64,000 nt of DNA from Chelativorans sp. Marseille-P2723 (lineage in GTDB: Bacteria; Pseudomonadota; Alphaproteobacteria; Rhizobiales; Rhizobiaceae). A model generated the notes under the pieces. The model was not told the DNA's origin, ran no database searches, and saw only the letters and a list, made by a program, of their open reading frames with translations. Location: positions 124,001-188,000 of the forward strand of contig NZ_CADDWI010000007.1 of NCBI RefSeq assembly GCF_902809845.1, in the 5' to 3' direction. A program made the translations under genes and the position numbers. Positions 1 to 64,000 of the stretch are shown here, in pieces (within the stretch, counting starts at the first letter, position 1; each line of letters starts with the position of its first letter).

Positions 1-611
1 GCGCCCGCCATCCGGATGATCCCGTCTGCCGCGGTGCCGCTGCCGGAAGCAAGCACCCTCCCGCCCTGCAGCGAGAGGATGAAGAGGACGCGCACGCGTT
101 CTGAAATATCAGCGGTGGCGCTTTCCGCCGCCTTGATATCCGCATCGACTGTCCGCGCAAGAGCAGCGGCCTCCTCCGGTATACCGAGGGCGGCGCCTAC
201 GGCCTCTATCTTTTTGACTATGCCGTTTCTGTCATATGTCTCCGGCACCAATCTGAGGGGAACGCGCGCCTTCCGGAGTACCTCCAGTGCTTCTGGCGGC
301 CCGCTTCCTTCCAGCGCGATGATGCCCGTTGGATTCATCGAGAGCACACCTTCCGGCGAGAGCTGGCGCATATAGCCTACATCCGGCAGTTCCAATGCAT
401 CGTCTGGATAAATGCTTGTGCTATCGCGAGCGACCAGACTGTCCTGCTTGCCGAGCGCATAGACGATTTCGGTGATCGAGCCGCCGATCGTCACCAGCCG
501 TGAGGTGTCGGTAATCGTCGTGTCCTCCGCCAGGGCGAAGGACGGAGCGAAGAGCGCCACTGCCAAGAGGCCAGCGCCGCTCTTACGCAGGAAAGGGAAG
601 GGCAGCCTCAC
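1..611 (-). CDS. hmuT: Heme ABC transporter substrate-binding protein HmuT (partial, C-terminus off the window)
   Basis: Periplasmic heme-binding component of an HmuTUV-type importer. About 203 N-terminal residues are visible: a signal peptide of about 28 residues (basic start, hydrophobic stretch, cleavage near FALA/ED), then the region beginning VTIGGSITEIVYALG, typical of the FecB/BtuF-like binding-protein fold, and the helical stretch that follows. The start is taken as GTG at 611 because AGGAG lies 8 nt upstream, just after the hmuS stop; no ATG fits as well. The gene follows hmuS by 10 nt in the order hemP-hmuS-hmuT, the usual rhizobial hmu operon, so hmuU and hmuV are expected to the left of the window. 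Function is assigned from family resemblance and context. Confidence 0.9.
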   Translation of the reverse strand, partial: MRLPFPFLRKSGAGLLAVALFAPSFALAEDTTITDTSRLVTIGGSITEIVYALGKQDSLVARDSTSIYPDDALELPDVGYMRQLSPEGVLSMNPTGIIALEGSGPPEALEVLRKARVPLRLVPETYDRNGIVKKIEAVGAALGIPEEAAALARTVDADIKAAESATADISERVRVLFILSLQGGRVLASGSGTAADGIIRMAG

Positions 612-621
612 AGGGGCGCTC

Positions 622-1680
622 CTATGCTGCCGATTTCTGGCTGAGGCGCGGCAGGTTTTCCACCAGCATGCGCCACTGAGGCCGCTCCTCCTCGCCCTCC
701 TGGCGCTGCCCGAAGAATTGTATGATGAGGTTCCCGGTCGCGTCATAGGCTTCGACGGAGGTGACATGGCCTTCGCTATTAGGCTTGCGCACGGCCCAGG
801 CTTCACTGATGTGGTCGAGGCGCAGATGCAGATGGAAGGTCGGGTCCATCACATTAAGCCAAGGCCCCATCGGCCGGATGTGGGCGATTAAGCCGGTGTG
901 GATCTGTATGCAGCCCCTGTTTCCAACAAAACACATGATGGGCAATGCCTCATTGGCGCTGAGGCGCATCAAGGCTGCCACCGATCCGGTGTCGAGCGGC
1001 CAGGCAAAATCTTCGCCGACGAGCCGTACTGCCTGATGTCGCGACAGGTTCAGCTTGCGCAAAATGCCAACGAACTGGTGCACGTCCGTCATCCGGCTCC
1101 ACCGGTCGCGAAGCTCATTGAGATCCGCCGCTGGCTTCTCCGCTTCGTCGCTGTCATCCCCTGCTTGCGTGATTTGAAGCGCTTGCGATTGATCCTCCGA
1201 CAACAGTTTATCTACAAGTCTGCGGTAGGCTTTTAGGTCGGAGTTAGGCCGCAGATGAATCTTGTGCACAGCTTCGCCGGATGCGTCGAAAAACTGAAGG
1301 CTGCGGCGGACCTCACCGTCGTCCCGCTTCTCTACCGCGAAGCCATGGCGCCATAGTGCCGGAAAGATGCGCAGGTCGATCTGCGCGCCCAGCATCAGCG
1401 CGTGCTGCTTGCCCGTGATAGGCTTGTCATAGACGCCGATTTTCTCGTGGACAGCACTTTCGTTGCGGGTGAGCGCCATGACTTCGCCAATCGCCTCCAT
1501 GCCCAAGAGCAGGTCGTTGACGCGCGGTTCGATCCGCGTCACCGTTTCCCCGCAATAGGCGGCGAGCAATTCAGCTTCGGAAATCCCCATTTGATGCGCA
1601 AGATCGCGCTCACGCATTTTCGGGTTATCCGCTCGTGCCTTTCTAATGGCTGCGGTCTCCGGCCTTTCGGTCTTATCCAT
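622..1680 (-). CDS. hmuS: Heme-degrading / heme trafficking protein HmuS
   Basis: Cytoplasmic protein of the HemS/ChuS/HmuS family, which accepts imported heme and passes it on or degrades it. The 352-residue length and the internal duplication fit the family: an N-terminal half and a related half from about residue 190, where DRWSRMTDVHQFVGILRK repeats the fold of the first part. The segment GNRGCIQIHTG near residue 250 is typical of the second domain. The ATG at 1680 has AGGGGG close upstream. It lies between hemP (11 nt upstream) and hmuT (10 nt downstream), so all three are probably cotranscribed and controlled from the divergent promoter region at 1880-2100. Confidence 0.93.
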   Translation of the reverse strand: MDKTERPETAAIRKARADNPKMRERDLAHQMGISEAELLAAYCGETVTRIEPRVNDLLLGMEAIGEVMALTRNESAVHEKIGVYDKPITGKQHALMLGAQIDLRIFPALWRHGFAVEKRDDGEVRRSLQFFDASGEAVHKIHLRPNSDLKAYRRLVDKLLSEDQSQALQITQAGDDSDEAEKPAADLNELRDRWSRMTDVHQFVGILRKLNLSRHQAVRLVGEDFAWPLDTGSVAALMRLSANEALPIMCFVGNRGCIQIHTGLIAHIRPMGPWLNVMDPTFHLHLRLDHISEAWAVRKPNSEGHVTSVEAYDATGNLIIQFFGQRQEGEEERPQWRMLVENLPRLSQKSAA

Positions 1681-1691
1681 TCACTTCCCCC

Positions 1692-1877
1692 TTACTTATT
1701 CAGAATGAGCTTGCCCTGACGCGTGATCTTCAGGCGATAAAGAGAACCGGCATGTTCAATGGCGATCTCCGTCGCGCCCGAAAAAAGCTCCCGGCTCGAA
1801 TAGGTCCTGACCAGCGGCAACGGGCGGAGGGTGGTAGAGCCACGCTCCTGGCTCTTGGAAGAATCGTTATACGGCAT
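1692..1877 (-). CDS. hemP: Hemin uptake protein HemP (HmuP)
   Basis: Small protein of 61 residues if started at the ATG at 1877; an upstream ATG at 1940 would add 21 residues but lacks family resemblance. The C-terminal half, with YSSRELFSGATEIAIEHAG then YRLKITRQGKLILNK, is the conserved HemP/HmuP core. In rhizobia and Bradyrhizobium, HmuP is known as a co-activator needed for heme receptor expression; that role is by homology only. It is the first gene of the minus-strand operon and diverges from the heme receptor gene, with two iron-regulatory boxes between them. Confidence 0.88.
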   Translation of the reverse strand: MPYNDSSKSQERGSTTLRPLPLVRTYSSRELFSGATEIAIEHAGSLYRLKITRQGKLILNK

Positions 1878-1982
1878 GCTGCAATGCTCGCGGCTATTCA
1901 CGGAACAATGCCTTTCTGGCTGTTCGCGCCGGGCTTGCAATGCTGGCTGGGCGCCGTAATCAAGTGCGATTGCTGTTTATGT

Positions 1983-1997
1983 TGACAGTCAGTATCA
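1983..1997. promoter_or_regulatory. IRO box 1 (putative RirA site)
   Basis: Exact TGA-N9-TCA, extended to TTGA-N9-TCAA. This is the iron-responsive operator recognised by RirA, the Rrf2-family iron regulator of Rhizobiales. It lies about 105 bp upstream of hemP and 111 bp upstream of the receptor gene, so it could serve either side. Binding is inferred. Confidence 0.7.
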
Positions 1998-2020
1998 AGT
2001 TTTTTAGGAGATGCAATAGT

Positions 2021-2035
2021 TGAGTTGCGCAGTCA
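2021..2035. promoter_or_regulatory. IRO box 2 (putative RirA site)
   Basis: Second exact TGA-N9-TCA, again extended to TTGA-N9-TCAA, starting 38 bp after the first. It overlaps a possible -35 element (TTGAGT at 2020-2025), with a -10-like TGAATA 17 bp further on, which would place the box on the receptor promoter. Two perfect boxes in one 231-bp divergent region strongly suggest iron-dependent repression of both operons. Confidence 0.7.
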
Positions 2036-2108
2036 AGTATCCTGAATAATCAATGCGAGCAAGCGATGAAGCCAGCCAGCATGATCTCGTTTCAAAGGAG
2101 TATCGGAA

Positions 2109-4280
2109 ATGGGGTTGGCATCTGGCGATTCGGCCTTGCTTCGGGCGGGCAGAGCGGGCCGTTGCAGCCACGCATTCCTTCTCGCGGGAACAGCAGTTGC
2201 ATCATTTTTTGCCGTTGTAGCGTCAGCGCAAGAAAGGGAGCCGGTTGCTGCTGAACCAGCGCAGCCAGGGCAGGCGGACACTACACTTCTCGACCGGATC
2301 ACTATCATCAGCCGTACCGGCGAAACGCCGATCGAGACCATGGCTTCAGTAAGCCAGGTTGAGGGGGAACAGCTTGAGCGCCGCATGGCAAGCACGCCGC
2401 AGGATTTGCTGTTCAGCGTACCCGGCGTTTCCGTTCAGGCGGATTCCAAGCGCGTCGCCTCCAGCGTCAATATAAGGGGGCTTCAGGATTTCGGGCGCGT
2501 AGCAGTCATCGTCGACGGGGCGCGGCAGAATTTCCAGCGTTCCGGCCACGGCACGCAAAGCATGGTCTTCATAGACCCTGAACTCGTGCAGCAGGTGGAT
2601 GTCATCCGCGGCCCCGTCGCGAACACCTATGGTTCGGGAGCCATTGGCGGTGTTGTTTTCTTCGACACCAAGGATGCGGAAGACTTCCTGCTGCCGCACG
2701 AGACATACGCCGTCTCTACGACCGGGCGGCTGGAAACTAATGGCCCGGGTTGGACGAACAGCACGGTGGGTGCTTACCGCGTCACCGAGTCCTTCGACGT
2801 GCTCGGCAACATCGTCTGGCGCGACAATTCAGATTACAGAGACGGGAGCGGCGACCTGTCGGAAGGCACCGGGTTCGACGTCTTGAGCGGACTTGTGAAG
2901 TCGACGATCCGTCCGACGGAAAACAGCGAGCTCAAGCTGGGATGGATGGGCGCGGATGATGGCTGGGTCGAGGGTCTCGACAGATATGATGTCGGCCTGA
3001 AACAGAACACCTTTACGGCGCGCTACCACATGGCCGACCCGGATCAGCCATGGCTCGACCTGCATGTGAACACGGCCTACAGCCGCACCGGATTGGACCA
3101 GACATTCCTGCAGGACGCGGCGCAATATCACTCCGGCACAGGTATGCCCATCGTTATACCGGCAGGCTCCCGCACTACTTACGATCTTGACACGCTCGGC
3201 GTTGATGTTTGGAACACCTCGCGCTTCGCGACGGGGCCTCTCGACCACGAATTGACCTATGGTGGCGACTGGCTTTCCGATGATGTGGAGACGGAAAGCC
3301 CAGCGGGTGGCAGCGACGTTTATACACCTTCGGGGAAGCGGCGCGTCTGGGGCGCCTATATCCAGGACAAGATCCGCTTTGACTGGTTCGAGATCGTCGG
3401 TGCACTGCGTTATGACAGTTACAGCCTCGACGGCGCCTCCGGTGAAAGCTCCGGGGACCGCCTGTCGCCGCGCCTGACAGTCGGCATCTCCCCCTTCGAG
3501 GGCGGTGCGATGAGCGGCCTTCAGTTCTACGGCACCTATGCCGAAGGATACCGTTCGCCCACGGTTACAGAAACCCTGATGAGCGGCCTTCACCCCAATG
3601 GCGTTGTTTTCCCATTCCTGCCTAATCCGGACCTGAGACCGGAAACAGCCAAAACCTGGGAACTCGGCATCAATTACGGGGTTGACGGCCTTTTTCACGG
3701 GGATGACCGGCTGCGCCTCAAGGCGGCTTACTTCCACAACGATATCAGCGACTATATCGGCCTGCGGGAGCTTTCCGCGTTCGATCCGACGGCCGGGTGC
3801 CCCTTCGTTCCGGGGCCGGGGCGGATCCCCATCTGCAACCGGTACGAAAATTTCGCCGAAGCGCGTATACAGGGTTTTGAACTTGAAGGCATCTACGATG
3901 CTGGCGCCTACTTTGGCGGCCTCAGCGTCTCGCTCATGGATGGATACAGGGTGAGCGAGGGCGTCAGGGAGGATCTGATCGACATTCCTTCCTCGCAGGT
4001 GACGGCGCAACTCGGGGTGCGGCTTCTTGAAGAAAGGCTGACGCTGGGCGGTGAGGTCCAGTACAACGCGGCTCCCGACGGCAATGACTATGCGGACGAC
4101 TACACGCTGGTGAATCTGTTCGCCAGCTACCGCGCGACCGACAACTTCCGTTTCGACCTGCGCGCCGACAACATCTTCGACGTGAAGTACGCCCATCCGT
4201 TGAACGCAAGCACGACCACGCCCGTCTATGAGCCGGGAATCAACATCAAGCTGGCGGCGACGCTTCGCTTTGGAGGTTAG
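2109..4280 (+). CDS. hmuR: TonB-dependent heme receptor
   Basis: Outer-membrane receptor of 723 residues. Signal peptide up to about residue 40 (VVASA/QE); TonB box near residues 64-67 (ITII); plug domain from about 70 to 200, including SVNIRGLQDFGRVAVIVDG; then the beta-barrel ending in an aromatic/glycine terminus. The heme-receptor signature is visible as YRSP (481-484), His495 and NPDL (506-509), which match the FRAP-His-NPNL heme-binding region. AAAGGAG precedes the ATG by 9 nt. It is first in an operon with a secreted protein, exbB, exbD, exbD-like and tonB, which presumably energise it. The two IRO boxes upstream imply induction by iron limitation. Confidence 0.93.
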   Translation: MGLASGDSALLRAGRAGRCSHAFLLAGTAVASFFAVVASAQEREPVAAEPAQPGQADTTLLDRITIISRTGETPIETMASVSQVEGEQLERRMASTPQDLLFSVPGVSVQADSKRVASSVNIRGLQDFGRVAVIVDGARQNFQRSGHGTQSMVFIDPELVQQVDVIRGPVANTYGSGAIGGVVFFDTKDAEDFLLPHETYAVSTTGRLETNGPGWTNSTVGAYRVTESFDVLGNIVWRDNSDYRDGSGDLSEGTGFDVLSGLVKSTIRPTENSELKLGWMGADDGWVEGLDRYDVGLKQNTFTARYHMADPDQPWLDLHVNTAYSRTGLDQTFLQDAAQYHSGTGMPIVIPAGSRTTYDLDTLGVDVWNTSRFATGPLDHELTYGGDWLSDDVETESPAGGSDVYTPSGKRRVWGAYIQDKIRFDWFEIVGALRYDSYSLDGASGESSGDRLSPRLTVGISPFEGGAMSGLQFYGTYAEGYRSPTVTETLMSGLHPNGVVFPFLPNPDLRPETAKTWELGINYGVDGLFHGDDRLRLKAAYFHNDISDYIGLRELSAFDPTAGCPFVPGPGRIPICNRYENFAEARIQGFELEGIYDAGAYFGGLSVSLMDGYRVSEGVREDLIDIPSSQVTAQLGVRLLEERLTLGGEVQYNAAPDGNDYADDYTLVNLFASYRATDNFRFDLRADNIFDVKYAHPLNASTTTPVYEPGINIKLAATLRFGG

Positions 4281-4284
4281 ACGA

Positions 4285-4710
4285 ATGAAGGAATGGAGCC
4301 GTTACGCATGGCTTTCGGCCTGCCTGGTCCTTGTCTGGCCGCAGGCATATGCGGAGGCGAAGACCACCATCGAACTGGAACTCAATGCACTCGAAGCGCG
4401 GGGTGCGGGCTGCCGCATGACGTTTGTAATCTCCAATGGGCTGAACGCCGACATCGGCAGGGCCGCATTCGAGCTTGCCCTTTTCGGCGGGCAGGGACTT
4501 GTCGAAGGGCTGACGGTTGTCGACTTCGGAAGCCTGCCGAAAGGCAAGACGAAGGTGAGCCAGTTCGATCTTGCTAAGATAGCCTGCGAGAACATCTCAC
4601 GTGTTCTCGTCAACGATGTTGCAGAATGTAGCGGACCGGGGATCGACGCGGAAACTTGCTTAAGGAGCCTTTCAACCACCACCAGAAGCGAAACAGGTTT
4701 CGGGAGCTAG
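4285..4710 (+). CDS. Small secreted protein of the heme receptor/TonB operon, unknown function
   Basis: Predicted 141-residue exported protein. It has a signal peptide (MKEWSRYAWLSACLVLVWP, cleavage near AYAEA at about 24) and a mature part of about 118 residues with four cysteines (in GAGCRM, IACEN, AECSG and ETCLR), compatible with two disulfides in the periplasm. GGAGG lies 8 nt before the ATG, and the gene starts just after the receptor stop and ends 2 nt before exbB, so it is firmly inside the operon. I do not recognise a characterised family. A role in heme transfer or as a periplasmic accessory of the TonB complex is only a guess from position. Confidence 0.8.
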   Translation: MKEWSRYAWLSACLVLVWPQAYAEAKTTIELELNALEARGAGCRMTFVISNGLNADIGRAAFELALFGGQGLVEGLTVVDFGSLPKGKTKVSQFDLAKIACENISRVLVNDVAECSGPGIDAETCLRSLSTTTRSETGFGS

Positions 4711-4712
4711 AA

Positions 4713-5405
4713 ATGCTGGAAGCGATTCGATCCATCTTGTCGCTCGGCGGCCCCGTGGTCGCTGTTCTTCTTGTTTTATCCATCTTCGCGTTGGCGCTGA
4801 TCCTGCTGAAGGCATGGCAGTTTGCGGCAGAAAGGGTGGGCTTGCATGGCCGGGCGCGCCAAGCGGTGGTAGCGTGGCAGCAGGGCCGGGGCTCGGAGGC
4901 CATTGAGTTTCTACAGGCCGACCCATCGCCGCTGGGAGCAGCCTTGTTTCGCGCAATCGCAATGAGTGTTCATCGCGCGTCTCGGCGGGACATCGAAGAA
5001 GAGGTGCAGCGTATTGCGACCGAGCGCCTCCATGCTCTGCAGAAGGGCTTCCGTGCGCTCGATGCTGTCGCCCAGGTAGCACCGCTACTGGGGCTCTTCG
5101 GCACGGTACTCGGCATGATCGAGGCATTCCGCCAGCTTCAGGGCGCCGGAAGCGCCGTCGATCCTTCGCTGCTTGCGGGCGGCATCTGGGTCGCATTGCT
5201 CACCACGGCCGTGGGACTGGCCGTGGCCATGCCCGTCTCGTTGGTCCTGACGTGGTTCGAGACGCGGCTTGAGAACGAGCGCGTTTCGATCGAGACGATG
5301 ACCCTGGCCGTTCTGGGGCATGCAACCGGCAACTCCGTGGCTGACGAGGACTGCAAAACCGCATCCAGCCACGAAAGAAGGGAGATGCCGGCCCATGCGC
5401 ATTGA
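4713..5405 (+). CDS. exbB: ExbB-like proton channel protein (MotA/TolQ/ExbB family)
   Basis: Inner-membrane subunit that forms the pentameric channel around ExbD and passes proton-motive force to TonB. 230 residues, close to the usual length. Three membrane segments: about 10-32, the segment around GLFGTVLGMIEAF (about 125-145), and the one containing LLTTAVGLAVAMPVS (about 160-180), the conserved TM2-TM3 core of the family. The ATG at 4713 has GGGAG 6 nt upstream and starts 2 nt after the previous stop; a longer frame from 4656 lacks support. It overlaps exbD by 11 nt, implying translational coupling. Confidence 0.9.
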   Translation: MLEAIRSILSLGGPVVAVLLVLSIFALALILLKAWQFAAERVGLHGRARQAVVAWQQGRGSEAIEFLQADPSPLGAALFRAIAMSVHRASRRDIEEEVQRIATERLHALQKGFRALDAVAQVAPLLGLFGTVLGMIEAFRQLQGAGSAVDPSLLAGGIWVALLTTAVGLAVAMPVSLVLTWFETRLENERVSIETMTLAVLGHATGNSVADEDCKTASSHERREMPAHAH

Positions 5406-5784
5406 ACTTGCCGTGCGGCGCCGGCGGAACGTTTCGCTTACCTCACTCATAGACATCATCTTCCTGCTGCTTCTGTTCTTCATGCTGTCATCCACTTTCA
5501 CGCGCTTTGCTGAAGTGGAAATCTCCGGTGGCCGCGCGGTTGCTGGGGCACAAGTCGAAACTCCCGATATTCTCATGCGCCTTGATGAGAAGGGCTGGAG
5601 CGTGAATGGTGGCCCGGCGGTTCCCGGCCGGGAGGCCATGGCCGAACTCCGGCGCCTTGAAGAGGAGGTGGGGGCGGCAACCCTCGTCATCCTCGCTCGC
5701 GGCGAGGCAACGTCCCAGATGCTTATCGAGGCCGTTGAGCGCATCCGCGGCCAGAGCAAGCTTCAGGTTTCGGTGGCGCGATGA
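5395..5784 (+). CDS. exbD: ExbD biopolymer transport protein (canonical copy)
   Basis: 129-residue ExbD/TolR family protein: short cytoplasmic N-terminus rich in Arg, one membrane helix (about 14-36, with SLIDIIFLLLLFFM) and a periplasmic domain. The essential transmembrane Asp is present as Asp20, equivalent to Asp25 of E. coli ExbD. The start at 5395 is inside the exbB 3' end with GGGAG 10 nt upstream. It overlaps the next gene by 4 nt (ATGA). Together with ExbB it should supply energy to TonB. Confidence 0.9.
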   Translation: MRIELAVRRRRNVSLTSLIDIIFLLLLFFMLSSTFTRFAEVEISGGRAVAGAQVETPDILMRLDEKGWSVNGGPAVPGREAMAELRRLEEEVGAATLVILARGEATSQMLIEAVERIRGQSKLQVSVAR

Positions 5785-6179
5785 CAGTGCGACTTTCCCG
5801 TCCGCCGGTCAGGCGGCAGGCCGAGAGCACGATCGCGCTCATCAATATCGTGTTCCTCATGCTCATCTTCTTCCTGATCGCAGGAACGCTTGCGCCGCCT
5901 CTGGATGGAGAGGTCACGCTGATCTCCACTACCGATGCGCAGCCGGTTGCGCCGCCGGATGCGCTTTTCATCACCGCGGAAGGGTCGGTACGAGCCGCGG
6001 GCAAGCAGATCGTTTTGGAAGAATGGATGGCAGAGAAGGTGGGCGCGAGCGGAGGCGAAGCGCCCTTGGTGAGCGTTGCAGCCGATAGGGACCTTCCGGC
6101 GGAGCGGCTAGTCGATTTCGTGGCGGCGCTACGTGCCGCAGGTGCCGGCACGATCCGGATCGTGACTGAAAGGCAATGA
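5781..6179 (+). CDS. Second ExbD-like protein with the channel Asp replaced by Asn
   Basis: 132-residue ExbD/TolR homologue directly after exbD, overlapping it by ATGA and overlapping tonB by ATGA. It has the same plan: basic N-terminus, one membrane helix (about 17-38) and a periplasmic domain of about 90 residues. In the helix the motif is ALINIVFLMLIFFL, so the position of the conserved proton-carrying Asp is Asn22 (AAT, 5844-5846). Apart from this the helix is well kept, and the gene shows no frameshift, so it looks functional but unable to carry protons by itself. It may form mixed dimers with the canonical ExbD inside the ExbB ring. Confidence 0.87.
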   Translation: MTVRLSRPPVRRQAESTIALINIVFLMLIFFLIAGTLAPPLDGEVTLISTTDAQPVAPPDALFITAEGSVRAAGKQIVLEEWMAEKVGASGGEAPLVSVAADRDLPAERLVDFVAALRAAGAGTIRIVTERQ

Positions 6180-7180
6180 CCAGAAGCACATTGAACTGGG
6201 TTGTCGCCATTGCGCTGTCGCTGGTGCTCCACGCGTCGGCGGCCGCAATGCTCGCAGGAACCATGGACGGGACCCGGATAGAAGGCGGCAGCGCCACCAC
6301 TGAAATTGCGGTGCTTGGAAACGCTTTCGAGGAGATGGTAGCGGCGGGTGAGGGCAATGACCATTCCGCAGCCATAGCGACTCCGGCGAAAAGCGTTTTG
6401 CGGCCGGTAGAGCCAGAGACGGTGGCGATTGCGCCAACACCTTCTACCCAAGCGGTGTCGCCAACCGGGGCTGCTCTGTCCAAGCCGGTGGCTGCCGAGA
6501 CCGTGACGGCTGAAGCAATCCAGCGGAAAGCGGATGTAGTCGTTGCGGCCGCTTCGGAACCTGCGGGGGAAGCCCGGGAACAGGAAGCGGTTGTCACGGA
6601 AGCGCCGGAAGCGACGCGGGCAGAACCGGCAGAGGAAACGCACCGGGAACTGGATGCATTGCAGCGCATCCCCATGCCGACGCCGCGCCCAGACTATACG
6701 CCGCCCCAGCAGACGCGCGCCAAGCCCCCTGCTGCCAAACAGCCCGCCAGGCAGGCGCGCCCTGCACCGGCAGCAGGTTCGGGTGGCGCGCAGGAGAGGG
6801 ACGCACGGCGAGGTGCCGCAGAGGGAGGCATGACAGGACGCAGCGTTTGGGCCCGGGCGCAAGGCGCGGTTTCCAGCCGGGCCGGCAGCGCTGCCGTCAC
6901 GAACTATCAGGGGAAGGTTCAAGCGAAGCTGCGCCGGGCGCAACGTTATCCCCCCGAGGCGCGGCGGGACAGAGTGCAGGGCGAGGCGCATGTCGCCTTC
7001 ACCATATCGCGGGACGGGAGCGTAGGCTCCATCACGGTCGTTCGCAGTTCCGGCGTGCCGCTTCTCGATCAAGCGGCGGTGGAGACGGTTCGCCGGGCGG
7101 CGCCCTTTCCCCCTATTCCGACAGAAATCGGTAGGGCAAGCTGGGCCTTCACCGTGCCGATGAGCTTCACGATAAGGTAG
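6176..7180 (+). CDS. tonB: TonB energy transducer
   Basis: 334-residue TonB family protein. N-terminal membrane anchor (about 5-27), a long periplasmic linker rich in Pro, Ala and Glu (about 60-230) and a C-terminal TonB domain (about 245-334) with the typical KLRRAQRYPPEARRDR start (YP motif) and the end FTVPMSFTIR. It spans the periplasm and contacts the TonB box of the outer-membrane receptor. It is the last gene of the receptor operon, overlapping the exbD-like gene by 4 nt, which suggests a TonB system dedicated to heme uptake. Confidence 0.92.
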   Translation: MTRSTLNWVVAIALSLVLHASAAAMLAGTMDGTRIEGGSATTEIAVLGNAFEEMVAAGEGNDHSAAIATPAKSVLRPVEPETVAIAPTPSTQAVSPTGAALSKPVAAETVTAEAIQRKADVVVAAASEPAGEAREQEAVVTEAPEATRAEPAEETHRELDALQRIPMPTPRPDYTPPQQTRAKPPAAKQPARQARPAPAAGSGGAQERDARRGAAEGGMTGRSVWARAQGAVSSRAGSAAVTNYQGKVQAKLRRAQRYPPEARRDRVQGEAHVAFTISRDGSVGSITVVRSSGVPLLDQAAVETVRRAAPFPPIPTEIGRASWAFTVPMSFTIR

Positions 7181-7250
7181 CCTCCTGGCGGTGCGGCGAG
7201 CGGTAGAAACCTCGCGGTAAATGCATGCAGCTTAAAAGCGCATAAAGAAG

Positions 7251-7277
7251 ACGGGCCGGGGTTTGGCCCCGGCCCGT
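7251..7277 (-). terminator. Strong hairpin, probable terminator of the lipoprotein gene
   Basis: Perfect 11-bp GC-rich stem (7251-7261 with 7267-7277) and 5-nt loop. On the minus strand it is followed by a T-rich stretch (tcttcttt), and it lies 39 bp beyond the lipoprotein stop. It also lies 70 bp after the tonB stop, so it may work in both directions. Confidence 0.65.
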
Positions 7278-7315
7278 TGCCGATCATCCGCCAGTCTGCG
7301 GTGGAAATTAACTTA

Positions 7316-7582
7316 TCAGTAGCCTCTCGGGCACGCAGCCGTGTATTGGCGGCCATACTGGTCACGATAGACGCACTGGCCGCTGCCCTCGGCTGCACGT
7401 CCTATCAGCGCACCAGCAATCGCACCGGCAGCACCGCCGATCACCGCACCTTCAAGTTCGTCGCCGGCAACAGCCGCGCCTATGGCAGCGCCACCAACGC
7501 CCCCGATCGCCGCGCCCTGTTGAGTTGGGGTGCAAGCAGCAAGGGCAATCAAAAACGGGATCGTCAGAATCGCTTTCTTCAT
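7316..7582 (-). CDS. Glycine-zipper lipoprotein
   Basis: 88-residue lipoprotein precursor. The lipobox LAAC puts the lipidated Cys at about residue 17. The mature part is a glycine zipper of the GGVGGAAIGAAVAG type (about 25-62) with a short C-terminal tail containing two Cys and YGRQY. Such proteins of the 17-kDa antigen or YMGG type anchor in the outer or inner membrane; the exact role is unknown. GGAG is 6-7 nt before the ATG. It is a single gene, separated from tonB and bacA by intergenic regions. Confidence 0.85.
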   Translation of the reverse strand: MKKAILTIPFLIALAACTPTQQGAAIGGVGGAAIGAAVAGDELEGAVIGGAAGAIAGALIGRAAEGSGQCVYRDQYGRQYTAACPRGY

Positions 7583-7956
7583 AGGTCTCTCCAGGATAAA
7601 ACTGCACCACGCCCAATCCGCTATCAGGCAAATTGTTCCAGATCGCGAACGCCGGATGCTTCGGTTCCATGGTAGGGAGAGTCAACCAACAGAAGGTTAA
7701 ACGGCGTAATGCTATTTATATAGCGCCCTCTTTTTAGCCGTCATCTTGCCGCAGGACGGCCAAATATAGCCGAGTGGCAGATTTTCGACTCAATCTGCAT
7801 TAAAGAGACTGCTACTGTCATCCCCGACCGGAAACCGGCGGCTCATGAGCGTCTTTTAACCATTGTTCTGACACAGATGCCTCAATAAGATGCCCGCCGC
7901 AAACAGGGCCTGATCGGATCCGATCCCGTTCCGCCTTCACCTTCCAAAGAGCGCAC
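7583..7956. other. Intergenic region between lipoprotein gene and bacA
   Basis: 374 bp without a convincing gene. It must contain the divergent promoters of the lipoprotein gene and bacA. The one clear structure is a perfect 14-bp palindrome, GATCGGATCCGATC, at 7912-7925, ending 31 bp before the bacA ATG. The part around 7715-7740 is AT-rich. No confident promoter was identified. Confidence 0.5.
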
Positions 7957-9270
7957 ATGTTCGTTTCCTTCTTTCCTCGGCCGAGGCTCTTCTTCTCAAG
8001 CTTTGTCCTATGGTCGCTTTTCTGCATCCTTCTATGGTACTTCGCCGCGAAGGATTGGGGTCACGCTGTCAGTCTGGGCGGCCTGTTCGGCTTCGGCTAT
8101 CCGGGAGCCGTGCCGCCGGATGCTGACGAGGCGGCTAGAACTGCCGCACAGGAGGCGCTGTCCTGGGCTCAGGGCTTCTGGTTCTACCAGTACTTCCTCC
8201 TGGCCATCGGCATTTTCGTCGGTAGCTGGATGGTGTTCTCGCCCCATACCTGGGCGCGCTGGTCCGTGGCCGGTTCCGCGCTCATCTTCTTCGTCAATTG
8301 GTTTCTGGTCCAGCTCGACGTGATGATCAATGGCTGGTTCGGCGTCTTCTACGACATGGTGCAGAACGCGCTGGGCAATCCGGGTTCTGTGGAAGCTGGC
8401 GATTTCTACTGGCAGTTCATTGTCTTCTTGCGAATTGCGCTGGTCTACGTCTTCTTCGGCACGCTTTTCCGCTTTTTCGTCAGCCACTTCATCTTCCGGT
8501 GGCGCACCGCAATGAACGCCTATTACATGTCGCAGTGGCAGAAGCTGCGCCATATCGAGGGCGCCGCACAGCGCGTACAGGAAGATACGATGCGTTTTGC
8601 CTCCATCGCGGAAGGGTTGGGCATCAGCTTCGTCGATTCCATCATGACGCTTATAGCATTCTTGCCGCTGCTGTGGGTTCTGTCGGGGCACGTGCAGGAA
8701 CTGCCGATCATTGGCGAGGTAAGCCAAGGGCTCGTCTTTGTCGCCATCCTGTGGTCCGTCATCGGCACGACGCTGGTGGCAGTCGCCGGCATCCGCCTGC
8801 CTGGGCTCGAATTCCGCAACCAGCGGGTGGAGGCCGCTTATCGTAAGGAACTCGTCTATGGTGAGGATCACGCGGAGCGTGCTGACCCGCCTACCATTCG
8901 CGAACTCTACGACAATGTGCGGAAGAACTATTTCCGCCTCTACCTCAATTACATGTACTTCAACCTGGTGCGGATCTTCTATCTGCAACTGGGTGTACTG
9001 GTGCCATATTTCGCGCTCGCACCCTCAATTCTAAGCGGCGCAATTACGCTTGGCATCCTACAGCAGATTACCCGTGCCTTCGGGCGGGTGGAAAGCTCGT
9101 TCCAGTATCTGGTCAATTCCTGGACGACCATCGTCGAGCTGATGTCGATCTATAAGCGTCTCCATGCCTTTGAGGCTACGATCAAGGGCGAGCCGCTGCC
9201 GGAAATCGATCGCCACTATCTGGAACGCGAAAGGAAGGGCGTGCAGCCGGAGGACCAGCCTGCTACCTAG
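7957..9270 (+). CDS. bacA: Peptide transporter BacA/SbmA
   Basis: Inner-membrane protein of 437 residues of the SbmA/BacA family, which imports peptides such as microcins, proline-rich antimicrobial peptides and, in legume symbionts, NCR peptides; it also affects very-long-chain fatty acids of lipid A. Several hydrophobic helices are visible (about 12-30, 70-90, 98-115, 150-175, 222-245, 262-285, 345-370), and the regions WARWSVAGSALIFFVNWF and FGRVESSFQYLVNSWTTIVE are strongly conserved in the family. Length is slightly above the usual 400-425. Single gene followed by the convergent deacetylase. Confidence 0.92.
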   Translation: MFVSFFPRPRLFFSSFVLWSLFCILLWYFAAKDWGHAVSLGGLFGFGYPGAVPPDADEAARTAAQEALSWAQGFWFYQYFLLAIGIFVGSWMVFSPHTWARWSVAGSALIFFVNWFLVQLDVMINGWFGVFYDMVQNALGNPGSVEAGDFYWQFIVFLRIALVYVFFGTLFRFFVSHFIFRWRTAMNAYYMSQWQKLRHIEGAAQRVQEDTMRFASIAEGLGISFVDSIMTLIAFLPLLWVLSGHVQELPIIGEVSQGLVFVAILWSVIGTTLVAVAGIRLPGLEFRNQRVEAAYRKELVYGEDHAERADPPTIRELYDNVRKNYFRLYLNYMYFNLVRIFYLQLGVLVPYFALAPSILSGAITLGILQQITRAFGRVESSFQYLVNSWTTIVELMSIYKRLHAFEATIKGEPLPEIDRHYLERERKGVQPEDQPAT

Positions 9271-9385
9271 ATTGTCTCAACATTCCATGGAAAACGCTGG
9301 AAGGATCTAAGCTGCCGATCTTATTTCGCAATTGCAGGGCGGCCGCTTATCTGGAATGCCCTGGGGGAGTAGCGGCCTGCGACTG

Positions 9386-10369
9386 TCAGCTTCGGCCGTC
9401 TTGTCGCGGACCGGAAACCGCATCGAGATAGTCACGGTAGCTGACGCAGCGGACATCCGGTTTCACGCATACGTCCTCGGCAAGCTGTTCGAGCGCCTGC
9501 CAGTAGGCTCCGTCATTCATCAAGGTGAAGTGGAAGCCGATCTGAAGCGGCGTGCGTCTGCCGGAATATTCGCGATCGAACGCAGCGCGGAAGGCGCTAT
9601 AGGCGCGCTGGCGGAAGGCAGCAGCTTCTTCCGGCTTTTCAACGCCGCCGGAATGGCGGACATAAAGATTGTAGTCCATCGCGATGATCTTCCTGCCCGC
9701 TGGCCCTTCGGGAATGAGCGGAAGGGAGAAGCGTGCAAGACCGCCCTTGATCGGCGGGTTTTCTGGTTGCGGTGTGACGGTGCTCGCGTCATAGCGGAAG
9801 CCACCTTCCGCAAGCGCGGCGAAGAGGCCGGGGCTTGTCTCCAGGTAAGGCGCGCGGAAGCCAACGATCTCCTTTTCGACGAAGGAGCGCCATCCCTGTG
9901 GTTCGCCATTCAGGCCATTGATGCGCCAGGCGTCGGTTACGATGGCATTGAACTGCCGGAACTCTTCCTTCCAGTCCTCCGCCTTCCAAGTGCTGCCATC
10001 GAAATGCCCGCAACCATGATTGGCGATCTCGTGGCCCTCGCCACGAGCCTTCCAGATTTGCTCAAGGCGTCGATGAACGTCTTTGCGTGAATATCCGTAA
10101 CCAACATTCGAGCGGCCGGCCTTGTATCCGGGTGCGCGGTAAAGATCGCGGTGTTCTGGCGCCAGAAGATAAACGCAGGAAAGGAAATATGTGAAACGTG
10201 CGCCGGTTCGTTGAGCGAGTGCCCTGCTGCGCTCCCATTGTTCGATGAGAGACGCGCCATCGAAGGAGATAATCACATACTGGGGTGGAAGTGACACCTG
10301 TGCTCCAGAGGACAAGGTGGTCAGAAGAAGCATCAATGCGCCAATGCCGAAGCGGGAAAGAAGAGACAT
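9386..10369 (-). CDS. Secreted polysaccharide deacetylase-like protein
   Basis: 327 residues with an N-terminal signal peptide (about 1-23, cleavage near SSGAQ). The NodB-type fold is suggested by YVIISFDGA near residue 32, HEIANHGCGHFDG near residue 114 (metal-binding His pair) and VGFRAPYLETSPG near 169, matching the TFDD, HxxxH and RxPY motifs of carbohydrate esterase family 4. The first motif has SFDG instead of TFDD, so metal binding may differ. Substrate unknown. It is transcribed towards bacA and away from the TPR gene. Confidence 0.8.
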   Translation of the reverse strand: MSLLSRFGIGALMLLLTTLSSGAQVSLPPQYVIISFDGASLIEQWERSRALAQRTGARFTYFLSCVYLLAPEHRDLYRAPGYKAGRSNVGYGYSRKDVHRRLEQIWKARGEGHEIANHGCGHFDGSTWKAEDWKEEFRQFNAIVTDAWRINGLNGEPQGWRSFVEKEIVGFRAPYLETSPGLFAALAEGGFRYDASTVTPQPENPPIKGGLARFSLPLIPEGPAGRKIIAMDYNLYVRHSGGVEKPEEAAAFRQRAYSAFRAAFDREYSGRRTPLQIGFHFTLMNDGAYWQALEQLAEDVCVKPDVRCVSYRDYLDAVSGPRQDGRS

Positions 10370-10740
10370 TCAACAGCCATAGTTCAGATGAGCCCCGTGG
10401 CTCGTTACGAAGCAAATGTGGCCAGGTAGGGATCGGCAGATGCACACGCTGTGAATTGGTAAATGACGAACTAATCAGTGGCATCACCAAGGGTTTTAAG
10501 GGAAGGAGGAGTTGCATTGACCTCGGTGCCCGCGGCCATTCGGGCAAGGCGAGTGATCGGCAAATGGTCTGGTTCAGGGCAATGCTGCGCAGGCAAGAGG
10601 CTGCAAGGCTCAGGCTCATTGCCGCTGTTTTCTAAGACAAATGCGTACAAATCTGTTCTGCCTCTTCCATGCGCGCAAATTTTCGTTAAAACGCGAGCAG
10701 GATGTTGCTGGGCAAGGGCCCGGCCGGAAGCGGGTACTTG
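10370..10740. other. Divergent intergenic region, no gene seen
   Basis: 371 bp between the deacetylase-like gene and the YfgM-like gene. Open frames here are short, lack ribosome binding sites and resemble nothing I know. The AT-richer stretch at about 10640-10700 is the likely promoter zone for the downstream genes. No terminator or tRNA recognised. Confidence 0.4.
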
Positions 10741-11409
10741 ATGTCCGACGATAGTTTTATACGCGAAGTCAATGAGGAGCTTCGCCAGGATCAGTTCAAG
10801 GCGCTCTGGCGCCGTTATGGGGCGATCATCATTGCTGCCGCGGCCTTCGCAGTTCTGGGGACCGGCGGCTATGTGGCGTATGAGCAATGGACGGAAGCGC
10901 GTGCAAACCGCTCCGGCGATGCTTTTGCCCGCGCTCTGGAGCTTGCCGAGCAGGGTGAAAGCGAGCAGGCCCTCCAAGTGCTGGAGGAATTACAGGAAAC
11001 CGGCTACGGCGCTTATCCGGTGCTGGCGCGGCTGCGCGCGGCCACCACGCTAGCGGAAAGCGGCAACCCGGAAGAAGCTGTCGCAATGTTCGATGCCGTT
11101 GCAAATGACAGCTCGGTGATCGGCCCTCTTCGCGATATTGCGCGCCTTCGTGCCGCCCTTCTGCTTGTCGACCATGGTAGCTATGCCGATGTCGCCGCGC
11201 GCGCGGAAGCATTGACGGGCGAAAGTCACGACATGCGCCATACGGCGCGAGAGGCGCTGGCGCTTGCCGCGTGGAAAGAGGGTAATCGTGAGAACGCGCT
11301 CGCGCTATTCAGCCAGGTTGCCGATGATCCGCAGGCTCCACCCGGAGCCCGTCAGCGGGCGGAAATGATGTCGGAGCTGATCACCGCTTCTGACGCCGAA
11401 TCCGGCTAG
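10741..11409 (+). CDS. YfgM-like membrane-anchored TPR protein
   Basis: 222-residue protein with a cytoplasmic start ([17 protein letters not shown]), one membrane helix at about 26-47 and a C-terminal region of TPR-like helical pairs. This is the layout of YfgM (TPR_21 family), an ancillary subunit associated with SecYEG and the periplasmic chaperone network. The neighbour is der, as in many proteobacteria, where yfgM, bamB and der are linked; bamB is absent here. The start at 10741 was chosen over 10702 because it gives the conserved N-terminus. Confidence 0.82.
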
Positions 11410-11428
11410 ATGGGCTGAGAGACCGGCC

Positions 11429-12856
11429 ATGGCCTTCAAGGTCGCTATCATAGGCCGGCCTAATGTCGGCAAGTCGACGCTCTTTAACCGGCTCGTGGGG
11501 CGGCGTATCGCACTTGTGGATGATACGCCGGGCGTCACGCGGGACAGGCGCTTGCATCCGGCTCGCCTCATGGACCTTCGCTTCGATGTTGTCGACACGG
11601 CAGGGTTGGAGGATGCGGCACCGGAGACGCTCGCGGGGCGCATGCGCGCACAGACGGAAACCGCGATCGAGGAGGCAGACCTCGTCCTCTTCATGGTTGA
11701 CGCACGCGCCGGCCTGATGCCGGACGATCATACCTTTGCCGATGTCGTCCGGCGTAAGGGCAAGCCGGTGGTTCTCGTTGCCAACAAGACTGATGTGCGC
11801 GGTGCGGATGCGGGCGTTCTGGAAGCCTTTAACCTGGGTCTTGGCGAGCCGATTGCCCTTTCTGCCGAGCATGGGCATGGTATGGCCGAGTTGCGTGACG
11901 CGATAGCCGAACATGGCGGCGCGGCAATTGTGGATGCACCGGAGGAGCCGGGCGCGCAGGGCGGGGTGGATACACTTCAAGGCGAAGATATAGATCCCGA
12001 CGCCGAAGGTCTGGCCTACGACCGGGAGAAGCCCGTCCGCATTGCGATCATCGGGCGGCCCAATGTCGGCAAATCGACACTCATCAACGCGCTTATCGGT
12101 GAGGAGCGGATGCTGACGGGCCCTGAAGCCGGGATCACGCGCGACTCAATCGCTGTCGAGTGGACCTGGCGAGACCGCGCTGTCCGGTTGTTCGATACCG
12201 CAGGCATGCGGCGGAAGGCTCGCGTACAGGAGAAACTGGAAAAGCTTTCGGTCAGCGAGACCTTGCGTGCCGTGCGCTTTGCCGAAGTGGTCATCGTCGT
12301 CTTCGATGCCACGATGCCCTTCGAAAAGCAGGATCTGCAGATTGCCGACCTTGTTGTCCGCGAAGGCCGCGCACCAGTCCTGGCCTTCAACAAATGGGAT
12401 CTCGTGGAGGAAGGCCGGGAAAAGCTCGCCGAACTACATGAGAAGACGGACCGGCTTCTGCCGCAGGTGCGCGGCCTGCGGGCGGTACCCGTTTCGGCCG
12501 AGACGGGCCGCGGCCTCAACCGGATGATGGAAGTGGCGATGGCCGCTCACGAAGTGTGGAACCGGCGGATACCTACCGGGCCCCTCAACCGGTGGCTGGA
12601 GCGCGCGACAGCGCAGCATCCTCCCCCTGCCGTCGCCGGCCGGAGGCTCAAGGTCAAATATATGACACAGATCAAGACGCGGCCGCCCGGATTCGTGCTC
12701 TCCTGCTCGCGCCCGGAGGTGATGCCGCAATCTTATGTGCGCTACCTTGCAAACGGCCTGCGTGAAGCGTTCGACATCTATGGCGTGCCGATCCGTATCG
12801 CGCTGCGCACCTCGGAAAACCCGTATGCTGGCCGGGCACGGCGCAAGAGCAGTTAA
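11429..12856 (+). CDS. der: Ribosome assembly GTPase Der (EngA)
   Basis: 475-residue GTPase needed for maturation of the 50S subunit. Two tandem G domains are clear: the first with P-loop GRPNVGKST at residues 9-17 and DTAGL near 56; the second with GRPNVGKST near 209-217, DTAGM near 256 and NKWD near 321. A KH-like domain follows (about 385-475). It begins 19 nt after the YfgM-like gene, probably as the second gene of that operon. Confidence 0.97.
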
Positions 12857-13013
12857 ACCACGCTCCTTCTCATCGGAAATTGTTGAAAGGAGGACGCGCG
12901 GCAGTCAACTGCCTGGTGCAAATCACCAAGTTGCCCGCTTTCCCTCCCTGTCCTGGCGCCAATGCTTGCAATCGTTCCCGCCATTAACGGCTGATCAAGG
13001 TTAATCAATTACC

Positions 13014-14228
13014 TTGGCCCTCTCGAAGTATTTTAAGCGTATCAGGATGAGGGTCGGGGTGCTGATTTCGAGTGCAAGACGGCGAAAGGTTTCGGGTCAA
13101 CGGCGCGCTCTTCTTCCTACGGTTGTCTACGGCATCGCCGTCTGGCTCGCCTTTCCGACGGTTGCCGCCTATCAGGATATGGTGAGCCTCGTTGCAGGAC
13201 AGCAGGCGGAAAACCGCTGGGCAGCGGTGGTCGAAGCAGCGGTGGCAGGGTCCGTCCATAAGGCGGAGATGCCCTTCTCCAGTACGAGCGAACAGCTTGG
13301 TGTGCTTTCAGGGGCGGGCGTGCAGGCGCACACGGTCGGCACAGTCGCCTTCCGGACTACCAAGGGCGACCGCCTCCCAGGCTCCGACGAGAAGGGCATC
13401 AATCGTCGTGAAAAGAAGAGCCGACTCGTCAAGACGCTTCCTATGGCACCGCCCCGGCTCTTCAATGCTGGCTCCATCTTCAAGCAAACCAGCCTGCTCA
13501 TGGAACCCGCGCCTATGGGCGAGAAGCTGATGGCTTTCGGCCGACCAGACATAAAGGGCAGGGAGGTGGCGATCGCATCATCCTTCCATCTGCGTCATAA
13601 CAAGGCTCGCGACAGGCTTCCCACGGCGATAGCCGAGCTTATCACCAATGACGAGCCAGACATTCTGGCATCGGCCTACGCGCCGCGAGAACCGGATTAC
13701 GCCAGGGCCTCCCCCTTTGCATCCATTCTGCGGGATGAAAATGACGGACGTTTCATTCCCCCTGTGGCGCCCGATGATCATGAATGGGGGCGACGGCCTC
13801 TTCCGCCGCATGTTTTCTCCGATAAGGAGCAGCAATGCCTCGCAGCCGGGATTTATTTCGAAGCGCGGGGCGAGCCGGTGCGCGGGCAGGCTGCGGTTGC
13901 CCAGGTCATCCTCAACCGCGTGCGCAATCCCGCCTATCCCGACACCATTTGCGGCGTGGTGTACCAGAATGAGAACTGGCGCAATCGTTGCCAGTTCTCT
14001 TTTGCCTGCGACGGGATACGCGACCGCGTGCGCAGTCCAGAGCATTTTCGAACCGCCAAGGAAGTAGGTTTTGCAGTCACTGCAGGCAAGATCTGGCTGG
14101 AGGAGGTGGGTACCGCCACGCATTACCATGCCACCTATGTGCAGCCCCGCTGGGCGAGGGCCATGGAGCGCAAGAAGAAGATCGGCCAGCACATCTTCTA
14201 TCGCACCTACGGCGGCGGCTGGAACTAA
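13014..14228 (+). CDS. Cell wall hydrolase of the SleB/CwlJ family
   Basis: Exported protein of up to 404 residues. A hydrophobic segment near residues 33-52 serves as signal or anchor. A long low-complexity middle part (about 55-275) separates it from the C-terminal hydrolase domain (about 280-404), recognisable by CLAAGIYFEARGEPVRGQAAVAQVILNR split around the catalytic Glu, then NENWRNRCQFSF and THYHATYVQPRWA. This is the SleB-type peptidoglycan hydrolase domain common in alphaproteobacteria. Start uncertain: TTG at 13014 or ATG at 13047; neither has a strong ribosome binding site. Confidence 0.85.
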   Translation: MALSKYFKRIRMRVGVLISSARRRKVSGQRRALLPTVVYGIAVWLAFPTVAAYQDMVSLVAGQQAENRWAAVVEAAVAGSVHKAEMPFSSTSEQLGVLSGAGVQAHTVGTVAFRTTKGDRLPGSDEKGINRREKKSRLVKTLPMAPPRLFNAGSIFKQTSLLMEPAPMGEKLMAFGRPDIKGREVAIASSFHLRHNKARDRLPTAIAELITNDEPDILASAYAPREPDYARASPFASILRDENDGRFIPPVAPDDHEWGRRPLPPHVFSDKEQQCLAAGIYFEARGEPVRGQAAVAQVILNRVRNPAYPDTICGVVYQNENWRNRCQFSFACDGIRDRVRSPEHFRTAKEVGFAVTAGKIWLEEVGTATHYHATYVQPRWARAMERKKKIGQHIFYRTYGGGWN

Positions 14229-14356
14229 TCGATGGCGCGCCTCGTAAACGAGAATCGGGCTTGCCCGAAAGGAAAGCCGATAACGATTAATGGGCCGGCA
14301 GGCGTCCGGGGCAGGGCGATTCCATAGCTGCGCGCTCCAACGCACCGGTAGGCGCT

Positions 14357-14387
14357 TTGTCGCACCGAGGCATATTATTGATATTAT
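14357..14387 (+). promoter_or_regulatory. Possible promoter of the atp operon
   Basis: TTGTCG at 14357-14362 and an AT-rich TATTAT at 14382-14387 (spacing 19), in the only AT-rich part of the 277-bp gap before atpI. Visual match only. Confidence 0.3.
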
Positions 14388-14505
14388 AGGGCAAACCGCC
14401 CCAAGCTGTTAGCCGCCGAGCGGCTTGACTGGGGCAAGGCTGCTCTCTATGTTGCGCGCGGTTTTCGAGGCGGGGCTTGCTGCCTGAACCGGCGTGGAGG
14501 CTCTT

Positions 14506-14865
14506 ATGGCGGATGGACAAGAGCCGGACGATCTGGATGGGCGGCGGCGCAAACTCGAAGCGGCCTTGGCGGCGCGGCGGACGAAAGAACCAGGCGATGC
14601 CGAGGATGCAAAGGCGAACGGTACGGGCGGCTTCGGCAACGCGCTGAGACTTTCCAGCGAGTTCATCGCCGGTATCGTGGTAGGCGCCGCTTTGGGCTGG
14701 TTCATCGACCGGCTCGCAGGCACCTCGCCTTGGGGTTTGATCGTATTCCTGCTCCTTGGTTTCGGGGCGGGAATTCTCAATGTCCTGCGTGCTGCAGGGC
14801 TTGTTGCGGATTTCGGATCGCAGTCGCCAAAAAAGGACGGCGACGATCCGCGGGAAAGAAGATAG
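14506..14865 (+). CDS. atpI: ATP synthase protein I
   Basis: 119 residues, usual size for alphaproteobacterial AtpI, which assists c-ring assembly. Charged N-terminal half, then two membrane helices (about 50-70 and 78-98) with the glycine-rich [21 protein letters not shown] typical of the family in pieces around residue 60. TGGAGG precedes the ATG by 5 nt; a GTG at 14494 lies inside this site and is unlikely. First gene of the F0 operon. Confidence 0.92.
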
Positions 14866-14903
14866 GCGGCATCGCCGCTGCAATAAGGTGCGAGGGGCTT
14901 TAC

Positions 14904-15653
14904 GTGGCCACAGACCCGATCGAACAGTTCCAGATCTCCAATTGGATTCCGATTGAAATCGGCGGCCTGGATTTTTCCTTCTCCAATGCTTCGGCATTCA
15001 TGGTAGTCACCGCTGTGTCGGCCAGTGCCTTCCTCTACCTGACCACTTCCAGCCGGGGGCTCGTTCCGGGGCGGCTCCAGTCGATCTCGGAAATGACCTA
15101 CGAGTTCATCGCCTCCATGTTGAGGGAGGCGGCCGGCAGCAAGGGTATGCGGTTCTTCCCGCTCGTCTTCTCGCTGTTCGTGTTTATCCTGGTGGCCAAT
15201 CTTCTGGGCGTGTTCCCGTACTTCTTCACGGTAACCAGTCATATCATAGTCACTTTCGCGCTGGCGCTGCTCGTGGTCGGGACCGTGATCATTTACGGTT
15301 TCTACAAGCACGGCTTTGGTTTCCTGAAACTGTTCGTGCCGGAAGGAGTGCCCGGCGCGCTGGTGCCGCTCGTCGTGGCCATCGAGATCGTATCGTTCCT
15401 GTCGCGTCCAGTAAGCCTTTCGGTTCGTCTTTTCGCCAACATGCTTGCGGGACACATCACGCTTAAAGTCTTTGCCGGCTTCGTGACGACCCTGTCTGCA
15501 TTTGGCCTGGCGGGTGCCGCAGGTGCTGTCCTGCCTCTGGCGATGACGATTGCGATCACCGCGCTCGAAGTTCTTGTGGCTTTCCTGCAGGCCTATGTGT
15601 TTGCGGTCCTGACATGCATGTACCTGAATGACGCCGTGAACCCGAGCCACTAG
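14904..15653 (+). CDS. atpB: F0F1 ATP synthase subunit a
   Basis: 249 residues. Integral membrane subunit forming the proton half-channels next to the c-ring. The essential Arg lies in [14 protein letters not shown] near residue 180, and the last helix contains [21 protein letters not shown]. The start is GTG at 14904 with GAGGGG 6 nt upstream; a longer frame from 14730 would run through atpI and is rejected. Second gene of the F0 operon. Confidence 0.96.
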
Positions 15654-15715
15654 AAACCCTCACCCGCGGCTAGCCGCGTGACGAAACCACAAAGAGTTGA
15701 TCCAAGGAGTTGGAA

Positions 15716-15940
15716 ATGGAAGCAGAAGCAGCAAGATTCATCGGTGCCGGTCTCGCCTGCCTGGGAATGGCCGGAACAGCACTCGGCCTTGGCAATATCT
15801 TCGGCAGCTATCTGTCGGGCGCGCTGCGCAATCCTTCGGCGGCTGACGGTCAGTTCGGCCGGCTGGTTTTCGGTTTCGCCGTGACCGAAGCGCTGGGCAT
15901 CTTCTCGCTGCTCATCGCTCTCCTCCTTCTGTTCACCTGA
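15716..15940 (+). CDS. atpE: F0F1 ATP synthase subunit c
   Basis: 74-residue proteolipid with two membrane helices joined by the polar loop [12 protein letters not shown]. The proton-binding carboxylate is the Glu in [13 protein letters not shown] near residue 59. AAGGAG lies 6 nt before ATG 15716; a TTG at 15710 is not needed. High expression of this subunit is required, and a stable hairpin follows the gene. Confidence 0.97.
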
Positions 15941-15963
15941 TTTAACGACGAATCCGGTGAAGG

Positions 15964-15984
15964 CCGGCCGCTGTGTGCGGCCGG
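15964..15984 (+). other. Intercistronic hairpin after atpE
   Basis: Perfect 8-bp all-GC stem (15964-15971 with 15977-15984) and 5-nt loop, 23 bp after the atpE stop and 25 bp before the atpF' start. No U-tract follows, so it is more likely an mRNA stabilising or processing element than a terminator. Confidence 0.55.
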
Positions 15985-16008
15985 TTCCGTATGATCAAGG
16001 GGAAAGCC

Positions 16009-16590
16009 ATGTTTGTGGCACCGGCTTTGGCACAGGCGGGTGATCCGCCAGTAGTCGACATGCAGGCTGAGACGGAGGTCGCGCTCGACCAACCGGCCGA
16101 AGGTAATTTTCCTCCATTCGACTCCTCCAGCTACCCGTCGCAGCTTCTCTGGCTGGCCGTTTCATTCGGACTTTTTTATCTGTTCCTGAAACGGGTGGTC
16201 CTGCCGCGCATAGGTAGCATTCTGGAAGTGCGGCGCGATCGCATTGCTCAGGATCTCGACGAAGCGGCTCGCATGAAGGAAGAGGCGGACGCGGCGGTTG
16301 CGGCTTACGAACAGGAGCTTGCGGATGCGCGCAAGAAGGCTTCTGCGATAGCTCAGGAGGCCCGGGACGAGGCCAAGGTAGAGGCAGAGGCAGAGCGGCG
16401 TCGGATCGAGAACGAGCTGGAAGAAAAGCTCGCCGAGGCTGAAGCGGGCATAGCGCGAATCAAGAGCGCGGCGCTAAGCGATGTCGGCATGATTGCCGAG
16501 GAGACGGCAGGAACCATCGTTGAACAGCTTGTCGGCGGGACGGTCGACCGCAAGGCTGTTTCAGCGGCCGTCAAAGCAATGGCGCAGTAG
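16009..16590 (+). CDS. atpG: F0F1 ATP synthase subunit b'
   Basis: 193-residue b' subunit of the peripheral stalk (often called AtpF2 or AtpG in rhizobia). One membrane helix at about 45-65 ([22 protein letters not shown]), then a long charged coiled coil (about 75-165). ATG at 16009 has AAGGGGAAA upstream; an in-frame ATG at 15991 is possible. The b/b' pair is typical of alphaproteobacteria and phototrophs. Followed after 10 nt by atpF. Confidence 0.93.
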
Positions 16591-16600
16591 GAAAGGCAAG

Positions 16601-17080
16601 ATGGACGCGACATTCTGGGCTCTCGTAGCGCTGATCCTATTCCTGGCTATTCTCGCCTATATGAAGGTTCCAGCGATGGTGAACGGCGCGCTCGACCAGC
16701 GTGCCGACCGCATCCGCAACGAACTGGAAGAAGCGCGTAAGCTGCGCGAGGAAGCGCAGCAGCTTCTGGCCGAGTATCAGCGCAAGCGGCGCGAGGCGGA
16801 AGAGGAAGCCAAGGATCTGGTGGCGGCCGCCAAACGCGAAGCGAAGGCAATCGTCAGCGACGCCAAAGTCAAGACGGAGGAATATGTCATGCGTCGCACG
16901 GCGCTTGCCGAGCAGAAGATCGCTCAGGCCGAAAGCGACGCAATAGCTGAGGTGCGTGCACGGGCCGTCGACGTCGCGGTTGCGGCTGCTGGCAAGCTGA
17001 TCGCCGACAAGGTGGATGCCAAAACCGGTAGCAAGCTTTTCGACGCTTCGCTTGAGGAAGTGAAAACGAAGCTGAACTGA
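16601..17080 (+). CDS. atpF: F0F1 ATP synthase subunit b
   Basis: 159-residue subunit b. Short membrane helix at the N-terminus (about 5-24, FWALVALILFLAILAYMKVP), then a coiled-coil arm rich in Glu, Arg, Lys and Ala that joins the b' subunit in the peripheral stalk. Starts 10 nt after atpF' with GGAAAGG upstream. Last gene of the F0 operon; the F1 genes are not in this window, as is usual in alphaproteobacteria. Confidence 0.96.
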   Translation: MDATFWALVALILFLAILAYMKVPAMVNGALDQRADRIRNELEEARKLREEAQQLLAEYQRKRREAEEEAKDLVAAAKREAKAIVSDAKVKTEEYVMRRTALAEQKIAQAESDAIAEVRARAVDVAVAAAGKLIADKVDAKTGSKLFDASLEEVKTKLN

Positions 17081-17118
17081 GCGTAGCCATTGCGATCCGC
17101 CTCAGCCTTATCAATGAT

Positions 17119-17146
17119 AAATGCCGCCGGTCTTCCGGCGGCATTT
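17119..17146 (+). terminator. Rho-independent-type terminator of the atp operon
   Basis: Perfect 12-bp stem (17119-17130 with 17135-17146), loop TCTT, 38 bp after the atpF stop. The stem begins with AAA and ends with TTT but no long T-run follows. Confidence 0.8.
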
Positions 17147-17303
17147 GCATTCGTCTGTGGCCTTTGTAGCCTCCCCATTCCCGAAGAGGGCGTCTAGAAG
17201 GGCTGTAGCAAGCCGAAAGACGCCTCTCCCATTTGCATATGTGGGCGCCCCTCACGACATCGATGGCCAGAGCGGTCATGTTGAGAACCACCGGAACGCG
17301 CTC

Positions 17304-17950
17304 ATGACATACGTTGGCACTATCGGCCTCGACCTGGCCAAAACCAATTTTCTAAGCCCAAGGCGCAGATGCAGGCGGCACCGTCATGTTCGGAAGGCGG
17401 CGCGAACCGGTGCTGACCGTCTTCACTGCGCAACCGTCACGCCATCGCGGCGATGGAAGCCTGCTCTGGCGCTTACGTTTTGGGGGCGCGAGATCGGCAG
17501 GCTGGGCCATAAGGTCCAGACTGATCGCCCCTCTTACGCGAAGCCTCTCGTCAAGCGCCAGAAGAACGATGCCGCCGATGCCGAAGCTATTTGTGAAGCG
17601 GCGCGACGACCGACAATGCGTTTCGTGGCGATCAAAAGCATGGAGAAGCAGGCTGCGGCTGTGATCTTCGGAGCTCGCGATGTGCTCGAGGTAATAGCCC
17701 GACCAGTAGAGACATTCCGACACTGGGCGCAACTTTGCAGCCTGGAGCGGCACCGGCGAGCGACGCGGGTCGGAGAGGACGCTGCGGCGCCTGCTCATTA
17801 ATGGGTCCAGCGCCGTGGCTCCTTGCCAAACGGAATGGCAAGCCAGCCGATTCACGATTCCACAGAATGCGGGCGCGCAAACCACCTATGCCTGTGACCG
17901 TGGCACTGGCAAACGTGAGAAGGTCGGCGGACAGGCATGGTACATAGTCA
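17304..17950 (+). pseudogene. Degenerate IS110-family transposase
   Basis: Broken transposase. The N-terminus MTYVGTIGLDLAKTNF carries the first Asp of the DEDD domain. After a frame change the stretches GREIGRLGHKV, KRQKNDAADAEAICEAA and RPTMRFVAIKSMEKQAA are typical of IS110. The middle of the protein is missing: soon after GARDVL the sequence passes to RLLINGSSAV and, in another frame, ARKPPMPVTVALAN, both from the C-terminal transposase part. At least three frame changes and one internal deletion, so it is inactive. Ends of the element could not be placed. Confidence 0.82.
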
Positions 17951-18119
17951 GCAGGACGGGATCACGAGAACCAGACGCATGGGGGACGCTTGGACGCATG
18001 GGTAGCGCTTCGAGCGCGTTCCAGTAATGTGGACCTGCCTGGCAAGCTGCCATACGGGGCCATGACGATGCGGCAGTAAGAGGCCAAACACATGGCAACA
18101 CCTGATCACGCGCAATAAC

Positions 18120-18590
18120 CTACACCGAAGATTCACTCTTGCATCCGGCGGGACGTCCACGCGTGGCCCATGCAGCAAGCCGGGCTTTGCAGTCGTTGGC
18201 CGCGTGTTGCCCGACCCCGATCGAACCCGTGTTGGTCTTGGCCCAGATCTCTTCGATGAAGATCAAGCGGCATGGATGAGGGGCCGGTACGTCTTGCACG
18301 AACCCACCCCTGTGGTGTCGAGAAGGTGCTGCTGCTCACTTGGCAGAGCGGTTTTCTTGAAGCTCGTCCCTTGACGTGTGAGATGTGCCCGAAGTTCCAG
18401 ACCGTCCGGTAGTCCACCTTCCCGCGTCCGGCAAGCTCGGCCTGAAGACCGTACAAGGTGACATGCTCGCCGCTGCCGAGCCGCTCCAGCAAGCCAGGTT
18501 GGATGCGGTGCAAGAAGCAACGGACGAGGCCGACCGACAGCCCGACGGGGAGCCGCGCTCCCCGCCGCTCGATAGATCATTATCCGTTTA
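18120..18590 (-). pseudogene. Degenerate IS630-family transposase
   Basis: On the minus strand, pieces of an IS630 transposase appear in alternating frames: LYGLQAELAGRGKVDYRTVW and GTSFKKTALPSEQ from the N-terminal DNA-binding part, then LIFIEEIWAKTNTGSIG, corresponding to the catalytic LVFIDETWAKTN motif with Asp changed to Glu, and RGQRL. It is truncated and frameshifted, hence inactive. It sits next to the IS110 remnant, in the gap between the atp operon and rnhB, and the debris fills most of 17.3-18.6 kb. The bases between 17950 and 18120 show nothing recognisable. Confidence 0.72.
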
Positions 18591-18648
18591 TCGATCTCGT
18601 GCAGATTCAGCTTCTGCGGCGGGATGAGGGCTTGCCGTGCCCGTCCGC

Positions 18649-19395
18649 TTATGGCTTGGGATGGCCTGCTGCGAGCGGATCTCGGCAGGAGGCAGGGACG
18701 GGAGTTTCCATAAGATCTACGATATCCATGCCGTCCGGCTCTGCCTGTGTCTTGAACGGAGCAAAGCTCATGCGGTGCAGGCGTTTGATGGGGCCGTGCT
18801 CGGAGATCGCGGTGCGGTGGCGTTCGGTTGCGTATCCCACATGGCTGTCGAAGCCATAAAGAGGCAGGAGGGACGCCGTGCGCGCCATCATACGATCGCG
18901 GGCGACCTTAGCGACGATGGAAGCGGCCGCAATCGATTGGGAGAGCCGGTCGCCCTTGATCACCGCGCGGCAAGGGCAGGGCAGCCCCGGAGGGATGTCC
19001 CGGCCATCTACCAACGCGTATGCCGGCCGTACGCACAAACCCTCAAGGGCGCGCCGCATGGCTTCCAGGCTTGCGATGAGGATGTTGGAGCGGTCGATGC
19101 TATCGGCCGACAGGGAGGCAACGGACACGGCAATCGAGGTCGCAAAAATTTCCTGGACGAGCGCTTCCCGGCCTTCGGCTGAAATGCGCTTGGAATCGTC
19201 AAGACCCTCGGGAATACGATTCACGTCGAGCACAACCGCGGCGGCAACTACTGGGCCGGCCAGCGGGCCGCGTCCCGCTTCATCGAGCCCGGCCACCGGC
19301 GCGAGGCCTTCCCGCATGATCCCGTTTTCCAACGAGAGATCCGGTCGCAGCGGCAATTCAAACAGAAGCGGAGAATCGGGACGCAATGGAGCCAT
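18649..19395 (-). CDS. rnhB: Ribonuclease HII
   Basis: Endonuclease removing ribonucleotides from DNA and RNA-DNA hybrids. 248 residues from the ATG at 19395; a frame to 19458 adds 21 unlike residues. The active-site segment [15 protein letters not shown] gives catalytic Asp38 and Glu39; DDSKRIS near 62, VDGRD near 124 and [12 protein letters not shown] near 148 are further RNase HII signatures. No clear ribosome binding site, so the start is uncertain. It is on the strand opposite the atp operon. Confidence 0.9.
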
Positions 19396-19546
19396 GAGGC
19401 GGTAATGCTTGCATCGCTCCCGGTTTTTCCGCAAGCCCTTCCAGAGCCCAGCACACATTAAAAGCTGCAGGATGCTGACGCCATGCTGGCAGCAGGTTCA
19501 TCCGGTCGCAAAAGGACGGAGCCCCTGCCGGAGGCCTGCAGGAAGC

Positions 19547-20698
19547 TCAAAGCAGAACGAGCTGTTCTTCCCTTGAGTTTGCCTTGAAGAGATCAGTCCG
19601 CAGTTTGCGGCGTTCGACATTGAGGCCAAGACGCCGCGCGGCTATCTCGAAGCGGCGCCCGATTTGCCAGGCATAGGGCCCGCTGCCCTTCATCCGCTTG
19701 CCCCATTCGGCATCGTAGTCCTTGCCGCCACGCATGGAGCGGATGAGCGATATCACGTGACGAAAGCGATCCGGATAGTGGCGCAGGAGCCAGTCCTTGA
19801 AAATCGGGCTTACCTCAAGCGGCAGGCGCAGGATGATGTATCCCGCCTCCCGCGCCCCCGCTGCATGTGCCGATTCCAGTATACGCTCGATCTCGCTGTC
19901 ATTCAGGCCGGGAATGACCGGCCCGATCATGACCGAAACCGGCACGCCCGCTGCATGGAGTGCCTTGAGCGCTTCCAGCCTGCGCGTCGGGGTCGCCGCT
20001 CGCGGTTCCATGGTGCGCGCAAGCTTTCGATCAAGGGTGGTGATGGAGAACGCGACCTTCGCAAGTCCTTTCTCCGCCATGCGCGAGAGGATGTCAATGT
20101 CGCGCACGATGAGGGCGGATTTGGTCACAATGCCTACTGGATGCGCATGCGCCTCCAGTACCTCCAGAATGTCGCGCATGATGCGCCATTTCTTCTCGAT
20201 CGGCTGGTAGGGATCGGTATTGGTGCCGATAGCAATGGTGCGAGGCTCATATCCCGGCCTGGAAAGCTCCCGCTCCAGAAGCCGCCCGGCATCCGGCTTT
20301 GCAAAAAGCTGCGATTCAAAGTCGAGGCCTGGCGACAGGCCCATATAGGCATGTGTCGGCCGCGCGAAGCAGTAGACGCAGCCATGTTCGCAGCCTCGAT
20401 ACGGATTGATCGAGCGGTCGAAGGAAATATCAGGCGATGAATTGCGCGTGATGATGTTGCGTGGCTTCTCCACCTGCACCACAGTCTTGAAGGATGGCAG
20501 TTCCTCCAGTGTCTCCCAGCCGTCATCGAAGACCTGGCGCGTCAACGGCTCATATCGCCCGCTGGGATTGACGCCGGCGCCCCGCCCCCGGCGCCGCTCC
20601 TCGGCGATGCGCAGGCCCGCCTCTTCGATGATGGCGTTCGCCAGCGCCGAGCCGCCGCCTATGAAGGCTGCATTGTCTGCACGCGCGATCTCTTTCAT
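19547..20698 (-). CDS. Radical SAM protein of the PA0069 (spore photoproduct lyase-like) family
   Basis: 383 residues. The radical SAM cluster motif is PYRGCEHGCVYCFARPTH (CxxxCxxC near residue 107), followed by a TIM-barrel with GTNTDPYQPIEKKW and VSVMIGPVIPGLNDSEI. The C-terminal part, with FRHVISLIRSMRGGKDYDAEWG, is typical of the PA0069 / Rv2578c group, which is related to SplB photoproduct lyase. Biochemical function is not established. A perfect LexA box 60 bp upstream of the ATG suggests a DNA-damage-linked role. It lies downstream of moaB on the same strand but probably has its own promoter in the 122-bp gap. Confidence 0.87.
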   Translation of the reverse strand: MKEIARADNAAFIGGGSALANAIIEEAGLRIAEERRRGRGAGVNPSGRYEPLTRQVFDDGWETLEELPSFKTVVQVEKPRNIITRNSSPDISFDRSINPYRGCEHGCVYCFARPTHAYMGLSPGLDFESQLFAKPDAGRLLERELSRPGYEPRTIAIGTNTDPYQPIEKKWRIMRDILEVLEAHAHPVGIVTKSALIVRDIDILSRMAEKGLAKVAFSITTLDRKLARTMEPRAATPTRRLEALKALHAAGVPVSVMIGPVIPGLNDSEIERILESAHAAGAREAGYIILRLPLEVSPIFKDWLLRHYPDRFRHVISLIRSMRGGKDYDAEWGKRMKGSGPYAWQIGRRFEIAARRLGLNVERRKLRTDLFKANSREEQLVLL

Positions 20699-20757
20699 GA
20701 CTCGCTCTCCGCCTACGCAGGGTGCTCAGAATGACTCCGTTCCTATCTCCGAAATAA

Positions 20758-20772
20758 GAACAAAGCAAGAAC
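20758..20772 (-). promoter_or_regulatory. LexA (SOS) box upstream of the radical SAM gene
   Basis: On the minus strand reads GTTC-N7-GTTC exactly, the LexA consensus of alphaproteobacteria (Rhizobium, Rhodobacter, Caulobacter). It is 60 bp from the radical SAM start codon, a normal promoter position. Confidence 0.68.
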
Positions 20773-20820
20773 ATTTGCGTAAAAGGCGTCTGAGCGAGGT
20801 ATCTGGAGATTGAAGAACGC

Positions 20821-21360
20821 TCAGGCGCGAGCGCCCCTTCGCAGATGCTCGCCCAGCCGAGGCATGATCTCAACGAAATTGCAGGGTCGGTGCCGATAGT
20901 CGAACTGGTCCTTCAAGATAAGGTCCCAGGCGTCGCGGCAGGCACCGGGAGACCCGGGTAGCGCGAAGACAAAGGTCTGGCCGATGAGCCCCGCGGTAGC
21001 ACGGGACTGTATCGTGGAAGTGCCAATCTTATCTTGGGATATCCTGTGGAAAACCTGTGAGAAACCGTCCATGCGTTTTGAGAAAAGAGGCTCCAGCGCC
21101 TCTGGTGTCATATCGCGCCCGGTAAAGCCGGTCCCTCCGGTGGTGATCACCGCGTCGACATCGCTGTCCGCGCACCATGCGAGCACAGTGTGACGGATGT
21201 GCTCTATATTGTCCGGTGCAATGGCCCTGCGGGCAAGTTCGTGACCTTCTCCCAAAATGCGTTCCGCAAGCGTGCGGCCGGACACATCATCTTCGAGCGT
21301 CCGGCTGTCCGAAATGGTAAGTACAGCGAAACGAACGGGGATGAAGAAACGTTCAGGCAT
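20821..21360 (-). CDS. moaB: Molybdenum cofactor biosynthesis protein MoaB
   Basis: 179 residues, MoaB/MogA family, which binds molybdopterin and catalyses or assists its adenylylation. Characteristic parts: FAVLTISDSRTLEDD, DAVITTGGTGFTGRDMTPEA split at the TTGGTG loop near residue 73, and FALPGSPGACRDAWDLI. It starts 1 nt after the ispE stop, so it is coupled to ispE. Confidence 0.93.
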   Translation of the reverse strand: MPERFFIPVRFAVLTISDSRTLEDDVSGRTLAERILGEGHELARRAIAPDNIEHIRHTVLAWCADSDVDAVITTGGTGFTGRDMTPEALEPLFSKRMDGFSQVFHRISQDKIGTSTIQSRATAGLIGQTFVFALPGSPGACRDAWDLILKDQFDYRHRPCNFVEIMPRLGEHLRRGARA

Positions 21361-21361
21361 G

Positions 21362-22240
21362 TCAGGCTTCCAGAGGCTCGGTAGAAGTCACCGTGGCGCG
21401 CACGAACCATCCGGGATTGCTGGCGGCTATTGCCGCCCCGGCCCGCTCGGCGGCCTCGACCGTATCGAAAAGCCCGAAGCAGGTCGCCCCGGAACCGGAC
21501 ATGCGCGCGATAAGCGCTCCGTTCGCACGAAGGAGCGAAAGCAGGTCGCCGATCTCAGGGGCAAGAGAAAGTGCGGCTGCTTCCAGATCGTTGCGCGTGG
21601 TGCGTAGAAAATGTGCGATATCCTGAAGGCTGCCGCCCGGCAGCATTGCGGGCAAGGGCGGGTTTTCACGCCGAGGAAGGGTGTCGAAAACCGCGGGGGT
21701 GAGCAAAGGCACGCCCGGATTGACGAGAAGAAGGGCAAGAGCAGGCAGGTCCACTGGCTCCAGCGCCTCCCCGATGCCGCGCGCCAGCAGTGGCCGCGGA
21801 GAGAGGCACATCGGCACATCCGCTCCAAGTGCAAGGCCCAGCCGGGCAAGTTCGTCTTTGCTGACATCAAGTTCCCAGAAGCATGACAGCAGGGCGAGAG
21901 CAGCGGCCGCATCGCTCGATCCGCCGCCGATTCCCGCTGCCACCGGCAGGTTCTTTTCAAGCTCCAGCGACACGGGCGCTGCCGCCTCGCCTCCGAAATG
22001 CTGGCGCAGAAGATCACGCGCACGGATGACCAGATTGTCCTTTTCTCCCTTTAGCTGGGTGGCAAAGGAGCCGCGGACCAGAAAGCTGTCTGCTTCGGCT
22101 TCCCGTACCCGCAGACGGTCGGCGTAGCGGGTGAAGACCACAAGACTTTCAAGCAGGTGATAGCCATCGGCTCGACGCCCGGTCACATGGAGGGCAAGGT
22201 TCACCTTTGCAGGCGCAGCGCGTTCCAGCCTGACGGGCAT
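21362..22240 (-). CDS. ispE: 4-diphosphocytidyl-2-C-methyl-D-erythritol kinase
   Basis: 292-residue GHMP kinase of the MEP isoprenoid pathway, phosphorylating CDP-methylerythritol. PAKVNLALHVTGRRADGYH near residue 10 is the substrate-binding start; PVAAGIGGGSSDAAAAL near 95 is the GHMP ATP-binding loop; ARMSGSGATCFGLF near 250 is the C-terminal glycine motif. ATG 22240 has GAGG 9 nt upstream and follows the small membrane protein gene by 11 nt; TTG 22255 is an alternative. Precedes moaB in the same operon. dxs, the first enzyme of this pathway, is elsewhere in the window. Confidence 0.94.
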   Translation of the reverse strand: MPVRLERAAPAKVNLALHVTGRRADGYHLLESLVVFTRYADRLRVREAEADSFLVRGSFATQLKGEKDNLVIRARDLLRQHFGGEAAAPVSLELEKNLPVAAGIGGGSSDAAAALALLSCFWELDVSKDELARLGLALGADVPMCLSPRPLLARGIGEALEPVDLPALALLLVNPGVPLLTPAVFDTLPRRENPPLPAMLPGGSLQDIAHFLRTTRNDLEAAALSLAPEIGDLLSLLRANGALIARMSGSGATCFGLFDTVEAAERAGAAIAASNPGWFVRATVTSTEPLEA

Positions 22241-22251
22241 CGGAGCCTGCC

Positions 22252-22437
22252 TCAATCTTTCGCCAGATGGTATTCGCCGGTTTCGGGGTCCTTTACCAGC
22301 GTTCCGGAACTGCCGGTTGCCGCCTCCCTGCGGACACGCTCCATCCGCCGGGTCACGCGTTCGGCCTCGCGTACGAAGGCGCGGTAACCCACATAAGCGA
22401 CGATCGCGACGAGTACGACGAGGATCATTTGCGGCAT
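22252..22437 (-). CDS. Small membrane protein, unknown function
   Basis: 61 residues: one N-terminal membrane helix (about 4-20, MILVVLVAIVAYVGYRAF), a strongly basic helix (about 22-38) and a C-terminal LVKDPETGEYHLAK end. Proteins of this size and pattern occur widely next to ispE in Rhizobiales, but I know no function. It is the first gene of the ispE-moaB group; GGAGC lies upstream of the ATG. Confidence 0.75.
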   Translation of the reverse strand: MPQMILVVLVAIVAYVGYRAFVREAERVTRRMERVRREAATGSSGTLVKDPETGEYHLAKD

Positions 22438-22601
22438 GGCCGGGCTCCTTCCTGGTGCTCAGGCGGTGTTCATCTTAGGTTGGATAGCGCGCGGCGCAAG
22501 GCAATGTCCGGCGCATCGCATCTCCGAATGCAACATCAGGTCCTCGGGAAAATGAGCATTCAAACAGGAGATAGGGTCGATCAAGAGGCTGCCCACGGCT
22601 C

Positions 22602-23462
22602 CTAAAGTCCAAACCGCCGCCATAGCGCCTTTTCCTCTAGCGCTTCCAGCAGGCCTGCGGCAGCAACGGCAGCAAGTTCGCTGCCGGGCTGGTGCGCCTC
22701 GAAAAGCCCAAGCCTGCGGGCAAAAAGGCTGCGCGAGGGCGCAATGAGCTTCAGTCGCGTCTTTGGACCAAAGCGGCTTTTCAGATAGGTTCGCATGTCG
22801 CCCAGCGCATCAACCAGCCCAAGATCCTTGCTACGCCTGCCCGTCCAGAAGAGGCCGGTAAATAGCTCCTTATCCTCAGCAAGACGGGAGCCTCGCCGCT
22901 CTTTCACAAGGGTGATGAAGTCGGTGTGTAGCTCCTCCTGAAGCGCTTTCAGCCGCGCCACGTCCTCTTTCTTCTCCGGCTGGAAGGGGTCAAGAATGGC
23001 CTTGTTGCTTCCGGAGGTGTAGAGCCTGCGCTCCACGCCGATCTTGCCGATCAACTCATGGAAGCCGAAACCTGCGGAAACGACGCCGATAGAGCCGACA
23101 ATGGAAGACGGGTCAGCTACGATCTCGTCTCCGGCAAGCGCGATCATATAGCCACCGGAAGCTGCCACATCCTCGACGAACACATAGACCGTCTTCTTCT
23201 TCTCTCCGGCCAGGTCGCGGATGCGCCGATAGATAAGGCGCGATTGCACGGGCGATCCGCCGGGTGAATTGATCGAGATCGCCACTGCCGGCGCCTTCAT
23301 GGAAAAGGCACGTTCCAGAAGCCCAGCCGTTGTTGCGAGGGACAGGTGCTGTCGCATCGGGCTTCCTCCTGCGAAGATGGCGCCTTGCATGCGCACAACG
23401 GGAATGGTGATGCCATCAGATCGGAGGAAGGAAGGCAGATATCGTGCCAGCAACTGGTTCAC
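22602..23462 (-). CDS. S49 family serine peptidase (SppA-like)
   Basis: 286 residues, short SppA-type signal peptide peptidase with a single protease domain. The nucleophile Ser lies in VEDVAASGGYMIA (near residue 107) and the catalytic Lys in TSGSNKAILDPFQ (near 154). SINSPGGSPVQS near 66 forms the substrate-binding strand. No N-terminal membrane helix is seen, unlike E. coli SppA. It begins 30 nt after the methyltransferase gene and is likely cotranscribed with it. Confidence 0.9.
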   Translation of the reverse strand: MNQLLARYLPSFLRSDGITIPVVRMQGAIFAGGSPMRQHLSLATTAGLLERAFSMKAPAVAISINSPGGSPVQSRLIYRRIRDLAGEKKKTVYVFVEDVAASGGYMIALAGDEIVADPSSIVGSIGVVSAGFGFHELIGKIGVERRLYTSGSNKAILDPFQPEKKEDVARLKALQEELHTDFITLVKERRGSRLAEDKELFTGLFWTGRRSKDLGLVDALGDMRTYLKSRFGPKTRLKLIAPSRSLFARRLGLFEAHQPGSELAAVAAAGLLEALEEKALWRRFGL

Positions 23463-23492
23463 GTGGGAAATCTCCGGTGTTTCGAACAGTTC

Positions 23493-24317
23493 TCATGTAG
23501 GCCTTCGCCTTGCCGGCGCAATGGTTTTGCCCTGTGCGGCGGAAAAGAGCGCGCTTCGCCCGTTGATGGCGTCATCCGCCTCCTGCGTGAAGGCGTGCCC
23601 ATCGCTTCCGTGTAAGATCAGCGGATGAAGAAGCCGTAGCCCACCGCGCGCCCCTTTTGTCGCTTTCAGGAGAATTCGGATAGCATCCGCGCCGGGGCGC
23701 GGATGTACCGGCAGAACCGCCGGGCTGCCAAAACGACCTGAGAGAGCCTGCAGAATCTCGCCTAAAGAAGCGGGGCGGGCGATTACGGCTAACTCCGCTC
23801 GTGGGCGGGCGATGGCGGAGGCAGTCCGCAGCCATCGCTCGAAAAGGTTGCCCTCCATCACGTGTGCCTGACGCCGCAGCGCATCGGGCGTTGCGCGATC
23901 CTCCGGGGCGTTGAAAGGCGGATTCATGATTACGAAGTCGAAAGCGTTATCGGCAAGCCCGGCTTCCACCCGGGCGCGGCCGCAAAGTTCCACATCGGCC
24001 TGCAATAGCCGTAAGCGCGGCGCGATTGCTGCATTGGGTTTAAGCGCGATGCTTCGGCGCGCGCAGTCCACCATCTCGGCAGAACGCTCAACCAGTATCA
24101 CCTGCGCCTTAGGGCAGCGTGCTGCAACCGCGAAACCTGCTGCGCCTCCGCCCGCCCCAAGGTCGGCGAGGCGGCCGTCGAACCCGCCCGGGACTGTTGC
24201 GGCAAGCAGCATGGCGTCAAGCCCTGCGCGATGGCCGCGGCCTGCCGGCTGAACGAGGTGAAAGCGCCCCCGGTGGAAGGAATCCGTGGTGAAGGAAGGA
24301 CCGTTTTCATGCGGCAT
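23493..24317 (-). CDS. TrmN6-like SAM-dependent methyltransferase
   Basis: 274 residues. Class I methyltransferase: motif I is LADLGAGGGAAGFAVA (near 50), and the NPPF catalytic motif appears as DFVIMNPPFNAPEDR near 132, typical of N6-adenine methyltransferases of the TrmN6/YfiC type acting on tRNA-Val A37. The start FHRGRFHLVQPAGRGHRAGLDA matches the family. Target by homology only. Lies between the DUF2007 gene and the S49 peptidase. Confidence 0.87.
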   Translation of the reverse strand: MPHENGPSFTTDSFHRGRFHLVQPAGRGHRAGLDAMLLAATVPGGFDGRLADLGAGGGAAGFAVAARCPKAQVILVERSAEMVDCARRSIALKPNAAIAPRLRLLQADVELCGRARVEAGLADNAFDFVIMNPPFNAPEDRATPDALRRQAHVMEGNLFERWLRTASAIARPRAELAVIARPASLGEILQALSGRFGSPAVLPVHPRPGADAIRILLKATKGARGGLRLLHPLILHGSDGHAFTQEADDAINGRSALFSAAQGKTIAPARRRPT

Positions 24318-24379
24318 GGACGGCTCCGCGCCTTTGGCCAGACTTGCTGGAGAAGAGAAAATTAGGATTGGAAGCTGCT

Positions 24380-24604
24380 TCAGCCGGCACTTCCTGCATC
24401 CGTCACCCCGGCATCCGCCAGCAGTTTGTGAGCCTCCGCCGCTTCTTCCTCAGCCACTAATATGCGGCGCGGCAATACCCCGAGAGAACCTTCCATGATG
24501 CTCATGTTCTGGTCGGCCACCATATAGCCGATGCCTGCGTCGCGCAGAAGACTTTCCACGAATGAGATAATGACGGCATCATTGGTTCGGATAAGCTCTA
24601 CCAT
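24380..24604 (-). CDS. DUF2007 domain protein
   Basis: 74 residues covering the whole DUF2007 domain: MVELIRTNDAVIISFVESLL, then the ILVAEEEAAEAHKLLADAG end. Such proteins resemble signal-transducing PII-like small domains, but the function is unknown. First gene of the minus-strand run with the methyltransferase and S49 peptidase; divergent from the polyprenyl synthase. Confidence 0.82.
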   Translation of the reverse strand: MVELIRTNDAVIISFVESLLRDAGIGYMVADQNMSIMEGSLGVLPRRILVAEEEAAEAHKLLADAGVTDAGSAG

Positions 24605-24731
24605 ATTACGAAGTTGGCAGGTCGGCGCCTTCTTGTAAATGCAGCGCGGTTGTCATACCGAGTTACGCGCTAATTCGCCACTTGCCGTGACGCCGCCTCA
24701 AACCATACATTCGCGCGCGGCAAAGCTGTAG

Positions 24732-25769
24732 ATGGACTGGAAGGAAGAGCTCGTGGGCGTTGTTGTGAACCTGGAGGAGGGCAAGCGCGGCGCAGGCTCG
24801 ATCAAACGGCTGATCGAGCTTACGGCGGACGATATGGCCAGGGTCAACGAGCTTATCCTGTCAAAGGCGGGATCGGACGTTGAACTCATTCCGGAGCTTG
24901 CCTGGCACCTGATCTCTTCCGGCGGCAAAAGGCTGCGGCCGATGCTCACGCTGGCAGCTGCACAGATGTTCGGATATTCGGGCGAGGGGCATGTAAAACT
25001 CGCCACCAGCGTCGAGTTCATGCACACAGCCACGTTGCTCCACGACGACGTCGTGGACGAGAGCGACTTGCGGCGCGGCCGGAAGACGGCGCGCATGATC
25101 TGGGGCAACCAAGCCAGCGTCCTGGTGGGTGACTTCCTGCTGGGGCAGGCTTTCCGCATGATGGTGGATGTGGGCTCTCTGGAGGCGCTCGACGTGCTCT
25201 CCACCGCAGCCGCCATCATTGCAGAAGGCGAGGTGATGCAGCTTGACGTTTCCAAGAATCTGGAGACGACGGAAGACGAATACCTTTCTGTTATCAAGGC
25301 CAAGACCGCAGCTCTCTTTTCGGCAGCGGCGGAAGTGGGGCCGATCGTTGCCGGGGCGTCGCGAAATGACAGGGCGGCACTTCGCTCGTTCGGGATGAAT
25401 CTCGGACTCGCCTTCCAACTCGTGGATGATGCGCTGGATTATGGCGGCAGCACCACGGACCTCGGCAAGAATGTCGGCGACGATTTTCGCGAGGGCAAGG
25501 TTACCCTACCGGTGATCCTTAGCTACCGGCGCGGATCGGAGGAGGAGCGCCAGTTCTGGAAAAAGGCGATTGAGGAGAATGAAACCGATCAGGCAGCCCT
25601 GGACAAGGCTGTCAGGCTCATGAACAAGCATGGCGCGATCGGCGACACGATCAGCCGCGCGCGCCATTTCGGGGAGATTGCGCGCGACGCTCTGGCCCCG
25701 CTCAAGAACGAACCGCAGAAAGTTGCTCTCATCGACGTGATAGATTTCTGCATCAGCAGGGTCGCGTGA
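24732..25769 (+). CDS. Polyprenyl (octaprenyl/decaprenyl) diphosphate synthase
   Basis: 345-residue trans-prenyltransferase that builds the ubiquinone side chain. The first Asp-rich motif is HDDVVDESDLRRG near residue 103, the second VDDALDYGG near residue 232, and GGKRLRP lies near 58. Product length cannot be read with certainty; decaprenyl is expected for Rhizobiales (Q-10). UbiA, which uses this product, is at 35.3 kb. Confidence 0.93.
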   Translation: MDWKEELVGVVVNLEEGKRGAGSIKRLIELTADDMARVNELILSKAGSDVELIPELAWHLISSGGKRLRPMLTLAAAQMFGYSGEGHVKLATSVEFMHTATLLHDDVVDESDLRRGRKTARMIWGNQASVLVGDFLLGQAFRMMVDVGSLEALDVLSTAAAIIAEGEVMQLDVSKNLETTEDEYLSVIKAKTAALFSAAAEVGPIVAGASRNDRAALRSFGMNLGLAFQLVDDALDYGGSTTDLGKNVGDDFREGKVTLPVILSYRRGSEEERQFWKKAIEENETDQAALDKAVRLMNKHGAIGDTISRARHFGEIARDALAPLKNEPQKVALIDVIDFCISRVA

Positions 25770-25985
25770 TATGGTTGTTCAAATTGCAATGACTGGCCGT
25801 GCCAAGAGCGGACCCCGGATGCAGGCCTAGCGTTGCAGGAAGAAGATGCGAAAGCTTGCGGGAAAGGGTGGCTGATGCTCGCCCGCCAAGCTTATCGCAA
25901 AATGGCCATGCTCTGCGACTAGCGAATGTTCGAACGCGAGTCGCCTTTCCCCTCAGATGGCGGCCAAGCGCACGAAAGGGACACT

Positions 25986-28082
25986 ATGCGGGGAATAATG
26001 CAAAAGCTTCAGGTGACCGTGTTCGGCGCGGCCGTTCTGGCTCTCTCCTCGGCGGCGGGACTTTCCGAGGAAACGGCTACATCCGTTCAAACGGTGCCGA
26101 CGCATTCGTTTTCCGGTGCCTATCTGGCTGGCCGTGCGGCCGAGTTCGACAACGATCTGGAAAGCGCGATCTCCTACTACGAACGAGCGATCTCCTATGA
26201 CCGCGAGAATACGGAACTTCAGCAGTCCCTCCTTCTGACCCTGATTTCGATTGGGCGCTTCGATGATGCGCTGCCCTATGCCGAGAAGCTGAAGACCGAG
26301 CCGCAATCCGAGCGTTTCTCCAGGCTTGTGCTGGCAGTCGATGCTTTCCGCAATCAAAATTACAAGGTGGCCGAGCGCTGGCTGGAACTGGTTCTGGAGT
26401 CGGATCTTGACCGGCTGATTACCAGCATCATGACGAGCTGGGCCAAGGCCGGGCAGGGAGATTTCGACAGCGCAATCGCCTTTCTGGAGGATCTGGAAGG
26501 CCCCGAGTGGTACGACCTTTTCACAAACTACCATCGCGCCTTGCTGCTTGCCGCATCCGGCAGCGAAGAGGAGGCAGGCGAACAGTTTCACGAGGTCCTC
26601 GAAAATCTTGCGCCTCGCTCGGTTGCGCCTGACACCCTCGGGCGAATTGCCCATGCCTATGCGGCGTTCCTTTCGGACCGTAGCGAGAATGAGGAAGCGC
26701 TCGCAGTTCTTGAGAGAGCGGTGGAGCTGGGTGGCGGAGTTGCCTCCATCGAAGCGCTCCGGCGCAAGCTGGAAGCAGGCGAGGTATTGGAGCCGACGGT
26801 TACTGCACCCATTGATGGCGCGGCGGAAATCCTGCTCAATATAGCAACGGAGCTCGCCAATGGAGGCACAGATTCGATCGTGCGGCTCTATTTGCGCTAT
26901 GCCGAAGCTTTGAGGCCGGAGGGCGACGCCATCCTGATGCAGCTTGCCCATGTGGCCGAGCGCCAGCAAAAGGGCGAGGAAGCCATCGCTCTTTACCAGA
27001 AGGTTCCTGAAGATTCTCCGTGGGCGCGCTTTGCTTCGTTCCAGGTGGGGCTCAACCTTGCCGATCTGGACCGCAAGGAGGAGGCTATTGAGCACCTGAA
27101 GGAAGTACTGGATGACGACCCGACCGACATGCGTGCCTATCTTGCGCTAGGGGGCGTTTACGCGTCCCAGAATGATTTTCGCTCGGCGGCTGGGGTTTAC
27201 GAGCGGGCGGTAGCGCAGATCGAGACACCGGAGCGGCGGCACTGGAACATCTTTTATCAGCGCGGCATCGCCTATGAACGCTTGAAGGAATGGCCCAAGG
27301 CGGAACCCAATTTCCGGAAGGCGTTGGAGCTCTTTCCCGACCACCCGCAAGTCCTGAACTATCTGGGCTATTCCTGGGTGGACATGAACATGAACCTGGA
27401 TGAGGCGATGGAGCTCATCCGCCGCGCGGCGGAACTGAGGCCGAGCGACGGCTACATCATCGACTCGCTCGGCTGGGCGCATTACCGGCTCGGTGAGTAT
27501 GAGGAGGCGGTCGAGCATCTGGAGCGTGCGGTCTCGCTGCGTCCGGAAGATCCCATCCTCAACGATCATCTGGGCGATGCCTATTGGCGCGTCGGCAGGC
27601 AGCTTGAGGCGCGCTACCAATGGTCGCACGCCCGCGATCTCGAACCGGAGCCCGAACTGCTGGCCGAGATCGAGAAGAAGCTGGAGAATGGCCTTCCGCC
27701 GCAAAACAACAGAAAGCTGGCTGACGCGGCCGGCACCGGGCGCAACGTCATCAGCGACAGCGCCGCAGAGACAAGTGCCACCCCGGAAGAGAAGGCCTCC
27801 ACGGACGAAGAGCAGACCGCCACAAGCGAAGAGAAGGATGCCTCCGGAACCGCTGAAGAAACCGGCGAAAACGAGGGAGCGGAAAGTCAGCCCGAGGCAG
27901 GTGCCGAAGCGGAGAGCCGGCTTTACACGGTGAAGGCCGGCCAGACGCTCTGGTCGATCGCCGCGGAGGTACTGGGAGATGGCGGGCGCTTCCGCGAAAT
28001 TCTGGATCTCAATCCCGAACTCAGGCGCGATCCCAACCGCATCCGCCCCGGTCAGGAGCTAAGGCTTCCTTCCGCGCCGTGA
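25986..28082 (+). CDS. Exported TPR-repeat protein with C-terminal LysM domain
   Basis: 698 residues. Signal peptide to about residue 25. At least nine TPR-like units follow (about 35-570), e.g. AGRAAEFDNDLESAISYYERA-type repeats and the well-formed pair near 480-530. A low-complexity Glu/Ala/Thr linker (about 575-643) leads to one LysM domain (about 645-698, LYTVKAGQTLWSIAAEVLG then IRPGQELRLP). It should therefore sit in the periplasm and bind peptidoglycan through its end. The start at 25986 has GAAAGGGA upstream; the frame could extend to 25926. It lies 80 bp upstream of glyQ. Confidence 0.88.
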   Translation: MRGIMQKLQVTVFGAAVLALSSAAGLSEETATSVQTVPTHSFSGAYLAGRAAEFDNDLESAISYYERAISYDRENTELQQSLLLTLISIGRFDDALPYAEKLKTEPQSERFSRLVLAVDAFRNQNYKVAERWLELVLESDLDRLITSIMTSWAKAGQGDFDSAIAFLEDLEGPEWYDLFTNYHRALLLAASGSEEEAGEQFHEVLENLAPRSVAPDTLGRIAHAYAAFLSDRSENEEALAVLERAVELGGGVASIEALRRKLEAGEVLEPTVTAPIDGAAEILLNIATELANGGTDSIVRLYLRYAEALRPEGDAILMQLAHVAERQQKGEEAIALYQKVPEDSPWARFASFQVGLNLADLDRKEEAIEHLKEVLDDDPTDMRAYLALGGVYASQNDFRSAAGVYERAVAQIETPERRHWNIFYQRGIAYERLKEWPKAEPNFRKALELFPDHPQVLNYLGYSWVDMNMNLDEAMELIRRAAELRPSDGYIIDSLGWAHYRLGEYEEAVEHLERAVSLRPEDPILNDHLGDAYWRVGRQLEARYQWSHARDLEPEPELLAEIEKKLENGLPPQNNRKLADAAGTGRNVISDSAAETSATPEEKASTDEEQTATSEEKDASGTAEETGENEGAESQPEAGAEAESRLYTVKAGQTLWSIAAEVLGDGGRFREILDLNPELRRDPNRIRPGQELRLPSAP

Positions 28083-28161
28083 CGCGAGAGACGCGCGGCT
28101 TGACGGCGTAGCGGCTGCCGAATAGGACGGGGCCGCACTCCAGAAAGCCGGAGAAGCCCGC

Positions 28162-29118
28162 GTGACCTCTGCCATCCCGCCACACATGCATCCCGCCCGT
28201 TCGTTCCAGGGCCTGATCCTCACTCTGCAAGCCTATTGGGCAGAGAGGGGATGCGTCATTTTGCAACCCTACGACATGGAAGTCGGTGCGGGGACGTTCC
28301 ATCCGGCCACCACTTTGCGCGCGCTTGGTCCGCTACCGTGGAACGCCGCCTATGTTCAGCCCTCGCGCCGTCCGAAAGACGGACGCTACGGGGAAAACCC
28401 GAACCGTTTGCAGCACTACTACCAGTATCAGGTAATACTGAAGCCTAACCCACCGGATCTGCAGGAGCTTTATCTGGGGTCGCTTGCCGCAATCGGGCTC
28501 GATCCGCTGCTGCACGACATCCGTTTTGTAGAGGACGACTGGGAAAGTCCGACCCTCGGCGCCTGGGGGCTTGGCTGGGAGTGCTGGTGCGACGGCATGG
28601 AGATCTCGCAGTTCACCTACTTTCAGCAGGTCTGCGGCATCGAATGCGCGCCCGTCTCAGGGGAGCTTACCTACGGGCTGGAGCGGCTGGCCATGTATGT
28701 GCAGGGCGTGGACAATGTCTACGACCTCAATTTCAACGGCCTCGAAGGTCCCGGCAAGGTGACCTATGGCGATGTCTTCCTGCAGGCCGAGCAGGAATAT
28801 TCGCGCTATAATTTCGAACATGCGGATACCGGGCTGCTCTTCCGCCATTTCGAGGATGCGGAAAGGGAATGCATTGCGTTGCTTGAGGCTGGAGCCGCGG
28901 ACGCGGAAACTGGCGGCTTGCACAAAATGGTCTTGCCGGCCTATGACCAGTGCATCAAGGCATCGCACGCATTCAACCTGCTCGACGCGCGCGGCGTGAT
29001 CTCGGTTACGGAGCGCCAGAGCTATATCCTGCGTGTTCGCGAACTGGCGAAGGCTTGCGGCGAAGCCTTTCTCAAGACGGAAGCGGGCGGCGCTAATTTG
29101 CACAAGCAAGCCGCATGA
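28162..29118 (+). CDS. glyQ: Glycyl-tRNA synthetase alpha subunit
   Basis: 318 residues. Catalytic alpha subunit of the bacterial alpha2beta2 GlyRS, which binds glycine and [42 protein letters not shown] and [16 protein letters not shown] are the family's conserved parts. The start is GTG at 28162 with GGAGAA upstream; ATG 28186 is an alternative. The partner glyS lies downstream, but separated by the repeat array at 29168-29762 rather than by the short gap usually seen. Confidence 0.96.
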
Positions 29119-29167
29119 CGATTCTTATCCACCAGCGCCAAATCCAATTTCAAGCTGAGCATACCTG

Positions 29168-29762
29168 ATGCCCGATCTTCTTCTTGAACTTCGCAGCGGG
29201 GAAACTCCGGCCCTGCCGCGCACCCGCAGCGCCAGAGGCGCGAGGACGCGCATACAAGAAACCGGCATGCTTGCGGAGATGCGCTGATGCCCGATCTTCT
29301 TCTTGAACTTCGCAGCGAGGAAATTCCGGCCCTGCCGCGCACCCGCAGCGCCATAGGCGCGAGGACGCGCATACAAGAAACCGGCATGCTTGCGGAGATG
29401 CGCTGATGCCCGATCTTCTTCTTGAACTTCGCAGCGAGGAAATTCCGGCCCTGCCGCGCACCCGCAGCGCCATAGGCGCGAGGACGCGCATACAAGAAAC
29501 CGGCATGCTTGCGGAGATGCGCTGATGCCCGATCTTCTTCTTGAACTTCGCAGCGAGGAAATTCCGGCCCTGCCGCGCACCCGCAGCGCCAGAGGCGCGA
29601 GGACGCGCATACAAGAAACCGGCATGCTTGCGGAGATGCGCTGATGCCCGATCTTCTTCTTGAACTTCGCAGCGAGGAAATTCCGGCCCTGCCGCGCACC
29701 CGCAGCGCCAGAGGCGCGAGGACGCGCATACAAGAAACTGGCATGCTTGCGGAGATGCGCTG
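29168..29762 (+). repeat. Five tandem 119-bp repeats derived from the glyS 5' end
   Basis: Units start at 29168, 29287, 29406, 29525 and 29644, each exactly 119 bp; a sixth, partial copy is the start of glyS itself at 29763. The first 43 bp of each unit equal the first 43 bp of glyS; the other 76 bp are unrelated to the following glyS sequence. Units differ by few bases: unit 1 has two changes in the glyS-derived part, units 2 and 3 have ATA instead of AGA in a small hairpin loop, and unit 5 has one silent T. Each tail holds a GCGCC-N3-GGCGC hairpin and a GCGCAT...ATGCGC inverted repeat (25-nt loop). Confidence 0.97.
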
Positions 29763-29763
29763 A
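29168..29763 (+). CDS. Chain of five 39-codon mini-ORFs (putative coupled leader of glyS)
   Basis: Each repeat unit opens with ATG and encodes 39 residues: the first 14 are those of GlyS ([14 protein letters not shown]), the remaining 25 form a basic, Arg-rich tail ending MLAEMR. Each stop TGA overlaps the next ATG by one base (TGATG), at 29287, 29406, 29525, 29644 and finally 29763, the glyS start. Each tail has GGAG 8 nt before the next ATG. Frames: 29168-29287, 29287-29406, 29406-29525, 29525-29644, 29644-29763. Unit 1 encodes Gly11 and Thr13 instead of Glu and Ile; units 2-3 have Ile23 for Arg. Whether the peptides are made is unknown. Confidence 0.5.
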
Positions 29764-31985
29764 TGCCCGATCTTCTTCTTGAACTTCGCAGCGAGGAAAT
29801 TCCGGCTCGCATGCAGCGCAAGGCGGCGGGCGATCTGAAGAAGCTCGTGACAGATGGTCTGGTGGAGGCGGGGCTTACCTATGAGGCTGCTACCCCCTAC
29901 TGGACGCCGCGGCGCCTGACGCTTGATGTGCGCGGCGTGACTGCCCGTTCCCGCGATGTGCGCGAGGAGCGCAAGGGCCCGCGGACCGATGCGCCGGAAA
30001 AGGCGATCGACGGCTTTCTGCGTGCTGCCGGCCTCTCATCGATTAATGAGGCCGAGGTCCGGTCCGACCCCAAGAAGGGGGATTTCTACGTCGCCGTAAT
30101 CGAAAGGAAGGGGCGGCCCGCGGAGGAGATCATTGCCGATCTCATGCCCGGCATCATACGCCATTTTCCATGGCCCAAATCCATGCGCTGGGGAAAGGCT
30201 TCCCGCAATCCCGGATCGCTTCGCTGGGTGCGCCCGCTTCAGTCCATCGTCTGCACCTTCGGCCCGGAAACGGAAGAGCCGGTGGTGGTCGATTTCGAGG
30301 TGGACGGAATTCGCGCCTCCAATATCACCTATGGTCATCGTTTTCATGCGCCGGACGCTATCATCGTGCGCCGGTTCGACGATTACGCGAAGAGTCTGGA
30401 AGCGGCGAAAGTGGTTCTCGATGCGGAACGCCGCAAGCGCATCATCCTCGACGACGCCAAGAACCTCGCCTTCGCCAACGGCCTTGAACTGGTGGAAGAC
30501 GAAGCCCTTCTGGAGGAAGTTGCCGGGCTGGTCGAATGGCCTGTCGTTCTGCTGGGAACTTTCGAGGAAGACTATCTTTCCATTCCCTCCGAAGTGGTTC
30601 GGCTTACCATCCGGGCCAACCAGAAATGCTTCGTCACGAGGCCGCAGGGCGAGCCTGAGATGCTTTCCAACCGCTTCGTCATCACGGCCAATATCGAAGC
30701 TTCCGATGGGGGCGAAAAGATCGCCTACGGAAATGGCAAGGTGGTGCGCGCGCGGCTCGCCGATGCGCTCTATTTCTGGAAGACCGATCAGGCCAACCTG
30801 CCGGACCTTGGCGACCTGAGGGATTCGGCGGAAAAATTCGGCCTCGACCTTCAGAGGCCGCTTGATCAGCGCATGGCGCGGCTCGACCATCTGAACGTCA
30901 CCTTCCACGCAAAGCTTGGTACCCAGGGCGAGCGTGTGGAGCGCATCCGTCAACTTGCCCGTGAGCTTGCACCGCTCGTGGGCGCTGACCCTGATCTTGC
31001 CGGGCGGGCGGCTCTGCTCGCAAAGGCCGACCTACAGACGGAGGTGGTGGGCGAATTTCCCGAGCTTCAGGGGGCCATGGGCCGCAAATATGCCGAGTTG
31101 CAGGGCGAGCATCCTTCCGTCTGCGCGGCGATAGAGGAGCATTACAAGCCGCTCGGCCCCTCCGATGTTGTGCCGAACGACCCTGTATCGATAGCGGTGG
31201 CGCTGGCCGACAAGCTGGACACGCTCGTTGGCTTCTGGGCCATCGACGAGAAGCCGACCGGCAGCAAGGACCCTTATGCGCTGAGAAGGGCGGCGCTGGG
31301 CGTGATCCGGATCGTGGTGGAGAATGGGGTGCTGCTGGCGCTCCTACCTACTATCCAGCGACACCGGATGGAGAAGTTCTATCCGGAAGATCTCGAATCT
31401 GAGGTTTCCAGTGCAAAGAAAGATGGACAGCGAATTGACGGGAGGATGATCAACCTCATCTCCTTCTTTCACGACCGGCTGGAGGTCTATCTGCGCGACA
31501 GAGGTGCGCGTTACGATCTTATCGACGCGGTTTTGGCAAGCGGATCGGGAGATGTTGCCGCCAATGACGATCTGCTCCTGATCGTCCGCCGCGTCGAGGC
31601 GCTGTCGGAGTTGCTTGGGACCGAGGACGGCAAGAACCTGCTTGCCGGTACCAACCGCGCCGTAAGCATCGTGGCGGCTGAGGAGAAGAAGGGCACGCGG
31701 ATTGCAGAATCGGTCAATCCGGGCCTCTTCACCGAACAGGCGGAAAAAGCCCTTTACGCTGCGGTGAATCAGGTTGAGAAGGACGCTGGCCATGCGATTC
31801 AAAATCAAGACTTTTCCGCCGCGATGAAGGCGCTTGCAACGCTGCGCGAACCGATCGATTCATTTTTCGAGGAAGTCCTCGTAAATGTCGAAGATGACTC
31901 AGTTCGCGCCAACCGCCTTGCGCTGCTGGCCCGCATCCGGCAGGCCACCGGCCAGGTGGCCGATTTCGCGAAGATCGCGGACTGA
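29763..31985 (+). CDS. glyS: Glycyl-tRNA synthetase beta subunit
   Basis: 740 residues, usual length is about 690-750. The beta subunit carries the tRNA-binding and anticodon-recognition parts. [18 protein letters not shown] is the conserved start; PWPKSMRWG near residue 140 and an HD-like and DALR-type anticodon-binding C-terminus (about 600-740) fit the family. The reading frame is intact. The start codon overlaps the stop of the fifth repeat mini-ORF (TGATG) and its only Shine-Dalgarno-like sequence (GGAG, 29751-29754) is supplied by the repeat tail. Confidence 0.96.
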
Positions 31986-32014
31986 GACAAGCTTTCCGGG
32001 GAAGGAGCGATAGC

Positions 32015-32986
32015 GTGGCAGAGATCCTGCCGGAGGAACTGGCGCTCGAAGCGGCCTGCCGATTGCTTGAGGCGGGGGAACTGGTGGCCATCCCCACCGA
32101 GACCGTTTACGGCCTTGCTGCCGATGCCACCAATGGCGATGCGGTGGCGCGGATTTTCGAGGTCAAGGGCCGGCCACGGTTCAATCCGCTCATTGCCCAT
32201 GTCGCTGATCGAAAGATGGCGGAGCGCATCGCCATCTTTTCGCCGCTTGCCGCCCGCCTCGCCGATTCCTTCTGGCCGGGGCCGCTGACGCTCGTCCTGC
32301 CGCAGGGGGAAGGCTCGTCAGTTCATCCGCTGGTTACGGCGGGGCTCGACACTGTCGCTGTGCGATGTCCGAAAGGCTTCGGCAGAGCCCTGACCGCGCA
32401 GCTTGGCCGCCCGGTCGCCGCTCCCAGCGCGAATCTTTCCGGCCGCATTACTCCAACTACAGCGGAGGCGGTCAATGCTTCGATCGGAGAGCGTATCCGC
32501 CTCGTGGTGGACGGAGGACCTGCGCTGGTCGGCGTCGAATCCACCATTGTCAAGGTGGCGGGCGACTCGCTCGTGCTGTTGCGGCCCGGCGGGGTTGCCT
32601 CGTCCGAGGTGGAAAAAGTGGCTGGCCTTGCCCTCCAGCGCGAAGTAAAGGGCGTTGAGGCTCCGGGCATGCTGTCCTCCCATTATGCGCCTGATGCGCA
32701 GATGCGGCTCGACATCGATACCGTGGAGGATGGCGAGGCGCTGCTCGCCTTCGGCCCGAACCGGGCGGGCAATGCGCAGAAGGCGGTAATGATGCTCAAC
32801 CTTTCGCCCAAGGGCGACCTGCGCGAGGCCGCCGCCAACCTGTTCTCCTACCTTTCCACTCTCGATGCGACGGGAGCCACTACCATCGCGGTCGAACCGG
32901 TGCCGCGACAGGGGCTGGGCGAGGCGATCAATGACCGGTTGTCGCGCGCTGCTGCCCCGCGTGACACGCTGCGAGGCAAGGACTAA
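32015..32986 (+). CDS. L-threonylcarbamoyladenylate synthase (Sua5/YwlC/YrdC)
   Basis: 323 residues, the long Sua5 form: YrdC domain (about 10-200; PTETVYGLAADATN near 28, KGRPRFNPL near 51) plus a C-terminal Sua5 domain (about 215-320). It makes threonylcarbamoyl-AMP for t6A37 of tRNAs reading ANN codons. GTG start at 32015 with GGAAGGAG 7 nt upstream. Lies 29 nt after glyS and 9 nt before the FAD oxidase. Confidence 0.92.
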   Translation: MAEILPEELALEAACRLLEAGELVAIPTETVYGLAADATNGDAVARIFEVKGRPRFNPLIAHVADRKMAERIAIFSPLAARLADSFWPGPLTLVLPQGEGSSVHPLVTAGLDTVAVRCPKGFGRALTAQLGRPVAAPSANLSGRITPTTAEAVNASIGERIRLVVDGGPALVGVESTIVKVAGDSLVLLRPGGVASSEVEKVAGLALQREVKGVEAPGMLSSHYAPDAQMRLDIDTVEDGEALLAFGPNRAGNAQKAVMMLNLSPKGDLREAAANLFSYLSTLDATGATTIAVEPVPRQGLGEAINDRLSRAAAPRDTLRGKD

Positions 32987-32995
32987 GCTTCGGCC

Positions 32996-34423
32996 ATGAA
33001 CGCGCCAACCATGCTTGACCCGGCCCTTGCTTCCCGTTTTGCCGAGATAGTTGGTGAGCGCCATGCGCTACGCGACGAGGCTGAAATCGCGCCTTACACT
33101 GTGGAGCCGCGCGGGCTTTTTGGGGGACCTGCCGCCCTTGTGCTGCGGCCATGCACCACGGAAGAGGTGAGCCGCATCCTTGGCCTTGCATCCGAAACGG
33201 GGACGCCCATCGTCCCACAGGGGGGCAACACTGGGCTCGTCGGCGGCCAGATGCCGGATTCGACAGGAGGCGAGATAGTGCTTTCCCTGTCGCGGATGAA
33301 CCGGATCCGTGAATTCGACCTGAGTTCCAACACCGTCACCGCCGAGGCTGGCGTTGTGCTGCAAACGCTGCAGCAAGAGGTGGCGGCGAAGGACCGGCTT
33401 TTTCCGCTTTCGCTCGCTTCGGAAGGCTCGTGCCAGATCGGGGGCAATCTTTCCTCCAATGCAGGTGGGATCGGGGCGCTCGCCTATGGCACTGCGCGCG
33501 ATCTTTGCCTGGGGCTGGAAGTGGTGCTGCCCACCGGGGAGATCCTGGACGATCTGCGCAAGCTGAAGAAGGACAATACGGGCTATGACCTGAAAAACCT
33601 CTTCATCGGCGCGGAAGGCACGCTCGGTGTCATAACGGCCGCCGTCCTGAAGCTTTTTCCGAAGGCAAAAGGGCGCGAGCTTGCCTGGGCGGCGGTTGCA
33701 TCGCCTATCGCCGCCTTACGGCTCTTCGAGGCAGCAAATGACCGCGCCGGCAACGCTCTCACAGCTTTCGAGCTCATGGAGCAAACGCCCCTCAATTTTG
33801 TGCTGAAGCACATGCCGGCCAGCAAGCCGCCTTTCGCGAAAAGCTACCTTTGGCATGTCATGATCGAGGTCTCTTCTGGCCGTTCGGCAGAGGACGCCCA
33901 GTCCCTCATGGAGGAAATCCTAGGGCAGGGGCTGGAGAAAGGCTGGGTGGCGGATGCCGTCATCGCCCAGACTGTGGCGCAGGCCGCACAGCTTCGCCGC
34001 CTGCGCGAGGGCATGTCGGAAGCGCAGAAGATGGAAGGCGGGTCCATCAAGCACGATGTCTCTGTACCTGTTGCCGCCATCCCCGAATTCATCGCCCGCG
34101 CAGGAAAGGTGGCGCAAGAAGTACTGCCCGGCTGCCGTGTCGTCTGCTTTGGCCATATGGGCGACGGTAACCTCCACTATAACGTCTCGCAGCCCGTGGG
34201 GATGGATAAGGCCGTGTTCCTTTCCCACTACAAGGCCATGAATGAAGCAGTGCACGCAGTCGTGCGTACCTTTGGTGGCTCCTTCTCTGCCGAACACGGC
34301 ATAGGCCGCTTGAAGCGCGAGGAGCTTGTCGCGACCCAGCCGGCAATCGCCACCGATCTGATGCGCCGCCTCAAGCAGACGCTCGATCCGAAGGGCATCA
34401 TGAATCCCGGCAAGGTCATCTAG
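32996..34423 (+). CDS. FAD-binding oxidase of the GlcD / D-2-hydroxyglutarate dehydrogenase type
   Basis: 475 residues. VAO-type FAD domain with PQGGNTGLVGGQMPD near 74 and a glycine-rich region around LSSNAGGIGALAYG near 150; the C-terminal FAD-oxidase domain ends with FGGSFSAEHGIGRLKR near 430, where the His-containing metal/substrate site of D-2-hydroxy-acid dehydrogenases lies. D-lactate, glycolate or D-2-hydroxyglutarate are possible substrates; not resolvable here. Second of the Sua5-oxidase pair, likely cotranscribed with glyS. Confidence 0.85.
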   Translation: MNAPTMLDPALASRFAEIVGERHALRDEAEIAPYTVEPRGLFGGPAALVLRPCTTEEVSRILGLASETGTPIVPQGGNTGLVGGQMPDSTGGEIVLSLSRMNRIREFDLSSNTVTAEAGVVLQTLQQEVAAKDRLFPLSLASEGSCQIGGNLSSNAGGIGALAYGTARDLCLGLEVVLPTGEILDDLRKLKKDNTGYDLKNLFIGAEGTLGVITAAVLKLFPKAKGRELAWAAVASPIAALRLFEAANDRAGNALTAFELMEQTPLNFVLKHMPASKPPFAKSYLWHVMIEVSSGRSAEDAQSLMEEILGQGLEKGWVADAVIAQTVAQAAQLRRLREGMSEAQKMEGGSIKHDVSVPVAAIPEFIARAGKVAQEVLPGCRVVCFGHMGDGNLHYNVSQPVGMDKAVFLSHYKAMNEAVHAVVRTFGGSFSAEHGIGRLKREELVATQPAIATDLMRRLKQTLDPKGIMNPGKVI

Positions 34424-34630
34424 ATCTGGGATTGCAGTAAGGCGCGCCGCTTTGATTAGCCGCAGGCGGTTGTAAATTGCTAACCAACGGAATACTCAGC
34501 AAAATTTAACCGAATTTCTAAGGGTCGGAGTAAGAACCCACGCGCTAGGGTGCCTTCCATAAGAGGTCGCGAAAAGCGGCCCGGGAGAACCGGAACACCG
34601 GCTCTCAGGAGTAACAGGAAGGCATGAAAT

Positions 34631-35194
34631 ATGGCGAGTGTTGTCAAGCCAGTTTGGGCCGGGCGCGCTATGCGGCTCGATCCGTTCCACCTGCCTCAGG
34701 CAGTCAGCTACGCCTCGCACGATGATTTTGGCGAGGTGATGATCACAATCGGCCGGCGCGGCGTGCGAATGCGCCGGGTCCTCGACCGCGCCCAGATACC
34801 TGTCACCTTTGCATTGCCGCCCGCCGCCTTTCGTGGGGTTGCGGCACGAGCGATTGAGGACGAAGATGGCGCGGTGACCATCACGCTTGAGCTTCTGCAC
34901 GAAGATCCCAAGCTTTCGGTACCCCTACTGGTTGCCGGCAATCTGGACGATGTGGCGGGGGACTGGCGCGCCTGGGCCGATGCTTATCAGCTTCCCATGC
35001 TATTGGTGGAGGGAGATGGCGTTGCGCGGACGCTGGAGGAATCGCTCGGACAGGTGAAGACTTCAGCCACGCATGAACGACGTCAAGGGCGCGCCGTGCG
35101 CAAGCGCCGCCCGCGCTTCCTCGCCCGCCGCAAGCAAGGCTCGCTCGGCCTGCGCGTGATCGTTGATGGGGAGGAGATCATTGCGCGGCGCTGA
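34631..35194 (+). CDS. DUF6101 family protein
   Basis: 187 residues, no signal peptide or membrane helix. Conserved MRLDPFHLPQAVSYASHDDFG near the N-terminus (split around residue 20), a beta-rich middle and a strongly basic C-terminus (about 150-187, RKRRPRFLARRKQG) that could bind nucleic acid. I recall this as a Rhizobiales-restricted family of unknown role. AGGAAGG lies 8 nt upstream of the ATG; an out-of-frame ATG at 34624 is too close to that site. A 207-bp gap precedes it, so it has its own promoter. Confidence 0.8.
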   Translation: MASVVKPVWAGRAMRLDPFHLPQAVSYASHDDFGEVMITIGRRGVRMRRVLDRAQIPVTFALPPAAFRGVAARAIEDEDGAVTITLELLHEDPKLSVPLLVAGNLDDVAGDWRAWADAYQLPMLLVEGDGVARTLEESLGQVKTSATHERRQGRAVRKRRPRFLARRKQGSLGLRVIVDGEEIIARR

Positions 35195-35207
35195 TCGTGG
35201 CGCGATG

Positions 35208-35249
35208 CTTGGATCATTTCAGGTTTCATGAAGCCTGAAATGATCCAAG
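35208..35249. terminator. Long near-perfect palindrome, probable bidirectional terminator
   Basis: Arms of 16 bp (35208-35223 and 35234-35249) pair perfectly; the 10-nt centre contains a further TTCATGAA palindrome, so nearly the whole 42 bp is self-complementary with one mismatched pair. On the plus strand tctttgttt follows. It lies between the convergent DUF6101 and ubiA genes. Confidence 0.7.
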
Positions 35250-35307
35250 TCTTTGTTTGCTGCAATTTCGGACGGAAAACCGATACTCATTCTTTCTGAA
35301 ATGCATA

Positions 35308-36291
35308 TCAGAAAAGAGGGCTGAGGGGTGCCCACGCAGCCCCGCCAAGAAGGCCCAGAAAGATCAGCCAGCCAACCACCGAGTTGGATTTGAAGAGCGC
35401 CAGGCACTGATCGGGATCATCAATATCGATGCTCCGGATCTGCCGCCCCATGTGGGCTCCGGCGGCAACCAGCCCTGCCAGTGCTGGCATTGGCACTTGG
35501 GCCAAAGCGAAAGCGACGGCGAAGAACAAAAGCGCTCCACCATACAAGGCCGCAAGCCAACGTTTGGTATTCTTGCCAAAAAGCAGGGCTGTCGAGCGGA
35601 CGCCGACCAGAGCATCATCCTCCTTGTCCTGATGGGCATAGATTGTGTCATAGCCGATCACCCACAGGATCGAACCGCAATAAAGAAAGAGAGGCGCAAG
35701 GGAGAGCGAGCCGAAATGCACGGCCCATCCCATGAGCGCGCCCCAGGAAAAGGCAAGGCCCAGAAAGAATTGCGGCCAGTCGGTGAATCTCTTTGCGAAA
35801 GGATAGATCGCAACTATGGCGAGAGCAGCCAGGCCGGTCAGTATCGCGAATAAGTTGAATTGCAGGAGAACGGCAAGCCCAACGAGCGCCTGCGCGATGA
35901 GGAACAACCATGCTTGCCTGCGCGAGACCTGCCCGGAGGGCAGAGGTCTTGAACGCGTGCGATCCACCGCCTCGTCGATATCCTGATCCACAAGGTCATT
36001 ATAGGTGCAGCCCGCCCCGCGCATTGCCACGGCGCCTGCCAGGAAAAGGAACAGGATCCCGAGCGACGGCATGACGTCCGCCAACGATGCTCCGGGCTGG
36101 GCGCCGGCACTTGCCGCCATGGCAAGCGACCACCAGCACGGCCACAGCAGAAGCTTCCAGCCTATGGGGCGGTCCCAGCGGGCAAGCTGGGCGTAGGGCC
36201 ACGCCCCACGGGGCAGAACGCGGTAGACCCAATGGCCGGAAGGGGCGTCCGCCACCCGGCCCTGTATCTGCCGAGACTGAATAATATCCAT
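35308..36291 (-). CDS. ubiA: 4-hydroxybenzoate polyprenyltransferase
   Basis: 327-residue membrane prenyltransferase of ubiquinone synthesis. The two Asp-rich motifs are NDLVDQDID (98-106) and DTIYAHQDKEDD (215-226). Seven to nine hydrophobic helices follow the family's pattern. It joins the polyprenyl chain made by the product of the 24732-25769 gene to 4-hydroxybenzoate. Divergent from purD, convergent with DUF6101. Confidence 0.94.
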   Translation of the reverse strand: MDIIQSRQIQGRVADAPSGHWVYRVLPRGAWPYAQLARWDRPIGWKLLLWPCWWSLAMAASAGAQPGASLADVMPSLGILFLFLAGAVAMRGAGCTYNDLVDQDIDEAVDRTRSRPLPSGQVSRRQAWLFLIAQALVGLAVLLQFNLFAILTGLAALAIVAIYPFAKRFTDWPQFFLGLAFSWGALMGWAVHFGSLSLAPLFLYCGSILWVIGYDTIYAHQDKEDDALVGVRSTALLFGKNTKRWLAALYGGALLFFAVAFALAQVPMPALAGLVAAGAHMGRQIRSIDIDDPDQCLALFKSNSVVGWLIFLGLLGGAAWAPLSPLF

Positions 36292-36469
36292 ACCGCCTAT
36301 CTCCTACGCTCTGCGAGGGAGTGGCAAGGGGTGAAGGCGGCGTCAAGCCCGGATTATTTCCGAAGGTCCAGCAGGGCTTTCACCGGGAACTTCGCGCAGC
36401 CGCCTTGACCTGAAGCCAATTCGGCCATAGCCGGTCCAGAACGCATTTTATGCCAAGGGCGGTTCTGGA

Positions 36470-37789
36470 ATGAATGTTCTCCTCATCGGTTCGGGTGGCC
36501 GCGAGCATGCGCTGGCATGGAAGATTGCCGCATCGCCGCTGCTGGACGCTTTTTATGCCGCTCCCGGCAATCCGGGCATTGCCGAGTATGCCACATGCGT
36601 TCCGCTCGATACGCGAGACCATGAGGCAGTAGTGAACTTCTGCCGTGACAAGAACATCGATCTCGTCGTCATCGGTCCGGAGGCGCCGCTCGTGGGAGGG
36701 CTTGCCGACGATCTTATCGCTGCGGACATTGCCGTTTTCGGTCCAACGGCGGATGCAGCGCGGCTTGAAGGCTCCAAAGGATTCACGAAGGATCTGTGCG
36801 CCCGCCATGGCATTCCTACCGCGGCCTATGCTCGGTTCGGCGATGCCGCTCATGCGAAGGACTACGTCCGGAAACATGGAGCGCCCATCGTGGTCAAGGC
36901 GGATGGGCTTGCAGCCGGCAAGGGCGTGACCGTCGCCATGACGAAAGAGGAGGCGTATGCTGCGATCGACGAGTGCTTTTCGGGTCTCTTTGGGAAAGGC
37001 GGGGCCGAGGTCGTCATCGAGGAGTTTCTGGAGGGGGAGGAGGCAAGCTTCTTCTGTCTGTGTGACGGAAAGACTGCGCTTCCCTTCGGAACGGCGCAGG
37101 ACCACAAGCGCGTGGGCGCAGGCGATACCGGCCCGAACACCGGGGGCATGGGCGCCTATTCACCGGCTCCCGTCATGACGGAGGAAATGATTTCCCGCAC
37201 CATGCGCGAGATCATCGAGCCGACGCTGAAGGGCATGGAGGAGATCGGCGCGCCCTTCATCGGCGTGCTCTATGCGGGGCTGATGATTACCGAAGAAGGG
37301 CCAAAGCTCATCGAATACAATGTGCGTTTCGGAGACCCCGAATGCCAGGTGCTGATGTTCCGGCTGAAGGATGATTTGCTTGCGCTCATGAAGGGGGCTA
37401 CCGACGGCCAGTTGGCCCACATGTCGGCACGTTGGCATGACGAGGCCGCCCTGACTGTCGTTCTTGCCGCCAAAGGATATCCCGGAGCGCCAGAGAAAGG
37501 CTCTGCAATCGGGGGGCTGGACCAGGCACCGGAAGAGGGGGTGGAGATTTTTCATGCCGGTACGGCCGTTCAGGACGGTGTGCTTTGCGCCAATGGCGGG
37601 CGTGTCCTGAACGTGACGGCGCTCGGCCGCACGGTAACCGAGGCCCGGGATGCCGCCTATCGCACCCTTGACCGGATCGACTGGCCCGACGGCTTCTGCC
37701 GTCGCGACATCGGCTGGCGGGCGGTAGAGCGGGAAGCCACCGGGAAAAGTCTGAGCGTTGCAGCGCAAGACCAGCAGGTAGCGGACTAA
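36470..37789 (+). CDS. purD: Phosphoribosylamine-glycine ligase
   Basis: 439 residues, GARS of purine synthesis, an ATP-grasp enzyme. N-terminal [19 protein letters not shown], the ATP-grasp domain about 100-290 with [15 protein letters not shown], and [12 protein letters not shown] and [11 protein letters not shown] are diagnostic. The last 20 residues are less conserved. Single gene; upstream 178 bp shared with ubiA. Confidence 0.96.
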
Positions 37790-37933
37790 CCCGGCAGCCT
37801 TTCAATTCGCCCAGAATGCCTGCATGCAGGCCGCCTTCCCTGAAGCGTGTTTCCGGCCTCTCGCCCCCGCTCTTCCCGCTTTTCTTGGAGAGAGCAAAGC
37901 CGGCATTCTTGGGATAGCTCTACAAGATGGCAG

Positions 37934-38992
37934 TTACCGCGAGGCAGCCGGATAAGGAGGCCGTGGCGTCGGGATGGGAACAGGCCCTGTCACAGGCATG
38001 GTCCAGGTCCTGATTTCGTGAACGAGGATCTGTCCGGGCGCGTTGAGGAAACTTTCGTTCCCGGGCAAGCCCATCGGGTAGAGCGCCTCGCGCGAGCGCT
38101 CATAGGCTGCGGCCTGATCGCTGCACAGTCGGACGCGCATATCCTCCGGCTGTTTGCCTGCATCGTTCGGCAGGTCGAGAAGGGTTGCGCCCATGGGCCT
38201 TAGAGCGCCCGCAAATGCCTGGTTGAAAAACTGGGCCGTGCGCTCGTTCCGCTCCCGGTCGGTCGTCGCGCCGAGAAGGACAACCATCACTTTCCTGCCA
38301 CTCCGCTCCGCCAGCGCGACGATGTTTCTGCCGGATGCGCAGATAAAGCCGGTTTTCAGGCCGATCGTGCCGGGGTAACGGGCGAGAAGATGGTTCAAGG
38401 AATCGATGTTTCGGCCATCGATAATGACGCGCGAGGTTCGGAAAAAGCGCCGATGTTCGGGAAACTGCCTGTCGACGGCGATGCCGAGAAGGGCAAGATC
38501 GCGGGCCGAAACCTGCTGCGACGGATTGAAGAGTCCGTTCGGATTTTCAAAATGGCTCGCAGTCATGCCGAGGCGCGCCGCCGCCTCGTTCATCATCTTC
38601 ACGAAGGCTTCTTCCGCTCCCGCCACCGTTTCCGCCAAAGCCACGGCAACGTCATTCGCGGAACCGACGATAACCGCATAGAGTGCATCCTCCAGCGTCA
38701 TCGCGCTCCCGGCACGAAGGCCAGATTTCAGGAAAGCCTGGTTTGCCGCATTCCGCGACAGGACGACGGTGGTGTCCATCGTCACCCTGCCTTGGCGCAA
38801 GGCTTCAAAGACGACGAACGCTGTCATCAGCTTGGTGGTCGATGCGGGATACCAGGGGCGTCCCGCATCTTCGTCGTAGAGCACCTGGCTGGATTCGACA
38901 TCCACCACCAGCGCAGGCGTTGCCGTGGCCTGTGCGCTCAGGAAGAGGAGGAGGTGGGCGGCTAGTACCAGCCACCCTGCGATCCGCAGCAT
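37934..38992 (-). CDS. D-alanyl-D-alanine carboxypeptidase (S11 family)
   Basis: 352 residues from ATG 38992, which has GAGG 5 nt upstream; a longer frame to 39085 is less likely. Signal peptide about 1-24. Penicillin-binding catalytic motifs: STTK (Ser51-Lys54), SAN (111-113) and KTG (213-215). It trims pentapeptides in the periplasm. No clear C-terminal amphipathic anchor; the end is Pro-rich (VPIPTPRPPYP). Downstream of ilvD on the same strand. Confidence 0.92.
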   Translation of the reverse strand: MLRIAGWLVLAAHLLLFLSAQATATPALVVDVESSQVLYDEDAGRPWYPASTTKLMTAFVVFEALRQGRVTMDTTVVLSRNAANQAFLKSGLRAGSAMTLEDALYAVIVGSANDVAVALAETVAGAEEAFVKMMNEAAARLGMTASHFENPNGLFNPSQQVSARDLALLGIAVDRQFPEHRRFFRTSRVIIDGRNIDSLNHLLARYPGTIGLKTGFICASGRNIVALAERSGRKVMVVLLGATTDRERNERTAQFFNQAFAGALRPMGATLLDLPNDAGKQPEDMRVRLCSDQAAAYERSREALYPMGLPGNESFLNAPGQILVHEIRTWTMPVTGPVPIPTPRPPYPAASR

Positions 38993-39038
38993 ATGAACCT
39001 CGCTTATCCGCGTGGCGTTCAGCAAACCTGCTCCCCAA

Positions 39039-40874
39039 TCATTCTGGCAGGATACGGACGGCCCCCTTGTCGGCGGAAGCTGCAAAGGCAGCGTAGGCTT
39101 TCAACGCCGTCGTCACGTTGCGCTTGCGCGGAGCGGTGGGTTTCCAGCCGAGCTTGTCCTGTTCGGCGCGGCGGGCGGCAAGCTCCTCGTCGGAAACTGC
39201 CAAGTTGATCTTCCGGTTAGGAATGTCGATCTCGATGATATCGCCATTGCGTACCAGGCCGATCGCGCCGCCCTGCGCCGCCTCGGGAGAGATGTGACCG
39301 ATGGAGAGCCCCGAAGTGCCGCCCGAAAAACGTCCGTCGGTGATCAGCGCACAATCCTTGCCGAGGCCGCGCGACTTCAGGTAGCTGGTGGGGTACAGCA
39401 TCTCCTGCATTCCCGGGCCGCCCTTGGGGCCTTCGTAGCGGATCACAACCACGTCACCCGCCTTGACCTCTTTGCCAAGGATGCCCTTCACGGCGGCGTC
39501 CTGACTCTCATAAACCACGGCGGGGCCGGTGAATTTCAGGATAGATTCATCCACGCCCGCGGTTTTCACGATGCAGCCATCCAGCGCGATATTGCCCTTG
39601 AGCACGGCCAGCCCGCCATCTTTGGAGAACGGGTTCTTGACCGAGCGGATGACGCCGTTCTCACGATCCAGGTCGAGCTCTTTCCAGCGAGCTTCCTGGC
39701 TGAAGGCAGTCTGGGTGGGGATGCCGCCCGGCGCCGCCTTGAAGAAATCATGCACGCTTTCGCTGTCGGTGCGGTCGATCGCCCAGCGATCGATCGCTTC
39801 ACCGAGCGTTTCGGCGTGAACGGTCGGCGTGTTGCGCTGGATCAGCCCGCCCTCGTCCAACTGTCCGAGGATCGCCATGATGCCGCCGGCTCGATGGACA
39901 TCCTCCACATGCACGTCCGCCTTGGCAGGGGCGACTTTGCAAAGGCAGGGTACCTTGCGCGACAAGGCATCGATGTCGTCCATGGTGAAGTCGATCCCGC
40001 CTTCATGCGCGGCGGCAAGGATGTGCAGCACCGTGTTGGTGGAGCCGCCCATAGCGATATCGAGCGACATGGCGTTCTCGAAAGCCCGCTTGTTTGCCAC
40101 GTTCCGTGGCAGGACCGATTCGTCGTCCTGCTCGTAATAGCGCCGGGCAAGGTCAACGATGAGGTGGCCCGCCTCGACGAAAAGCCGCTTGCGGTCTGCA
40201 TGGGTGGCGAGCACCGAGCCATTGCCGGGCAATGCAAGGCCCAGCGCCTCGGTCAGGCAGTTCATCGAATTCGCCGTGAACATGCCCGAGCAGGAACCGC
40301 AGGTGGGGCAGGCCGAGCGTTCGATGACCTGGACATCGGCATCGGAGATGGTTTCGTCCGCCGCCGCTACCATCGCATCGATCAGGTCCACGGCCTTCGT
40401 CTTGCCACCGAGGACGACCTTGCCAGCCTCCATCGGCCCGCCTGAGACGAAGACGGCCGGAATGTTCAGGCGCATTGCGGCGTTGAGCATGCCGGGAGTG
40501 ATCTTATCGCAGTTCGAGATGCAGACCATCGCATCGGCGCAATGGGCGTTGACCATGTATTCCACGCTGTCGGCGATGACTTCACGCGAGGGCAGGGAGT
40601 AGAGCATGCCGTCATGGCCCATGGCGATGCCGTCATCCACTGCGATGGTATTGAATTCCTTTGCGATGCCGCCGGCTGCCTCGATCTCCCGCGCTACGAG
40701 CTGCCCAAGATCCTTCAGATGGACATGACCGGGAACGAACTGGGTAAAAGAATTGACGACGGCAATTATCGGCTTGCCGAAGTCACTGTCTTTCACTCCT
40801 GTCGCACGCCAAAGGCCGCGAGCTCCCGCCATGTTACGGCCATGCGTGGTTGTTCTTGAACGGTATTCTGGCAT
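39039..40874 (-). CDS. ilvD: Dihydroxy-acid dehydratase
   Basis: 611 residues, matching the usual 612. Fe-S dehydratase of valine, leucine and isoleucine synthesis. [29 protein letters not shown] and [16 protein letters not shown] give the cluster-binding cysteines and conserved core. The start at 40874 (MPEYRSR) is the typical one; the open frame extends to 41120 without support, and 40895 is another candidate. Followed after 46 bp by the carboxypeptidase gene. Confidence 0.95.
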
Positions 40875-41223
40875 AAGTCGTCGTCTTTCACTCATCTGTC
40901 GCTCTGAGGAGAGCCGGTTCATTTGCCTGTGTAGCCGAAGTTTCCCCACTCTCAAATGCCGCTTTCCATCAGGAGGACTGATTTCTGTTATGGGAGACGG
41001 GATGGCCACAGGGAGTGAAATCTCGCAGGCAGGGGGAACGATCTCAAGCCTTTTCCACCCGCTTCCTGTTTTCGCGCGCAGCAATGGAAAAGCATAGCAG
41101 CCGATTGTGGCCGAACTCATTCAAGGGCAGGTGAGCGCGGTACTTCCTGCAATGAACTTCTTTCGGCTGGAGACGGCGGATCAACACCGCTAGTTTCTCT
41201 GAAGCGAAATTTCGGGAGGAACC
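40875..41223. other. Divergent intergenic region ilvD / acyl-CoA dehydrogenase
   Basis: 349 bp. An ilvD-frame extension covers part of it but looks non-coding. No riboswitch, attenuator or clear promoter recognised. GGGAGGA directly before 41224 is the ribosome binding site of the dehydrogenase. Confidence 0.4.
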
Positions 41224-42999
41224 ATGTATCGCGCACCTCTAGATGACATCCGCCACGCCCTCAACGATATTGCCGGCCTGAAAGCTATGATGAACAAGGG
41301 CCAGTTGGGCGATCTTTCTCCTGATGTGGTAGAGGCGATTCTTGCTGAAGCGGCTCGCTTTGCAGAAGAGGAGATCGTGCCGCTCGCACCCATCGGCGAC
41401 AGGGAAGGCGCGCGGCTGAGGGATGGTGCGGTGACCATGCCGGGCGGCTGGCACGATCTTTACCGGAAGTGGCGCGAGGGCGGCTGGAACGGGCTGTCGG
41501 CGCCGGAAGCATGGGGCGGACAGGGCCTGCCGATGACGCTAGCCATGGCTGTACTGGAAATGTGGAATTCCGGTTCCATGGCATTCGCAATCGGCCCGAC
41601 TCTCACCATTGGTGCTGTGGACGCTCTTGAGAAACACGCCAGCGAAGAGCTGAAGAAGACATATCTGCCAAAGCTCGTATCCGGCGAGTGGGCGGGAACC
41701 ATGAACCTCACCGAGCCTCAGGCCGGGTCCGATCTCAATATGCTGAAGGCCCGCGCTGAGCGGGCAGGGGACGGGACCTATCGGATTTTCGGGCAGAAGA
41801 TCTTCATCACCTATGGCGAGCACGATCTTACGGAAAACATTGTGCATCTTGTGCTGGCACGTCTGTCGGACGCACCGGCCGGCACGCGTGGCATTTCGCT
41901 GTTTCTGGTCCCCAAATTCCTTGTGAACGGGGATGGCACGCTCGGCCCTCGCAATGACGTCTTCTGCGCTTCGATCGAGCACAAGCTGGGCATCCATGGC
42001 TCACCCACCTGCACGATGATCTATGGTGACGGCAAATACGGGGAGCAGCCCGGCGCCGTCGGATGGCTCATCGGCGAGGAGAATCGCGGCCTTGCCTGTA
42101 TGTTCACCATGATGAACAATGCGCGACTGGCTGTCGGCATCCAAGGGGTGGCAGTGGCCGAGGCGGCCTACCAGAAGGCACTTGCCTATGCGCGCGAGCG
42201 GCGGCAGGGCCGTGCGCCGGGCTGGTCCGGCGAAGAGATGAGCCCCATCGTGGCCCATCCAGATGTCAGCCGGATGCTCCTGACCATGAAGGCAATGACC
42301 GAAGCTGCCCGTGCCATTGCCTATTCGTGCGCCCACGCCATCGATATGGCGAGGCTTGGCGGCGCAAAAGCGTCTCACTGGCAGGAGCGGGCGAACCTCT
42401 TGACGCCTCTGGCAAAGGCTTTCCCCACCGATATCGGGGTCGAGGTGGCGTCGCTCGGCGTGCAGGTCCATGGGGGGATGGGCTATATCGAGGAGACGGG
42501 CGCTGCGGCCCTGCTGCGCGATGCGCGGATTGCTCCGATCTACGAAGGCACGAACGGCATTCAGGCCATCGATCTGGTAACCCGCAAGCTGCCGCAATCC
42601 GAAAGCGCGCATATGCGGGCTTATATCGCTGAGTTGCGCCGCGACGCCGAAACTGTGCGGCGCGCGAACCTGCCGGAATTCGGGGATACGGCCGCATGTC
42701 TTCTAGCCGCTCTTGATGATCTGGACGAGGCGACCGAACATTTGCTAGAAGCGCTGGCGGCGAAGAAGGGGCGTGTTGTCCTTTCCGGCGCTACGCCTTT
42801 CCTCCGCCTGTTCTCGCTGGTTGCGGCAACGGCAATGATGGCGCGTGGCGCTGTCGTGGCGAGCAATCCACGCCGTGCACGGCTCTGCCGCTATCTGGCG
42901 GAGAATCACCTTGCCGAGACAGCGGCGTTGCGGCGCGCGGTGACAAACGGGGCGGAAAGCCTGCTTAAGGCGGCGGAAGATCTGGAGAGCCTGACATGA
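41224..42999 (+). CDS. Acyl-CoA dehydrogenase (long, C-terminal extension type)
   Basis: 591 residues, FAD flavoenzyme; length typical of the FadE-like AcdA/DmdC type with an extra C-terminal domain. NLTEPQAGSDLNMLKARAE near 160 is the flavin/substrate signature, QVHGGMGYIEETGAA near 418 the second signature. An N-terminal domain specific to this class (about 1-75) precedes. It overlaps the enoyl-CoA hydratase gene by 4 nt (ATGA), so the two form a beta-oxidation-type operon; substrate unknown. Confidence 0.92.
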   Translation: MYRAPLDDIRHALNDIAGLKAMMNKGQLGDLSPDVVEAILAEAARFAEEEIVPLAPIGDREGARLRDGAVTMPGGWHDLYRKWREGGWNGLSAPEAWGGQGLPMTLAMAVLEMWNSGSMAFAIGPTLTIGAVDALEKHASEELKKTYLPKLVSGEWAGTMNLTEPQAGSDLNMLKARAERAGDGTYRIFGQKIFITYGEHDLTENIVHLVLARLSDAPAGTRGISLFLVPKFLVNGDGTLGPRNDVFCASIEHKLGIHGSPTCTMIYGDGKYGEQPGAVGWLIGEENRGLACMFTMMNNARLAVGIQGVAVAEAAYQKALAYARERRQGRAPGWSGEEMSPIVAHPDVSRMLLTMKAMTEAARAIAYSCAHAIDMARLGGAKASHWQERANLLTPLAKAFPTDIGVEVASLGVQVHGGMGYIEETGAAALLRDARIAPIYEGTNGIQAIDLVTRKLPQSESAHMRAYIAELRRDAETVRRANLPEFGDTAACLLAALDDLDEATEHLLEALAAKKGRVVLSGATPFLRLFSLVAATAMMARGAVVASNPRRARLCRYLAENHLAETAALRRAVTNGAESLLKAAEDLESLT

Positions 43000-43754
43000 G
43001 CGAGCATATCCTTGTTGAGCGGTCGGGAGCCGTTCAGGTTATCCGTCTCAACCGGGCGGAAAAGAAAAACGCCATTACCCGCGCCATGTACGCCCGCATG
43101 ACGGCTGCCCTTGCTGAGGCCGAAGAGGATCCCGCCATCCGCTGCCACGTCTTCCTGGGAGTGCCGGGCGCATTTTCAGCGGGCAACGACCTGTCGGATT
43201 TCCTGGCCGTGTCGACCGGCGAGGCGTCCGATACGGGAGAGGTGTTCGAGTTCCTCCCGACACTGGCCGGCTGCCGCAAGCCTGTCGTGTCTGGCGCGGA
43301 CGGGATTTCCGTCGGCATAGGCACCACCTTGCACCTGCATTGTGACCTGACCTTCGCCACACCGGAAACCGTGTTCAGAACGCCCTTCGTAGATCTGGGG
43401 CTTGTGCCCGAGGCGGCCTCCAGCCTTCTCATGCCGCACATTCTCGGCCATCAGCGCGCTTTCGCACTGCTTGGTTTGGGCGAGGGACTAAGCGCGCAGG
43501 AAGCGCTTGCAAAAGGACTAATCTACCGCGTCGTAGCGGCCCAAGAACTGGAAGAAGCGGTGTTCGGGGCCGCGCGAACGCTGGCGGAAAAACCGCCTGA
43601 AGCGCTCCGCATCACGCGCAGCCTTCTGCGCGGCAACCGGGCGGAAGTGTCTGCACGGCTGAAGGAGGAGGCCGAACATTTCCGCGAAAGGCTAAGGTCG
43701 CAAGAGGCAAGGGATGCCTTTACTGCGTTCATGAACAGGAAGAAGCCGAAGTAA
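42996..43754 (+). CDS. Enoyl-CoA hydratase/isomerase family protein
   Basis: 252 residues, crotonase fold. AFSAGNDLSDFL near 63 forms part of the oxyanion hole and VSGADGISVGIGTTLHLHCD near 100 the second one. Asp in GNDL follows isomerase-like members rather than the GADI of classical hydratases, so it may act as an isomerase. Coupled to the acyl-CoA dehydrogenase. Ends 12 bp from the convergent pdxH. Confidence 0.88.
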   Translation: MSEHILVERSGAVQVIRLNRAEKKNAITRAMYARMTAALAEAEEDPAIRCHVFLGVPGAFSAGNDLSDFLAVSTGEASDTGEVFEFLPTLAGCRKPVVSGADGISVGIGTTLHLHCDLTFATPETVFRTPFVDLGLVPEAASSLLMPHILGHQRAFALLGLGEGLSAQEALAKGLIYRVVAAQELEEAVFGAARTLAEKPPEALRITRSLLRGNRAEVSARLKEEAEHFRERLRSQEARDAFTAFMNRKKPK

Positions 43755-43766
43755 AGGCATGCTCAG

Positions 43767-44384
43767 CTACGGATAGAGCCTTGTCGTCGTCCAGCGGCCG
43801 TCATCAGTGGCCGAGAAGACGAGCCGGTCGTGCAGGCGGAACTGCTTGTCCTGCCAGAATTCAATACTCATCGGCTTGATGCGTAAGCCTGACCAATAAT
43901 CCGGCCGGGGAATCTCACCGACGGAAAACTTTGCCGTGTACCCGGCCACGGCCTTTTCAAGCGCATAGCGGCTTTCGAGCGTCCGGGACTGCTTCGACGC
44001 CCAGGCGCCGATTCGGCTGCCGCGCGGGCGTGAGGCAAAATAGGCGTCGGCTTCTTCGTTGCTCACCTTTTCCACCGAACCCCGAATGCGAACCTGCCGG
44101 CGCAGGCTTTTCCAATGGAAGCACATAGCTGCCTTCATCGAGGAGAGGATTTCAACGCCTTTCGTGCTTTCAAAGTTTGTGTAGAATACGAATCCGCGGT
44201 TGTCGTATCCCTTCAGCAGCACCATACGGACATTGGGCATGCCATCCGGATCCACTGTCGCGAGGGCGACTGCATTTGGATCGTTCGGCTCCGATCGTTC
44301 CGCTTCCTTGAGCCATTCGCCAAACATGCGAAAGGGCTCGTCGCGTTCAGTCGTTTGTGTGTTTTTTAACTCGTTTTGCGTCAT
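43767..44384 (-). CDS. pdxH: Pyridoxamine 5'-phosphate oxidase
   Basis: 205 residues from ATG 44384; the longer frame to 44696 lies over another gene. FMN enzyme of vitamin B6 metabolism. [23 protein letters not shown] binding region (about 48-70), [33 protein letters not shown] and the end RLHDRLVF...RLYP are all classical. Divergent from the lipoprotein gene. Confidence 0.95.
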
Positions 44385-44476
44385 CACGGACTCACTTGCA
44401 CGTTTTTGGAGAATGCCAATTGTCTGGGTTACTGCATAGGGATGATTTTCCTGGCCTGGTAAACCTCGGCAAAGCA

Positions 44477-44857
44477 GTGTTAGTAACGCTCGCCTGCCTC
44501 TTGGCTCAAGCATGCAGCGGAGGAGGCGGCAAGACCGAAACGCTCGACTCGATGCTAGTGACCTCCTCCGTTCCATCGAAGGCCGTTCTGGACGATGACG
44601 GGCTGGCTGAAGACGGGCAGGCGGCACTTTCCGCCCTCTGGAATCACAATGACGACCCCGTCGGCCTGGCGTGGGAAAACCCGGAGAGCGGTGCAACCGG
44701 ACTCATTACCGCTTATGGTGCGGACGTGGAGGATGGGCGCAGTTGCCTGAATTTCACGACCACACATGAAAATTTCAGCGGCATAAGTCTTTACAAAGGA
44801 AAGGCCTGCGAGGATCAGGCAGGCATCATGCGCCTGCGTAAGTTCATGGCGCTTTAG
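44477..44857 (+). CDS. Small lipoprotein, RT0821/Lpp0805-type surface antigen
   Basis: About 126 residues from GTG 44477. A hydrophobic stretch [12 protein letters not shown] ends in a lipobox Cys followed by SGGGG, so it is a lipoprotein; the remainder ([19 protein letters not shown], then [16 protein letters not shown]) resembles the 17-kDa surface antigen C-terminal domain. The start is unsettled: the open frame continues upstream to a GTG at 44357, overlapping pdxH, but no ATG or good ribosome binding site was found, and a start at 44477 leaves no basic residues in the signal. The true start may be a rare codon or the N-terminus may be damaged. Confidence 0.65.
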
Positions 44858-45001
44858 CCGTTGACGATCCCGGTATCCGGGGCGGACGCTGGCGGAATCC
44901 TATTCGGCCCCGGTCTGGAATCCGCAGCTCAACGTACGCATATAAGAACGGAATACTACTGGATAATTCCCGGTTGCCGGCGTGACGCGCCGGATTTGGG
45001 T

Positions 45002-45940
45002 ATGGCAGAGATGAAGAATCCCTATGACGTGCTGGGCGTGCCGAAGAACGCGTCTGAGAAGGATATCAAGTCGGCGTTTCGTCGCCTGGCAAAGAAATAT
45101 CACCCGGACCAGCGGCCGGACGATCCAAAGGCCAAGGAGCGCTTTGCAGAAATCAGCCAAGCCTATGAGATTCTTGGCGAGGAGAAGATGCGCCGAGCTT
45201 TTGACAGAGGCGAGATCGATGCTGCGGGCAATCCACGTTTTCACGGGTTCGAAGCGGGTGCTCACGGTGATCCCTTTGGCTCCTTCAGGCAGGGCGCTGG
45301 TGGGCCAGGCCGGACGCACTTCGAGTTCCGCACCACTGGCTTCGATGGTGATCCGCTGAGCGGAGCCGATATTTTCAGTGAGTTGTTCGGCCAGACGTTC
45401 TCAGGCGCTGGGGGAAGGACACGCAGGGCAGGCCGCCCGGAGGGACTTGGCGATATCCACGCTACCCTCGATGTCAGTGTGGAGGAAATTGCCAAGGCGG
45501 AAAAAGTGACGGCGCTGTTCCCGGACGGCAGGCGCCTTGCGGTCAAGCTGCCACGCTTTGTTGAGGACGGGCAGACGATAAGACTTAAAGGGCAGGGCGC
45601 CGAAACACCTTTCGGTGACCGCGGCGATGCGTTCGTCAAGCTGCGTCTTCGGCCGCATCCTCAATACAGGGTGGAGGGGCGCGACCTGCATATCGATCTG
45701 CCGGTCAGCCTGCGCGACGCCGTTCTGGGCGCCAAGGTGGCGGTTGAGACGCCAACGGGAAAGCTGGCCGTCTCCGTTCCCCCCTGGTCTAGCTCAGACC
45801 GCGCCCTTCGGCTGAAGGGGCGCGGCCTGCCCGTGAAGGACGGTGGAAACGGTGACCTTTACGCCCACGTGCGAATCATGCTCCCGCCGGAGGGCGATCC
45901 GGAGCTGGAGGCGCTTTTCCGGAAAGCTGAAGCCTCCTGA
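45002..45940 (+). CDS. DnaJ-like co-chaperone (CbpA type)
   Basis: 312 residues: J domain about 4-70 with the essential HPD in KKYHPDQRP, a Gly/Phe-containing linker (about 75-150) and a DnaJ C-terminal substrate-binding region (about 155-305). No zinc-finger repeats, so it is class B like CbpA. It should stimulate DnaK. ATG 45002 or 45011 both possible. 95 bp upstream of fabI. Confidence 0.9.
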   Translation: MAEMKNPYDVLGVPKNASEKDIKSAFRRLAKKYHPDQRPDDPKAKERFAEISQAYEILGEEKMRRAFDRGEIDAAGNPRFHGFEAGAHGDPFGSFRQGAGGPGRTHFEFRTTGFDGDPLSGADIFSELFGQTFSGAGGRTRRAGRPEGLGDIHATLDVSVEEIAKAEKVTALFPDGRRLAVKLPRFVEDGQTIRLKGQGAETPFGDRGDAFVKLRLRPHPQYRVEGRDLHIDLPVSLRDAVLGAKVAVETPTGKLAVSVPPWSSSDRALRLKGRGLPVKDGGNGDLYAHVRIMLPPEGDPELEALFRKAEAS

Positions 45941-46035
45941 AGCCCTTAAGTTTGCCGGGCATCAGACCTGCAAGCTTGATGCCCGGCTGCCGCTGTGCGA
46001 TACGGCTCCGGCCGCAACACGTTCGGAGATAAGAC

Positions 46036-46854
46036 ATGGCAGGTGGCAATGGCCTCATGGCCGGCAAGCGTGGACTTGTTCTGGGTATCGCCAACAACCG
46101 CTCTATCGCTTGGGGAATAGCAAAGGCATGCGCGGTAGAGGGAGCCGAGCTTGCGCTCACCTATCAGGGCGATGCGTTGAAGAAGCGGGTCGAGCCGCTT
46201 GCTGCCGAATTGAATGCACAGGTCGTCGGCCATTGCGATGTTACCGATCTTGCAACCCTGGACGCGGTCTTCGCGGAGGTGGAGAAGCGCTGGGGCAGGC
46301 TAGATTTCCTGGTCCATGCCATCGCTTTCTCGGACAAGGACGAGCTGACCGGCCGTTACGTAGATACCACGCGGGAAAATTTCCTGCGCACCATGGACAT
46401 CTCCGTCTATTCGCTTACGGCCGTTGCAAAACGCGCTGAAAAGCTGATGACGGATGGCGGGTCAATTCTCACGCTTACCTATTACGGGGCGGAGAAGGTC
46501 ATGCCCCACTATAATGTGATGGGTGTGGCGAAGGCGGCCCTTGAAGCCAGTGTCCGCTATCTGGCCGTCGATCTGGGCGGAAACAACATCCGCGTGAACG
46601 CCATTTCTGCGGGCCCGATCAAGACCCTTGCTGCCTCCGGCATAGGCGATTTCCGGTATATTCTGCGCTGGAACGAGTACAATTCGCCGCTGAAGCGGGT
46701 CGTTACCATCGAGGAGGTAGGTGACACCGCCCTTTATATGCTTTCCCATCTGTCACGGGCGGTCACCGGCGAGGTGCTACACGTGGACGCGGGCTATCAT
46801 GTTGTGGGAATGAAGGCGGTCGACGCGCCTGACATATCCACCGTCTCCGATTAA
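46036..46854 (+). CDS. fabI: Enoyl-ACP reductase FabI
   Basis: 272 residues, short-chain dehydrogenase fold; last reductive step of fatty acid elongation, NADH-dependent. GLVLGIANNRSIAWGIAK near 15 is the modified nucleotide-binding loop of FabI; the catalytic Tyr and Lys are in YNVMGVAKAALEAS near 160. ISAGPIKTLAASGI near 195 is the substrate loop. GGAGATAAG lies upstream. Confidence 0.95.
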   Translation: MAGGNGLMAGKRGLVLGIANNRSIAWGIAKACAVEGAELALTYQGDALKKRVEPLAAELNAQVVGHCDVTDLATLDAVFAEVEKRWGRLDFLVHAIAFSDKDELTGRYVDTTRENFLRTMDISVYSLTAVAKRAEKLMTDGGSILTLTYYGAEKVMPHYNVMGVAKAALEASVRYLAVDLGGNNIRVNAISAGPIKTLAASGIGDFRYILRWNEYNSPLKRVVTIEEVGDTALYMLSHLSRAVTGEVLHVDAGYHVVGMKAVDAPDISTVSD

Positions 46855-46893
46855 GGGAACCGGCTGCGGGACCAGGCCGGTCGAAAGGCAAAC

Positions 46894-47481
46894 GTGCTTC
46901 CGCTCCTTTACATCGTGCGCCATGGCGAAACCGACTGGAACGTGGAAGAGCGTCTCCAGGGGCAGGCGGAAACGGACATTAACGCGCGTGGCCGGGAACA
47001 GGCCGCTCGCAACGGCGTGCATCTGGCGCGGCTTATCGAGGAGCCGGGAATATTCGATTTCGTATCGAGTCCATCCCGTCGCACGCGCAACACGATGGAG
47101 CGCATTCGCAACCGGATGGGACTTGCACCCGATGCTTACCGAACCGATCCCCGCCTTAAGGAGGTCCATTTCGGCGATTGGCAAGGGTTCACCTACGCGG
47201 AATTGGAGGAGAGGGAACCGGGCGTTACATCAAAGCGCATGGTGGACAAGTGGCATTTCCTGCCTCCCGGACGCGAGGCAGAAAGCTACGAGGTGATGGC
47301 GCGCCGCGTTCGTTCCTGGCTTGGTGAACTGAAGCGGCCTACGATCTGCGTGACCCATGGTGGCGTCGTGCGTGCCATCTTCCATCTGGTTGGAGGGGTG
47401 CCGGTCCAACAGGCCTCCGACCTGGAGGTGCCGCAAGACAGGATCTTGCGCGTGGAAGAAGGAAGGCTTGAATGGCTTTAG
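46894..47481 (+). CDS. Histidine phosphatase family protein
   Basis: 195 residues, phosphoglycerate-mutase-like fold. Phosphohistidine motif LYIVRHGETDWN near residue 7-16, second His in CVTHGGVVRAIF near 150. Shorter than true cofactor-dependent phosphoglycerate mutases, so a phosphatase is more likely. GTG start. 39 bp after fabI on the same strand. Confidence 0.85.
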   Translation: MLPLLYIVRHGETDWNVEERLQGQAETDINARGREQAARNGVHLARLIEEPGIFDFVSSPSRRTRNTMERIRNRMGLAPDAYRTDPRLKEVHFGDWQGFTYAELEEREPGVTSKRMVDKWHFLPPGREAESYEVMARRVRSWLGELKRPTICVTHGGVVRAIFHLVGGVPVQQASDLEVPQDRILRVEEGRLEWL

Positions 47482-47491
47482 CGTCCTTCTC

Positions 47492-47740
47492 TCATTCGGG
47501 AAGGAACATGTCGGTTATCTGCCTTTCTCCATTCTCGCTGATCCTGTAGGCGATAACGACTTCCACGCCATCGGAGATGGCCGACATGTCAATCTCCGCA
47601 GGCAACTTGTAAGTCGAGCCGTCCTCAAGGGTGATAGTCATGGCTTGCGGATCGACAGTCGTGATGGTGCCCTCCGCATCGTTTGCCAAAGCTGGGCTCG
47701 CAAGCAGAGCAAGGCAGATTGCCGTTATTGCTGATCGCAT
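47492..47740 (-). CDS. DUF1344 exported protein
   Basis: 82 residues: signal peptide (about 1-19, cleavage near ALA/ND), then GTITTVDPQAMTITLEDGSTY, a small beta-barrel-like domain of DUF1344. Periplasmic, function unknown. Convergent with the histidine phosphatase (10 bp) and divergent from aroC. Confidence 0.85.
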   Translation of the reverse strand: MRSAITAICLALLASPALANDAEGTITTVDPQAMTITLEDGSTYKLPAEIDMSAISDGVEVVIAYRISENGERQITDMFLPE

Positions 47741-47899
47741 GAGAAACCTCTCGTCTGATAGTTGGTGCTTTTACACGCGAACGTCCCTATCCGCACTACA
47801 AAACCGAATTGTGTCGAAACTGGAACGACAACGCGGTTTGACCGCGTCAGCAAAGAGAAATAGAAGCCTTTCCGCTGCTGTTGTGAAGGAAGAAGTCGA

Positions 47900-49000
47900 A
47901 TGTCGCACAACACTTTCGGCCATTTGTTCCGGGTGACCACCTGGGGCGAGAGCCATGGACCGGCCATCGGTTGTGTGGTCGACGGCTGTCCTCCGGGAAT
48001 CCGCTTCCGCCTGGCCGACATCCAGGCCGAACTCGACCGCCGCAGGCCCGGGCAGTCACGCTTCGTTACACAACGCCGCGAGCCTGATCAGGTAAGGATT
48101 TTGTCCGGTGTATTGCCGGAGGATGATGGTGAGACCGTGGTGTCGACGGGTACGCCCATCTCCGTGATGATCGAGAATGTCGATCAGCGCTCGAAGGATT
48201 ATAGTGAGATCGCGGAGCGGTACCGTCCAGGTCACGCAGATTACAGCTATGAAATGAAATACGGGTTGCGGGACTATCGCGGCGGCGGGCGATCGTCTGC
48301 CCGGGAGACAGCCACGCGCGTTGCTGCAGGCGCCATCGCCAGAAGGATCGTGCCAGGCATGGTGGTACGCGGTGCTCTGGTTGCTATTGGCGAGAAAGAG
48401 ATCGACCGCGGAAATTGGGACTGGGATTTCATCGACCATCCGGAGAATCCGTTCTTCACGCCCGATCCAAAATCTATATCGGTCTTCACGGAATATCTGG
48501 ACGAGATCCGTAAGTCAGGCTCCTCGGTCGGTGCCGTTATCGAGGTGGTGGCAGAGGGGGTTCCGCCGGGCCTCGGAGCCCCCCTTTACAGCAAACTCGA
48601 TCAGGATATCTGCGCGAACCTTATGTCCATCAATGCCGTAAAGGGAGTGGAGATCGGGAACGGCTTTGCAGCCGCGCGCATACGCGGCGAAGAAAATGCG
48701 GATGAAATGCGCACCGGTGTGGACGGGCAGCCGGTATTTCTATCGAACAATGCCGGCGGCATCCTGGGCGGCATCTCTACCGGGCAACCGATCGTGGCGC
48801 GTTTTGCAGTCAAGCCGACCTCTTCCATCCTGACACCGCGAAAATCGGTAGATCGGAGCGGCGCTGAGGTAGAGGTGGTAACGAAGGGAAGACACGATCC
48901 ATGCGTAGGAATCAGGGCTGTCCCGATCGGTGAAGCCATGCTTGCCTGTGCCATTGCCGACCATTATTTGCGCCATCGAGGACAGACGGGAAAGGGATAG
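47900..49000 (+). CDS. aroC: Chorismate synthase
   Basis: 366 residues; last step of the shikimate pathway, FMN-dependent. Signatures [19 protein letters not shown] at the start (10-25), [20 protein letters not shown] near 115 and the C-terminal [13 protein letters not shown]. Length normal. Own promoter presumably in the 159-bp gap upstream. Confidence 0.97.
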
Positions 49001-49104
49001 CGTGGCAAAAGGCATCCGTTGAAAGCCGCTTTTTTGGGGGCGATCAACGGCTGGCCGACAATCACTCCGCCTCTTCCCCCCAACCGGGAGTTCACCGAAA
49101 TATC

Positions 49105-50214
49105 ATGTCATACGACCAGAAGCGAGTTGTGGAGGCCGTGCGGGCCTTTGAACGCGGCGAGATTGTCGTCGTCACGGACGACGATGGCCGCGAGAATGAG
49201 GGCGACCTGATTGTCGCTGCTATCCATTGCACGCCGGAAAAGATGGCCTTCATTGTGCGCCATACGTCCGGCATCGTCTGCACCCCGATGCTTCGCGAGG
49301 ATGCTCGCCGGCTCAATCTCACGCCAATGGTGGCCGAGAACGACGCGCCTCATCAGACTGCATTCACCGTAAGCATCGATTTCCGGCACGGAACGACCAC
49401 GGGCATCTCTGCCGAAGACAGGACGCTGACGGTTCGGAATCTGGCGAACCCGAATGTGGGCCCTGCGGATTTTGTCCGGCCCGGCCACATCTTCCCGCTT
49501 GTTGCGCGCGAAGGCGGCGTTCTCATGCGCTCCGGTCACACTGAGGCTGCCGTCGATCTATGCCGTCTTGCGGGTCTTCCGACCGTTGGCGTCATCTGTG
49601 AGTTGGTGAATGATGACGGCACCGTTATGCGCGGGCCGCAGGTGGCTGCCTTCGCCGAGAAACATGCTCTGAAGCAAGTCTCCGTGGCCGATCTCATAGC
49701 CTACCGGCAGCGGCAGGAAACGCTTGTCGAAAGAGTTGCTGCCTTTCCTATCCAGACTTTTTCGGGAAGCGCGACAGCCTACACCTATACGCTTCCGTGG
49801 GAGGCAATGCAGCACCTAGCCATTGTCTTCGGCGATATCCGCGATGGTGTAGAGATTCCCGTGCGACTCCATACGGAAGATGTCGTTACCGATGTTTTCG
49901 GCACGGAGCAGAGGTTGCGCGACGTCATGAATTCGATGGCCGAGATGGGGCGGGGCGTGCTTGTCTATCTGCGCGAGGGCTCCGTTGGCGTCGCGCATCA
50001 TCCACGCCGGCGCCGCAGTAGCGAGGAAGCCGAGAGCCATACGGAGGCTTTGACGCGGGAAACCGAGTGGCGCGAGGTGGGGCTGGGAGCGCAGATCCTG
50101 AAGGATCTGGGCATCACTTCCATCCGACTCCTGGCCTCCCGCGAGCGCCACTACATCGGCCTGAAAGGCTTTGGTATCGAGATCGCTGATACCATTATCA
50201 TCGATCGCGATTAG
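49105..50214 (+). CDS. ribB: 3,4-dihydroxy-2-butanone 4-phosphate synthase with degenerate GTP cyclohydrolase II domain
   Basis: 369 residues. N-terminal RibB domain (about 1-205): DDDGRENEGDL near 30 and THEGLVCT-type site as HTSGIVCTPMLREDARRL near 53, plus HTEAAVDLCRLAG near 145. The C-terminal domain (about 210-369) has the RibA fold but lacks the zinc cysteines: the region that should read HSECLTGD-like is HTEDVVTDVFG. It is therefore probably monofunctional DHBP synthase, as known for rhizobial RibBA-like proteins. 104 bp after aroC. Confidence 0.9.
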   Translation: MSYDQKRVVEAVRAFERGEIVVVTDDDGRENEGDLIVAAIHCTPEKMAFIVRHTSGIVCTPMLREDARRLNLTPMVAENDAPHQTAFTVSIDFRHGTTTGISAEDRTLTVRNLANPNVGPADFVRPGHIFPLVAREGGVLMRSGHTEAAVDLCRLAGLPTVGVICELVNDDGTVMRGPQVAAFAEKHALKQVSVADLIAYRQRQETLVERVAAFPIQTFSGSATAYTYTLPWEAMQHLAIVFGDIRDGVEIPVRLHTEDVVTDVFGTEQRLRDVMNSMAEMGRGVLVYLREGSVGVAHHPRRRRSSEEAESHTEALTRETEWREVGLGAQILKDLGITSIRLLASRERHYIGLKGFGIEIADTIIIDRD

Positions 50215-50226
50215 TTCGTGATTGCA

Positions 50227-50248
50227 GGCGCGCGGGAATCCGCGCGCC
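50227..50248. terminator. GC hairpin between convergent ribB and hydrolase genes
   Basis: Perfect 9-bp stem (50227-50235 with 50240-50248) and GAAT loop, 12 bp after the ribB stop and 19 bp before the convergent stop. No T-run, so termination is probable rather than certain. Confidence 0.55.
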
Positions 50249-50267
50249 AATCGCCTGCGCGCTCTTG

Positions 50268-51041
50268 TCAAGCGTACCAGGCTCCCATCACAACTTCCGT
50301 CTCGCTACCGGACTCGGCGACCTGTTGAGCGAATGCCTCAACGTCGCTGTCATTGTAGTGATAGGGATAGACGTAGACCGGCGCGAATTCGGCGACGGCG
50401 GAACTCGCCTGGTTCACATCCATCGTGTAGGGCAGGTTCATCGGCACGAAAGCGATGTAGATATCGGTGAGCGCGCGCATCTCGGGAATGTCTTCCGTAT
50501 CCCCAGCGATATAGATACGCCGTCCATCTATTGTCAGCACATAGCCGTTGTCACGGCCCTGGGGATGATATTGCAGCCGCTCTTCGGTGGTGTTGTAGGC
50601 GGGAATGGCCTCGATCTCGATATCGCCCACCGAAGTCGTCTCGCCATTGCCGATGGCCGTCGCTTTTTCCTTTAGATCCTGAGGAAGCATTTCGTATACG
50701 GCCGGGTTCGTGATCAGTTGCGTCGACTCGCCCGTGATGGCCGACAGTGTCTCCGGATCGTAATGGTCCCCATGTTCGTGGGTGATCAAGATCACGTCCG
50801 GAGCAGGGTGTGCCTCATAGGCTGCCGCCCCGCCCACGGGGTCGTTGTAGATCACCATGCCCGGCACCATCATCACGAATGATGCGTGCGAGACGGGGAA
50901 AATGGAGATCTGTCCGCTCTCGGTGTCGTAGGTGTCGCCGCCTTCCTGCGCGCACGCGGCGAAGGGGACGATGGTTGGAACGCCGAGGGCAGCCAGCCCG
51001 GCGGCCGTCATCTTCAATGTGCTGCGTCGTGTAACGTGCAT
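50268..51041 (-). CDS. Exported beta-lactamase-fold metal hydrolase
   Basis: 257 residues. N-terminal twin-arginine-like signal (MHVTRRSTLKMTAAGLAALG, cleavage near residue 32). MBL-fold core of the UlaG/YtnP-like kind: metal motif THEHGDHYDPETL near 86, IYIAGDTEDIPEM near 178 and PYHYND near 229. Substrate unknown; related proteins are lactonases or phosphodiesterases. Convergent with ribB. Confidence 0.82.
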   Translation of the reverse strand: MHVTRRSTLKMTAAGLAALGVPTIVPFAACAQEGGDTYDTESGQISIFPVSHASFVMMVPGMVIYNDPVGGAAAYEAHPAPDVILITHEHGDHYDPETLSAITGESTQLITNPAVYEMLPQDLKEKATAIGNGETTSVGDIEIEAIPAYNTTEERLQYHPQGRDNGYVLTIDGRRIYIAGDTEDIPEMRALTDIYIAFVPMNLPYTMDVNQASSAVAEFAPVYVYPYHYNDSDVEAFAQQVAESGSETEVVMGAWYA

Positions 51042-51220
51042 TCTATCCTCCCGGTATTATGGTGCAGAAATGTGATCCTTCCTGCAAAAGTGGCAGGCTT
51101 CAAGCCGCTCTCAATGACATTTTTGCGAGCAACGGTCAGGGATTGCGTCTGCGCGCCGCTCGTCTTCCTGCATGAACTGGAGTATCGTCCGAGAAGGGGA
51201 AGCAAAGGGGGATAGATTCG

Positions 51221-52192
51221 ATGTGGGATTTCGAGATTGGACGGACACTTGCCATCATGGCGCGGACATGGCCGTTTATCGTCACGCGGATGGTGGTCTA
51301 TTTCGGGATAACACTCGCTTACATTCTGGCGACCGGTGTAGGCGCGGGGATCGGCTTCGGCGTCGGCCACATAACCGATGATGCGACCGGATTTGCCTTC
51401 TGGGGCGGCGCTGTCGGTTTCGGCATCGTCTCGGCGGCAGTCTACTGGCTGCGGGAATACATTCTCTACATCGTCAAGGCAGGGCATATTGCCGTCATGG
51501 TGCGCCTGATTGATGGCCAAGACGTGCCGGAAGGGCAGGGTCAAGTCGCCTATGCAAGAGAGATCGTGACATCCCGCTTTGCGGAGGCGAGTGTCCTGTT
51601 CGTAGTCGATCAGCTTATCAAGGGCGTTATTCGCGTCCTGACGGGCCTTGTCGGCGGTACGGCGGCGCTGCTGCCCGTCCCGGCGCTTCAAACGCTGGCC
51701 CGCTTTGTCAATACGGTGATCCGGATCTCGCTCACCTATGTTGACGAGATCATCCTTGGCTACAACATCCGTACACAGAGCGCGACGCCTTTCGACAGCG
51801 CGCGGCAGGGGCTGGTGCTTTATGCCCAAAACGGAGGACAGATGGTGAAGAACGCCATCTGGCTTGCCATTTTCATGTGGGGGCTCGCCTTCCTCATCTT
51901 CCTCATCATGCTGGCTCCGGCAGCGGCCATCCTTTACCTCATGCCCGGCCAGCTTGCAGGCTGGAGCTTCGTGCTTGCCATCGTCTTCGCCTGGGCCGTG
52001 AAGGCTGCGCTGCTTGAGCCCTTCGCCATAGCGGCGCTGATGACGGTCTATTTCCGCACGATCGAAGGACAGACGCCAAATCCCGAGTGGGATGCACGGC
52101 TGGCGAATGCCTCCAAACATTTCCGGGAGCTGAAGGACCGGGCGGTCAGCACATTCGGCGGGGAGACAACGGCGGCCCCGCAGCCAAGCTAG
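51221..52192 (+). CDS. Multi-pass membrane protein, unknown function
   Basis: 323 residues with about five or six hydrophobic segments (about 20-45, 55-80, 135-165, 205-232, 240-265) and a polar C-terminal tail. A glycine-rich stretch GVGAGIGFGVGH lies near 44. No recognised domain. GGGGA lies 9 nt before the ATG. Similar proteins accompany the deacetylase-fold gene in related genomes, in my recollection, but this is not verified. Confidence 0.75.
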   Translation: MWDFEIGRTLAIMARTWPFIVTRMVVYFGITLAYILATGVGAGIGFGVGHITDDATGFAFWGGAVGFGIVSAAVYWLREYILYIVKAGHIAVMVRLIDGQDVPEGQGQVAYAREIVTSRFAEASVLFVVDQLIKGVIRVLTGLVGGTAALLPVPALQTLARFVNTVIRISLTYVDEIILGYNIRTQSATPFDSARQGLVLYAQNGGQMVKNAIWLAIFMWGLAFLIFLIMLAPAAAILYLMPGQLAGWSFVLAIVFAWAVKAALLEPFAIAALMTVYFRTIEGQTPNPEWDARLANASKHFRELKDRAVSTFGGETTAAPQPS

Positions 52193-52251
52193 CGCTGTAG
52201 AACGCGATTTCGCGGGTGGTAAAGAGCGGCATCAAGGCATATACGAGGCGC

Positions 52252-53178
52252 ATGACCACGCGCCTTTATGCACATTCCGCCTGCTTGGAGCACCTGACGC
52301 CGCCCGGCCACCCGGAGCGACCCGACCGGCTAAGGGCGATAGAGAAGGTGCTCGCGCATGACGCCTTTGCGGAGCTGGAACGCGTAGAGGCACCACTAGC
52401 GGACGAAAGCGCCATTCTGCTTGCCCACACCGAACGCCACCTCCTCCGCGTGAAGGCAGCAATTCCAACCGACGGGCTGGCGCGTCTCGATGCCGATACC
52501 ACCGTAAGCCCCGGTAGCTGGGAAGCCGCGTTGCGGGCTGTTGGCGCAGCGCTGGCGGCCGTGGACGATGTTTTTACCGGCCGCGCCAGGAATGCCTTCG
52601 TCGCCACGCGCCCTCCCGGCCATCACGCGGAGAAGGAGCGGGCGATGGGCTTTTGCCTCTTCAACAATGCTGCCATTGCCGCGCGCCACGCGCAGCGTAC
52701 GCACGGCGCCGAGCGCGTTGCAATCATCGACTGGGATGTGCATCACGGGAACGGAACGCAGGATATTTTCTGGGACGATCCCGACGTGCTTTATTGCTCT
52801 ACTCACCAAATGCCGCTTTATCCCGGCTCCGGAGCGGCAAACGAAACCGGGGCTGGTAATATCGTCAATGTGCCGCTTCCGCCCGGTGCGAACGGAGACG
52901 ATTTCCGGGAGGCGCTGGAAGAGAGTGTCCTACCGCGCGTAGAAGCTTTCGGGCCCGATTTCATCATCATTTCGGCTGGTTTTGACGCGCATCATCGGGA
53001 CCCGCTGGCCGAACTCTCCTTTTCAGAACAGGATTTTGCCTGGGCGACGGACAAGCTTAGGGAATGCGCCGGATCGCGGGCGGAGAATCGTCTTGTCAGC
53101 CTTCTTGAAGGCGGTTACGACCTCGAAGGACTGGCGCTTTCCGTGGCTGCCCATGTCGGTCGCTTGATGAAGGGGTAA
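52252..53178 (+). CDS. Histone-deacetylase-fold amidohydrolase
   Basis: 308 residues, arginase/deacetylase superfamily, class II HDAC-like. RPPGHHAEKERAMGFCLFNN near 119 has the catalytic His pair, IDWDVHHGNGTQDIF near 158 the zinc Asp and His, ISAGFDAHHRDPL near 242 the second zinc Asp. Bacterial members act on acetylpolyamines, acetyl-lysine or aromatic amides; the substrate is unknown. Starts 60 bp after the membrane protein gene, and 3 bp before xseB. Confidence 0.9.
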   Translation: MTTRLYAHSACLEHLTPPGHPERPDRLRAIEKVLAHDAFAELERVEAPLADESAILLAHTERHLLRVKAAIPTDGLARLDADTTVSPGSWEAALRAVGAALAAVDDVFTGRARNAFVATRPPGHHAEKERAMGFCLFNNAAIAARHAQRTHGAERVAIIDWDVHHGNGTQDIFWDDPDVLYCSTHQMPLYPGSGAANETGAGNIVNVPLPPGANGDDFREALEESVLPRVEAFGPDFIIISAGFDAHHRDPLAELSFSEQDFAWATDKLRECAGSRAENRLVSLLEGGYDLEGLALSVAAHVGRLMKG

Positions 53179-53181
53179 CGC

Positions 53182-53448
53182 ATGAATTCCGACAGCCAGA
53201 CGGCTGAAACCAACGGTGACATCAAGTCCATGACTTTCGAGCAGGCGCTTGAGGCGCTCGAGGCGATCGTCAACGATCTGGAACGGGGCGATGTGCCGCT
53301 GGAAGAATCGATCCGCATCTATGAGCGGGGAGAGGCGCTGAAGGATCATTGCGATCAGCTTCTGAAGGCGGCGGAGGATAAGGTAGAGAAGATTCGCCTT
53401 TCACGCGAGGGCCGCCCAACCGGCACTGAACCGCTCGACCCCGAATAG
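53182..53448 (+). CDS. xseB: Exodeoxyribonuclease VII small subunit
   Basis: 88 residues, slightly longer than the usual 75-85. [26 protein letters not shown] (in pieces) is the family's coiled helical hairpin. Partner XseA is not in this window. Starts 3 bp after the amidohydrolase stop and ends 22 bp before dxs. Confidence 0.93.
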
Positions 53449-53470
53449 TTCCTACAAAGCAGGCTTACGC

Positions 53471-55384
53471 GTGAAATCGCCTCCTGAAACGCCGCTTCTC
53501 GACCGCGTTCGCGTCCCCTCAGACCTGAAACAGATACCCGAGGAGGACTTGCCTCGTCTCGCGGCGGAGCTGCGCGCCGAGCTTATCGATGTCGTGTCGC
53601 AGACCGGTGGGCATCTGGGCGCCGGTCTCGGCGTCGTGGAACTGACGGTCGCGCTCCATCATGTCTTTGACACGCCACATGACCGCCTGATCTGGGACGT
53701 CGGTCATCAGACCTACCCGCACAAGATCCTGACCGGGCGGCGCGATCGCATCCGCACACTGCGCCAGGAAGGCGGTCTGTCAGGCTTCACCAAGCGAGCC
53801 GAAAGTGAATATGATCCTTTCGGTGCCGGCCATTCCTCCACCTCTGTTTCGGCAGGGCTCGGTATGGCCGTGGCGCGGGACCTTTCCGGACAGCAGCGGC
53901 ACGTTATCGCCGTTATCGGAGACGGCGCTATGTCGGCAGGTATGGTCTACGAAGCCATGAACAATGCCGGCGCGCTCAACGCAAGGCTGATTGTCATCCT
54001 GAATGACAATGACATGTCCATCGCTCCGCCAACGGGAGCAATGAGCGCTTATCTGGCGCGCCTCGCTTCGGGTCCGGCCTATCAGAATATTCGTGATGCC
54101 GGCAAGAAACTAACAGCGCAACTGGGCGGGAAGCTCGACCGAGCCATCACACGCGCCGTGGAACACGCGCGAGGCTATGTTACGGGCGGTACCCTGTTCG
54201 AGGAACTGGGCTTCTTCCATATCGGACCCATTGACGGGCACAATCTGGAACATCTCGTTCCTGTCCTGAAGAATGTGCGCGACCATGGCGAGGGGCCGGT
54301 TCTCATCCATGTCGTCACGAAGAAGGGCAAGGGCTATGCCCCGGCGGAGGCTGCCGAGGATAAATATCACGGTGTGGCGAAGTTCGACGTTATCACCGGG
54401 GCGCAGACCAAGGCGCCGACCGGCCCACCAAGCTATACGAAGGTCTTTGCGCAGGCGCTGGTGGAGGAGGCGCGCCGGGATGACAGGATCGTCGCCGTCA
54501 CAGCCGCGATGCCATCAGGAACGGGCCTCGACATCTTCGGCAAGGAGTTTCCGGAGCGCACTTTCGATGTCGGCATTGCCGAGCAGCATGCCGCGACATT
54601 CGCCGCCGGGATGGCTGCCGAAGGCTATCGGCCCTTCGTGGCCATCTATTCGACCTTTCTGCAGCGTGCATACGACCAGGTAGTGCACGACATAGCCATC
54701 CAGAATTTGCCTGTCCGCTTCGCGGTCGACCGCGCAGGTTTTGTCGGCGCGGATGGTGCCACCCATTGCGGGGCCTTCGACGTCGCTTATCTCGCAATGC
54801 TTCCCAACATGGTGGTGATGGCGCCTGCCGATGAGGCGGAGCTGAAGCACATGGTGCGCACGGCAGCAGCCTATGATGATGGTCCCGTCGCCTTCCGCTA
54901 TCCGCGAGGGGAGGGGGTGGGCACTGCCATGGCGGACCGAGGCGAAGTGCTTGAGATCGGCAATGGGCGCGTGCTGCGCGAGGGCAGCAGGATTGCACTG
55001 CTTTCCCTCGGAACGCGTCTTCAAGAGTGCCTGCGGGCCGCCGATGAGCTGGAGGCCGCTGGACTATCCACTACCGTCGCCGATGCTCGCTTTGCCAAAC
55101 CGCTAGACGCCGATCTCCTTCGGCGCCTTGCCAATGAGCATGAAGTGGTGATCACAGTTGAGGAAGGCTCGATCGGCGGCTTCGGCGCCCATGTACTGCA
55201 TTTTCTCGCGCATGAAGGATTGCTTGAAAAAGGACTAAAGGTGCGCCCGCTGGTAATGCCGGACTTCTTCATGGATCAGGCCGGGCCAGACCGCATGTAT
55301 GCCGAGGCTGGCCTGGATGCGGCGGCAATCGTCCGTGCCGTCTTCGCGGCACTCGGAATGCAGGTGCAGGCAGCCCGTGCATGA
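53471..55384 (+). CDS. dxs: 1-deoxy-D-xylulose-5-phosphate synthase
   Basis: 637 residues, thiamine diphosphate enzyme starting the MEP isoprenoid pathway. The ThDP motif is [20 protein letters not shown] near 153-172; [14 protein letters not shown] near 120 and [18 protein letters not shown] near 420 are family signatures. GTG start at 53471. Its stop overlaps an in-frame ATG at 55381 (ATGA) of the tlyA frame. Confidence 0.97.
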
Positions 55385-55443
55385 AGAAGCAAGGTGGCGA
55401 CGCTGCCCTTGCCATTCTCACTGCCATGGTTCACTTCATTCCC

Positions 55444-56193
55444 ATGAACGTACCGCCACGCCTTCGGCTCGATCAGCTTCTGGTTGAGCGCGGCTACTTC
55501 GGCAGTCGCGCCCGCGCCCGTGACGCCGTGTTGCGCGGCACCGTGCGGATAGCCGGCGCGGTGATGGAAAAGCCCGGCCAGCCGGTTACGGCCGACGCAG
55601 ATATCACGGTCGACGATCCGGCGCGTGGCTACGTCTCCCGCGCTGCCTTGAAGCTTGTTCATGGCCTCGATCATTTCGGCATGCTGGTCGAAGGCGCTTA
55701 TGCGCTTGACATTGGCGCTTCCACGGGCGGCTTCACGCAGGTCTTGCTGGAGCGGGGGGCGGCGCATGTCGTCGCTGTCGATGTGGGCTCCGGACAAATG
55801 GACCCGCGCCTTAAGGAGGATCCGCGCGTAACCTGTCTGGAGGGCCTGAATGCGCGCCATATCACCATTGAAGCCATAGGCGCGCGCGCGCCTGATCTTC
55901 TTGTTTCGGATGTGAGTTTCATCTCCCTGAGGCTCGCCCTTCCGCCGGCACTGGAAGTAGCGCAAAGCGGCGCGCACGGTCTTTTCCTCGTGAAGCCGCA
56001 ATTCGAGGCAGGCCGGGAGGCGGTTGGCAAGGGCGGTTTGCTGCGTGATCCTGAAATGGGAGAGGAAATCGCACATGAGGTCGCCAGTTGGCTGGAGACG
56101 AACCAGGGCTGGCGGACGATCGGCCTGACGGCTTCTCCCATAGAAGGCGGCGACGGGAACCGCGAATTCCTGCTGGCAGGGTGCAAGGCGTGA
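55444..56193 (+). CDS. tlyA: TlyA family rRNA methyltransferase / hemolysin-like protein
   Basis: 249 residues from ATG 55444: S4 RNA-binding domain (about 5-65, RLDQLLVERGYFGSRARARD) and an FtsJ-like methyltransferase domain (about 70-245) with ALDIGASTGGFTQVLLERG as SAM motif. Known homologues 2'-O-methylate rRNA. The frame also opens at 55381, where ATGA overlaps the dxs stop; translation from there would add 21 residues absent in relatives. The stop overlaps the next start (GTGA). Confidence 0.9.
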   Translation: MNVPPRLRLDQLLVERGYFGSRARARDAVLRGTVRIAGAVMEKPGQPVTADADITVDDPARGYVSRAALKLVHGLDHFGMLVEGAYALDIGASTGGFTQVLLERGAAHVVAVDVGSGQMDPRLKEDPRVTCLEGLNARHITIEAIGARAPDLLVSDVSFISLRLALPPALEVAQSGAHGLFLVKPQFEAGREAVGKGGLLRDPEMGEEIAHEVASWLETNQGWRTIGLTASPIEGGDGNREFLLAGCKA

Positions 56194-57416
56194 GCAAGCT
56201 TCTGTCCATCGCGGAACTGGGTGCGCAAGGCGACGGGATCGCCCGCACGCCGGCCGGCCCGATTTATGTTCCCTTTGCTCTGCCGGGAGATGTGGTGACT
56301 GCCCGGGTGGAGAAGGGTAGGGGCAGCCTTCTGACGGTCGAGAAGCCTTCACCCCTTCGGGTGGAACCGGTGAGCCCGCATTTCGGGGTATGCGGAGGAT
56401 GTGCGGTTCAGCATCTCGCACTGCCTGCCTATCATGAATGGAAGCGGGAGAAGGTGGTGCGCGCTCTTTTAAGCCATGGGATCGAGGCGGAGGTGGAACC
56501 CCTCATACCTTGTCCGCCCGCCTCTCGCCGGCGCGTCACCTTTACGGCGAGGGCGGAACGCGGAAGCCTTCTCTTCGGGTTCAATGCCGCACGGTCGCAC
56601 CGGATTGTCCAGATCGAGCAATGCCCTGTCGCGCGGCCGGAGATCGTTGCCGCACTTCCCGCTCTGCGGTCGCTTGCCGCTGCGCTTGCAAGTGGCCGCG
56701 GAGCGATCCGGCTGACTGTCACCATCACGCGAACAGGACTGGACATCTCCGCCGAGGCAGTAGGTGAACTTACGGAGAGGAGGCGCAGCCGCGCCGTCGA
56801 GATTTGCCTTGCAGAGGGCTTTGCGCGGCTTTCCGCAGATGGCGAGTTGGTGATCGAGCGGGAGAAGCCAGCGGTCCTGTTCGGGGACGTGGCTGTGGCG
56901 ATTCCTCCCGGAGGCTTTCTTCAAGCGACGGAGGAAGCTGAAACAGCAATGGCAGAGCATGTCCTCAGCCATCTTCAAGGCTCAAGGCACGTTGCTGACC
57001 TTTTCGCCGGGAGCGGCACTTTTGCGCTGCGGCTTGCACGAACTGCGCGGGTACACGCGGTGGAAGGCGATGCGGCGTCTCTGGACGCGCTCGATTCTGC
57101 GGCGAAGCGGTCAGAACGACTGAAGCCGGTGAGCGTCGAAAGGCGCGATCTTTTCCGGCGGCCTCTTATACCGAAGGAACTGGAGCGTTTCGACGGCCTT
57201 GTCTTCGATCCTCCGCGGGCGGGTGCCGAGGCGCAAAGCCGGCAGATTGCCCGCTCAAGGATCCGGCGCCTTGCCGCGGTTTCCTGCAACCCGGGCACGC
57301 TGGCCCGTGATCTTGCCATGCTCGTCGCCGGTGGTTACCGGCTCGTTCGGGTGGTCCCCATTGACCAGTTCCTCTGGTCGCCGCATGTGGAGGTTGTGGC
57401 GTTATTGGAGCGGTAG
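56190..57416 (+). CDS. RlmD/RumA-type 23S rRNA (uracil-5-)-methyltransferase
   Basis: 408 residues. TRAM-like N-terminal part (about 1-60, IAELGAQGDGIAR), the Fe-S cysteine motif FGVCGGCAVQHLA near 70, SAM-binding DLFAGSGTFALRLA near 270 and the catalytic Cys in VSCNPGTLARDLAML near 368. GTG start at 56190 shares GTGA with the tlyA stop; an extension to 56088 would lie inside tlyA. Convergent with the sirtuin gene. Confidence 0.9.
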   Translation: MSKLLSIAELGAQGDGIARTPAGPIYVPFALPGDVVTARVEKGRGSLLTVEKPSPLRVEPVSPHFGVCGGCAVQHLALPAYHEWKREKVVRALLSHGIEAEVEPLIPCPPASRRRVTFTARAERGSLLFGFNAARSHRIVQIEQCPVARPEIVAALPALRSLAAALASGRGAIRLTVTITRTGLDISAEAVGELTERRRSRAVEICLAEGFARLSADGELVIEREKPAVLFGDVAVAIPPGGFLQATEEAETAMAEHVLSHLQGSRHVADLFAGSGTFALRLARTARVHAVEGDAASLDALDSAAKRSERLKPVSVERRDLFRRPLIPKELERFDGLVFDPPRAGAEAQSRQIARSRIRRLAAVSCNPGTLARDLAMLVAGGYRLVRVVPIDQFLWSPHVEVVALLER

Positions 57417-57427
57417 GATAGGGGCTG

Positions 57428-58132
57428 CTAAAGTTTCCCTGCCAGGAGGCGCTGCACATAGTCCGGCACGATACGGGTGGCCGGACCGTGGAAAGCCTCA
57501 TCGAAATTGTAGACGTTGTCCGATGGCTCCAGATTGAGTTCCACCGTCCGTCCGCCCGCACGGCCTGCCTCGTCCACGAATTGCGCTGCCGGATAGACGC
57601 TGCCGCTCGTGCCAATGGAAAGGAAGAGGTCGCAGGAAGATAGCGCCTCGTAAATACGTTCCATGTGGTAGGGCATCTCGCCGAACCAGACCACGTCCGG
57701 ACGTAGACCGCCAGCCTGCCCACACGAGGGGCAGGCGATCTGCGTCGAAAGTTCCGTCCGCCATTCATGCCTGGCGCCGCATTGGGCGCACAGGGCCTTG
57801 GCAAGCTCCCCATGCATGTGGATCAGGTTATGCGAGCCGGCCTGCTCGTGCAGGTCATCAATATTCTGAGTGACCAGAAGCACGCTTCCAGGGTGTTCCC
57901 GTTCGAGCCGGGCCAGCGCGAAATGTGCCGCGTTTGGCGCCACGTTCCGCATCTGGCTGCGCCGGTCATTGTAGAATGCGTGAACCAGCTCCGGATTGGC
58001 AGCAAAACCCTCCGGCGTGGCGACCTGCCGATAGTCGTAGCGAGACCAGATGCCTTCCTTGTCGCGAAAAGTAGCGACGCCCGATTCGGCGGAAATGCCG
58101 GCACCGGTAAGAATGACAATGGAAGCGGGCAT
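57428..58132 (-). CDS. cobB: Sir2-family NAD-dependent protein deacylase
   Basis: 234 residues, sirtuin fold. ILTGAGISAESGVATFR (7-23) binds NAD; TQNIDDLHEQAG near 93 and catalytic His in HMHGEL near 110; the zinc site is CAQC then CPSC near 119 and 139. It removes acyl groups from protein Lys. The ATG overlaps the tldD stop by one base (TAATG), so the two are cotranslated; a frame to 58222 inside tldD is rejected. Confidence 0.94.
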   Translation of the reverse strand: MPASIVILTGAGISAESGVATFRDKEGIWSRYDYRQVATPEGFAANPELVHAFYNDRRSQMRNVAPNAAHFALARLEREHPGSVLLVTQNIDDLHEQAGSHNLIHMHGELAKALCAQCGARHEWRTELSTQIACPSCGQAGGLRPDVVWFGEMPYHMERIYEALSSCDLFLSIGTSGSVYPAAQFVDEAGRAGGRTVELNLEPSDNVYNFDEAFHGPATRIVPDYVQRLLAGKL

Positions 58133-59547
58133 TACGTCTGCGTTCCACCCACTGTCATCTGGTCCATCCTGAGGTGAGGCTGGCCGACACCTACTGGGAC
58201 CCATTGGCCCGCCTTGCCGCAATTACCAATACCGGTGTCGAGCTTCATGTCATTGCCGATCATTGTGACCCGATGCATGGCGTCCGGGCCGTTGCCGATC
58301 AGCATCGCGCCCTTGATCGGGCGGGTCACCTTGCCATCCTCGATCATGTAGGCTTCGGTGCAGCCGAAGACGAACTTGCCGCTGGTGATATCCACCTGCC
58401 CGCCGCCGAAGGAAACCGCATAAACGCCTTTCTTCACCGAAGCGATGATCTCCTCCGGCGTCTTGTCGCCCGCTGTCATGTAGGTGTTGGTCATGCGCGG
58501 CATGGGCTGATGTGCGTAGGATTCGCGCCGCCCGTTGCCCGTCGGGCTCATGCCCATCAGTCGCGCATTCTGCCGGTCCTGCATGTAGCTCACCAGCTTG
58601 CCGTCTTCGATAAGAACGGTGCGGTTCGATGGAGTGCCTTCATCGTCTATGGTGAGTGATCCGCGGCGCTCCTTGATGGTGCCGTCATCGACAACCGTCA
58701 CGCCCTTAGCGGCAACCTGCTGCCCGAGGAGACCGGCAAAAGCCGAAGTCTTCTTGCGGTTGAAGTCGCCTTCGAGCCCGTGGCCAACGGCCTCGTGCAG
58801 CATGACGCCGGGCCAACCGCTGGCCAGTACGACATCGAACGTGCCAGCCGGGGCGGGCGCGGCCTCCAGATTGACAAGCGCCTGTCGCAGCGCCTCGCCT
58901 GCGGCAAAGCGCCAGGAATCCTCGGCCAGGAACTCACCGAAGCTCTTGCGTCCGCCCATGCCGTAAGAGCCGGTCTCCTGCCGGTCACCGTCGCCTACCA
59001 CGACAGAAATGTTCATGCGCACCAAAGGACGGATATCACGAGCCAACTGCCCATCCGCACGCAGGATTTCCACATGCTGCCAGGAGGCAGCCAACGATGC
59101 GGTCACCTGCCTTACGCGCGGATCCTGAACTCTGATCCAGCCGTCGATCTCCTGCAGCAGCTTTGCCTTCTCTTCAAACCCCGGGGCGGCGATAGGATTT
59201 CCCTCGCCGTAGAGCCGCTGATTCGTGCCCATGGGCGGGGCGTCGAGGCGGCCGGAATAGCCGTGCTTGACAGCCCCCACGGCATCGGCTGCTCGCAGCA
59301 GGGCAGCATGCGAAAGCTCGCTGGAATGAGCGTAGCCTGTAGCTTCTCCCGCTACGGCGCGCAGGCCAAATCCCTGGTCAGTATTGAAGCTTGCCGTTTT
59401 CAGGCGGCCATTATCGAAGACGAGCGCCTCTCCCTCGCGGTACTCAAGATAAAGTTCACCGTCATCCGTGCCGGAAATGGTGTCGGAGACCAGAGATTTG
59501 AGTTTATCCGGAGAGCAGTCGAAGGCGTCGATGAGCGATCTCTGCAT
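58132..59547 (-). CDS. tldD: Metalloprotease TldD
   Basis: 471 residues, TldD/PmbA family. The HExxxH-type zinc motif is in LHEAVGHGLEGDFNRKK near 248. With PmbA (TldE) it degrades or matures small peptides such as microcin B17 and unfolded antidote proteins. The C-terminus carries TPEEIIASVKKGVYAVSFGGGQVD, typical of the family. Coupled to the sirtuin gene. Confidence 0.95.
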   Translation of the reverse strand: MQRSLIDAFDCSPDKLKSLVSDTISGTDDGELYLEYREGEALVFDNGRLKTASFNTDQGFGLRAVAGEATGYAHSSELSHAALLRAADAVGAVKHGYSGRLDAPPMGTNQRLYGEGNPIAAPGFEEKAKLLQEIDGWIRVQDPRVRQVTASLAASWQHVEILRADGQLARDIRPLVRMNISVVVGDGDRQETGSYGMGGRKSFGEFLAEDSWRFAAGEALRQALVNLEAAPAPAGTFDVVLASGWPGVMLHEAVGHGLEGDFNRKKTSAFAGLLGQQVAAKGVTVVDDGTIKERRGSLTIDDEGTPSNRTVLIEDGKLVSYMQDRQNARLMGMSPTGNGRRESYAHQPMPRMTNTYMTAGDKTPEEIIASVKKGVYAVSFGGGQVDITSGKFVFGCTEAYMIEDGKVTRPIKGAMLIGNGPDAMHRVTMIGNDMKLDTGIGNCGKAGQWVPVGVGQPHLRMDQMTVGGTQT

Positions 59548-59688
59548 GGGCAGTCACCTTTCTGTTTCTCCTCATGTAGAGATACGAGCGAGAATGATCC
59601 AGTGTGCGGTGCAGGTTTGGCACCGCACAACACGGCTTATGCACTGCAGCGGCAAATTGCGGCAAAGGGGGAGGAACGGGACGCCCGC

Positions 59689-60195
59689 TCAGGGAAGCGC
59701 GTCGAATCCCTCGCCGAACCCGCTGAGGTCGACCGGGATTCCGATTCCCTCTTCCGGGGTCTGGAAGACGATGAACGTCGCCGATTCACCGTTCCTCAGC
59801 GTTGCCAGAAGCTCGTCATTGATGATGACTTCAGCGTAGCATCCATCCTGGAAACAGCGGACGAAATAGGCGCGTCCAATGTCTTTCCCGTCCACATTGA
59901 GGCCAAGCCCGTTGGGCAGCAGGACCCCGAGCGGAGCAAGTACGCGCAGGATTTCGGCTTGATCATCCGCCGTACGGAGCACGACGACGGACAGCCCGAC
60001 TTCGGGCCTGTCCTCTGCAAGAACGTTCTGCATCATCGCGCATTGCTCGCTGGAAGCGCCTGCAGGCGTATCGCAGACAATGGACCACGCGCCGTGGGTG
60101 GCGCGTACATTTCCATTGCCTGGCTGTTGCGAAGCAGCGGGCAGGATAGCGGCAAGGAACAGGACTAGTGCGGCCGCGAGTGTATTTATGGGCAT
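59689..60195 (-). CDS. Invasion-associated locus B (IalB)-like protein
   Basis: 168 residues from ATG 60195 with GGGAGAA upstream; a longer frame to 60393 is unsupported. Signal peptide about 1-22 (cleavage near ASQQ). IalB domain: HGAWSIVCDTP, EQCAMMQ and YFVRCFQDGCYAEV provide the characteristic cysteines. Known in Bartonella for erythrocyte entry, but widespread in non-pathogenic rhizobia with unknown role. Upstream of tldD on the same strand, 141 bp apart. Confidence 0.88.
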   Translation of the reverse strand: MPINTLAAALVLFLAAILPAASQQPGNGNVRATHGAWSIVCDTPAGASSEQCAMMQNVLAEDRPEVGLSVVVLRTADDQAEILRVLAPLGVLLPNGLGLNVDGKDIGRAYFVRCFQDGCYAEVIINDELLATLRNGESATFIVFQTPEEGIGIPVDLSGFGEGFDALP

Positions 60196-60542
60196 GGATG
60201 TTTCTCCCAGCGATTCGCGGCAATTGTACCCGATGCCACTGAAGTCAGAAGGGGCAAGTGCCCGCAACGCCATGACGATGCCCGGCGACGCGACGGAAGC
60301 CCAGCCACCTTTCGGGCAACTTCTGCATAAATCCGCCAGAACTATGACGTAGGCTTGGCTTGTGGGAGCGCAATTATGCTGGCGCCAGCGCAAAAATGCC
60401 GCATCTGCTCATCCAGCCCTTCCTTGCGGTTCTCATGAGAGTATGATTTGAACGCGCCCGTATGGACCGGGAATCTCGGCAGAAGCTTTTCCGCCGCACA
60501 AGATTTTGCGATACGGGCGGCGGTAAGGCGCACGATTGGGAG
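60196..60542. other. Divergent intergenic region ialB / coxB
   Basis: 347 bp holding the promoters of both divergent genes. No protein-coding frame, RNA or operator could be supported. Confidence 0.4.
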
Positions 60543-61430
60543 ATGACGAGGGTGATGAAGAGATTTGTTGCGAGCCTGGGGCTCTTCTCCGCAATGGCTG
60601 GGGCTACCGGCGCATATGCTGCACAGCCCGAACCTTGGCAAATACGATTCCAGCCCGCGGCCACCGGCATCATGGAAGAGGTCGCCTGGTTTGAGGAATA
60701 TACGCTCTGGTTCCTCGGCGCGATCACGATTCTGGTGATGGTGCTGATCGCGTGGTGTATTATCCGTTACAGGGCCAGCGCCAATCCTGTTCCGTCGCGG
60801 ACCAGCCATAACACCTTGATTGAGGTGATCTGGACCGTGGGGCCGGTGATCGTGCTTCTGTTTCTTGCCGTTCCTTCCTTCCAGCTTCTGACGTCACAGT
60901 TTACGCCTCCGGAAGAGCCGGCGATGACCATCAAGGCGACTGGCGTCCAGTGGTACTGGGACTATGAATATCAGGACGAGGAGAATCCGCTGACCTTTAC
61001 CTCGCTCATGCTGCAGGAAGATGAGCGAGCGGCATCTGGCAAGGAGGACGTGGCGCAATATCCGCGGCTTCTGGCGGTCGATAACGAGGTCGTCGTGCCC
61101 GTTGCCACGACCGTGCGTGTTCTTGTGACCGCGAGCGATGTCATTCACGCCTTCGCTGTGCCCGCCTTCGGCATCAAGATCGACGCTGTGCCTGGCCGCC
61201 TCAACGAAACCTGGTTCAAGGCTGAGCGCGAAGGTCTCTATTACGGGCAGTGCTCCGAGCTTTGCGGTAAGGATCATGCCTTCATGCCGATTGCCATTCG
61301 CGTCGTCTCACAGGAGCAATTCCAGGAATGGTACGCTGCCGCGCAAGACGATCTGGGGGCGGCCAACAGCGCGCTGATGGCTGCTATCGAGAACAGTAAT
61401 AATGGTAAGAAAGTTGCCTCCGCTAACTAA
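60543..61430 (+). CDS. coxB: Cytochrome c oxidase subunit II
   Basis: 295 residues. Signal sequence, two membrane helices (about 46-70 and 88-112) and a periplasmic cupredoxin domain with the CuA site: His202 in SDVIHAFAVP, Cys237 and Cys241 in GQCSELCGKDHAFM, with the following His and Met. Start ATG 60543 or 60555; GGGAG ends directly before the first. First gene of coxB-coxA-ctaB, the usual aa3 oxidase order. Confidence 0.95.
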   Translation: MTRVMKRFVASLGLFSAMAGATGAYAAQPEPWQIRFQPAATGIMEEVAWFEEYTLWFLGAITILVMVLIAWCIIRYRASANPVPSRTSHNTLIEVIWTVGPVIVLLFLAVPSFQLLTSQFTPPEEPAMTIKATGVQWYWDYEYQDEENPLTFTSLMLQEDERAASGKEDVAQYPRLLAVDNEVVVPVATTVRVLVTASDVIHAFAVPAFGIKIDAVPGRLNETWFKAEREGLYYGQCSELCGKDHAFMPIAIRVVSQEQFQEWYAAAQDDLGAANSALMAAIENSNNGKKVASAN

Positions 61431-61464
61431 GCGGTCGGGCGGGGAAAATTAATTGGAGCGGTGA

Positions 61465-63123
<1,659 letters not shown>

Positions 63124-63188
63124 CTTGACCAAGCTTGCGGCCTGGAATGTTGCCGGGCCGCCGCTACCTTAGGAAGAAGCGACAAGAC

Positions 63189-64000
63189 ATGACACTGATT
63201 GAGCGTACAGATGTAAACGGCGATACCGGCCGCCTCTCCGAGGCTACCGCTGCCGACTATGTCGCGCTTCTGAAGCCGCGTGTCATGTCGCTTGTCATTT
63301 TTACTGCCTTTGTCGGCATCGTACTGGCGCCGGCGAACGCCAATCCCATGCTTGCTTTCATTTCCCTGCTGGCAATTGCCGTGGGGGCTGGAGCGTCCGG
63401 GTCGCTCAACATGTGGTACGACGCCGACATCGATATAAAGATGTCGCGCACGGCGGGGCGGCCTGTACCGGCCGGCCGCATCACGCCTGGCGAGGCGTTG
63501 GGCTTCGGCCTCGTTCTTGCCGGCTTTTCCGTTGCTACGCTGGGCCTGATGGCCAACTGGGTGGCTGCCTCGCTGCTCGCCTTCACCATTTTCTTCTACG
63601 CCGTCATCTATACGATGTGGCTGAAACGGCTGACGCCGCAGAACATCGTCATCGGCGGGGCGGCCGGCTCCCTTCCGCCGGTTGTCGGCTGGGCAGCCGT
63701 GACCGGTTCGGTGAGCCTGGAAAGCCTTGTGCTTTTCCTCATCATCTTCCTGTGGACGCCGCCGCATTTCTGGGCACTCGCGCTGTTCAAGACGAATGAC
63801 TATGCCCAGGCCGGGGTGCCCATGATGCCGAATGTTCGCGGAGAGGCGCATACCCGCAAGCAGATCTTCGCCTACTCCGTTCTGCTGGCGGCCAGCGGCA
63901 TACTGCCCACAGTGCTCGGTTTTGCGGGCCTTGCCTATGGTGTGGTGGCGGCTGGCCTTGGAGTGGGGTTTGTCTGGTACGCCTGGCGTGTTCTGACCAT
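63189..64000 (+). CDS. ctaB: Protoheme IX farnesyltransferase (partial, 3' end off the window)
   Basis: 270 residues visible of about 300-315. UbiA-superfamily prenyltransferase converting heme B to heme O for the aa3 oxidase. Motifs: [18 protein letters not shown] near 24, [15 protein letters not shown] near 74 (Asp-rich) and [20 protein letters not shown] near 180. Follows coxA by 65 bp; ctaG and coxC would be expected next. Confidence 0.95.

Follow-up and report, generated by a model that had tools for sequence, protein, structure and literature searches.

The interval between glyQ and glyS in the window (the whole stretch of 64,000 nucleotides that was analysed) raises the question of how glyS came to be preceded by several copies of its own start, and what these copies do to the gene. 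A single tandem array was reported at 29165-29806 by Tandem Repeats Finder (period 119, 5.4 copies, 99% matches, score 1249), and NCBIfam models identified the flanking genes, which confirms the five 119-bp tandem units at 29168-29762, with glyQ and glyS as neighbours, of a preliminary description made from the sequence alone (Table 1). Each of the five units was measured to consist of the first 44 bp of glyS and a 75-bp tail, and glyS itself carries no tail; the composite design in that description stood, and its lengths (43 bp and 76 bp) did not. Unit 5 and glyS are identical over 44 bp. The five units vary at four columns (unit 1 has its own differences at two columns, units 2 and 3 have a T in common, and unit 5 has a T of its own), and these unit-specific differences had been described correctly, as had the intact state of glyS (740 aa, TIGR00211). 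Both parts of the unit are constant except for the four columns, which does not fit the repeats and spacers of a CRISPR-like locus. The native leader between the glyQ stop and the first unit has only the CTG before ATG in common with the unit ends. Inside an ORF upstream of glyQ, the window also contains a 21-bp tandem repeat of 2.5 copies (27786-27837).

All five units are open frames of 39 codons, and the TGA of each overlaps the following ATG (TGATG), the stop and start arrangement of a translationally coupled ORF pair. Unit 5 joins glyS by the same overlap, so that five short leader ORFs stand in series before the gene. The accessible part of one report (PMC6728339) links such TGATG overlaps, and ATGA overlaps as well, to termination-reinitiation as the mode of coupling. 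The motif GCGGAG is present at the end of every unit, 8 nt before each next ATG, and a GCATGCGGGYGGAG-like stretch is also found before glyS in other genera. The leader peptides of units 4 and 5 are alike, those of unit 1 and of units 2-3 are slightly different, and each contains only two or three Gly codons. In the 64-kb window, Rfam gave 0 matches at the gathering threshold, and at E<=5 only two mir-346 matches (E 3.7 and 4), far below the mir-346 cut-off. With Rfam empty and so few Gly codons, a glycine-sensing attenuator or T-box is unsupported. When unit 5 was folded as RNA together with the glyS start, the stability of the fold was unremarkable (z -1.56; 16 of 200 shuffled sequences did as well).

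Table 1. Features of the glyQ-glyS interval and its flanks (positions in the window)
Feature	Position	Strand	Basis
glyQ, glycine--tRNA ligase alpha subunit	28162..29118	+	NCBIfam TIGR00388, E 5.8e-139
Native leader, 49 nt, glyQ stop to first unit	29119..29167	+	sequence
Unit 1 / leader ORF 1 (39 codons), TGA overlapping the start of unit 2, differs alone at two columns	29168..29286	+	
Unit 2 / leader ORF 2	29287..29405	+	
Unit 3 / leader ORF 3	29406..29524	+	
Unit 4 / leader ORF 4	29525..29643	+	
Unit 5 / leader ORF 5, stop overlaps glyS start codon (TGATG)	29644..29762	+	
Hairpin core, unit 1	29216..29254	+	model R1, 58.4 bits
Hairpin core, unit 2	29335..29373	+	model R1, 58.2 bits
Hairpin core, unit 3	29454..29492	+	model R1, 58.2 bits
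Hairpin core, unit 4	29573..29611	+	model R1, 58.4 bits
Hairpin core, unit 5	29692..29730	+	model R1, 58.4 bits
Shine-Dalgarno-like GCGGAG, 8 nt before glyS ATG	29749..29754	+	sequence
glyS, glycine--tRNA ligase beta subunit, intact, 740 aa	29763..31985	+	NCBIfam TIGR00211, E 2e-217

Structure and spread of the hairpin core

Search with the tail motif matched 29 of 394 genomes of the family, 21 of them (own genome included) before glyS with a duplicated glyS start and seven without such context. In the remaining genome (G036) the match lies before hisA with the hisA start duplicated, and two further units with hisF starts are present at hisF. Units were also found at both hisA and hisF in G137, twice at hisF in G145, and twice at glyS in G190, a single-contig genome. 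The core of the tail is accompanied elsewhere by the 5' ends of hisA, hisF and cimA, an occurrence with other genes that had been proposed as a test of the insertion of an element.

A hairpin model of 39 nt was built from 28 tails, and the structure was drawn by eye on these same, related sequences. It is a nested hairpin whose outer and inner stems, of 5 bp each, are separated by an internal loop and closed by a loop of 3 nt. In the alignment, 90.7% of the cells are paired and 16 cells are double-changed; the covariation score was reached by none of 500 shuffles, and sliding the partners by 1-3 columns lowered the paired cells to 17.5-51.4%. Changes on both sides occur in five pairs, a number that 24 of 500 shuffles also reach. 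The part common to different sites is this hairpin of about 39 nt and a short A-rich stretch. Because the last 20 nt or so before the ATG, which bear the Shine-Dalgarno-like sequence, are specific to each site, the whole tail was rejected as a single element. In the genome of the strain (13 contigs, 3.77 Mb), unit matches were confined to the array and the glyS start (E<=0.001), and no further copy of the hairpin model was found above noise (next best E = 1.89).

With the model, the core was found in 116 of 394 genomes of the family, representing 58 of 109 genera (E<=0.01), at one to six copies per matched genome, and a single-site oddity at glyS was rejected on this ground. Cut-offs differed among the scans: 21 of 249 genomes of the order matched at E<=0.001, five of them from the own family, and 3 of 240 genomes of the class at E<=0.0001. 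The class matches comprise the own genome, a locus before tRNA-Met (L363) and a different-looking repeat (L364). Named carriers include Mesorhizobium, Aminobacter, Aquamicrobium defluvii, Jiella mangrovi, Zhengella mangrovi, Tianweitania and Devosia; they come from a scan of contigs that matched at least 118 stretches, 74 of which were searched with the model, the 44 left out being, by their titles, mostly from outside the order. Among these 74 stretches, all matches above 33 bits belong to what we take to be Hyphomicrobiales, and those presumably outside the order reach at most 30.5 bits, a score as low as that of two real-looking loci inside the order (L220 and L238). As a separate observation, L364 (genome G838, same class but outside the order) carries at about 1400-1600 a hairpin repeat of related appearance, CGCAGCGCC..GGCGCGAGGAC, with a different stem after it.

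Gene ends, flanking repeats and empty sites

The sites of the core were compared in 113 distinct loci (114 before one duplicate was dropped), which are the better-scoring among the matches listed together with seven earlier loci, so that weaker copies are under-sampled. Each locus was classified by what follows its last core, and gene names rest on NCBIfam with one example per gene. Seven gene ends account for 107 of the 113 loci: glyS5' (32), mmsA3' (27), ilvC3' (21), hisF5' (19), cimA5' (5), sdhB3' (2) and hisA5' (1, an undercount, as L068 and L081 with both hisA and hisF units were counted once as hisF). Thus 3' ends make up 50 of the 107 classified loci. On the core's 3' side, the side examined, the gene was found in all 107, with six loci left over. 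Among these six others, L198 lies before tRNA-Met and L135, L156 and L177 lie at contig ends; in L132 and L148, beside masked DNA, sequence that to the eye resembles 3' halves of tRNAs is present, and ARAGORN finds no tRNA. A tRNA-Met gene follows the core in L198, L261 and L363. One element is therefore found at loci with different flanks, namely seven protein-gene ends and tRNA-Met, as for a transposon. At 5' sites the hairpin has the sense orientation relative to the gene and at 3' sites the antisense one, and one RNA function cannot therefore account for the whole set. In L236 (6358-6788), cores lie downstream of a tRNA-Gln gene, with a 75-bp flanking repeat of 70 identities.

In 85 of 109 loci, local alignment of the two flanks gave a score higher than that of any of 696 cross-locus null pairs (the median was 78 vs 14 in the null). 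The other 24 include both sdhB loci, several ilvC loci and the hisA locus L203, and the flanks of the tRNA-Met locus L261 contained no clear repeat (score 16). Where well preserved, the repeat of the gene end is about 40-63 bp long. It may extend past the gene, as in a glyS locus (L278, 58/63, including 19 nt before ATG), an mmsA locus (L283, 51/51, reaching 6 nt past the stop) and a cimA locus (L183, 47/47, with 15 nt before ATG), or begin exactly at ATG (L199, 57/57; L101, 48/48). A repeat that starts exactly at ATG would not be expected of random or simple target duplication.

Both empty and filled sites exist among relatives. In 61 genomes of the genus of G088, the 30 best-matching mmsA loci carry one, two and three copies of the gene end in 17, 10 and 3 cases, and the core is retained in three of the 17 loci with one recognisable copy. 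In several filled mmsA loci, the distal copy is followed by what looks by eye like a terminator, and so is the single copy of empty loci.

For glyS, a set of 16 genomes of the same genus (own included) was used, 15 of which gave a glyS match. No unit was found within 400 nt before glyS in 12 of the 14 relatives with such a match, which disposes of the tail as ordinary ancestral glyS leader sequence in all relatives. The other two carry units of like design with diverged tails, three of 119 bp in G009 and one in G014, and copy number at glyS therefore varies among species; variable copy number at this locus had been named in the preliminary description as support for its reading. Upstream of unit 1, G009 shares 176 identities over 200 nt with the unit-free G012, and the sequence directly before its intact glyS scores only at chance level (14) against the same genome; the empty-site comparison of G014 with G005 gave 143 identities. 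This upstream identity to unit-free relatives places unit 1 of G009 and G014 at the original glyS start, with the intact start downstream. Unit 1 of the window array probably holds the same position; its leader differs from those of the relatives, with a short glyQ-glyS gap, and no close unit-free relative was found for it. In the same-genus relatives (L008-L021), the GlyS protein itself is between 707 and 875 aa long, and most of this variation lies in a hypervariable region of the alignment past residue 530 or so; in L012, L013, L014 and L018 an in-frame RPISPLEGEMSPKATEGG-like repeat occurs beyond this region.

For 88 of 107 cores, the most similar other core comes from the same class of site. 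Cores of different loci within a genome are no more alike (0.726, 22 pairs) than cores of different genomes (0.727, 580 pairs), which gives no sign of recent hopping between loci; recent hopping within genomes is thus unsupported. Given the two results, copies seem to be mostly inherited or exchanged in place. The gene copy in glyS units resembles the glyS of its own genome (mean 41.1 of 45) more than that of others (36.8), the own gene being strictly best in 18 of 31 cases, and the same holds for hisF (40.9 vs 27.0; 11 of 17). This likeness to the own gene fits partial homogenisation or renewed gain.

Origin of the array and competing explanations

We consider it probable (about 0.7) that the array arose by tandem amplification from one member of an old family of insertion elements, very short and non-autonomous, in the order Hyphomicrobiales. 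Confidence is high for the pattern itself and moderate for the mobile origin of the element. In an ancestor, a nested hairpin of about 39 nt with an A-rich stretch would have entered the glyS start and left a direct duplication of the glyS 5' end (about 40-63 bp, as at well-preserved sites). With the 5' end duplicated, an intact glyS would remain downstream and a truncated copy of its start upstream, and we infer that the gene-end repeats are target-site duplications. Homologous exchange between the repeats would then have raised the units to five and partly kept the copies alike. A foreign insertion with duplication of the gene start and tandem expansion had been suggested before and is supported here, except that the 75-76 bp of the tail do not form one uniform element.

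In translation, a ribosome that completes one leader ORF would find itself at the start of the next, because stop and start overlap, and from leader ORF 5 it would pass to glyS by termination-reinitiation. The ends of leader ORFs were examined in 57 loci at 5' sites, four of which were set aside for a copy without start codon. In 51 of the remaining 53, the leader ORF stops within -12..+14 of the real start, at unit lengths from 104 to 137; the exceptions are L122, with masked bases, and L183, at -14. With shuffled tails, 23.0 of 52 were expected, compared with 51 of 52 observed (L122 dropped). Such regular ending at the real start probably reflects selection for coupling by termination-reinitiation. 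Judged from the sequences, the translation of 5'-site genes may depend on the leader ORF (moderate confidence), in the window the coupling would deliver the translation of glyS, and units that broke the stop and start overlap would have been removed by selection.

More tentatively, and with somewhat more doubt than trust on our side, the family may represent a new class of mobile elements, in which a structured element of about 50 nt inserts only at gene ends, whether the start or stop of a protein gene or the end of a tRNA gene, has its 3' side facing the body of the gene and copies about 40-63 bp of the gene end. The copied gene end would restore the target gene and thereby render insertion into essential genes harmless. 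If true, insertion at 5' sites would create coupled leader ORFs whose number can be changed by recombination.

The ending of the leader ORFs at the real start, kept across variable unit lengths, would also be expected if the units were a regulatory RNA or leader-ORF device that tunes the translation of glyS, hisF, hisA and cimA, with the unit number as a dial and the duplication as secondary. The covariation in the hairpin and the recurrence of the same few sites across many genera point the same way. However, the hairpin is antisense at the 3'-end sites, which are nearly half of those classified, no unit is seen in 12 of the 14 relatives of the genus, leader peptides are unlike between loci, and Rfam has no match. 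We regard a regulatory device as unlikely to be the primary explanation. Considerably less probable are remnants of attachment sites, left as minimal islands by a site-specific recombinase that targets gene ends and restores them by an identity block. Integrase att sites show gene-restoring repeats at gene ends, tRNA sites and one orientation, and the direct repeats, the tRNA-Met sites and the single orientation relative to the gene in the present family agree with this. Known integrated islands, on the other hand, are kilobases long, and here one and the same core is bordered by gene-end blocks that differ from gene to gene.

A purely local origin of the array, in which the glyS leader was duplicated in tandem or by slippage during replication without any foreign element, would account for the tandem layout and the site-specific 20 nt or so before ATG. 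It is contradicted by the core common to many sites (seven protein-gene ends and tRNA-Met), a core that 12 of the 14 relatives of the genus do not show before glyS, and is highly improbable. An assembly artefact is equally improbable: draft assemblies may miscount tandem repeats, but the units carry distinct substitutions and the same design recurs in other genomes, e.g., with two glyS units in the single-contig G190.

Relation to known repeats

No description of this hairpin family was found in open-access literature. In layout, mycobacterial MIRU, likened here to the glyS array from descriptions and belonging to different bacteria, are the nearest analogue. MIRU ORFs reportedly overlap the neighbouring stop and start codons, as a 1997 paper is said to describe, and we know of no copy of the downstream gene's start in MIRU, nor of MIRU at 3' ends or tRNA genes. 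In senX3-regX3, three 77-bp units, or two of 77 bp and one of 53 bp, are found depending on the strain (accessible part of PMC4213456). As far as that source goes, short tandem units between two genes with varying copy make-up are the common feature.

The family is similar to MITE and REP-type repeats in being short, hairpin-forming, without a protein of its own and present in many genomes. MITE target duplications are a few to about 14 bp long, whereas the well-preserved gene-end repeats here measure about 40-63 bp and are located at few gene ends. Rickettsia palindromic elements are small palindromic repeats in alphaproteobacterial genes that are tolerated in reading frames and insert in frame within the protein; the hairpin family, in contrast, leaves the gene complete and has a second copy of the gene end beside it. 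Eukaryotic SINE-type retroposons have a structured head, an A-rich 3' part and flanking target duplications. The hairpin head, the A-rich part and the flanking repeats are alike in the present family, whose duplications are longer, whose sites are restricted to gene ends and of which no active copies were seen. REPs occur at more than 100 copies per genome in the accessible part of PMC2817692, unlike the one to six copies per matched genome of the hairpin family.

The gene-end duplication suggests how very short elements can live harmlessly at essential genes. Should the repeats prove to be target duplications, their size and their place at the ends of genes would point to a new integration mechanism. 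The glyS, hisF, hisA and cimA sites form a natural series of 0 to 5 leader ORFs before core metabolic genes, through which the cost of termination-reinitiation is directly measurable. Automatic annotation could mis-call gene starts at sites that bear units. A further arrangement was observed in L329 (genome G441), where a tandem array at 1501-1861 consists of cores only, at 46-bp spacing, with no gene-end copies between them.
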